From NCBI GenBank assembly GCA_025360615.1, contig JANYBX010000200.1, positions 1 through 40,141 of the forward strand: DNA of 40,141 bases, read 5' to 3'. Each line of letters opens with the position of its first letter. Within the stretch, counting starts at the first letter, position 1. A program made the translations under genes and the position numbers. This DNA comes from Opitutia bacterium. Its GTDB lineage: Bacteria > Verrucomicrobiota > Verrucomicrobiia > Opitutales > Opitutaceae. The notes below the pieces were generated by a model, which ran no database searches, had not been told where the DNA came from, and saw only the letters and a program-made list of their open reading frames with translations. Of the stretch, positions 1 to 40,141 are shown in pieces.

Positions 1-1485
1 CCCGAGCAGACCCACCGTCGGCAGGCCGGCTTTCGCCCGCGCCTGATTGATGATCGCGATCAGCCCCGCCCAGACCGGACCGGTCAAACTCGAACCACCC
101 ACGCCGATGGTCTGCCCGCCGCGAATGACGAAGGGAAACAGTGTGCCTGTTGTCGTGATACAGGTGGAAATCGACGCCGCATCCGGCACGCAGCGCATCG
201 TGCCGGCGGGCACGCCGGGACCGGCCTGCCACGACGGCCGCGCAAAAACGGCGCTCACGCCACCGCCCGTCGAGGGCCAGACCACTTCGTCGGTCGCGTT
301 CCAGTTCGCATCGAACGTCATCATCGTGCCGCTGAGTGCGGCCACAAACGGATCGCTCGCGGGATAAGTCGGCGTGCCGTTCGTGCCGTTGTCCCCCGAG
401 CCGTGAAGCACGGTGATCCCGGCGGCGGCCATCTGCGCAAAAACCTGCGAGTAGGCCCGCAACGAAGTCGGCGGGAGCCCGCTCTCCAACGCGCTCGCGC
501 TGTGCGAAACGATTTTCGCCTGACCGTCGTTCATGATCTGGGTGCAGGCGGCGACGAAGTCCGCGATGCTGATCGTCGGCGTGGCATAGACCATGAGCTT
601 CGCGCCCGGCGCCATGCCGCTCGCCCACTCGGTGTCCATCGTCACCTCCTGGAACGCACTCGTCTGGCTGTCTGCCGTCGGGCCGCCGTTAACCGGGACA
701 ACGGTGACATTCGATGCGTTCGCCGCGATTCCCGCCGCCTGATAAAATGCCGTCAGATCGCTCGCGAGCGGCACCGCGCCCATGACGATCGCGATGGTCT
801 GGCCGGATCCGTCGAGATCGCCCGGCACATGGTAAGCCGCGAGCAGATCGGCCGGAATCGCCCGCGACAAATGCGCCGCGTCCACCGTCGGGCCGGACGG
901 ATTTTTATCCGTCTGCAACTGCACGTGCGGCTGGAGCCCGTCGATCCCCAAAACCACCGCCGCCAATTCCGCCGGCAGCGCCGGTGCCGCGACCGCCGAG
1001 GTAAATTCTCCGTCGCTCGTCGCCACGCGCGCAAACGCCACGTCCAGCGCGTCCGCGATCTTCGCGACCGTCCCGCGCACAAATATATTCGTGTGGCCCT
1101 GATCCACGAGCGTCGGCGTGAAACCTTGCTCGGCGAGCCACGACGCGACGCGGTCGTAGTCGCGCTTCAACGGCAAATAGTCCGCCTCCATCTCGGCTTT
1201 CGTCACGGTGCCGCCCGATTGCAGGACGGTTTGAAACCGGTCAAAATTTCTCATGCGCAAGCTGACGACGAAATTGAGCGATGCCGCAGACTCACTTTCC
1301 GTGAGCTGCTCGCGCACCCGAATCGCGTTCCCGGCCGGCGCATCGCGGCGCACGATCTTGATCGAGTCCGCGAAACGAACGCCGGGACCGGACGGCGCAG
1401 CCGATGTCGGGAGCGTCGTGATCAAGGGAAACGCGATGGCTCCCAAGAGCAGCCGGACGCGCGAAATTAATTCTGTTTTTTTCAT
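1..1485 (-). CDS. S53 family (sedolisin / pro-kumamolisin type) serine-carboxyl peptidase, 3' end truncated by window edge
   Basis: Hand translation of minus strand from ATG at 1485: MKKTELISRVRLLLGAIAFPLITTLPTSAA (signal peptide), pro-domain-like N-terminus, EVTMDTEWASGMAPGAKLMVY (Glu/Asp pair), GSGDNGT (oxyanion Asp), GGSSLTGPVWAGL (Ser motif). Open to base 1; not in the ORF track because it has no stop in the window. Confidence 0.85.
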   Translation of the reverse strand, partial: MKKTELISRVRLLLGAIAFPLITTLPTSAAPSGPGVRFADSIKIVRRDAPAGNAIRVREQLTESESAASLNFVVSLRMRNFDRFQTVLQSGGTVTKAEMEADYLPLKRDYDRVASWLAEQGFTPTLVDQGHTNIFVRGTVAKIADALDVAFARVATSDGEFTSAVAAPALPAELAAVVLGIDGLQPHVQLQTDKNPSGPTVDAAHLSRAIPADLLAAYHVPGDLDGSGQTIAIVMGAVPLASDLTAFYQAAGIAANASNVTVVPVNGGPTADSQTSAFQEVTMDTEWASGMAPGAKLMVYATPTISIADFVAACTQIMNDGQAKIVSHSASALESGLPPTSLRAYSQVFAQMAAAGITVLHGSGDNGTNGTPTYPASDPFVAALSGTMMTFDANWNATDEVVWPSTGGGVSAVFARPSWQAGPGVPAGTMRCVPDAASISTCITTTGTLFPFVIRGGQTIGVGGSSLTGPVWAGLIAIINQARAKAGLPTVGLLG

Positions 1486-1607
1486 GGTGGAGCACCCCGT
1501 AGCCGTCGCCCGAAAGTCCGGGCGAACGGCCGCGCCCGATTTTTCCCGCGTTTATTTTCACATTGGTTGTTCGCTTCGCGCCGCGGCCGGCTGCTAGTGC
1601 CATCACC

Positions 1608-3092
1608 ATGATTTCCGACGGCGAACTTCTCCGGCGCTACCTCGAAACCGGCGCCGAGTCCGCGTTCACCGAACTCGTGCAGCGGCACATCAACATCGTC
1701 TATCACGCCGCCCTGCGCCGCGTCGGCGGCAACGCCCACGCAGCGGACGATGTCGCCCAGCGGATTTTCACCGACCTCGCCCGCAAGGCGAAATCCCTCC
1801 GCGACCGCCCCAATCTCGCCGGCTGGCTTTACACGAGCACGCGCTTCGCCGCCGCCGACACCGTGCGCGCCGAGCAGCGTCGGCGCGTCTACGAGGAGCG
1901 AGCCCACGCGATGCACGCACTCGATTCGCCCGCGCCGGGCGAGGCCGACCGCTTCGAGCCGTTCCTCGACGAGGTCATGGATCTCTTGAACGAGCAGGAT
2001 CGCGACGCCGTGCTGCTGCATTTCTTCGAGGGCCGTTCCTTTGCCGAAGTCGGCACCACCTTCTCGCTCAGCGCCGATGCCGCGCGCATGAGGGTCAACC
2101 GCGCGCTTGAGCGCCTGCGCGCCGCGTTCGCCGAGCGAGGCATCACGTCAACCGCCGCCGCGCTCGGCACCGCGCTCTCCGCGCAGTCCGCCCTCGCCGC
2201 CCCCGCGCCGCTCGCGCTCAGCGTCGCCGGCCACGCCCTCAGTCACGCCGGCGCGGGAGCGGCGGTGATTCCACGGCTCATCCAAGCCGCGAAATTATCC
2301 CCGCTCATCACCGGAGCGGTGACGATTGTCCTTCTGGCGATTGCCGGTTTCGCCCTGCGACCACGCCCTCCCGCGGCCGCGTTCGCGACGACGAACGCCC
2401 TCCGTGCGCCGGCAGTAAACGCCGCGCAGGAACCGATCACCGAGAGCAACACCTCGACCTCAAACCCATCCGCTCCCGCCGCGGGGAGCACGCTCGCGGC
2501 GCCAATTTCAGAAGGCGCTTTGGCCAATTTCTCCGGTGCGGAAAAAAACATCCTCGCGATCCTCTGGTCCCGGCAAAAGAGCGCCCCGCTCACACCAGGC
2601 ATCCGCTCCACTCTCCGAATTGGGCAGCAGGCGCCGAATTTTAGCGGGCTCGTTCCACTCGTGAAAAAACGCCTGATCGAGCAACGCGCGGATCAAGGCC
2701 CCGTTTCACTCACGCCGGTAGGCCTGACGTTCTGCGAGGCGCACCGAGCGGAAATCGAGGCGCATCCCGTTTCCGCGAATCTGCGGGCTGCGCCTGATTT
2801 TGCGGGCCTTTCCGCCGCGGAAAAGGACTTGCTCAAAATGCTCTGGGTTCAGCAGGTGAACACGCCGCCCCAGCCGGGAGTGCGCGTCGGCCTGATGATC
2901 GGCCCGGAGTCGCTGGTGTTTGAAGCCTGCGATCCCCTCCTCGGGCACGGCCTCGTCGCGCTCGGCCCAAAGACCGGCATGATCTACCTGACGGCGGCAG
3001 GACGCGCGTATTGCGAGGCGCACCGGCCGGTGCTGAAGGCCCATGCGATTTTTACTCTCGCCGGAAAATCTCTTTCTCCCGTTGCTCCTTAA
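1608..3092 (+). CDS. ECF-like sigma-70 factor with C-terminal TM segment and duplicated extracytoplasmic-like domain
   Basis: Region 2 (FTELVQRHINIVYHAALRRVGGNAHAADDVAQRIFTDLARKA) and region 4 (LLNEQDRDAVLLHFFEGRSFAEVGTTFSLSADAARMRVNRALERLR); hydrophobic LITGAVTIVLLAIAGFAL; two similar C-terminal units. ATG at 1608. Confidence 0.88.
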   Translation: MISDGELLRRYLETGAESAFTELVQRHINIVYHAALRRVGGNAHAADDVAQRIFTDLARKAKSLRDRPNLAGWLYTSTRFAAADTVRAEQRRRVYEERAHAMHALDSPAPGEADRFEPFLDEVMDLLNEQDRDAVLLHFFEGRSFAEVGTTFSLSADAARMRVNRALERLRAAFAERGITSTAAALGTALSAQSALAAPAPLALSVAGHALSHAGAGAAVIPRLIQAAKLSPLITGAVTIVLLAIAGFALRPRPPAAAFATTNALRAPAVNAAQEPITESNTSTSNPSAPAAGSTLAAPISEGALANFSGAEKNILAILWSRQKSAPLTPGIRSTLRIGQQAPNFSGLVPLVKKRLIEQRADQGPVSLTPVGLTFCEAHRAEIEAHPVSANLRAAPDFAGLSAAEKDLLKMLWVQQVNTPPQPGVRVGLMIGPESLVFEACDPLLGHGLVALGPKTGMIYLTAAGRAYCEAHRPVLKAHAIFTLAGKSLSPVAP

Positions 3093-3095
3093 ACG

Positions 3096-5303
3096 ATGAA
3101 GTTGGTCGCCCTCCTCTCGATCGCTGCCGGCGGGGCGCTACTCGCGGCCGGCCCGGCGCTCGCGGCCGCCGTCGGCGTTTCACCCGGTAGCGTGAAGATC
3201 GGCCTGCAACAAATCGCGAACGTCGGTGGTCCCGCCATGAGCATGGTCGTGGGGCCCGATGGGCGCTTCTATGTGTGCACGCTGGACGGCAAAGTGCGCG
3301 TGATCGACAACGGCGCCGTTACCACCGCGCTCGATCTCGCGACCGTGGCGGCGGTTCCTTTTCTCTTCGCCAGCGCGAATGGTTTCTACGGCCTCGCGTT
3401 TCATCCCGCGTTCAACGACGCCGCGAGCGCCGGCTACCGCAAATGCTATACCTACGCCGACGAGCGGAAATTCGCCAGCGGCAGCAGCGGCCCGCTCACC
3501 GGCTTGCCCGACTACTGGCACCCCGAGCAATACACGCCCGGCGCGCCCACGCCGACCCTCGCCAACTACGCGCTCGCGACGTTCGACCATTTCAACGTCC
3601 TCCACGAGTGGACGGTGAACACCGGCGCGACTCCCCCGACGATCGACCCCGCCTCGTCTCGCGTGCTGCTGCGTCTCGCGCACCCGAACGGCGGCGGACA
3701 CAATGGCACCGGCCCGCGTTTCGGCCCGGACGGTTTTCTGTATCTAGCGATCGGTGACGGTGGCGGCAGTGGCAACGACTACAGCGGCAGCGTCACCAGC
3801 CCGACCGACGGCCATTCCAACAACGGCGGCAACGGCCAGGACCGCACCCATCCCTTCGGCAAACTGCTCCGCCTCGATCCGCTCCCCGGCAACTCCGCCG
3901 GCACGCTCAGCGCCAACGGCCAATATCGCATTCCCGCGACCAATCCGTTTGCCGACGGCGCGAACGGGAGCCTCCGCGAAATCTTCGCCTACGGCCTGCG
4001 CAACCCGTGGGGTTTCAATTGGGACAGCCGCCCCGGCGGCGACGGCCGCCTGTTTCTCGGCAACGTCGGCCAGCACCACCGCGAGGAAATCAACATCATC
4101 ACCGCCGGCGGAAACTACGGCTGGCCCTATCTGGAAGGCAGCGTGCCCCTGATCAACCAGGATAATTTTTCCGGCGACGATCTCACCGCTGGCGTCACGT
4201 TCCTGCGCACGCCGCCCGGCGGCTATGCCAGTTTCTCGTCCGTCCTGCCGCTCGCGGAATACAAGACGCGCCGCCAGTATGCGCCTGACGGCGCGGCCGC
4301 CATCCCGGCCAATCTCACCGGCGACGGCACGGCGGTCACCGGCGGTTTCGTCTATCGCGGCACCGCGATTCCAGCGCTCGCGGGCACCTACGTTTTCGGC
4401 GACTACTCGGTCGGCGACGACACGCCGCCCGCCGGTTTCACGATTCACCAAGCCCGTCTTTTCTACCTGAACCCGGCGCAATCCGCTCCGGTGATTTTCG
4501 AGTTTGCCTACACCGCCGGCACCACCGTGCCGTCCTACCTGCTCGGGTTTGGGCAGGACAGCGCCGGCGAACTCTACGCGTTGTTCGCGACCGGCGACGT
4601 GCGGAAACTGGTGCCGGCGGCGGGCGCGCCCGAGATCGTCACCCCGCCCGTTTCCCAAACCGTGACAGCGGGCGGCACCGCCACGTTTTCGATCACCGCG
4701 AACGGCGGCGGTCCCTTCACCTATCAATGGTCGCGCAACGGCGTCGCCATCGCCGGCGCGACGAGCGCCACCTACGCGGTGCCCGCGGCCCAGCGTTTTC
4801 AATCCGGCGCGCTCACCGTGGTGGTCACAAATTCCGCGGGCTCCGTCACGAGCGCAGCCGCAACCCTGACCGTGAATGCCGCCCCGCCCTCGACCGCTCG
4901 GCTGATCAATCTCGCCACGCGCGGCTTCGTCGGCACCGGCGCCGCCGTGTTGATTCCCGGCCTCGTGATCTCACCCGGCGGAGCGAAGACCCTGCTCATC
5001 CGCGCGGTCGGCCCGACGCTCGGGCTCGATCCGTTCAACGTCCCGGGCGTACTCGCCGATCCGAAAATCACGATCTACTCCGGCTCAACCGTGATTCTGC
5101 AAAACGACGACTGGGGCGCGAATGCCGACGCCGCCACGACCGCGCTCGTGGCCGCACAAGTCGGCGCCTTTCCCTTGCCCGCCGGCAGCAAGGACGCGGC
5201 GTTCGTCGTCACGCTCCCCAGCGGCGGCTACACCGTGCAGGCGACCGCCGCCGACGGCACGAGCAGCGGCATCGCCCTCGTGGAAGTTTACGAGGTGCCG
5301 TGA
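3096..5303 (+). CDS. Secreted glucose/sorbosone dehydrogenase-like (PQQ-type) beta-propeller with Ig-like domain and conserved C-terminal domain
   Basis: Signal peptide; GPDGRFYVCTLDGKVRVI, HPNGGGHNGTGPRFGPDGFLYLAIGDGGG, GLRNPWGFNWD, GGNYGWPYLEG motifs; Ig-like PPVSQTVTAGGTATFSITANGGGPFTYQWSRNG; C-terminal domain ending ALVEVYEVP. Confidence 0.85.
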   Translation: MKLVALLSIAAGGALLAAGPALAAAVGVSPGSVKIGLQQIANVGGPAMSMVVGPDGRFYVCTLDGKVRVIDNGAVTTALDLATVAAVPFLFASANGFYGLAFHPAFNDAASAGYRKCYTYADERKFASGSSGPLTGLPDYWHPEQYTPGAPTPTLANYALATFDHFNVLHEWTVNTGATPPTIDPASSRVLLRLAHPNGGGHNGTGPRFGPDGFLYLAIGDGGGSGNDYSGSVTSPTDGHSNNGGNGQDRTHPFGKLLRLDPLPGNSAGTLSANGQYRIPATNPFADGANGSLREIFAYGLRNPWGFNWDSRPGGDGRLFLGNVGQHHREEINIITAGGNYGWPYLEGSVPLINQDNFSGDDLTAGVTFLRTPPGGYASFSSVLPLAEYKTRRQYAPDGAAAIPANLTGDGTAVTGGFVYRGTAIPALAGTYVFGDYSVGDDTPPAGFTIHQARLFYLNPAQSAPVIFEFAYTAGTTVPSYLLGFGQDSAGELYALFATGDVRKLVPAAGAPEIVTPPVSQTVTAGGTATFSITANGGGPFTYQWSRNGVAIAGATSATYAVPAAQRFQSGALTVVVTNSAGSVTSAAATLTVNAAPPSTARLINLATRGFVGTGAAVLIPGLVISPGGAKTLLIRAVGPTLGLDPFNVPGVLADPKITIYSGSTVILQNDDWGANADAATTALVAAQVGAFPLPAGSKDAAFVVTLPSGGYTVQATAADGTSSGIALVEVYEVP

Positions 5304-5330
5304 ATGCCGCTCGATGCGAGTTCGCCGCCA

Positions 5331-6416
5331 CTAACGCTGGCGCAGCACGCGCACGCGGTGGGCCTCGCTGTCACCGAGAAAAACGGAGCCGTCGGCATCC
5401 GCGAAAATTCCGTGCAGCCGGTTCATCGCGCACTTCAGCGGATCGCCATCGGGGCCGGTGCCCTTTTCGCCGGTGCCCGCGATCAGCTCGATGCGGCCCG
5501 TCTTGGCGTCGATCATCCGCACGCTGTGGCTCTCGGTATCGGCCAGCCAGACGTTGCCGGCGGCATCGACCGCGATGCCCTTTGGCCCGCTCAACTTCGC
5601 ATCCTTGGCCGGGCCGCCGTTGCCGGTGAAACCGGATTCCCCCGTGCCCGCGATGAGGTGGATGATGCCGGCCTTGAGATCGAATTTGAACACTTGGTTG
5701 CCCTCGCGCGTGGCGAGCCAGAGGTTGCCGGCGCGGTCGAAATCCAGCGAGCGCGGCGACCGCAGCGGCGTGCCCGCGATGGGCGCACCATCGGGAGTCG
5801 GACCGGCTTTGCCCGTGCCCGCAAACGTGCGGATGATCCCGGTGGGCAGGTCGACGCAGCGGATGACCTGGTTGTTCACGTCGCAAATGTAGAGACTGCC
5901 GTCGGGGCCAAACTGGATGCTATGCGGTGAACTTAAACTCGCCTGACTGGCCGGCCCGCCGTCGCCCGAGTAGCCGCGCTGGCCGGTGCCCGCGAAGGTG
6001 GTGATGATCCCTGTCTTCGCGTCGATGCGACGAATGGCGTGGTTCGCCATATCGGCGATGAACAGGTTGCCCGCCGCATCGAAGCGAAGTTCGTGGGGGA
6101 GATTGAACGTCGCTTCCAACGCCGGTCCGCCGTCGCCCGTGTAACCTTTTTTTCCCGTGCCGGCCACCGTGCTGATCTTGCCGTCCGGAGCGATGCGGCG
6201 AATGCGCTGGCTGCCATATTCACAATACCAAATCGCACCGTCGGTCCCGCGCACCACACCGAAAGGACTGTCGAGCTGGGCCGCGGTGGCCGGACCGCCA
6301 TCACCCGAGGAACCCTGAACACCGGTGCCCGCCAACGTGGAGATCGTCCACTCCGCGGCCGGACTGCGCGAGGCCAGCAACCCGACCAAAACGAAAACGC
6401 GAATCCATGTGATCAT
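5331..6416 (-). CDS. Secreted NHL-repeat beta-propeller protein
   Basis: Six repeats of type xxAGTGxxGxxGDGGPAxxAxLxxPxGI; likely start MITWIRVFVLVGLLASRSPAA (ATG at 6416, internal to ORF 5331..6455). Confidence 0.85.
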   Translation of the reverse strand: MITWIRVFVLVGLLASRSPAAEWTISTLAGTGVQGSSGDGGPATAAQLDSPFGVVRGTDGAIWYCEYGSQRIRRIAPDGKISTVAGTGKKGYTGDGGPALEATFNLPHELRFDAAGNLFIADMANHAIRRIDAKTGIITTFAGTGQRGYSGDGGPASQASLSSPHSIQFGPDGSLYICDVNNQVIRCVDLPTGIIRTFAGTGKAGPTPDGAPIAGTPLRSPRSLDFDRAGNLWLATREGNQVFKFDLKAGIIHLIAGTGESGFTGNGGPAKDAKLSGPKGIAVDAAGNVWLADTESHSVRMIDAKTGRIELIAGTGEKGTGPDGDPLKCAMNRLHGIFADADGSVFLGDSEAHRVRVLRQR

Positions 6417-6508
6417 GCCGGCAACGTCTAGCGCAGCCGCCGCGCGTTTGTCCACGGCGATGTCCGGGGCCGAGGCTTCCGCGTCACTGCGGAAATCGCC
6501 GGGCCGCC

Positions 6509-7066
6509 CTAGCCCTTCAGGATTTTATCGCCGACGCGGATCGCGCCGGGTTGGATAACTTTCGCGTTGAGGCCGCGCAGCCGGAGCTGTCGCGCGAGCG
6601 GGGTGTTCACGAACTTCATCGCGGCGAGTCCAAAGCGTTCGCCGAATTTCGCGCAGCCGGTGTGCGGCACGGCGGTGATCTCGATGATCGCGTCGCCGAG
6701 ACTGAGCCGCGTGCCGGGCGGCAAGTTTTCCTCGCTGAGATCGAGGTCGATGAGGAGCTGATCGCCGGCCAGCGCCCAACGCTCGCGCGTGCGCGCGAGC
6801 AACGCCACCACGCGCGCGTTCATCACGTTGAGCTGCATCTCGGGATGCGCCGCGCCGTCGGCGGTCGCACGGTTTCCCCGCGCCTGCCAGTTGTCGCCCA
6901 CCAAGCCCAGCGTCAGGTCGAGCCGGGCTTCGCCCAACACCTCGCGCTCCCCGGCCGCGGGCCGTCGCACGATCATCTCCAGCACGCCGGGATTTTTCGG
7001 CGACGGGCCGATGTTCTCCCAGCCTTTCCCCAGTTCATCGGCCGTCAGATGAGTGGCGCTCGTCAT
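6509..7066 (-). CDS. MOSC domain-containing protein
   Basis: VGDNWQARG, LLIDLDLSEENLPPGTRLSLGDAIIEITAVPHTGCAKFGERFG, GLNAKVIQPGAIRVGDKI are MOSC-like; start chosen at MTSATHL. Confidence 0.75.
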   Translation of the reverse strand: MTSATHLTADELGKGWENIGPSPKNPGVLEMIVRRPAAGEREVLGEARLDLTLGLVGDNWQARGNRATADGAAHPEMQLNVMNARVVALLARTRERWALAGDQLLIDLDLSEENLPPGTRLSLGDAIIEITAVPHTGCAKFGERFGLAAMKFVNTPLARQLRLRGLNAKVIQPGAIRVGDKILKG

Positions 7067-7370
7067 GGCGAAGTGGTGGCCGCGCGACCCGCCCGTGGCG
7101 AGGCCAACGTGGATTTTCGACGGCACACGTCGTGCCGTCGGGCAACATCACAGATGGGCGAACCGCTCAGGGCCGCCCTCGCCCAGGACGCGGCGCAATC
7201 TCCCCATGCTTTCAGGCGGAATCGCGCCCGCCCGACGCAACCTTTCCACCCAGCGTCACACCAAGACGGTTGATGAACGCTTCAACTCATTCCGCTGCTC
7301 TCCTCCGCGTGCGCTTTCGCGACGCGATTCGCCCGGCGATTTTTGGCCACGGAGAAAATTTTATTTCCCA

Positions 7371-8183
7371 ATGAAAACATGGATGACTTTGGCGCTGCTG
7401 GTTTTTACCGCGCGCCTGCATGCCCAGGGTTTTGCCCCGGCGTCGCTCAGCAACCAGATCTATACCGTGGTCGTCTCCGGCGGCACCGGCGTGTTCGCCA
7501 CCAGCGGCATCGCCAGCAAGGTCTTCCTCGCGAATGGCCAGGCCGTGGTCCTCGATTCGTCGGGCGACATCCAACTCGACCAACGCGCCGCCTATACTTA
7601 CACAAAAACCGGGGCCAACAGCGGCACGATCGTGCAGGCGCTCGCGAACGGGACGATCACGACCCAGGCGTTGTTGACCTTCACCTCGCCGGTCACGGGC
7701 ACGTATAGCGCAAGTGTGGTGTCGGGCGGCACGGGCACACAGACGGCGAGCTTTTCCCTCGCTCCGTCCACTCAGCCCCCGTTGGTCAACCTCTCGACGC
7801 GCACCAATGTTTCTCAAGGCGGCCAATCCATCGCGGGCTTCGTAGTGAGCGGCACCGCCGCGGCGCGCGTGCTCGTCCGCGCCATCGGCCCGACTTTGGG
7901 GGCGTTCGGGGTGAGCGGACCCATGAGCAGTCCCCGGCTTCAGATCTTCCGGTCCGGTGCCTCCACCGCCTTGGCCACGCGTGATGCGTGGGGCACGCCG
8001 AGCACGGATGCACCGGCGCTGCGAACGGCATTTTCCGCCGTCGGGGCATTTTCACTTACGGACGGGAGCCGCGATTCCGCGCTGATTCTGACTCTGGAAC
8101 CCGGCGCCTATACCGCCGTCGTCACGGGCGGCAGTTCGGCCGACGCCGGCGAAGTGCTGACTGAAGTTTATCTCTATCCGTGA
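7371..8183 (+). CDS. Secreted hypothetical protein with the same C-terminal domain as the 3096..5303 product
   Basis: Signal peptide MKTWMTLALLVFTARLHAQ; C-terminal LVNLSTRTNVSQGGQSIAGFVVSG..VLVRAIGPTLG...VLTEVYLYP. ATG at 7371. Confidence 0.75.
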   Translation: MKTWMTLALLVFTARLHAQGFAPASLSNQIYTVVVSGGTGVFATSGIASKVFLANGQAVVLDSSGDIQLDQRAAYTYTKTGANSGTIVQALANGTITTQALLTFTSPVTGTYSASVVSGGTGTQTASFSLAPSTQPPLVNLSTRTNVSQGGQSIAGFVVSGTAAARVLVRAIGPTLGAFGVSGPMSSPRLQIFRSGASTALATRDAWGTPSTDAPALRTAFSAVGAFSLTDGSRDSALILTLEPGAYTAVVTGGSSADAGEVLTEVYLYP

Positions 8184-8273
8184 GCGGGGCCCGGTGAGAG
8201 CCTGCCGGAACTGACGGAGAAAAATTCGCGCCGTTGCGATAGGTGAATTTGACCTGGCAATCGCAGCGCGCGA

Positions 8274-8750
8274 TCAAGCGCCCGGAGTCTTCGGACCGCT
8301 CCGCCGGCGTCTCAAGGCCAGACCCATGAGCACCACCACCGCGAGATTTCCGATCAGCACGGTGCAGCGCACCCATGTCGTTTTTTGGATTACTTCGTAG
8401 AGCTCGAGCGGCAGATAAATCCCGCCGCTCACGAGCGCGAGCCACTCGGCCCAGGGGCGTTCGCGCCACAACCCATACCCCTCCACGAAGCGAAACAGTG
8501 CATATGCCATCGCGATGCCTGACCAGAGCCACAGCTTGGCATCCGTGACCTCCGACGCCGCGCGGATGAAGATGCTCGGATACCTGTGCTCCGGATTCAG
8601 ATGAAACCGGCCCACGAGTTCGACCACCAGTGCCCGCACGTCGCGATGCAGAAACGCCAGCACGCCAAACCCGGCCAGCACGAGCAACACGCCCTTCGTT
8701 ATTTCGAAGATCGCCACCGCGCGAACGCTTTTTCCGAGGGAGAAACTCAT
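8274..8750 (-). CDS. DUF2127-like membrane protein
   Basis: MSFSLGKSVRAVAIFEITKGVLLVLAGFGVLAFLHRDV..., FVEGYGLWRERPWAEWLALVSGGIYLPLELYE typical of DUF2127. Confidence 0.75.
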   Translation of the reverse strand: MSFSLGKSVRAVAIFEITKGVLLVLAGFGVLAFLHRDVRALVVELVGRFHLNPEHRYPSIFIRAASEVTDAKLWLWSGIAMAYALFRFVEGYGLWRERPWAEWLALVSGGIYLPLELYEVIQKTTWVRCTVLIGNLAVVVLMGLALRRRRSGPKTPGA

Positions 8751-8923
8751 TTTTATCGGACCGTATTGGCGGTGGCCGGCGGTTGCAAACCTCCGTCACG
8801 AAGCGGGCGCTTGCGTTCCCGGATCCATCAAAAAAAACGATCACGCGGACCCTCGTCCCTAGATTCGCGTCTATCCACGACACCGGCCGAAGTCCCCGCC
8901 CGGCCACCCCGCTTTCACTCCCC

Positions 8924-9886
8924 ATGAAAAAAATTCTCCTCTGGTGCGCCTGCGCTGCGTTCGCCCACGCCCAAAATCCCTCCCCCGTCGAAGCTCCCGC
9001 TGACACTCCACCGCCGGCCCTGGCGTCCGCCCCGCGCCCGCCGCCCAACACCCACGGCGTGGACATGCGCACGCAGGCCGGCCCGCCCGGCCCGCGCTAT
9101 TCCCCTCCCTCGCCGCTCGACGAAAAACGACCGACTCTCTGGCTGATCGGCGACTCCACCGTCCGCAATGGCTCCGCCGGCGATGGCACCAATCAAAACC
9201 AATGGGGCTGGGGCGCACCGCTCACCTTTTATTTCGACCCGCAAAAAGTGAACGTCGTCAACCGCGCCCTCGGCGGCACCAGCGCCCGCAGTTTCTATAA
9301 CGGCAATTGGAAAAACATGGCCGGCCTCATCAAGCCGGGCGACGTCGTCATCCTGCAGTTTGGCACGAACGACGGCGGTAAACCCGCCACGTCCGTCGGC
9401 GAACTCAAGGGCACCGGCGACGAAACCGAAGCCATCACCAACCGCGCCGGCCAACCCGAGACCGTTCACACCTTCGGCTGGTATCTCCGGCAGATCATCG
9501 GCGAGGCCAAGGCGAAAGGCGCCGCGCCCATCGTCTGCTCGCTCATCCCGCGCAAAAGTTGGGACGACAGCGGCCATGTTAATCGAGCCGTCGACTCCTT
9601 CGCCGGCTGGGCCGGACAGGTGGCCCGCGCCGAAAACGTCGGCTTCATCGACCTCAATGAATTGATCGCGCGCCGCCTCGATGCCCTCGGCCAGAAAAAG
9701 GTCGATCTCCTCTACGTCCCAAATCCGACGCCGGAAAAACCCAAGGGCGAAACCGTCCACCCCGGCTGGGACGGCGCCGTCCTCAATGCCGAGGTGGTCG
9801 TCTCCGGCCTGAAAGCCCTGAGGGAAAATCCGGTCGCCGGATATTTTTCCGAGAAAGCCCAAACCGTCGCCGCCGCGCGGCCGTGA
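8924..9886 (+). CDS. Secreted SGNH/GDSL hydrolase, rhamnogalacturonan acetylesterase-like
   Basis: Signal peptide MKKILLWCACAAFAHAQ; LWLIGDSTVRNG (block I), NRALGGTSARSF (block II), VILQFGTNDGG (block III), HPGWDGAVLNAEVV. Confidence 0.85.
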   Translation: MKKILLWCACAAFAHAQNPSPVEAPADTPPPALASAPRPPPNTHGVDMRTQAGPPGPRYSPPSPLDEKRPTLWLIGDSTVRNGSAGDGTNQNQWGWGAPLTFYFDPQKVNVVNRALGGTSARSFYNGNWKNMAGLIKPGDVVILQFGTNDGGKPATSVGELKGTGDETEAITNRAGQPETVHTFGWYLRQIIGEAKAKGAAPIVCSLIPRKSWDDSGHVNRAVDSFAGWAGQVARAENVGFIDLNELIARRLDALGQKKVDLLYVPNPTPEKPKGETVHPGWDGAVLNAEVVVSGLKALRENPVAGYFSEKAQTVAAARP

Positions 9887-9973
9887 TCACCGACTTGAAA
9901 TAAAGCGCGCGCGCAAGTTTGCGTTGCCCCACACCCTGCCGTGCCAAGCATCTCCCCGGTTCCCCCCTCTCCC

Positions 9974-10744
9974 ATGCGCTCCACCCTGCCCTGCCTCCTC
10001 CTCGTTTTTACCCTCCCGGCTTTCGCCGCCGAAACGCCCGCCGATCCCTTGCCGCCGCCCGAGGCCACCGAGTATTGGACGCCCGTCCCGCCGATCATCA
10101 CCGCCAATCCCGGCAGTGTTCCCTCGGATGCCATCGTGCTCTTCGACGGCAATAGCCTGGACGGCTGGCAACCGGTCCGCGCGGGCGAGTCGGGTTGGAA
10201 AATCGTCGACGGCGCGATGGTCATCGAGCCAAACGCGAAGCCCTGCGACCAAGTGACCAAGCAGACGTTTGGCGACATTCAGCTCCACCTTGAGTTTCGC
10301 ACCCCGGCCGAGGTGAAAGGCAAAAGCCAGGAACGCGGCAACAGCGGCATCTATTTTATGGGCCTCTATGAACTGCAAGTCCTCGATTCCTATAATAACC
10401 CCACCTACGTGAACGGTCAGGCTGGCTCCATCTACAAACAGCATCCCCCGCTCGTGAACGCCTCCCGTCCTCCCGGCGAATGGCAGACCTACGACGCCGT
10501 GTTTGTCGCGCCGCGCTTCGCCGCCGACGGCACCCTCGTCACCCCCGCCCGCATCACCGCGCTGCACAACGGCGTGCTCGTGCAGCACGACTCCATCCTC
10601 AAAGGCCCCACCGTGTGGCGCGGCCAACCCGCCTACAAAGCCCACGCCGAAAAATTGCCCCTTCTACTCCAGGATCACCGGAATCCCGTCTCGTATCGCA
10701 ACATTTGGGTGCGCGAACTGCAGTTGCCGGTCCCCGCCCGTTGA
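9974..10744 (+). CDS. Secreted DUF1080 (3-keto-disaccharide hydrolase-like) protein
   Basis: MRSTLPCLLLVFTLPAFAAE signal; VLFDGNSLDGWQ, DIQLHLEFRTP, NSGIYFMGLYELQVLDSY, YKQHPPLVNASRPPGEWQTYDAVF, ARITALHNGVLVQ. Confidence 0.85.
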   Translation: MRSTLPCLLLVFTLPAFAAETPADPLPPPEATEYWTPVPPIITANPGSVPSDAIVLFDGNSLDGWQPVRAGESGWKIVDGAMVIEPNAKPCDQVTKQTFGDIQLHLEFRTPAEVKGKSQERGNSGIYFMGLYELQVLDSYNNPTYVNGQAGSIYKQHPPLVNASRPPGEWQTYDAVFVAPRFAADGTLVTPARITALHNGVLVQHDSILKGPTVWRGQPAYKAHAEKLPLLLQDHRNPVSYRNIWVRELQLPVPAR

Positions 10745-11274
10745 GCCCGACTCATCCCATTGCAGGAGTCTCTTGGCAGACGATATAAGGCCGACGTCTC
10801 TAGGTTTTTGGATTTTACGAAGAAGGGGCCCTCCCAGTCCCTCATCATCATACCAACGTCCCCTGGTAATTGAGACTCTCATTGCGTGTCCCGCAGCGAC
10901 GCTCGATCGCCACGGCGCGCTTCGTCCATGCGATGACAGAGACTTTGGTATACCGTCTCTCCCGTTCGACCGTCGCCCCCGCCCGTCTGCGTCCGCCTCG
11001 CCCACGGGATCAGTAGATCTTCCCTCTACCCTCGCCTTCGAGGGCAGGCGACTCCACGACGACACGTGTCTTTCGGACACGTGTCCTTTGAGATTGACGA
11101 CGCCCGCCGCGCCTGCGATTCCCAGCGCGCCCCTGCTGTCCGACGTGTCGTCTGGTCAGTGCCCCGCCTGAAGCTCGCGCACTGCCCGGCCCTCGCTTCG
11201 GCGTGTCGTCCGATCAAGCCACCGCTTTGATCGCCGGCCATCGGCAGAGGTCCAAAAAAGCAACCAACCAAATC

Positions 11275-14200
11275 ATGACAAACCCGACTACCTCCCCCGT
11301 TTCGCGAGGCCTCGGCCGCTGGCTCACCACGTGCCTCGCCGCCTCGCTCCTCCTCATCGCCTCACCGCTCTTCGCCCAAACCACCGGTGGCACCGTCACC
11401 GGCACCGTCGTTGACGCCGGCACCGGCAAATATCTCGAAGGCGCCGAAGTCAGCGTCGACGGCACCGAGCTGCGCGCGACGAGTGATCGCTCCGGCGCGT
11501 TCGACCTGCGCGGCGCGCCCGCCGGCGCCCAGAAAGTCACCGTCGCCTATCCCGGCAAAGAGGCCGTCACCACCCCCGTGGCTGTCGCCGTCGGCCAGTC
11601 CGTCACCCTGCCCGTTCGCATCGGCGGCGATGGCGGCGTCATCACCCTCACCGCCTACAAAGTCGCCGGCACGAAGGAAGGCATGGCCCAAGCCATCGCC
11701 CTCCAGAAACTCTCGGTGAACACCAAGGTCGTCGCCGCCGGCGACCAATACGGCGACATCGCCGAAGGCAATGCCGCCGAATACCTCAAGTTCCTCCCTG
11801 GCGTCGGTATCGACTACAACGCCAACGACGCCCGCGCCGCCACGCTCCGCGGCCTGTCCACGGCCTTCACCAACGTCACGCTCAACGGCAATCCCATTGC
11901 CAGCGCCACCTCGGGCAACTTGTCCCGCCGTTTCGAATTCGAGCAGGTCGCGATCAACAACGTCGAGACCGTGGAAGTCATCAAGACTCTCACCCCTGAA
12001 ATCCCCGCCATCAGCACCGGCGGCTTGATTAACCTCGTCACCAAGAGCGCGCTCGACCGCCAGGGCAACCTCCTCTCCTACCGCGCCTACTTTCAGGCGA
12101 CCGACACCGCGCTCACCTTCGCCAAGACCGAAGGCTGGGGCCAGGAAAAGACCCGCAAGATTCTCCCCGGCCTCGATCTGAACTATGCCGTTCACCTCCG
12201 CCCGAATCTCGGCCTCAACGTCAGCTACAAAAACTCCCAGCTCTTTAACGATTACCCCCGCTCCACCTACACTTGGGAATATAACCCGACGAACGGCGGC
12301 GCCCCCGCGACTCCCGCCCTTACTTCGTGGAATCTGCAGAACGAGCAGAAAAATACGCGCCGCCAATCCGTCTCCGCCCAACTCGATTGGAAAGTTGACG
12401 ACCACACCAAGCTCTCCGCGACCGCGATGTGGAATTACTACGACCTTCTCTTCACCGACCGCGTGCTCACCGTGAATACCGGCACTCTCTCGCCGCTCGC
12501 CACGACTTCCCCCTTGGCCTTCGGCTACGGCACCGTCACTGGCCGTCCCGGCGCCGGCTCCGTCACTCTCGCCACGATCAATCGCTGGAAATCCGGCGTC
12601 ACTTGGATCAGCAATCTGGCCGCCTCCCATGAATTCCCGAACGGCGCCACCATCGAGGCCAGCCCCTACTGGAGCCAGTCCTACAGCAAATACCGCGACA
12701 CAAACGGCTCGTGGTTCTCCGACGCCACCGTCTCCCGCACCGGCCTGAACGTCAGCTTCGACAATGTCGGCGCCGTCGTCCCGTCCTACCGCATCACCGA
12801 TGCCACCGGCGCCGCCGCCGATCTTCGCGACCTCAGCAAGTTCAACACGACCACCATCCGCAGCCGCCCCCAGACCGGCGTGGACACCCGCAACGGTTTC
12901 TCCCTCGACTACAAACTCCCGCTCCACACCGCGATTCCCGTCACGGTCAAGGTCGGCGTCCGCGACGATCTCAACACTCGCAACATCGAGAACCACGTCT
13001 TCAACCGCACCGGCACGAGCGCCACGACCGGCTTCGGCGCCAACGGTGCCGCGACGAACGTCACCGGTACCCAGCTCGCCGCCCTGGCTGACACCGGCTT
13101 CTCCAATCACCCCATTGGCTACGGCCTCCCCGCCTATAATTTCGTGAGCCTCTACTCGGCCTTCACGAACCTCGGCGGCGCTGCCTATCTGCCCTACACG
13201 CCCGCCGCCGACGTCAACGCCCGCTTCGATGACGAGACGAAGTCCGGCTACATCCGCTTCGATGTGAACCCGATCAAGGATCTCCTCGTGGTCCTCGGCG
13301 TGCGCTACGAAGACCGACAGACCGACACCGAGAACCGTCTCACCACCCTGCCCAGCATCCTCAAGACCAAGTTCACCGACAAGAGCTGGTTCCCCTCGAT
13401 CAACTTGAAATACACCCCGAACAAGAATCTCGTGCTCCGCGCCTCCGCGAGCAAGTCCATCGGTCTCCCCGATTACAGCGATCTCCTCCCCGGCCCCACC
13501 GCCATCACCGCTCCCGACTCGACGACCGGTGCCCGCGGCAAGGTCAGTATCTACAATCCGAAACTAGAGGCTTATGACGTGACGAGCTTCGACGCCTCGG
13601 CCGAGTATTACTTCAGCCGCTCCAGTGTTGTCGCCCTCAGCGTGTTCCGGAAAGATTTCCGCAACTTCATCGTCACCGCCACGCAAGGCCTCACGAACGC
13701 GTCCGCCGCCGGTCTCGGCATCGACCCCACCACTCTCCTCGGGGTTGTCACCGATTACGACATCACCACGAAGTTCAACGTGAAGGACCCCGGCCACTAC
13801 AACGGCGTCGAGGCCAGCTACTCGCAGAACTTCTCGTTCCTCCCGAAGCCCTTCAACACCCTTGGACTTCAGATCAACGGCACCCTCGTCAGCATCGACC
13901 CGATCAAGACCAACATGGTTTTCAGCTCGACCGACGCCAACCTCAACCGCGTCGTGCTGGAGCAGGTCAACAAGACCCTCGAGTTCGCCTCCGTGAAGAA
14001 AGCCGTCAACGTCACCCTCAACTACAGCATCGGCAAGTTCAGCACGACCATCACGTCGAACTATACCGGGCGCGTATTGAAGGCCTTCTCGCAGAAGACC
14101 GTCAAATACACCGACGTCGCGACGAACAATTACTACAACGAGCTCCAATATCAGGCCCCCCGCGAATTGGTGGACGTGCGCATCGAGTATAAATACAGCC

Positions 14201-14334
14201 GGCTCCTCACGCCCTATCTTCTAGTGCGTAACGTCTTCGGCCGCCCCATCATCATGTCCACGCCGACCGTCCCGTTCAATCACGCCGAATACGGCGATCC
14301 CATCTACGAACTCGGCGTGCGCGGCGTCTGGTGA
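11275..14334 (+). CDS. TonB-dependent receptor with N-terminal carboxypeptidase-regulatory-like domain
   Basis: Signal peptide; GTVTGTVVDAGTGKYLEGAEVSVDGTELRATSDRSGAFDLRGAPAG; plug GDIAEGNAAEYLKFLPGVGIDY...ATLRGLSTAFTNVTLNGNPIASA; long beta-barrel; terminal aromatic GVRGVW. Confidence 0.92.
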   Translation: MTNPTTSPVSRGLGRWLTTCLAASLLLIASPLFAQTTGGTVTGTVVDAGTGKYLEGAEVSVDGTELRATSDRSGAFDLRGAPAGAQKVTVAYPGKEAVTTPVAVAVGQSVTLPVRIGGDGGVITLTAYKVAGTKEGMAQAIALQKLSVNTKVVAAGDQYGDIAEGNAAEYLKFLPGVGIDYNANDARAATLRGLSTAFTNVTLNGNPIASATSGNLSRRFEFEQVAINNVETVEVIKTLTPEIPAISTGGLINLVTKSALDRQGNLLSYRAYFQATDTALTFAKTEGWGQEKTRKILPGLDLNYAVHLRPNLGLNVSYKNSQLFNDYPRSTYTWEYNPTNGGAPATPALTSWNLQNEQKNTRRQSVSAQLDWKVDDHTKLSATAMWNYYDLLFTDRVLTVNTGTLSPLATTSPLAFGYGTVTGRPGAGSVTLATINRWKSGVTWISNLAASHEFPNGATIEASPYWSQSYSKYRDTNGSWFSDATVSRTGLNVSFDNVGAVVPSYRITDATGAAADLRDLSKFNTTTIRSRPQTGVDTRNGFSLDYKLPLHTAIPVTVKVGVRDDLNTRNIENHVFNRTGTSATTGFGANGAATNVTGTQLAALADTGFSNHPIGYGLPAYNFVSLYSAFTNLGGAAYLPYTPAADVNARFDDETKSGYIRFDVNPIKDLLVVLGVRYEDRQTDTENRLTTLPSILKTKFTDKSWFPSINLKYTPNKNLVLRASASKSIGLPDYSDLLPGPTAITAPDSTTGARGKVSIYNPKLEAYDVTSFDASAEYYFSRSSVVALSVFRKDFRNFIVTATQGLTNASAAGLGIDPTTLLGVVTDYDITTKFNVKDPGHYNGVEASYSQNFSFLPKPFNTLGLQINGTLVSIDPIKTNMVFSSTDANLNRVVLEQVNKTLEFASVKKAVNVTLNYSIGKFSTTITSNYTGRVLKAFSQKTVKYTDVATNNYYNELQYQAPRELVDVRIEYKYSRLLTPYLLVRNVFGRPIIMSTPTVPFNHAEYGDPIYELGVRGVW

Positions 14335-14360
14335 TCGCCCGCCAGCACTGTTAAACTCTC

Positions 14361-14395
14361 AAAGGCCCGCATTCACCTGCGGGCCTTTTTTATTT
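14361..14395 (+). terminator. Rho-independent terminator after TonB receptor
   Basis: AAAGGCCCGC-ATTCACCT-GCGGGCCTTT followed by TTTATTT; perfect 10-bp stem, 27 bp after the stop. Confidence 0.92.
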
Positions 14396-14453
14396 CTCGC
14401 CGCTTCGTGCTGCCGCCAACTTTCGCCGGGAGCCAGCGTCTTTCTCCCCATCC

Positions 14454-15140
14454 GTGATTATCCTTCGCCATCCCCGCCGGTTCATTTGTGCCCTCGCTAC
14501 TCTCGCGATCCAGGCCGCCTTCGCCGACTCCCCCGTCGCGCCCCCCCGACCCGCCTCGCTCATCTGGCCGCTTGATCGCACCGACGTCATTTCCGGCCAG
14601 CCCACCACCGTGCTGGGCGCCCCGCGCGTGATCCACGAAAACTCCCACGCCGCCGCCGTTTTTGATGGCGCGCGCGACGGACTGATTCTTCCCGTCAACC
14701 CGCTCTTCGGTCTCGCGCAATTCACCATCGAGCTTCTCATCCGCCCCGATGCTCATGGCCCGGCGGAGCAGCGCTTCTTTCACATTCAGGACACCGACGG
14801 TTCCCGCTGCCTGCTCGAAATTCGCCTTACGCCCGACGGCCGCTGGGCCCTCGATACCTTTTTGCTCAGCGGAAAAAACAGCCTGCCTCTCCTTGACCGC
14901 ACACTCCTCCACACGGCGGACGAGTGGCACTGGGTCACCCTGCGCTACGACGGCCGAAAAATGTCCTCCTTCGTCGACGGCCGGCCCGAACTTTCTGGCG
15001 AGGTCGCCTTCGCCTCCACCTCCCTCGCCGGCCAGACCTCCATCGGCGTTCGCCTCAATCAAGTCTACTGGTTCAAGGGCGCGATTCGCGAAATTCGCAT
15101 CCATCCCCTCGCGCTTCCCCCCGCGCAGCTCGCGCACTGA
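14454..15140 (+). CDS. Secreted LamG-like (concanavalin A-like) domain protein
   Basis: GTG start; signal sequence; FDGARDGLILPVNPLFGLAQFTIELLIRPD...EWHWVTLRYDGRKMSSFVDGRPE...REIRIHPLALPPAQL. Confidence 0.75.
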   Translation: MIILRHPRRFICALATLAIQAAFADSPVAPPRPASLIWPLDRTDVISGQPTTVLGAPRVIHENSHAAAVFDGARDGLILPVNPLFGLAQFTIELLIRPDAHGPAEQRFFHIQDTDGSRCLLEIRLTPDGRWALDTFLLSGKNSLPLLDRTLLHTADEWHWVTLRYDGRKMSSFVDGRPELSGEVAFASTSLAGQTSIGVRLNQVYWFKGAIREIRIHPLALPPAQLAH

Positions 15141-15182
15141 TCCCACTTGCTCGCGAATTTCGGTCCAACCTCTCCCCTTCGC

Positions 15183-18100
15183 ATGTCTTCTCCTTTTCCT
15201 TTTCATTCCCGCCCACTCACCTCCGCGCTTCTCATCGCTTTCTTCGGCTCGCTGGATCTGCCCGCTGCGCCCGCGCTCGACGGCCTGCTCTTCCACCTCT
15301 CCGGCGACCACGGCACCACCGCCGACCTCGCCGCGCCCGGCACCGCCGAGCCCACCTTCGTCAACGACGTCTCCACCATCGCCGACGGCGCGCGCGGCCC
15401 CGCCCTCCGCTGCGAAGATCTCCAACGCCTCGCCTGGTCTGCCCCCGGCAACATCTACGCGCAGCGCGGCACGCTCTCCTTCTTCTGGCGCTCGCGCTAC
15501 CCCGTCGGCCCGACCGCGTTTCCCCTTTTCCGCGTCAGCTACGGCGATCACTCGAGTTGGGACATGACCTGGCTCCGCCTCGACTACAACGGCCACGGCT
15601 TCGACGCCTTCGTCACCGACGCCAACCTCGCCCGCACCCGCGTCTCCGTCTCGCTCCCGAATTTTCCCAAGCCCGATCAATGGACTCATCTCGCGCTCGC
15701 GTGGGACGAAACCCGGGGCATCCGTTTTTATGTGAACGGCCAGCTCGCCGGCCACGTCGAGACCACCGCCCGCTACGACGCCGCCCTCGACCAGTTCGGC
15801 CCGCACTCGCGCATCATCAGTCCGCACAACGTCCAGAGTGATTATAATTTCGTCCGCGGCGGCGACATCGACGAAATCAAAATCCACGACCGCATGATCG
15901 GCGACGCTGACATCGCCGCGCTCGCCAAAGGCGACACGCCCACGCTCCCCGTCCTCGCCGCGCGCTCGCTGAATGATCCGGCGACCCGCGCCGAATGGTG
16001 GCATCGCTACGGTTTCGACGACCCGAAAAACCCCCCGCCCTATTACGCCGGCCCCACAATCAGCGTCCGCAAAGTCGAAATTCACGACGCCTACGATCTG
16101 AAACGCTGGTGGTGGAAAGCCAACGACGGCATCCGTGAAACCACCTGGCCCGGCGTCTACAACCGCTCCCGTCTCCCCGGTCGCAACGATTACTTTCAAC
16201 TCCCCGACTGGGATTGCTACGTCGATTCCGGCCGAGCCATCACCTTCGCCCTTCCCGACGAGCCCGTGAATCACATCGAGATTTCCGGCGCCGCTTTCGG
16301 GAAAATGGAACTGCTCCCCGTCGCCGCGGAAAACGAAACCGCCTCCGCCGCGAAAGCAGAGTCCATCCTTTTCGAGCGCGCGAAGAGTCATGAAAAAACC
16401 ATTCACACGCCGAAGCAGAATCTCACCGCTCGAAAAATCCGCTTCACCAACGTCGCGCAGGAAGAACCCATCGGCGAACTCGTCGCTTACAACGTCACCG
16501 CCGGACGCGAGCCCACCGGCAGCGCGAAACTTTCCTATCAGCTGGGAACGATTTCACCCGATGATACTGCTCTGGGTTCCCTGCCGACCCTCATCGCCGG
16601 TCGTTACCCGCGAGATGAAATTTCTCTGATGGTCGCCGCACCGACAGCCGGAGGAAAAGCGATCAAGCCGTCTGAAGTTCACGCCGGTTTCCAACTCCCG
16701 CTCGTCCACGTTGTAGTCCCCGCAAATTCAAATTCCGACGGCCTCGATGGCATCGCGATCGATCTCCCCGCGCTGAACGTCAAGCCGACCCACGGCGCGT
16801 TTTTTCCTCTCAACATCCAAGTCAAAGACCCGCTCTGGCCCGCGCGCAACCTGCTCGATTTCACCTTCAGTGTAAAACCCGGCGAAGCGAAAACTCTCTG
16901 GCTCGATCTCCGTGATCGCGTCCTCCCCGAGGGTAAACCACTCTGGATTACTCTCGCCGCCGCCGGCGCTGATTTTAGCGCGACCTCACTCGAAGGCGCC
17001 CAACTCCGCCTCGTCTTCAAACCCCGCGAAGCCGCCCGCGCCGAGCACGAGCTCGACCGTTTCACGCAAGCGCGCGACAGCTACGCGATGCTCGTCGAGG
17101 AACACCCGAAGAGCCCCAAGCTCGCACTCTGGGTCCGCTTCGAGGCCGATCTCACCGATCTCCTCCGCGTCAACCCGCAGCACCAACTCGGCCTCCAATA
17201 CGCCCTCGCCGCCGGCATCCCCGCCGCGCGACCCGCTTTCACCCAACCCGCCCCGCCGCCCGACGTGCCGCTCTGGGCTTTCCGCCAAACCGAACTTCTC
17301 GGCCGCGTGAAAAAATTCGTCCTCTGGTATATCGACCACCGCCAAGTCGCCGCCGGCGATTTCGGCGGCGGCATTTCCGACGACGTCGACCTCACCAACA
17401 CCTGGCCCGGCCTCGCGCTGATGGGCGCCGAGCCTGAAAAAATCCAACACTCGCTCCACGCGCTCCTCGAAGCCGCCTTCAAAAACGGCATGTTTACGAA
17501 CGGCCTGCCCACCATCCAAGCCGACGAACTTCACAGCTACGAGGAAGGCATCAACTGCCTCGCGCAAAATCTCCTCCTCGAGTTCGGCAGCCCCCGCCAG
17601 CTCGAGCGCGCCATGGCGACGGCCCGCGGTGTCGAGACCATCACCGGCATCAACGCCGCCGGCCACCGTCACATCCGTTCCTCTTACTACAGCGGCACGA
17701 AAATCGCCGAGGAAGAACCCTGGGGCCGCGCGAAACCCTACTCGTATCTCGTCCTCCAACCCGGCCAGCTTCTCGTCGATTTCAACGGCAGCCCCACTGC
17801 CAAAAAATACATGCTCGAACTCGCCGATGGCCTTCTCGCTCACCGCCCGCCCGACGGCAGCGGGCGAGCGTGGACGCCCGTGGCGATTCGTTTTTCGGAC
17901 GACCACGAAATCGAAACCACGCGCGGCTATTTCCCATGGCATGTTTTCTGGGGCGCGTGGAAATGGACCGGCGACCGCCGCTACCTTTCTCCCCTCCTCG
18001 ACAGCGGCCTCGGCACGCTCGCCTCCGTCAGCGCCAACACCCTCGACCTCCTCGATCTCCGCGCCGACTGGGGCGCACGCCTTCTCTCCGGCGAACGCGC

Positions 18101-19010
18101 CGCACCCACCGAGACGCGCCGCGCTGATGGCCGCGCCCGCGCGCCCGGTGCCGGCTTCCGCTCCTCCGCCACGGGCCATTTCACGTGGCAGCTCAACGGC
18201 GACAAAACCGCGCTCGAAAAACTTTACGCCTCCCAAATCGAAGACTGCGCCAATCTCGAATACATCAACACCGAGGGCAGTCTCTGGATCGATCGCGTCG
18301 GCGCACCCACGGCGGAACTCCAACGCGCCCGCCTCGGTGGAGTCGCCCTGATCCGCAACGGCCTCTACCCCGGCCACGTCGTGAGTTGGAAATTCACCGC
18401 GCCGGCGAACGATCAGAGCGTCGCCATCCTTCTCCCCGATGCCACGCCGACCTCCTTCACAGTCATCGCCTACAACCTCGAAAAAACTCCCGTCCACGCG
18501 ACGATGACCGGCTGGAACATCGACCCCGGCCAATGGGAAATCACCCAAGGCCTCGACGCCAACAACGACGACACCGCCGACGGCCCCATCGCCACCCGCA
18601 CTGCGTCGCTGGGCCGCTCGCAATCCCTCGAACTCACGCTCGCTCCGCGCGCGACCACGATCTTCACCTTCAAACTCAAAACTCCCGGCACGCCCTACTG
18701 GTCACGCCCCGACCTCGGCCTCGATCCCGAAGACATCCTCATCCGCGACCGCGAAGTCCGCGTCACCGTTCACAATGTTGGTGCCGTGTCCGCGTCAGTC
18801 GCCCGCGTCGTGGCCAAATCGCGCACCGGCCAAATCCTCGCCACCGCCGCGACACCCCTCATCGCCGCCCCGCTCGATCTCCAACCAAAGACGGCCGAGA
18901 TCACTCTCACGCTCCCTGCCAACACCGACCTCACCGGTGGCTCCGTCGAGATCGAACCTTCCGCCGACATCGAAGAACTCACCGCGCTCAACAACACCGT
19001 GAGACTCTGA
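15183..19010 (+). CDS. Large secreted protein: N-terminal LamG domain, uncharacterised central region, C-terminal CARDB-like domain
   Basis: MSSPFPFHSRPLTSALLIAFFGSLDLPAAPA; LamG WTHLALAWDETRGIRFYVNGQLAGHVE...GDIDEIKIHDRMIGDADIAAL; central GDFGGGISDDVDLTNTWPGLALMG; C-terminal VRVTVHNVGAVSA...EELTALNNTVRL. Confidence 0.8.
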   Translation: MSSPFPFHSRPLTSALLIAFFGSLDLPAAPALDGLLFHLSGDHGTTADLAAPGTAEPTFVNDVSTIADGARGPALRCEDLQRLAWSAPGNIYAQRGTLSFFWRSRYPVGPTAFPLFRVSYGDHSSWDMTWLRLDYNGHGFDAFVTDANLARTRVSVSLPNFPKPDQWTHLALAWDETRGIRFYVNGQLAGHVETTARYDAALDQFGPHSRIISPHNVQSDYNFVRGGDIDEIKIHDRMIGDADIAALAKGDTPTLPVLAARSLNDPATRAEWWHRYGFDDPKNPPPYYAGPTISVRKVEIHDAYDLKRWWWKANDGIRETTWPGVYNRSRLPGRNDYFQLPDWDCYVDSGRAITFALPDEPVNHIEISGAAFGKMELLPVAAENETASAAKAESILFERAKSHEKTIHTPKQNLTARKIRFTNVAQEEPIGELVAYNVTAGREPTGSAKLSYQLGTISPDDTALGSLPTLIAGRYPRDEISLMVAAPTAGGKAIKPSEVHAGFQLPLVHVVVPANSNSDGLDGIAIDLPALNVKPTHGAFFPLNIQVKDPLWPARNLLDFTFSVKPGEAKTLWLDLRDRVLPEGKPLWITLAAAGADFSATSLEGAQLRLVFKPREAARAEHELDRFTQARDSYAMLVEEHPKSPKLALWVRFEADLTDLLRVNPQHQLGLQYALAAGIPAARPAFTQPAPPPDVPLWAFRQTELLGRVKKFVLWYIDHRQVAAGDFGGGISDDVDLTNTWPGLALMGAEPEKIQHSLHALLEAAFKNGMFTNGLPTIQADELHSYEEGINCLAQNLLLEFGSPRQLERAMATARGVETITGINAAGHRHIRSSYYSGTKIAEEEPWGRAKPYSYLVLQPGQLLVDFNGSPTAKKYMLELADGLLAHRPPDGSGRAWTPVAIRFSDDHEIETTRGYFPWHVFWGAWKWTGDRRYLSPLLDSGLGTLASVSANTLDLLDLRADWGARLLSGERAAPTETRRADGRARAPGAGFRSSATGHFTWQLNGDKTALEKLYASQIEDCANLEYINTEGSLWIDRVGAPTAELQRARLGGVALIRNGLYPGHVVSWKFTAPANDQSVAILLPDATPTSFTVIAYNLEKTPVHATMTGWNIDPGQWEITQGLDANNDDTADGPIATRTASLGRSQSLELTLAPRATTIFTFKLKTPGTPYWSRPDLGLDPEDILIRDREVRVTVHNVGAVSASVARVVAKSRTGQILATAATPLIAAPLDLQPKTAEITLTLPANTDLTGGSVEIEPSADIEELTALNNTVRL

Positions 19011-19017
19011 ATCCAAG

Positions 19018-19043
19018 GTAGGGCGGGTTATCCCTAACCCGCC
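19018..19043 (+). repeat. REP-like hairpin: GTAG head plus 9-bp stem
   Basis: GTAG-GGCGGGTTA-TCCC-TAACCCGCC, intergenic. Confidence 0.65.
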
Positions 19044-19138
19044 GTCCGAAAAACTGCACGCACCGTCCGCCCCGCTCGGTGCCTCCTCCGACAACTTTAT
19101 TCGTGCCCATCCGCGATCACCGTGTTTAGAAAAATCCC

Positions 19139-19930
19139 ATGACCATTCGCGAACCTGAAGCCATCGATCTCGCCACGCCCTCCGGCCCGATGAGGACGTT
19201 TATTTTTCGTCCGCAAGCTCCCGGCCGATATCCCGGCCTCGTTCTCTACTCGGAAATTTTTCAAGTCACCGGGCCCATCCGCCGCACCGCCGCGCTGCTC
19301 GCCGGCCACGGCTTCGTCGTCGCCGCGCCGGAAATTTATCACGAATACGAACCCGCCGGCACCGTGCTCGCCTACGACCAAGCCGGTGCCGACCGCGGCA
19401 ACGCCCTCAAGACCACCAAGCCCCTCGCCGCCTACGATGCCGACGCGCGCGCCGCGCTCGACTTCCTCAAAAGCTACGCGCCCTGCACCGGCCACCTCGG
19501 CGTCATGGGCATCTGCATCGGTGGCCACCTCGCCTTCCGCGCCGCGATGAATCCCGACGTGCTCGCCGTCGCCTGCTTCTACGCGACCGACATCCACAAA
19601 CGCGGCCTCGGCCTCGGGATGAACGACAACACCCTCGACCGCGTCGCCGAAATCAAAGGCGAAGCCCTCATGATCTACGGCCGGCAAGACCCGCACGTCC
19701 CCCTCGAAGGTCGTCAAAAAGTTCAGGCTGCGCTCGTCGCCGCCGGCACGAATTTCACCTGGCACGAGTTCAACGGCGCGCACGCCTTCCTGCGCGACGA
19801 AGGCTATCGTTACGACCCCGAGCTCGCCCTCCAATGCTACCGCCTCGCCCTCGACCTCTTCCGCCGCAAACTCGGCGAAGGCGACCAACACACCGCCGCA
19901 GTCAGCGAAGGGACGGAGACGAAGCACTAA
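19139..19930 (+). CDS. Dienelactone hydrolase family protein
   Basis: GVMGICIGGHLAFRAAM (G-x-C-x-G-G nucleophile elbow), MIYGRQDPHVP, WHEFNGAHAFLRDEGYRYDPELA. Confidence 0.88.
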   Translation: MTIREPEAIDLATPSGPMRTFIFRPQAPGRYPGLVLYSEIFQVTGPIRRTAALLAGHGFVVAAPEIYHEYEPAGTVLAYDQAGADRGNALKTTKPLAAYDADARAALDFLKSYAPCTGHLGVMGICIGGHLAFRAAMNPDVLAVACFYATDIHKRGLGLGMNDNTLDRVAEIKGEALMIYGRQDPHVPLEGRQKVQAALVAAGTNFTWHEFNGAHAFLRDEGYRYDPELALQCYRLALDLFRRKLGEGDQHTAAVSEGTETKH

Positions 19931-19943
19931 GGCGAATTCGAGC

Positions 19944-20441
19944 ATGAACGAATTTCTAAACAAGAAACTTGTTGCCCATTTGGTAAGTGGGAGTGCGCGC
20001 CACGGCTCGGTGTCGAGCGATGGCATCATGCTATCTTACAGCCGCAGATACAGGAGGTTCTCGTTCCTGTCCTCGGCCGTGTTTATCTGCCTCCTACTAG
20101 CACTCGTATTTAACTGGTCCGCGTTGTGGTCGAGAGGAGAGCCCAAACAGAAGGTTGCGATGATCGCTTTCCTGCCGTTCGGACCCTTGATGAGCGCGGG
20201 GTTGATACTCTCAGCCAGAAATAGAAAAATCTTTTTTGGCCACGATGGGATCGCCGAATGGAATTTTATCGGCCGACGCAAATTCACTTCGTGGAGTGAA
20301 GTGGCCTCCGTCGAACATGATCCCATCCAGGACAACGTGGTGATAAAGCACGTTGGGGGAAACAAGACTGAGTTTAGCGCGCTCTTCGATGGCTTCGAAG
20401 AGCTCAAAGCAATGCTGGTGGCGAATCCCCCGAAATCGTAA
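19944..20441 (+). CDS. Hypothetical membrane protein with bacterial PH-like C-terminus
   Basis: Two hydrophobic helices, then KIFFGHDGIAEWNFIGRRKFTSWSEVASVEHDPIQDNVVIKHVGGNKTEF; fewer GC-rich codons than neighbours. Confidence 0.6.
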   Translation: MNEFLNKKLVAHLVSGSARHGSVSSDGIMLSYSRRYRRFSFLSSAVFICLLLALVFNWSALWSRGEPKQKVAMIAFLPFGPLMSAGLILSARNRKIFFGHDGIAEWNFIGRRKFTSWSEVASVEHDPIQDNVVIKHVGGNKTEFSALFDGFEELKAMLVANPPKS

Positions 20442-20607
20442 TGCCGCCCTGCTCAATATTCCCCGCGCTCGCCTCATAGCACGCTTGCCGCCACGCGCGA
20501 CCGCTCTGCCGTCCGCCCCCATGTAATGTTCATGGGATCCGAACAGCCTACCGTGCGGGAGCGGCGGCCAGTCGAGAGATCCTCGCAGGCTTCGGCACTC
20601 GCGCCGC

Positions 20608-21489
20608 TCACTTCTCCGCAAACTCCGGCGGCACTGCGGTGATCGGGCTCAGCTCGACGTTACGATAAAAAATTTCGGCACCCTCGGACTGGAGGAGGAT
20701 TTTCCCCGCAGTCAGCGTCGCAGGGGCCGCGCCGTCGAGGCGCGTGGCTTTTTTCAGCCGCATGACGACTGTGCCGTTCACGATGTGGATGCTCTCGTCG
20801 CCCACGCAGACGAGTTCGATCGTGTTCCACTCGCCGTGCGGCTTCTCGCGGTCTTCGAGCCGGATGCAGCGATTGCCCACTGGCGGTTGCTCAAGGAAAT
20901 CGGTTGGCTCACCTTTTGGGTCGTAATAGAAAAGCCGTTTCGTGGGATCGGGATGACGCGCCGAAACCGTCATCTGGCAGCCGATGGCGAAAAGATCGCC
21001 GCAATCGCGTTCCTGAATTTGGAGCTCAGGCGAGCGCGGCCAGGTCTTGCCGTTGAAATTCCAAGCGCTGTGCACGTGGTAGAGCAGGCCGCTGTCGCGC
21101 TGCGTCGCATCCTTCTCGCGGGGAGCCCACTTCTTGTCACCCCACTTGAACTGCAGTTTCAAGTGGTAGTTGGAAAATTCCTCCTTCGTCGTGATGCCGC
21201 CGAAAACCTGACCGGAAATGTGAATCGCCGGCTGACCATCGACGGTCTCGACCTTGAACACCCCGAGCGGATCGCGATTCGTGCCGATGGGCTGAGTGTA
21301 GTTCCCCTTGTCGTCCTTCGGCTCGTCGGGCAGCGCGACGCTCGCGTGGGGCTTGGCGAGCCAGGTATCCCAGCCCGTGAGATCCTTGCCATTCCAGAGC
21401 GGGCGCCAGGTGGATTCCGCCGCGGGCAACCAGCTCGCCGCCACCATCGCCAGCAATACACAACGCAGGGGTAATTTCGGGTAACGCAT
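20608..21489 (-). CDS. Secreted DUF1080 (3-keto-disaccharide hydrolase-like) protein
   Basis: MRYPKLPLRCVLLAMVAASWLPAAESTWRPLWNGKDLTGWDTWL...; SGLLYHVHSAWNFNGKTWPRSPELQIQERDCGDLFAIG; GEWNTIELVCVGDESIHIVNGTVVM. ATG at 21489. Confidence 0.85.
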   Translation of the reverse strand: MRYPKLPLRCVLLAMVAASWLPAAESTWRPLWNGKDLTGWDTWLAKPHASVALPDEPKDDKGNYTQPIGTNRDPLGVFKVETVDGQPAIHISGQVFGGITTKEEFSNYHLKLQFKWGDKKWAPREKDATQRDSGLLYHVHSAWNFNGKTWPRSPELQIQERDCGDLFAIGCQMTVSARHPDPTKRLFYYDPKGEPTDFLEQPPVGNRCIRLEDREKPHGEWNTIELVCVGDESIHIVNGTVVMRLKKATRLDGAAPATLTAGKILLQSEGAEIFYRNVELSPITAVPPEFAEK

Positions 21490-21572
21490 CGTGCGTGAAA
21501 CCTGCGTGACCGCCGCGCGGGCACAAATCTCTTTCCCACGGCCAGTCCGCGTAACCGACCAAAGCCGCATTT

Positions 21573-21651
21573 TGGAGGCGGGGTGCCCTCACCCCGCATT
21601 CGCGTCACTCGCACTATCACGTCAATGCGGGGTGAAGGCACCCCGCCTCCA
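21573..21651. repeat. BIME-like inverted pair of REP-type hairpins
   Basis: TGGAGGCGGGGTGCCCTCACCCCGCATT (21573-21600) and AATGCGGGGTGAAGGCACCCCGCCTCCA (21624-21651): 28-bp inverted repeat with one mismatch; each arm is itself a hairpin (GCGGGGTG-4nt-CACCCCGC) with a GGAG/CTCC head. Confidence 0.8.
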
Positions 21652-21694
21652 TTTAATAGATGTGACGCGCAAAACTCGCGCGCCCTATCTGCAC

Positions 21695-22253
21695 TCACTG
21701 CAACGGCAGTGGCAGCGCGCGGTAGCGCGCGGAGAGGTCATCGAGGATCTGGCTCGTGACCTGCGTCTTCACGTCGTCGCCGGTCTTCATCGTTTTCGCC
21801 GGGGTGAAATTTCCCAGCAGCGCGCAATAGTCGCTGTTGACCATGATGCCGAGCAGCTCGCCCGTCTTGCTAAAGACGAGGTCGCCGCGCGAGGGCGAGA
21901 AATCGCCGAAGATGCGTTTGAAAATCCGGTTGTCCACGCGCACAAAGCCGGGCTGCGAAGCGTCGAGCTTGAAGCCGACTTCGCCGTAGCCTTTGCCGCC
22001 GCCGTTCACGAGCACCGCCTCGGGAAACTTAAAGGGATCGGCCGCGAGGGGATAAGCTTTCGCACCGAGCGCGGTCATTTGTTCCTCCATGACGGGGAGG
22101 ACCACGATGCGCGGATCGTGCGCGAGAAATTCGATCCTGGCCGTTCCAAATCTGGCGCCACGCCGGTGCCGTGACGCTCGACGAACACGCGAAAAAAATG
22201 GCGAGGAGCGAGAGGAGTAAAAGCACTTTGGGGTAACGCATGGAGTTCGACGC
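21695..22253 (-). pseudogene. Chimeric remnant: DUF1080-like 5' end joined out of frame to the 3' end of a paralogue of the 26210..27613 gene
   Basis: Reads MRYPKVLLLLSLLAIFFACSSSVTAPAWRQIWNGQD (cf. MRYPK...WRPLWNGKD of 20608..21489), then in another frame IEFLAHDPRIVVLPV...RYRALPLPLQ, nearly identical to the C-terminus of 26210..27613. Confidence 0.8.
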
Positions 22254-22352
22254 TGCCATGCGCAGGATTCAGCTCAAACCTGTTCTCCGCGGCCAGTCCG
22301 CGGGGGTTTCACCGTAAAAATCTCCGCGCTTGGCGCTCAACGGCACCCTGCC

Positions 22353-23225
22353 TTGCTTGACTCCGTGAAACTTTCCGTGCCCGGAAAACCCTATTGGTGG
22401 CAATGGCCCACGATGCTTTCACTCGATGCACCGGCGGTCGCAGTGCTGTGGCAGAGCCTGATCGCACACGTCGCGGGTGGCCCGCTGCGCTGGCACCACC
22501 GCTTCGTGCTCGGCACCTCCGTCTGGCTCGCCTACGCGGCCGACCGGTGGATCGAGGGATGGCGCCTCGCGCCGGGACAGGTGCGGACGCAGCGCCATTT
22601 TTTTTATCAACGCGCACGCTGGCCGATCGCGCTGCTGTGGCTCGCCATCCTAGTGACCGCGGTGGGAACCGCCCGGCAGTTTTTAACCCGGCACGAATTT
22701 CTCGCCGGCCTGCTGCTGCTGCTCCCCGTGCTCGTTTATTTGCTTTCGCACCAACTGGCGCACCGAACGCACCGCTGGCGCGCGCCCAAGGAGCTTTGTG
22801 TCGCCACGCTGCTGACCGGCGGTGTCGCGCTTTTTCCCTGCACCCAGCCCGGCGCTGCGCTTCAACCCGCGCTGGTCGCCCTCGGTCTTTTCGCACTGCT
22901 GTGCTTCACCAATTGCGTGCTCATTTCGACGTGGGAACGCGAGGTCGATGCGATGCACGGGCAAACCTCCCTCGCTCTTCAATTCGATCGCGCGTCCCGT
23001 CACAGCCGGCTGCTGCCTTGGATCGCAGCCATCGCCGCCGGAATCATCGCGCTCACGCTGAAGCAGCCCTACCGCATCGCCGCCCTTTGTGCGATGGGCA
23101 GCGCCCTGTTGCTCGGAGCGGTGGACTTGGTCGAGCGTCGTTCGGGCTGGCAACTCGCTCGCGTGCTCGCCGATGCCGTGCTGCTCACGCCGCTCATTCC
23201 GTTGTTGGCTGGATTATGGTCATGA
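22353..23225 (+). CDS. UbiA-like prenyltransferase-family membrane protein
   Basis: Multi-TM; WLAYAADRWIEG and EREVDAMHGQTSLAL resemble the two UbiA motif regions (degenerate). TTG start at 22353 or GTG at 22365. Confidence 0.55.
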   Translation: MLDSVKLSVPGKPYWWQWPTMLSLDAPAVAVLWQSLIAHVAGGPLRWHHRFVLGTSVWLAYAADRWIEGWRLAPGQVRTQRHFFYQRARWPIALLWLAILVTAVGTARQFLTRHEFLAGLLLLLPVLVYLLSHQLAHRTHRWRAPKELCVATLLTGGVALFPCTQPGAALQPALVALGLFALLCFTNCVLISTWEREVDAMHGQTSLALQFDRASRHSRLLPWIAAIAAGIIALTLKQPYRIAALCAMGSALLLGAVDLVERRSGWQLARVLADAVLLTPLIPLLAGLWS

Positions 23226-23881
23226 GTTCCGCGCCCGCCAATTTCGATGGCCTTGTCGGGATCTACCGCGCCCTCGAATGGGTCGCCTTTGGGCGCGATC
23301 TGGAGCGAGCGCGTTTCATTCACCTCGCGCAATTGCAGGCCTGCCGCGACATCCTCGTGCTCGGCGAAGGCGATGGACGCGCCCTCGCGCGATTGCTCCC
23401 TCTCGCACCGCACGCCCACGTTCATTGCCTCGACGTCAGCCCGGCCATGCTCAATCGCGCCGCAGCCCGCCTCAGTTCGCCCGACCGCTCCCGGGTCACC
23501 TTCGAAACTGCAAATATCCTCACTGCCCATCTGCCCGGAAGACGTTTCGACGCCGTGGTGACGCTGTTCTTCCTGGACTGTTTCACAGCGAGCGAAGTCG
23601 CCAGCGTCGTCGAGAAGGTTCAGGCGAGTTTGCGGCCCGGCGCCACTTGGCTCTTCGCCGATTTCTCGCTGCCCGCCCGCGGGTTTGCCCGGCTGCGGGC
23701 GCGGGTTTGGCTCTCAGTCCTCTATGCCTTTTTTCGATGGCAGACCAAGCTGTCGGCCCGCGCGCTTCCCCCGTCGGAGCAACTTCTGGCAGAAGCCGGC
23801 TGGTGCCGAATAGCGGAATGCGAATTTCAGGACGGCCTCGTGCGGAGTGTGGTTTTCAACCAACCTGGCTCGCGCACGTGA
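23222..23881 (+). CDS. Class I SAM-dependent methyltransferase
   Basis: ILVLGEGDGRALARLLPLAPHAHVHCLDVSPAML, FDAVVTLFFLDCF, SLRPGATWLFADF; start overlaps upstream stop (ATGA at 23222-23225). Confidence 0.85.
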   Translation: MSSAPANFDGLVGIYRALEWVAFGRDLERARFIHLAQLQACRDILVLGEGDGRALARLLPLAPHAHVHCLDVSPAMLNRAAARLSSPDRSRVTFETANILTAHLPGRRFDAVVTLFFLDCFTASEVASVVEKVQASLRPGATWLFADFSLPARGFARLRARVWLSVLYAFFRWQTKLSARALPPSEQLLAEAGWCRIAECEFQDGLVRSVVFNQPGSRT

Positions 23882-25686
23882 TCCTCGTGCAAGCGATGCA
23901 GGCGGGCTTCCAGCACTGCCGCGCGCCCGAGATAACCGACAATCGCGCGCGGATTTTCCCGCTCGACGATCGGCAGCCGCCCGCAGCGATGGTGCAACAT
24001 TCGCGCGAGCGCCTCACTCAGGGTTTCGTCCGCGTAGCCGACATGAGGCTGCCCGCTGCCAGCTTCGTCCGCCAAAAGTTTTCCATCGGGATCCCGTTCT
24101 AACGCACGCACCAGATCGCCGCGGGTCAGAATTCCCGAGAGTTCGCCCCGTTCATCGGCCAGCAACAGGGCTTGATGTTTGATCAGCGAAGGCTCGCCGG
24201 CCGCAATCCGCTCGGCGATTTCGCCAATCGTGCTCCATGCCGGAATGATCGCCGGGTGCCGGTCCATCGCCGTGGCCACGGTGACTTGTTGGAAAACATC
24301 CACCTCATATTCCTGGTGCACCCGCAGGCCGCGCCGGGCGAGCTTCTCCGTCATGATGGAATTTTTCATCAGGAGCATTGCCACGGCATGCGCCACGACC
24401 ACGACCAGCATCAACGGCAGCACCGCGTCGTAATCGCGCGTCAGCTCAAAGGCGAAAATGATGAACGTGAAAGGCGCGCGCGCCGCCGCCCCGAAAACTC
24501 CCGCCATCGCCACGAGCGCAAACGCGCCCAGCGAAAGCTGCGCCGACGGCGCAATGTGATTGACCGCGCCCGCATACAAACCACCCAGCGCTGCACCCAT
24601 CGTGAACATGGGTGCCAACAAGCCACCCGACGTGCCGGAACCGAGCGACACCAGCAGCGCCAGGCCTTTCGCCACCAGCACCAGTGCGAGCACACCCAGC
24701 GCGAGACGCGCGTTCAAAATATCCGAGATCGTCCCGTAACCGACCCCGAGAATCCGGGGCACAAAAAATCCGATGATGCCCAAGCCGAGGCCGCCAAGCG
24801 CGGGCCACCACATCTCATCGAAGGGCAATTTCTCGAACTGGTCCTCGACCCAGTAGAGCGCGCGGCTGAAGCCCGCGGCTCCGAGTCCACAAAGAACGCC
24901 CAGCGGCAGATACCATCCCAGCGAGGCCGGAAACCCAAAATCCATCGCGCCCACAGTAAACATCGCGCCACGTCCCATGATCAGAAAACGGACGGCCGTC
25001 GCGATCGTGCTCGCGATCACCAGCGGCACAAACGACCGCGCGCGGTATTCAAACAGGAGCAGCTCGATCGCCAGGATCACCGCGGCAATGGGCGTGCTAA
25101 ACGTCGCCGCCATTCCGGCTGCCGCTCCGCTCGCGAGCAGCACTTTTCGCTCTGAGGCGGTCAGGTGCAGCGCCTGCCCGATCATCGAGCCGATCGCGCC
25201 GCCGGTCTGGATGATCGGTCCCTCCGCGCCAAACGGGCCGCCGGTGCCGATGGCCACGGCGACCGACGCGGGCTTCAGCAGGGCCACGCGTGGTGAAATC
25301 CGGCTTTGGTTAAACAGCACCGCCTCCATCGCCTCTGGAATTCCATGTCCGCGAATTTTCGAGGAGCCATACTTTGCCATCAGTCCCACCACCAGCCCAC
25401 CGAGCACGGGCACGACGACCACCCATCCACCCAGCGCATGATCCGTCACATCGCGATGCTCCAGCGACCAATGGTGGTAAAATACCAAGTTCGAAACCAG
25501 CGTGATCAGCGCGTAAAGGCCATAGGCCGCGAACCCGGCGGCCGCTCCAATCAGTGCCGCCAGCGCCATGACAGGGAAAAGCCGCTCACGCATCACCAGT
25601 GGGGCCGCAGGCCGGCCCATGGGGCCTGAATGCGAACCGCTCCGCGATTTTCGGGACGAGGGAGACTTGGGGGTCGATGAGGACAT
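23827..25686 (-). CDS. ClC-family chloride channel/antiporter with CBS domains
   Basis: KIRGHGIPEAMEAV, GTGGPFGAEGPIIQTGGAIGS, GSGTSGGLLAPMFTMGAALGG, C-terminal CBS pair. Confidence 0.92.
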   Translation of the reverse strand: MSSSTPKSPSSRKSRSGSHSGPMGRPAAPLVMRERLFPVMALAALIGAAAGFAAYGLYALITLVSNLVFYHHWSLEHRDVTDHALGGWVVVVPVLGGLVVGLMAKYGSSKIRGHGIPEAMEAVLFNQSRISPRVALLKPASVAVAIGTGGPFGAEGPIIQTGGAIGSMIGQALHLTASERKVLLASGAAAGMAATFSTPIAAVILAIELLLFEYRARSFVPLVIASTIATAVRFLIMGRGAMFTVGAMDFGFPASLGWYLPLGVLCGLGAAGFSRALYWVEDQFEKLPFDEMWWPALGGLGLGIIGFFVPRILGVGYGTISDILNARLALGVLALVLVAKGLALLVSLGSGTSGGLLAPMFTMGAALGGLYAGAVNHIAPSAQLSLGAFALVAMAGVFGAAARAPFTFIIFAFELTRDYDAVLPLMLVVVVAHAVAMLLMKNSIMTEKLARRGLRVHQEYEVDVFQQVTVATAMDRHPAIIPAWSTIGEIAERIAAGEPSLIKHQALLLADERGELSGILTRGDLVRALERDPDGKLLADEAGSGQPHVGYADETLSEALARMLHHRCGRLPIVERENPRAIVGYLGRAAVLEARLHRLHEDHVREPGWLKTTLRTRPS

Positions 25687-25696
25687 GCTCCCACAA

Positions 25697-25715
25697 AATA
25701 TCGTACCACGATATT
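25697..25715. promoter_or_regulatory. Putative MarR-type operator
   Basis: AATATCGT-ACC-ACGATATT, perfect 8-bp arms, between divergent clc-type and marR-type genes. Confidence 0.75.
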
Positions 25716-25768
25716 ATCAAGCCTTGCGTGGCGTTGACGGCCTGCGCCGAATCGCCCATTCGCTTGCC

Positions 25769-26203
25769 ATGCCCCCGCGCAAAATCCCGGAACCAGCCCG
25801 AGTCTCCCAAGCCGATTATCGGGCACTGGCCGAATTTCGCTACACGCTCCGCGGCTTTCTCCACTTCAGCGGGCAAGCGGCGGAATCCGCCCGATTGTCG
25901 CCGCAACAACATCAGGTTTTATTGGCCATCAAGGGTTTTCCAGGCAGCGATGGCGCTTCGATTGGCGAACTCGCGGAGCGGCTGCACGTGCGGCATCACA
26001 GCGCCGTCGGTTTGGTTGATCGCCTCATGCTGCGGAAACTGGTGACGCGCAAAACCTCCGCCATCGACCGCCGCCGCGTTCACGTGCGCCTTTCCCCGCG
26101 CGGCGAGACGTTGATCGACCGCCTTTCGGCCAGCCACCGCGAGGAACTGCGCCGGCTCGGCCCCGTGCTCCGGCAGTTACTCTGCGCTCTCGGCGTGGAG
26201 TAG
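25769..26203 (+). CDS. MarR family transcriptional regulator
   Basis: LSPQQHQVLLAIKGFPGSDGASIGELAERLHVRHHSAVGLVDRLMLRKLVTRKTSAIDRRRVHVRLSPRGETLI; ATG at 25769. Confidence 0.9.
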   Translation: MPPRKIPEPARVSQADYRALAEFRYTLRGFLHFSGQAAESARLSPQQHQVLLAIKGFPGSDGASIGELAERLHVRHHSAVGLVDRLMLRKLVTRKTSAIDRRRVHVRLSPRGETLIDRLSASHREELRRLGPVLRQLLCALGVE

Positions 26204-26209
26204 GTGAAG

Positions 26210-27613
26210 CTACTGCAATGGCAGCGGGAGCGCCCGGTAGCGCGCCGACAGCCCATCAAGAATCTGGCTCGTGACTTGAGCCTTCACATCATCACCGGTC
26301 TTCATCGTTTTCACCGGGGTGAAGTTGCCGAGCAGTGCGCAATAGTCGCTGTTGACCATGATGCCGAGCAGCTCGCCCGTCTTGCTAAAGACGAGGTCGC
26401 CGCGCGAGGGCGCAAAGTCGCCGAAGATGCGTTTGAAAATCCGGTTGTCCACGCGCACAAAGCCGGACTGCGAAGCGTCGAGCTTGAAGCCGACTTCGCC
26501 GTAGCCCTTGCCGCCGCCGTTCACGAGCACGGCTTCCGGAAATTTGAAGGGATCGACCGCGAGCGGATAGGCTTTCGCGCCGAGCGCGGTGACTTGCTCG
26601 GCTGTGACCGGCAGCACGACGATGCGCGGATCGTGCGCGAGAAACTCGATCGTGGCCGCCGTGGCGCGACCGGCGCCGGGCCGAAGGAAATCGACGGTGA
26701 GTTTCTCCCAGTCCACGCCGGGTTGAATCAGCGAGAACGGCGTGTCGGCGATGTGCAGCAGCGCATAAGTGCGGCCGGCCTTGGTCACGAAAACCGTGCG
26801 CGTCTCCTCGGTGCGGTTGACCGCGCCGAGGAAGCCTTTGCGGTTCGCGGTGAACGTGGTCTGCACGCGGTTCGCGAGGAATTCGTTGAAGAGCACGTTG
26901 GCGTTGATCGGGCGGTTGTCGCGAATCTCCTTCGTAAGCTCGGTGGATTTTTCCGCAAGCTGGCCGACGCCGGCTGCGAGCTTTGTCGTGGTCTCCTGGA
27001 CCTTGATGCGCTCGGTGCGTTCGCTCTCGACTTGGGTCTTCAGCTCCGCCGCCCGCTCGCTGAGTTCCTTCTTTTGCTGTTCGCCGACGATGACGGCGAC
27101 GGTGAGTCCCTCGATTTGTTTCCGCGCCTCGAGCTGCTCTTTTTCGCGCTTGGACTCGAGCGCGGTGAGCGCCTGTTTCTGGCGTTCGGCTTCGGCGCGT
27201 TTCTCTTCCAGCTCGCGCTGGATTTGTGCGAGCTGCTCCTTGGTGAGCGTCGCTTCCTGCGCGGCGGCGGCGACTTTTTTACCAAGATCGGCGGCGGCCT
27301 GCTCGGAACTCGTGAGCCGGGTGGTGAGCTGGATTTTTTCCGACTGAAGCTGACTGAGGCTTTGCTCGCGCGCGGCGAGGTTGGTGTCGGCGGCGGTGAG
27401 TTTTTGCGCGAGCTCATCGCGGCGCGCCTGCTCGTCGGTGAGCGTCTGGCGCATGGTGTCCACGAGATCCTTGTCCTTCGTCGCGGCGTTGGCGGCCATC
27501 TCCGGCACCGGGGGCTGCTTGGCCGAGGGGGGCTCCGCCTTTTCCCAGCGGGTGAGCGCGAGGAGGTTCAGGAGGAGAAAATCGCAGAGGATGAGCAGGA
27601 GAGTTTTATTCAT
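26210..27613 (-). CDS. Membrane-anchored coiled-coil protein with C-terminal degenerate trypsin-like domain
   Basis: MNKTLLLILCDFLLLNLLALTRWE (single TM), ~200-aa Glu/Lys/Gln-rich coiled coil, C-terminal beta-rich region with SRGDLVFSKTGELLGIMVNSDY. Confidence 0.75.
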   Translation of the reverse strand: MNKTLLLILCDFLLLNLLALTRWEKAEPPSAKQPPVPEMAANAATKDKDLVDTMRQTLTDEQARRDELAQKLTAADTNLAAREQSLSQLQSEKIQLTTRLTSSEQAAADLGKKVAAAAQEATLTKEQLAQIQRELEEKRAEAERQKQALTALESKREKEQLEARKQIEGLTVAVIVGEQQKKELSERAAELKTQVESERTERIKVQETTTKLAAGVGQLAEKSTELTKEIRDNRPINANVLFNEFLANRVQTTFTANRKGFLGAVNRTEETRTVFVTKAGRTYALLHIADTPFSLIQPGVDWEKLTVDFLRPGAGRATAATIEFLAHDPRIVVLPVTAEQVTALGAKAYPLAVDPFKFPEAVLVNGGGKGYGEVGFKLDASQSGFVRVDNRIFKRIFGDFAPSRGDLVFSKTGELLGIMVNSDYCALLGNFTPVKTMKTGDDVKAQVTSQILDGLSARYRALPLPLQ

Positions 27614-27658
27614 GGCGCGGGCGGTGGCAGGACGCGAAGGAAACGCGGCGCGGCGGGC

Positions 27659-29338
27659 TCAGGCCTTGCGGAGTGATTTCAGCGTCGCCTCGGAATCGGT
27701 TTCAAGGATGAGGCTGCGCTTGAACGGCCGCACGTGGCGGATTTTCACGAGCGCCACGCAGGTGATGCCGAAAAGATTCGAGGAATACGCGGCGAGCAGG
27801 TTCGGCTCGATCACGCCGAGCACCTGCAGCACGAGCGCGGTGGCGGTGCCGCCGATGCCGAGGTAGAGGCCGCCATCGAAAAGGTTTTCCTCATTCTCGA
27901 TGAGCTTGAGGCGCACGAGTGGAGGCAGTTCCTGGGCGGCGATCTCGCGAATTTTAACCAGGCAGATAAAATACATCGCGACCTGCAGCGAGGCGAACAG
28001 GCCGATGGAGATGAGCGTTGAGGAGTCCATATGGTGGTTGGGTTGAGAAGGGGTGGCGGGGGCAACCGGGGCGGACGAAGCGGCGAAGAGCACCGGGAAA
28101 TGAACGCGGACCTGATACTCTGATGGCGGTGCCGCCTTGAGCAAAAACGGTTCGGTGCCGACGACGAGCAGCGCGGCGAACAGCAGCGCGAGCACGCCGG
28201 CCTTCATGCGTGGCAGCGCCATCAGCGGGGTGCCTGGACCGGTGCGGGTGACCACGAGGTCGAGCCCGCGCAGCACTAAAAACGCGCCGAGCAGGTAGCC
28301 AAGATATTTCAACGCGAGCGTGAGCTGCGCATGCGCCAGCGCGAATTCACCCGCGGCGCTGATCGCCGGCCCCGTCTGGCGGTTCACGGGCACCTGGCGT
28401 TGGAGCAGCACGCGCACCGCACCCTGGCCTTGCGCCAGCGCGAGCCGCAAATCCTCGGCCCCGGCTTTGCCATATTGAATCAAATAGCTCGCCACCCGGT
28501 CCGCCGAGTCGGCGAACAACGCGGCGGAATAGATGAGCGGCAGCTGATCGGGGGCGACCCGTGCCAAGTGCGCGTAGGCGCTCACCGTCTTCGTGTCTTC
28601 GGTATGGCGGAGGAGTTCGCTGAGCTGCGCCCAGTCAAGCCGTCGGCCGAGCGAAAGCAGGTCCATGAAAAACGGTTCAAGTTCGCCGAGGTCCTTCTTC
28701 AACACCGCCGTCTCGGCGAGCGCGCGCAATTCTCGCTGGAGCGACGGCGAGAGATGCTCGCCTTGGCAGAGCAACGCCGTGAGCAGCATCAGCGCATCCA
28801 AGGGTTGCCCGCCCGCCCGCGACGCCGGCACGAACCGCCCCGTCGCCGTGAGATCGCGCGTCTGCAGGATGGCCTGCACGCTGAGCGCGCCGGAGGTGGC
28901 GAGGTAGGCGCGGAGTTTTTCGCGCGCCGCCTGCGGGAGGAAAAACGTCAGCACCGGCGTGCTCCCCGCGCGGCCCGAGCTCACCCGCAGGTTGAAAAGC
29001 GGATCGAGAAACGGATCCCAGCCACCCCACGCCGCGAGGGCCGGCTGGCGGGCGGTGAGTTCCTCCAGCGCGCGGGCCAGCGCCGGCGCACGCGGATCAC
29101 CCACATTCTGCGACGCCGCGAGCAGCAACGCCGCCGGGCCGATTTTTTCCGAGTCCACCAAGTCGCGCCCAAACGCCGCCAGCGACCGGGTCTGTGCGCC
29201 CGCCGCGCGTAACAGCGCAGGGCTGACCGACTTGATGTTCACCGGCAGCAGCCAAGCGACGACGCCCAGCGCGAGTCCCGCCAGCACAAGAGTCATGGGC
29301 GCAAAAGCGGTGGGACGTCGGGCTGCGCCGGCTTTCAT
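27659..29338 (-). CDS. Multi-TM membrane protein of unknown function, two-part architecture
   Basis: N-terminal TM, helical region, TM pair, Pro/Ala linker (SSAPVAPATPSQPNHH), C-terminal 3-TM segment starting MDSSTLISIGLFASLQVAMYFICLVKIREIAAQE. Confidence 0.7.
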   Translation of the reverse strand: MKAGAARRPTAFAPMTLVLAGLALGVVAWLLPVNIKSVSPALLRAAGAQTRSLAAFGRDLVDSEKIGPAALLLAASQNVGDPRAPALARALEELTARQPALAAWGGWDPFLDPLFNLRVSSGRAGSTPVLTFFLPQAAREKLRAYLATSGALSVQAILQTRDLTATGRFVPASRAGGQPLDALMLLTALLCQGEHLSPSLQRELRALAETAVLKKDLGELEPFFMDLLSLGRRLDWAQLSELLRHTEDTKTVSAYAHLARVAPDQLPLIYSAALFADSADRVASYLIQYGKAGAEDLRLALAQGQGAVRVLLQRQVPVNRQTGPAISAAGEFALAHAQLTLALKYLGYLLGAFLVLRGLDLVVTRTGPGTPLMALPRMKAGVLALLFAALLVVGTEPFLLKAAPPSEYQVRVHFPVLFAASSAPVAPATPSQPNHHMDSSTLISIGLFASLQVAMYFICLVKIREIAAQELPPLVRLKLIENEENLFDGGLYLGIGGTATALVLQVLGVIEPNLLAAYSSNLFGITCVALVKIRHVRPFKRSLILETDSEATLKSLRKA

Positions 29339-29408
29339 GGGAGGATATACAAAGTAAAGATTTGCGAGCCGGGCCGGGCAAATTAACCCTAACTGTCCAC
29401 ACCGACCA

Positions 29409-29978
29409 ATGTCCTTGCGAATTGTTCACTACAACGAACCCGTCCTCCGAAAAAAAGGCGAGAAGGTAACCAAATTTGACGACGCCCTGCGCGCCCTCGC
29501 CGCCGAGATGATCGCCACCATGCACGACGCCGCGGGCATCGGCCTCGCCGCGCAACAAGTCGGCCGCGCCCTCCAGCTCTGCGTCGTCGACCTAAGCGAG
29601 GCCGACGCCGATTTCACGTGGACGCTCGACGGCGCGAAACTGCCGCTCGACCTCATCATGCCCATGGTCATCGCCAACCCGGTCATCACCGTGGCCAAGG
29701 GCGCGCCGGAGGAAATCTTCGAGGAAGGCTGCCTGTCGTTTCCTAAAATCCGCGGCGATGTGAAACGCCCCGAAGCCATCACGGTGAAATACAAGGACGA
29801 GCGCGGCGGCGCCCACACCCTCGTGTGCAACGGTCTGCTCGCGCGGTGCATTCAGCACGAGGCCGACCACCTCAACGGCGTGCTCTTCATCGACCACATG
29901 ACCAAGAAAACGTTCGCCCAAATCGACGACGCCGTGAAAACCCTCGTGAAGGAAACCCGCGCCGCCGCGAAAAAATAA
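29409..29978 (+). CDS. def: Peptide deformylase
   Basis: GIGLAAQQVG, EEGCLSFP, CIQHEADHLNGVLFID motifs. Confidence 0.96.
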   Translation: MSLRIVHYNEPVLRKKGEKVTKFDDALRALAAEMIATMHDAAGIGLAAQQVGRALQLCVVDLSEADADFTWTLDGAKLPLDLIMPMVIANPVITVAKGAPEEIFEEGCLSFPKIRGDVKRPEAITVKYKDERGGAHTLVCNGLLARCIQHEADHLNGVLFIDHMTKKTFAQIDDAVKTLVKETRAAAKK

Positions 29979-30082
29979 GCGGACCGCATGGGCGGCCTTA
30001 CGCCGCGATTCAGAACCACCATCGCCGCGCCGAGCCTCTCGTTCATTCGCCGAACCGAATCCATCTCACCCGACCGAATCTC

Positions 30083-31162
30083 ATGAGCCAAAAATCCGAC
30101 GGCCAAAACTACGCCCCGCAAGGCAAACCCAGCCCCGTGGTGCAGCCCGGCGAATTCATTTTCGCCGCCGCCTACCTCGAGCACGGCCACATCTACGGCC
30201 AGTGCAACGGCCTGCTCGAAGCCGGTGCCGAGTTGAAATGGGTTTACGATCCCGATGTGACGAAAGTCGAAGCCTTCCGCGCGAAATATCCGCAGGCGCA
30301 AGTCGCGCGCTCCTTCGACGAAATCCTCGCCGACCCGGCCGTGAAACTCGTCGCCGCCGCCGCCATCCCGAGCGAGCGCGGTGCCATCGGCTGCCGCGTC
30401 ATGGAGGCCGGCAAAGACTACTTCACGGACAAGACTCCCTTCACCACGCTCGACCAACTCGATCAGGCCAAAGCCGTCGTCGCGCGCACCGGCCGCAAAT
30501 ACGCGGTGTATTATAGCGAGCGCCTCCACGTGGAGTCCGCGATGTTCGCCACCGACCTCGTCGCCAGCGGCGCCATCGGCCGCGTCATCCAAGTGCTCGG
30601 TCTGGGGCCACATCGTTTAGGGAAACCGGCGCGCCCGGCGTGGTTTTTCGAAAAAGCGAAATACGGCGGCATCCTCTGCGACATCGGCAGCCACCAGTTC
30701 GAGCAGTTCCTCACCTACTCCGGCGCGACCGATGCGATCATCACGCAGGCCGCCGTCGGCAACTTTGCCAACGCCGACACCCCTGAGTTCGAGGACTTCG
30801 GCGAAGCCTCGCTCCTCGGCAACAACGGCGCCTCGAACTACATTCGCGTCGACTGGTTCAACCCCGCCGGCCTCAGCACGTGGGGCGACGGCCGCACCGT
30901 CATCCTCGGCACCAAGGGCTACATCGAACTCCGCAAATACGTGGATGTCGCCCGCGAGAAATCCGGCGACCACGTCTACATCGTGGACGAAAAAGGCGAA
31001 CAACACCTCAACGTCACCGGGCAGGTCGGCTTCCGCTTTTTCGGCCAGCTCATGCTTGATTGTCTCAACCGCACCGAGAACGCGATGACGCAGGTCCACG
31101 CCTTCAAGGCCGCCGAACTCTGCATCCGCGCGCAACTCGCCGCGCGCAAAATTACGCCGTGA
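30083..31162 (+). CDS. Gfo/Idh/MocA family oxidoreductase
   Basis: FAAAYLEHGHIYGQCNGLLEAGAELKWVYDPDVTKVEAFRAKYP; DPAVKLVAAAAIPSERGAIGCRVMEAGKDYFTDKTPFTT; GGILCDIGSHQFEQFL. ATG at 30083. Confidence 0.9.
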   Translation: MSQKSDGQNYAPQGKPSPVVQPGEFIFAAAYLEHGHIYGQCNGLLEAGAELKWVYDPDVTKVEAFRAKYPQAQVARSFDEILADPAVKLVAAAAIPSERGAIGCRVMEAGKDYFTDKTPFTTLDQLDQAKAVVARTGRKYAVYYSERLHVESAMFATDLVASGAIGRVIQVLGLGPHRLGKPARPAWFFEKAKYGGILCDIGSHQFEQFLTYSGATDAIITQAAVGNFANADTPEFEDFGEASLLGNNGASNYIRVDWFNPAGLSTWGDGRTVILGTKGYIELRKYVDVAREKSGDHVYIVDEKGEQHLNVTGQVGFRFFGQLMLDCLNRTENAMTQVHAFKAAELCIRAQLAARKITP

Positions 31163-31170
31163 ACGCCGTG

Positions 31171-31300
31171 AACATCCAACGCTCAACATCGAACCTCCAA
31201 CGTCCAACGATTCGGAGAGACGCGTTTCTCCGCCGAGTGAGTGGAGGTTCGAAGTTGGATGTTGGATGTTGGAAGTTCGATGTTGGATGTTGGAAGTTCC
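31171..31300. repeat. Inverted arrays of a 7-bp repeat
   Basis: Left arm 31171-31208: AACATCC AACGCTC AACATCG AACCTCC AACGTCC AAC. Right arm 31247-31295: GTTCGAA GTTGGAT GTTGGAT GTTGGAA GTTCGAT GTTGGAT GTTGGAA. Spacer holds CGGAGA-GACGCGTT-TCTCCG hairpin. Confidence 0.92.
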
Positions 31301-31304
31301 TCCC

Positions 31305-31829
31305 GTGAGCATCGCCACGCGCACCGGCGACGACGGCACGACCGGCCTCCTCTACGGCCAGCGGGTACGGAAAGATCACCCGCAGATCGAGGCCATCGGC
31401 GCGTTCGACGAACTGAACGTCGCCCTCGGCGCCGCAAAACCGCTCCTGACCGACGAGCACACGCGCGCGCTCATCGTCGCACTCCAGCAAAATCTTGTCG
31501 CACTCATGGGCGAGCTCGCCTGCGCCGAGGCGGACATCGCTCGCTACTCCGCGTCGAAGTTTGCGAAGATTTCCTTCGACGATGTCCAACGCCTCGATGC
31601 CGCCGTCGCCACGCTCGAAGCGCGCGGGTTAAAATTCGACGGCTGGGCCACGCCCGGGGCGAATGCACTCGGCTCCGCCTTCGACACCGCGCGCGTCATC
31701 GCACGCCGCGCCGAGCGCCGCCTCACCGCCCTGCCCGCGCACGGCCGCAGCGTGCGGCCAGAGCTGCGACAGTTCACCAACCGCCTCGCCGACCTGCTCT
31801 GGCTGCTCGCACGTCAGGCGGAGCAGTAG
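31305..31829 (+). CDS. PduO-type cob(I)alamin adenosyltransferase
   Basis: GTG start: VSIATRTGDDGTTGLLYGQRVRKDHPQIEAIGAFDELNVALGAAK; RVIARRAERRLTAL; FTNRLADLLWLLAR. Confidence 0.9.
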   Translation: MSIATRTGDDGTTGLLYGQRVRKDHPQIEAIGAFDELNVALGAAKPLLTDEHTRALIVALQQNLVALMGELACAEADIARYSASKFAKISFDDVQRLDAAVATLEARGLKFDGWATPGANALGSAFDTARVIARRAERRLTALPAHGRSVRPELRQFTNRLADLLWLLARQAEQ

Positions 31830-31987
31830 CCACGGCCACTCCCGTCTCCGTCTGCAGGCCCGACCGCCGGTCGGGCTTCGGCCTCCGACCAGCCGTCAGT
31901 TCGACAAACGGGCTTTCAATGCGCCCTCCCTCCACCAGCCGCGCAAAAAATCCTGTCCATCCCCGGCGTTCTCTCTAAAACCCCGTC

Positions 31988-32566
31988 ATGCCGTTCGCCC
32001 TCGTCATTCTCGTGCTGGCCGCCGCCTGGCGCATCTTCACGCTGCACGTGCCCGCCCTGAGCAATTTCTCGCCGCTCATGGCGCTCGCGTTTTGCGGCGG
32101 GGTTTATTTTCGCGGTCGCTGGCTCTGGCTCGTGCCACTCGCCGCGCTCACGTTGTCCGACCTCTACATCGACCACTACTACGCGACGCAGTATCACTAC
32201 GAATGGACCGTTGGCGGTGCCGTGCTCCGCGCGCTGTGTTTTGCCGCCGCCGCGGGCTTCGGGCAACTGGTCTCGACGCGTCGCAGTTGGCTGAATCTTT
32301 TCAGCGGATCCCTCGGTGGGTCCGTCCTGTTTTATCTCGTGACCAACACCGCCTCGTGGCTCGGCGATGCCGGCTACGCGCACAACGCCGCCGGCTGGTG
32401 GCAGGCGCTCACCGTCGGCCACCCGCAATTTCAGCCCACGCTGTTTTTCTTCCGCAACACCCTCGTGAGCGACCTGCTCTTCACGGGCGTTTTCGCGCTC
32501 GCCATGGAGTCCGTCGCGCAACGCCGCGGCGCGCCAAGCCTGCTCGCCGGCCGCACGTCCGCCTGA
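31988..32566 (+). CDS. DUF6580-like multi-TM protein
   Basis: NFSPLMALAFCGGVYFRGRWLWLVPLAALTLSDLYI pattern, ~190 aa, multi-TM. Confidence 0.65.
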   Translation: MPFALVILVLAAAWRIFTLHVPALSNFSPLMALAFCGGVYFRGRWLWLVPLAALTLSDLYIDHYYATQYHYEWTVGGAVLRALCFAAAAGFGQLVSTRRSWLNLFSGSLGGSVLFYLVTNTASWLGDAGYAHNAAGWWQALTVGHPQFQPTLFFFRNTLVSDLLFTGVFALAMESVAQRRGAPSLLAGRTSA

Positions 32567-32567
32567 A

Positions 32568-33272
32568 GTGGCTCGCGCCATCGGCTTCGACCTCGGGGAG
32601 ACGATCCTCACCTACGCCGACACGCCCCTGAGCTGGGCGTCGCTCTATCGCCCCGCGCTGGAGCGCGTCGCCAAAACCTGCCACGCGAGCCCGGACGAAG
32701 CCGCTTTTTCGCGCGCCGAAAAAATCCTAGCCACGCACAACACCCGCCTGCATCCGCGCACCCGGGAAATCGGCGCCGAACGAATCTTCACCGAAATCCT
32801 GATGGCGTGGGCCCTCCCACCCACTCCGTACTTGCCATCCACCCTCGCGGAGTTTTTTGGATTTTTTCAACAGCGTCTCGTCAGTTATCCCGAATCAGCC
32901 CCTGCGCTGGCCGCGTTGCGTGCCACGGGCTATCGTCTCGGCGTGCTAACTGATGTGCCCTACGGCATGCCGCGAGCTTTCGTCGAACGCGATCTGCACA
33001 ACGGCGGACTGGGCGCCGCCATCGATGTGTTACTCACCTCCGTCGAAGTCGGCTGGCGCAAACCGGCGACGCCGGGATTTCACGCACTCGCCACCGCCCT
33101 CGGCGTCGAGGCGTCCGACCTCTGGTATATCGGCAACGAGGAAAAGGACATCGCCGGCGCACTCGCCGCCGGTGCCACCGCCGTGCTGATCGACCGGGAA
33201 AATCGCCAGCCAAGCTGGGGCCAGTCGCACACGATCCGCGATCTGCGCGACCTGGAGCAGCTGCTCAGCTGA
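32568..33272 (+). CDS. HAD-superfamily hydrolase
   Basis: GTG start; FDLGETILTY, YRLGVLTDVPYGMP, VGWRKPATPGFHALA, DLWYIGNEEKDIAGALAAGATAVLIDR. Confidence 0.85.
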   Translation: MARAIGFDLGETILTYADTPLSWASLYRPALERVAKTCHASPDEAAFSRAEKILATHNTRLHPRTREIGAERIFTEILMAWALPPTPYLPSTLAEFFGFFQQRLVSYPESAPALAALRATGYRLGVLTDVPYGMPRAFVERDLHNGGLGAAIDVLLTSVEVGWRKPATPGFHALATALGVEASDLWYIGNEEKDIAGALAAGATAVLIDRENRQPSWGQSHTIRDLRDLEQLLS

Positions 33273-33311
33273 TCACGGCGGCGATCGCTAACCGGTCCGC
33301 CCGCTGAATTC

Positions 33312-34853
33312 TCAGAGTAAATCCGCCGCGAGTTCCGCCAGCTTCGAGCGCTCACCCTTGGTGAGTTTCACGTGCGCGGCGATGGACTGGCCCTTCATGC
33401 GGTTGTGGCAATAGACGAGGCCGTTGCTGCGGGCGTCGACGTAAGGGTTGTCGATCTGCGCCGGGTCGCCGATGAGCACGATCTTCGAGCCCTCGGAAAT
33501 GCGCGTGATCACCGTCTTCACCTCGTGCGGGGTGAGTTGCTGCGCTTCATCGAGGATGAAGAAGCGGCGCGCGATCGAGCGTCCGCGGATAAACGCGAGC
33601 GCCTCGATCTCCACGAGGCCGCTGCGGATCAGCCGCTCGTAGGGTTTCATGACGGCCGCACTGCCGTGGCCGCCACCGTGGCTGGCGTGACTCGGCTGCG
33701 GCGCGCTCATCTGCGTGGTGAAATGATCGTCGTGGCTGCGGAATTTTTTCTTCGAAACTTTCTTCGCGGCGAACTGCGGTTCCTTCTGCGGCTTCGAGGG
33801 CATGAGCACTTCGAGCGCGTCGTGATAGGGTTGCAGCCAGGGTTTCATCTTTTCCTCGAGCGAACCGGGAAGAAAACCGATGTCCTTGCCGAGCGCGATC
33901 ACGGGGCGGGAAATGGAAACCCCGTCGTAGTGCGAGTGGTCGTCGTGCGTCTGGTGCAGCGCGCACGCGGTCGAGAGCAGCGTCTTGCCCGTGCCGGCCT
34001 TGCCGTAACACGTGAGCAGGTGGATGCCGTCGTCGAGGAGCCCGTCCATGAAAAATTGCTGCTCAAGATTGCGCGGACGAATCGGAATGCCACCGGGCGC
34101 CTTCACGAAATCGGGAATTTTCAGGCGGCGCACGAGGCCGTCGCCATAGTAGCGCGCGGGCATCGTCTTGCCCTCGTCGGAGCGGAGCAGCACGTATTCG
34201 TTGAGGTAAAGCGCCTTTGACGAATCAGCGTCGAGATCGAACAGGCCCTCGGAGGCGAAGCGCTGCAGTTCGTAAACGTTGAGCGCGATTTCGCGGTAGC
34301 TCGCCTCCTCGTCCGTCTCGGGCACCTTGTCGTTGAGATAATCCTGAGACTCGAGGCCGACCGCGCGGGCCTTGAGCTGCATGTTCACGTCTTTCGTGAC
34401 AAGAATCGTCGGCGGCGGAAAACGCTCCTGCACGAAGAGCGCCGCCGCGATGATGCGGTTATCCTTTTTGGAAAGGTCCGGCAAAATCGCGCGCAGGCGA
34501 TCCATGGCGGCCGAGCGGCGCGAAGGATCGGCGAGATAGGGATTGATGATGATCGAGAGCGTGCCGCCGTTGGAAAGCTTCACGCCCTCGTGCATCGACC
34601 GGGAATCCGGCAGGAGCTCCTGCAAAATCCGGTGCACCCGGCGCGCGTTGCGCCCGCGCTCGGTGGACTGCTCGCCCTTGATGCCGTCGAGCTCCTCGAG
34701 GACCTCCACCGGGATGGCGAGGTTGTTGTCCTCGAATTTATAAATCGACTGCGGGTCGTGCAGGAGGACGTTCGTGTCGAGCACGAAGGTCTTAACTTTA
34801 GCTGCCACCCTGAGCCGCGGACTTGGGGCTGTCGCCCCGTGAAGGTTTTCCAT
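33312..34853 (-). CDS. PhoH family protein with N-terminal PIN domain
   Basis: KTFVLDTNVLLHDPQSIYKFEDNNLAIP (PIN), CYGKAGTGKTLLSTACALHQ (Walker A), RFFILDEAQQLTPHEVKTVITRISEGSKIVLIGDPAQID. Start ATG 34853 or, equally plausible, GTG 34808. Confidence 0.92.
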   Translation of the reverse strand: MENLHGATAPSPRLRVAAKVKTFVLDTNVLLHDPQSIYKFEDNNLAIPVEVLEELDGIKGEQSTERGRNARRVHRILQELLPDSRSMHEGVKLSNGGTLSIIINPYLADPSRRSAAMDRLRAILPDLSKKDNRIIAAALFVQERFPPPTILVTKDVNMQLKARAVGLESQDYLNDKVPETDEEASYREIALNVYELQRFASEGLFDLDADSSKALYLNEYVLLRSDEGKTMPARYYGDGLVRRLKIPDFVKAPGGIPIRPRNLEQQFFMDGLLDDGIHLLTCYGKAGTGKTLLSTACALHQTHDDHSHYDGVSISRPVIALGKDIGFLPGSLEEKMKPWLQPYHDALEVLMPSKPQKEPQFAAKKVSKKKFRSHDDHFTTQMSAPQPSHASHGGGHGSAAVMKPYERLIRSGLVEIEALAFIRGRSIARRFFILDEAQQLTPHEVKTVITRISEGSKIVLIGDPAQIDNPYVDARSNGLVYCHNRMKGQSIAAHVKLTKGERSKLAELAADLL

Positions 34854-34948
34854 TCGCGTGGGAATAATCTGGCCGGAAATTGGGAAACCGCTCGCGCTTT
34901 GTCCATCCCGGAGTTCATCACTTCGCGTGATCGTAACCGAAAAAATAC

Positions 34949-35893
34949 TTACACCGAGTCCGCCGACGCGCCGGGATTTTTCAGCCCAAGCACTTCCGTG
35001 ACCGAGTCGCACAGGCCGACAAACGTCTCCTCGGCCAGAGCTAAACGCCGGCCTTTCAGGTGCGCCACCCCCCAGCGGCGCCGCAGTTTGCGCGGTCCCA
35101 GCGGCAGCGAGACGAGCGCGCCGCTCTCCAATTCCTCCCGCGCAATCCACGGCGCGAGCAACCCGGCGCCGAGCCCGATTTTCACCAACTCTTTAATCGC
35201 CTCCATGCTGCCGAGCTCGATCACGTTGAGCAGCGTGATTTTTTCCTCGCGGAAATAATCGCTGACGAGCCGGAAGGTGAAACTCGTCTTGTTATAAAGG
35301 ATCAGCGTCTCCGTCGCGATCTGCTCGCGCGGCGGCCGGCCGAGTTTCGCCCACGGGTGCAGCGGCGCGACGAAGAACCGCAGCTCGTCGCGAAACAGCG
35401 GCACGAAAACGAATTCATCCTGCACTCCGGCCGGCGGCTCGATCACGATCGCGAGATCCACCTGCCCGGCGCGCAGCAACTCGAGCTGTTGCCCGTGGTC
35501 GCCCGGCTCGATGCGAATTTCGCACTTGGGAAAACTCTGGCGAAATTCCCGCAGCACCGTCGGCAGGATGTGCTGGCACGCCGTCGTGCTCGCACCGACG
35601 CGCAACCGGCTGTGGCCCCACTTCGAGAGATCATCCAGCCCCGCGCGCGCCGTCTCCATCTCGCGCAGAATTTTTTCCGTGTGCCGGAGAAACTGCTCCC
35701 CGGACTGCGTGAGCATCACGCGCCGCCCCACGCGGTCGAGCAGCCGGCACCCGAGATCGTCCTCCAGCGCCTTGATCGCGTGGCTCACGGCGGACTGCGT
35801 GAGAAACAAATCCTTGGCCGCGAGCGTGAAGCTCCCGCGCCGCGCGAGCGCGGAGAAGGCGAGGAGTTGGCGGCTGTCGAGCGTGGGTTTCAT
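34949..35893 (-). CDS. LysR family transcriptional regulator
   Basis: LLAFSALARRGSFTLAAKDLFLTQSAVSHAIKALEDDLGCRLLDRVGRRVMLTQSGEQFL; ATG at 35893. Confidence 0.93.
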   Translation of the reverse strand: MKPTLDSRQLLAFSALARRGSFTLAAKDLFLTQSAVSHAIKALEDDLGCRLLDRVGRRVMLTQSGEQFLRHTEKILREMETARAGLDDLSKWGHSRLRVGASTTACQHILPTVLREFRQSFPKCEIRIEPGDHGQQLELLRAGQVDLAIVIEPPAGVQDEFVFVPLFRDELRFFVAPLHPWAKLGRPPREQIATETLILYNKTSFTFRLVSDYFREEKITLLNVIELGSMEAIKELVKIGLGAGLLAPWIAREELESGALVSLPLGPRKLRRRWGVAHLKGRRLALAEETFVGLCDSVTEVLGLKNPGASADSV

Positions 35894-35904
35894 GAATGAA
35901 TGCG

Positions 35905-35923
35905 TTTCATCGTTCCGATGAAA
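35905..35923. promoter_or_regulatory. Palindrome in LysR / NrtA-like divergent region
   Basis: TTTCATCG-TTC-CGATGAAA, perfect 8-bp arms. Confidence 0.55.
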
Positions 35924-36001
35924 TTTTCCATGAGCAGTAATTACGCCACTTTCTCCCCGCTGGCACACCGCGCGCTAAAGAGCGGCCAACTCATCCGCGT
36001 C

Positions 36002-37108
36002 ATGTCCTCGCTCTCGCCCACTTCATCCGCTTCCGCCGCCCACCCGCGGCCGCTCCGCGTGGGGTTTCTGCCGCTGACCGACGCCGCTCCCCTGATCGTG
36101 GCGCAACACCGCGGCCTGTTTGCCGCGCACGGCATTCGCGTCGAACTCCAGCGTGAAGTCGGCTGGGCCACCATCCGGGAAAAAATCATCTACGGCGAAC
36201 TCGACGCCGCGCCCGCGCCCGCGCCGATGCTGTGGTCGACCCAACTCGGTCGCGATTGCGCGCCGTGCAACGTGCTCACCGCGCTCATCCTCAATCTCCA
36301 CGGCAACGCTCTCACCCTCTCCCGCGCCCTCTGGGAAGCCGGCGTGCGCGACGCCGCCAGCCTGCGGGAATTCCTCGGCACGCGCCGCGAGCGCCAGCCG
36401 CTCACCCTCGGCGTCGTCTCCCTGTTTTCCTCCCACCATCTCCTGTTGCGCGCGTGGCTGCGCAGCGGCGTCATCGATCCGGAGCGCGATGTGCGCATCG
36501 TCGTCGTGCCGCCCGCGCAGATGTTTCGCAACCTCGCCGCCGGCACCATCGACGGCTACTGCGCCGGCGAACCGTGGGGCTCCCTCGCCGTGCGCGAAGG
36601 TGCCGGCTGGTGCCCGACGTGGAGCGCGGAGCAATCCCCCGCCCACATCGAGAAAGTGCTCATGGTCTCGCAGGTCTTCGCCGACACGCGCGCTGCCGAA
36701 CACGCCGCGCTCATCGCCTCGCTCGTCGAGGCGTGCGCGTGGTGCGACGAACCGCAAAATCGCGAGCCGCTCGCGGAACTGCTCGCCGATGCGAAGCACC
36801 TCAATCTTCCCGCGCGCATCATCGCTCCCGCGCTCCTCGGTCGTTTCGAGTGCGGCTACCACCGCACCGAACTCGTCCCGGCCTTTCACGTCTTCTCGCG
36901 CGGCGATGCGAATATCCCCACCGCCGCCAAGGCCGCCGCGCTTCAAGCCGAGCTCGTGAGCGCCGGCCTCCTGCCCGCCGAAGCCATTTCCCCCGAGTTA
37001 CCCCGCCGTCTCTTTCGCGAAGATCTCCATCGCGATGCCATCCACCCAAACCAACATCACCATGAAGTCCTCATCCCATCAGACCCTCGCGGGGTCGCCG
37101 TCCGCTAA
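36002..37108 (+). CDS. NrtA/CmpA-family periplasmic-binding-like protein lacking a signal peptide (NasS-like)
   Basis: RVGFLPLTDAAPLIVAQHRGLFAAHGIRVELQREVGWATIREKIIYGELDAAPAPAPMLWS; VVVPPAQMFRNLAAGTIDGYCAGEPWGSLAVREG; no hydrophobic leader. Upstream ATG at 35900 also in frame. Confidence 0.85.
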   Translation: MSSLSPTSSASAAHPRPLRVGFLPLTDAAPLIVAQHRGLFAAHGIRVELQREVGWATIREKIIYGELDAAPAPAPMLWSTQLGRDCAPCNVLTALILNLHGNALTLSRALWEAGVRDAASLREFLGTRRERQPLTLGVVSLFSSHHLLLRAWLRSGVIDPERDVRIVVVPPAQMFRNLAAGTIDGYCAGEPWGSLAVREGAGWCPTWSAEQSPAHIEKVLMVSQVFADTRAAEHAALIASLVEACAWCDEPQNREPLAELLADAKHLNLPARIIAPALLGRFECGYHRTELVPAFHVFSRGDANIPTAAKAAALQAELVSAGLLPAEAISPELPRRLFREDLHRDAIHPNQHHHEVLIPSDPRGVAVR

Positions 37109-38396
37109 ACCCGACGTCGCCTCGCTCAACCGCCGCCAGTTCCTCACGCGCGCCGCCGCCGGTGCCGGAGCCGCCGCACTCTGGTCGTCCCTCGGCACCC
37201 GCTCCTGGGCCGCCACGGCCGCCAGCGCCTCGGATGCGCCCGAAGTCGCGGACCTAAACTTCGGCATGATCGCGCTGACCGATTGCTCGCCCATCGTAAT
37301 CGCGCACGAAAAGGGCCTGTTCAAAAAATACGGTATCAACTCCACCGTGACGAAAGGCGCCAACTGGGCCGCCATCCGCGACAATCTTTCCAGTGGATCC
37401 ATTCAGGCCACCCACATGCTCATCGGCATGCCCCTCGCCTCGTCGATGGGTCTCCTCGGCGCACCGAAGAAACCGATGGTCATCCCGTGGATTCTCAACC
37501 GCAACGGCCAGGCCATCAGCCTCAAGGCCGAGTGGAAGGGCAAGGTCGGCGCCGACCCGAAAGCGCTGAAACCCCTCGTCGATCAGGCAAAAAAACTCGG
37601 CGAGCCCCTCACGTTCGCCGTCACATTCCCGCCCGGCACACACGCGATGTGGATGCGCTACTATCTTGCCGCCGGCGGCATCAACCCCGGTGGTCCCAAC
37701 GGCGAAGGCGGCGATGTCACCCTCATCGTCGTCCCGCCCGCGCAGATGGTGGCCAATTTGAAAATTGGCAAGATGGACGGCTTTTGTGTCGGCGAACCGT
37801 GGAACGCCCGCGTCATCTCCGATGGCACCGGCTTCACCTCGGTCACGACCCAGGACATTTGGAAGGACCACCCCGAAAAAGTCTGCGCCTTCACCGAGGA
37901 GTTCGTCGCGAAAAATCCGAAGACGGTGAAAGCCGTTCTTAAAGCTCTGCACGAAGCCAGCGTCTGGCTCGACGTCATGGAAAACCGCCCTGAGCAGTGT
38001 GACCTCGTCTCGAAAGCGACCTATATCAACTGCGATCCCAAAACCATCCTGGGCCGCCTCCAGGGCAAACTCGACTACGGCGACGGCCGCAAAGTCGACG
38101 ACCACCACTACATGCATTTCAGCAAGCGGAACTGCAATTATCCCCAGGCAAAATACGCCAAGTGGTTCCTGTCGCAATATCGCCGCTGGGGCATGGTCAC
38201 CGGCGCGCCCGACTACGAAGGCGTCGCCAAGCGCGTCATGCGCGCCGACATCTACGAAGAGGCGATGAAGGAAATCGGCTACGCCCACGGCGGCGCCGAC
38301 CACACACCCGAAACCCTCTTCGACGGCGCCACCTTCAACCCTGCCGATCCCGAGGCCTTCGCCAAGGGCTTCGCGGTAAAAAGCCTGAAGGGCTGA
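37062..38396 (+). CDS. Nitrate-type ABC transporter substrate-binding protein with Tat signal (NrtA-like)
   Basis: NRRQFLTRAAAGAGAAALWSSLGTRSWAA; LNFGMIALTDCSPIVIAHEKGLFKKYGINSTVTKGANWAAIRDNL; VVPPAQMVANLKIGKMDGFCVGEPWNARVI. In-frame ATG also at 37035. Confidence 0.88.
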   Translation: MKSSSHQTLAGSPSAKPDVASLNRRQFLTRAAAGAGAAALWSSLGTRSWAATAASASDAPEVADLNFGMIALTDCSPIVIAHEKGLFKKYGINSTVTKGANWAAIRDNLSSGSIQATHMLIGMPLASSMGLLGAPKKPMVIPWILNRNGQAISLKAEWKGKVGADPKALKPLVDQAKKLGEPLTFAVTFPPGTHAMWMRYYLAAGGINPGGPNGEGGDVTLIVVPPAQMVANLKIGKMDGFCVGEPWNARVISDGTGFTSVTTQDIWKDHPEKVCAFTEEFVAKNPKTVKAVLKALHEASVWLDVMENRPEQCDLVSKATYINCDPKTILGRLQGKLDYGDGRKVDDHHYMHFSKRNCNYPQAKYAKWFLSQYRRWGMVTGAPDYEGVAKRVMRADIYEEAMKEIGYAHGGADHTPETLFDGATFNPADPEAFAKGFAVKSLKG

Positions 38397-38406
38397 TCCG
38401 CCCGAC

Positions 38407-38670
38407 ATGCCCGCCTCGCTTCGCACCTGCTACATTCGCGCCTTGGCCGAGCCCGCCGTTTGGCGCCGGGCCGCCCGCCTCGGTCTCGTAGTTGGCCTCA
38501 TCCAAGTCGCCCTCAACCAGGGCGACCACTGGGTGAGGGGCGAGGTCACCCGGCTTATCCTTCTCAAATCGGTCTCCTCCATTTTAGTCGCCGTCCTCGT
38601 CGTCCTCCTCGCCTCCGCCTCCACCCGCGCCGACGCCATTCGCTCCTCCCTCCACCATGAAAAAATTTAA
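38407..38670 (+). CDS. NrtS-like small nitrate/nitrite transporter protein
   Basis: 87 aa; RAARLGLVVGLIQVALNQGDHWVRGEVTRLILLKSVSSILVAVLVVLLASAS resembles NrtS; overlaps downstream permease by 14 bp. Confidence 0.6.
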   Translation: MPASLRTCYIRALAEPAVWRRAARLGLVVGLIQVALNQGDHWVRGEVTRLILLKSVSSILVAVLVVLLASASTRADAIRSSLHHEKI

Positions 38671-39442
38671 ACTCGACTGGCTCTTTCTCCCGCTCATCGG
38701 CTTCGCCGTCGTGCTCCTGCTCTGGTCGATCTCCAGCGGCACGTGGGCGCCAAATCTCCCCTCGCCGCTCAAAACCTGGCAGTCCAGTCGCGACTACATC
38801 ATGGACCCGTTCGCCAAACGCGGCGAGATGGACCAAGGCATCCTCCGCTTCACCTGGTATTCGCTCATCCTCGTCGCGAAAGGCTACGCCCTCGCGCTGA
38901 TTGTCGGCACGCCCATCGGCTTCTGTCTCGGACTTTCCAAGACGTTTACGAAAACGTTCGACCCGATCATCCAGATCCTCCGCCCCGTCTCGCCGCTCGC
39001 GTGGCTGCCGCTCGGCCTCGTGCTCTTCATGAGCGCCGGCAAGGAGGCCGGCACCTACGGCGCGCTCTTCACCATCGCGATCTGCGCGATGTGGCCGACC
39101 GTGCTCAACACCGCCGTCGGCGTGCGCGCCGTGCCGCAGGATTTTCTGAACGTCGGCCGCGTGCTGAAACTCTCGCGTTGGAAAACGCTCACGAAAATCC
39201 TCATCCCCGCGACGCTGCCGTATATGTTCACCGGCTTCCGGTTGTCGCTCGGCATCGCGTGGCTCGCGATCGTCGCCGCCGAGATGCTCACCGGCCGGCC
39301 CGGCGCCGGCGGTTTTCTTTGGCAGGAATACAACGCGCTCATCTACGAGCACATCATTCTCTCGATTATCACCATCGGCCTCGTCGGCTTCGGCCTCGAC
39401 CGCCTGATGGGCCTCGTCGAGCGCCGGTTCAAATCGGTCTGA
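38657..39442 (+). CDS. ABC transporter permease, nitrate type (NrtB-like)
   Basis: YALALIVGTPIGFCLGLSKTFTKTFDPIIQILRPVSPLAWLPLGLVLF; LGIAWLAIVAAEMLTGRPGAGGFLWQEYNAL. Confidence 0.9.
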   Translation: MKKFKLDWLFLPLIGFAVVLLLWSISSGTWAPNLPSPLKTWQSSRDYIMDPFAKRGEMDQGILRFTWYSLILVAKGYALALIVGTPIGFCLGLSKTFTKTFDPIIQILRPVSPLAWLPLGLVLFMSAGKEAGTYGALFTIAICAMWPTVLNTAVGVRAVPQDFLNVGRVLKLSRWKTLTKILIPATLPYMFTGFRLSLGIAWLAIVAAEMLTGRPGAGGFLWQEYNALIYEHIILSIITIGLVGFGLDRLMGLVERRFKSV

Positions 39443-39482
39443 GCGGAATGTCCACCATGTGCGATGTATGAAGACTGATGTT

Positions 39483-39848
39483 CTAAACCGATTTTCGCGC
39501 CGTGCGGCGCATGGCGGAGAAAATTCGCACCAGCTCGCCGGCTTCCTTGCGCAACTCGACCAGCCGCGACTCGGGCAGAAAGGCTGCGCGCGCGATCAGC
39601 TCGATCCAGAACTCTGTTTCGTCCGCCTCCTCCAGCACGATGGCAAGCTTGTGGGCGAAATCCGCCCGGGACTTCGCGCGCTGCGTCGCCCGATAATTCG
39701 CGGCCACCGAGCACGCGCTGCGCGCGACCTGCGTCGCCACATTTTTTGCAGCCGCAGTCTTGGGCAGGCTCTCCGCCATCCGCATCACGCGGAGGGCAAA
39801 GATCATCGTCCGCTCGCACATCTCAGCCGGGTTCATGCCTGATCCCAT
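39483..39848 (-). CDS. Four-helix-bundle protein (S23 / 23S rRNA IVS-type family)
   Basis: MIFALRVMRMAESLPKTAAAKNVATQVARSACSVAANYRATQRAKSRADFAHKLAIVLEEADETEFWIELIARAAFLPESRLVELRKEAGELVRIFSAMRRTAR is the typical TIGR02436-like pattern. Confidence 0.88.
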   Translation of the reverse strand: MGSGMNPAEMCERTMIFALRVMRMAESLPKTAAAKNVATQVARSACSVAANYRATQRAKSRADFAHKLAIVLEEADETEFWIELIARAAFLPESRLVELRKEAGELVRIFSAMRRTARKSV

Positions 39849-39882
39849 CACACATCAGCCATCGCTCATCAAACATTCTTCC

Positions 39883-40141
39883 ATGCCCTTCCTCGAACTC
39901 AACAACGTCACCAAAGGCTTCGGCGGTCCGCCGGTTCTCCAAGGCGTGAATCTCTCGATGGAGCGCGGCGAGTTCGTCGCCATCGTCGGCTACTCCGGCT
40001 CCGGCAAGACCACGCTCATCTCGCTCATTGCCGGCCTCACGCGGCCCGACTCCGGCACGGTGAAATTAAACGACCTCGAAATCACCGCGCCCGGCCCCGA
40101 CCGCGGCGTCGTGTTTCAAAATTACTCCCTGCTCCCCTGGC
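39883..40141 (+). CDS. ABC transporter ATP-binding protein, nitrate type (NrtC/D-like), truncated by window edge
   Basis: MPFLELNNVTKGFGGPPVLQGVNLSMERGEFVAIVGYSGSGKTTLISLIAGLTRPDSG...GVVFQNYSLLPW. Confidence 0.92.
   Translation, partial: MPFLELNNVTKGFGGPPVLQGVNLSMERGEFVAIVGYSGSGKTTLISLIAGLTRPDSGTVKLNDLEITAPGPDRGVVFQNYSLLPW

Follow-up and report, generated by a model that had tools for sequence, protein, structure and literature searches.

Most genes for IVP, the four helix bundle protein of PF05635/TIGR02436 (23S rRNA IVP), lie between inverted arrays of 7-bp units. Gene and arrays occur together at unrelated sites, the corresponding empty sites hold no heptads, and the arrays have geneless relatives. 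In our judgment it is probable, though by no means certain, from these sequence comparisons that gene and arms form a minimal mobile element of ~420 to 440 bp, whose ends would be recognized by the element's own pentamer and whose catalysis would come from a host enzyme. The copy that led to this analysis lies in a 40,141-nucleotide stretch of contig JANYBX010000200.1 of an Opitutia bacterium (the window) and, as part of the same explanation, is probably an insertion, old and now decaying, within an ABC transporter operon. Codes beginning with L, G, and C denote loci, genomes, and contigs.

Results

The window gene (39483 to 39851, minus strand; start GTG at 39851 or ATG at 39836) matches PF05635 with 58.6 bits (cut-off 33.8; Pfam E value 8e-16) and TIGR02436 with 81 bits (cut-off 24). 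It is antisense to its operon, between an ABC transporter permease gene (38657 to 39442, plus strand; PF00528) and the gene for the transporter ATPase (39883 to 40141, plus strand; PF00005), which is cut by the window end. The earlier note had described inverted heptads on both sides of the gene, and these stand as to both sequence and coordinates. The left arm (39446 to 39480), 3′ of the gene, is placed between the permease stop at 39442 and the ORF stop at 39483 and reads TGCGATG TATGAAG ACTGATG, with an outer GAATGT. The right arm (39841 to 39876), 5′ of the gene and with the ORF start region on one side and the start of the ATPase gene (39883) on the other, reads TGATGAG CGATGGC TGATGTG TGATGGG on the minus strand, again with an outer GAATGT; part of it (39845 to 39871) was also called as a repeat by TRF. 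Both arms are degenerate. Aligned with the reverse complement of the right arm, the left arm scores 12 (shuffle p=0.0008), and each arm matches itself at a lag of 7 bp (left p=0.007, right p=0.002). Taken alone, the copy is modest, its score being less than the 99th-percentile threshold for the family, 15.2; it is a single decayed instance of a general rule.

The same junction is occupied in three genera: in the window genome, in G146 (L081), and in G043 (L077). At L081 the IVP is 61% identical to that of the window and the arms are clearer (score 15, p=0.0006). In ten relatives, the best with 91% permease identity, the junction is empty: permease and ATPase genes are adjacent, with gaps of 7 to 58 bp and no heptads. 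At L077, an element carrying a GxxExxY gene is nested in the remnant of an IVP element. This remnant has lost the IVP gene and consists of a heptad arm and a short stretch that resembles the 3′ end of IVP.

The general rule emerged from a survey in which the upstream flank of each gene was aligned with the reverse complement of the downstream flank, with shifted positions as controls. The host-family sample held 74 testable copies, taken from the best-ranked profile matches and from the window genome, so that weak-scoring family copies are under-represented. Arms above the control 99th percentile were found at 62 of these 74 loci, with a mean score of 20.9 against 10.1 in controls. The best lag-7 self-match was 0.733 at these loci, compared with 0.454 in controls; lags from 4 to 13 other than 7 were flat, and lag 14 followed lag 7. 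Scanning GTDB genomes yielded 80 named IVP loci, spread over many phyla and with one archaeon among the hosts; 73 of them were testable, and 53 of the 73 exceeded the 99th percentile of controls. These loci cover Verrucomicrobiota, Planctomycetota, Bacteroidota, Acidobacteriota, Pseudomonadota, Chloroflexota, and Bacillota, among others. Four or five units make up 139 of 187 arrays, and a minority of loci use 8-bp units in place of 7-bp ones. Thus, the check proposed in the earlier note, an inspection of the flanks of other four-helix-bundle genes, did not turn up a family whose other copies lack such flanks. No IVP match was found in phage records. On the rfbA side of one gene neighborhood, IVP elements occur in several genera (L008, L010, L013, L015, L018, and L030) with differing heptads, GGCTAGA in some and TGATGGG in others, reflecting either the replacement of one element by another or rapid change of heptads at a single site.

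Heptads vary between loci and agree between the two arms of one locus; those of the Trichormus IVP WP_011316862, for instance, are GAGTCAG. Among pairs of copies that share no flank homology, the similarity of heptad profiles rises from 0.58 for distant proteins to 0.92 for close ones, a coupling that none of 1,000 Mantel permutations reached; heptad sequence thus follows IVP protein phylogeny at unrelated sites. The two arms of an element are a better match for each other than for the arms of other elements with similar heptads (78 of 97, p=1.5e-8), and thus the arms remain matched as they diverge. The extent of the shared unit is clearest in the AGTAGCG subfamily, whose members, inserted at unrelated places, are homologous only from about −54 ahead of the domain to about +70 behind it, ~430 bp that correspond exactly to two arms and the ORF. 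Homology between unrelated sites ends at the outer heptad edge. Since arm, ORF, and arm are all that these sites have in common, together they are the mobile unit. The suggestion that heptad arrays mark cassette ends is therefore strongly supported, by this boundary as well as by the heptad-free empty sites and the flanking of most copies. IVP is the sole ORF of the unit, and no recognized transposase was found within it.

Empty and occupied versions of the same site were best resolved on cyanobacterial conjugative plasmids. Plasmid C of Trichormus variabilis ATCC 29413 (L206) is occupied, and plasmids of Nostoc carneum, N. linckia, and Tolypothrix, at ~97% identity, are empty. The empty site reads AGTTAAAAAGTAATTAAC; the occupied one reads AGTTAAAAAGTAAT, then an insert running from AAATCAGAATTCAG to CTTCTTT, then GTAATTAAC, for an insert of 428 bp with a 5-bp duplication of GTAAT. 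Similarly, Nostoc ATCC 53789 carries an occupied site on pNsp_a (L220) that is empty on pNsp_c and on the C052 and C057 plasmids. Here the empty site is GGTTCTAGGTTATG, and the occupied one is GGTTCTA, an insert from AATCAGG to TCTGGA, and TTCTAGTTATG; the insert is 418 bp, the duplication is TTCTA, and the upstream stop codon is preserved as TAA. Because these two clean insertions sit at a stop codon, the adjacent genes are undamaged. Presence and absence were also confirmed at L205, L202, L324, and L326 and for a hairpin inside the L223 IVP gene, with ends that are imprecise or a duplication that is unclear or absent. Across old copies the excess of 5-bp direct repeats is weak (12.1% versus 8.2%), since most copies are old. 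Clean 5-bp duplications were found only at the two polymorphic IVP sites and at a geneless array in the window (see below); the duplication is thus well shown at two IVP sites and not yet general.

The empty versions on the plasmids, like the empty window junction, hold no heptads. The comparison with empty sites called for in the earlier note was thereby made, and the outcome in which heptads predate the insert did not occur; heptads as pre-existing insertion targets are rejected at the window and plasmid sites. In some genomes heptad repeats abound (PMC4692102, PMC4679880), which might suggest that tracts came first and attracted the gene, or that arms match by chance. The first idea is refuted at the sites tested, the second is excluded for the family as a whole by the survey statistics (the single window copy being weak in this respect), and we consider the pair extremely improbable.

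The window also holds a geneless inverted heptad element at 31172 to 31303, beginning with AACATCC, ending with GTTGGATG, and enclosing a short unrelated loop (TRF score 95). The earlier note took this array for the same design and perhaps an empty version of the cassette. The inverted heptad array is indeed strong; its heptads, GTTGGAN/GTTCGAN, are unlike those at 39446 to 39876. It is absent from every relative with a readable junction between the Gfo/Idh and cobalamin adenosyltransferase genes, including three of the same genus. CGTGA stands on both sides of it (31167 to 31171 and 31304 to 31308, plus strand; boundaries inferred by comparison with relatives), the left copy where the stop and start codons of the two host genes overlap. 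A 5-bp duplication of this GTGA overlap would be in keeping with such a pattern. A tandem duplication at 31154 to 31173, ACGCCGTGA in 2.2 copies, adjoins the array and overlaps the left CGTGA.

In the window genome, one IVP gene (L003, on contig C113) has the same heptads, as do geneless inverted arrays on C51 (two arrays), C166, C226, and C368, whose loops are mutually unrelated; the pattern has 38 matches in this genome, and a reversed-pattern control has none. As an insertion with IVP-type heptads, those of L003, the array is therefore a geneless, non-coding relative, standing to the IVP element as a MITE stands to a transposon, and is not an empty site.

Geneless copies are often close to, or in the same genome as, IVP copies with matching heptads. 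When 400 kb from each of two complete genomes was scanned without bias for period-7 arrays, 19 and 29 turned up; shuffled sequence gave 1 and 0. The nuo operon of G051 holds a single IVP element, whose heptads are AGGAGTC, accompanied by several geneless hairpins with the same heptads at neighboring gene junctions. Four geneless G051 copies share a core of ~90 bp and a subterminal CGGA(A)CTTCG, also present in the IVP element; like MITEs, they are short non-coding copies, with a common core and the heptads of a longer relative nearby. Geneless inverted arrays built of 8-bp units (GGCTGAAA type) were seen on C51 of the window genome G000 (L254) and in G051 (277821 to 278005), alike in these two family genomes.

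Predicted folds pair the arms (z=−2.8, −1.8, and −7.0, the last for the geneless window array), like the stems of rRNA intervening sequences (IVSs), a pairing that the earlier note had proposed to test in the transcript. However, mismatches between arms show no G-U-compatible excess in the gene-sense RNA (136, against 198 in the other direction), so that by the G-U bias test selection on the arms for RNA pairing is rejected. The slight reversal possibly reflects arms that are G rich on one strand. One can envision that these inserts are RNA-processing or regulatory elements, with a stem cut by RNase III and an insert that leaves the mRNA, or with IVP binding its own hairpin, mobility being incidental. 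Known IVSs are cleaved by RNase III (PMC4990558), and the inserts lie at gene junctions within operons. However, junction positions are equally expected from selection against damage, the mismatches lack the bias, and the window gene is antisense to its operon. We regard this reading as unlikely, though the foremost of the alternatives to a mobile element.

Discussion

We imagine that the IVP homopentamer would recognize its own heptads, either in DNA or in hairpin form, and would bring both element ends together, and that a nuclease, polymerase, or transposase supplied by the host would make the staggered cut and do the joining. Geneless copies could be served in trans by the same IVP protein. 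Binding of heptads by the pentamer is suggested by arms of four to five heptads, by the coupling of heptads to protein phylogeny, and by geneless copies with the same heptads. Two PDB homologues of the IVP family, 2gsc and 2rld, have five chains each, and the XCC0516 structure, as cited in PMC3936711, is described as five four-helix bundles. Cutting and joining would fall to another enzyme, since IVP lacks a catalytic motif. Its lack of any known catalytic domain also counts against the mobile-element explanation, as do the small number of sites with clean 5-bp duplications, the four other polymorphic or nested cases (L205, L202, L326, and the hairpin in the L223 gene) with imprecise ends or no duplication, the weak excess of direct repeats at old copies, and the weakness of the window arms taken alone.

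The same lack of a catalytic motif would suit a protein that is only a passenger, its ends recognized and moved in trans by a transposase that a resident insertion sequence or a Tn7/Mu-like element provides, so that the units would be MITEs with a captured gene. Tn7/Mu-like elements also produce 5-bp duplications, and the many geneless relatives fit as well. However, a single host transposase predicts something other than ends that differ wholly between subfamilies and track IVP phylogeny at unrelated sites, and in many phyla the enclosed gene belongs to the same family; nor was a full insertion sequence sharing the heptad ends noticed in passing. We think this unlikely too, ranking it behind RNA processing. 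By analogy with Avd of diversity-generating retroelements, to whose fold that of PF05635 is reported to be related (PMC10053308), movement might instead depend on a reverse transcriptase. Three complete family genomes rich in IVP genes, G003, G051, and G071 (8, 7, and 6 copies), have no match to RVT_1; we therefore reject this dependence and hold such retromobility to be very unlikely.

The explanation that we prefer, a mobile element read by its own IVP, touches several known systems. rRNA IVSs with an S23p/IVP ORF, as in Leptospira and Coxiella, are considered selfish and have complementary ends (PMC4990558). They share with IVP elements the protein family, the approximate size (428 nt for the Coxiella IVS), and complementary, stem-capable ends (28 bp in Coxiella) (PMC4990558); the IVP elements differ in their locus-specific heptad-array ends, their 5-bp duplications, and their geneless relatives. 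A simple motif check of 161 copies placed none of the loci studied in an rRNA gene, with 23S motifs absent to a distance of 3 kb, and the window copy lies between ABC transporter genes. MITEs are likewise short, with inverted ends, a target duplication, no transposase gene, and several geneless copies per genome. IVP elements are unlike them in having tandem 7-mer ends that vary by subfamily, an intact gene family enclosed in most phyla, and no known parent transposon. Avd is a similar small four-helix-bundle protein (PMC10053308), but IVP elements have no reverse transcriptase, template, or variable repeat, and their hosts can lack RVT_1.

Heptanucleotide repeats have been described in cyanobacteria, Beggiatoaceae, and Xanthomonas, including the cyanobacterial STRR/TAACTGA type and the GGGAATC type of Xanthomonas and Nostoc; Xanthomonas has 70 to 75 inverted pairs per genome, for which no explanation was given (PMC4692102, PMC4679880). 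Like the IVP arms, these are intergenic 7-bp arrays, in Xanthomonas as inverted pairs, and TGACTCC-type units are present on the cyanobacterial plasmids that we analyzed. One of the reports states no general association with mobile elements (PMC4692102). Neither a gene nor mobility is connected with the repeats in these reports, whereas here the arrays are the ends of an IVP element or of its geneless relatives. We found no paper joining IVP genes with heptad repeats in the open-licence full-text literature.

Eighteen 23S_rRNA_IVP genes in cas loci have been listed as CRISPR-associated (PMC3936711). We observed IVP elements within CRISPR-Cas operons at L208 and L324 (cas6/cas4 and cas10/cmr3), with a left array of ~300 bp at L208; the cas10/cmr3 junction of Picosynechococcus PCC 7002 has no insert. 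These copies look like ordinary insertions at gene junctions.

IVP elements have company. GxxExxY genes (PF13366/TIGR04256, PD-(D/E)XK-like; L092 to L121 and L077) carry inverted arrays of ~9-bp units, CAC[AG]GAGNN, of near-constant sequence, and 25 of 30 exceed the control 99th percentile; gene and arrays are another small-gene element that parallels the first. In G002, the nuo operon holds two genes that by eye look like the KilA-N type (L331:11163-12060 and L331:3173-4009), both absent from G051, which is 96 to 98% identical. An 8-bp duplication, TTCATCAG, accompanies one of them, the other is inside a geneless heptad hairpin, and they are a further small mobile gene unit.

More tentatively, and again from comparative evidence, IVP elements may be mobile elements of a new class. 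A homopentamer that is not itself an enzyme would read a diverging "heptad code", one 7-mer per subfamily, with coevolution of protein and ends and chemistry supplied by the host; GxxExxY elements would be a parallel class. This broader reading is possible, and we put it below even chances.

Uniting IVP genes and heptanucleotide repeats in one mobile unit links two puzzles and turns the vague annotation of TIGR02436 into testable biochemistry. Such a unit explains why IVP genes are found inside operons, including the cas operons in which they are listed as candidate CRISPR-associated genes. If the class is real, debris of such elements would account for much of the heptanucleotide repeats in bacterial genomes that so far lack an explanation.
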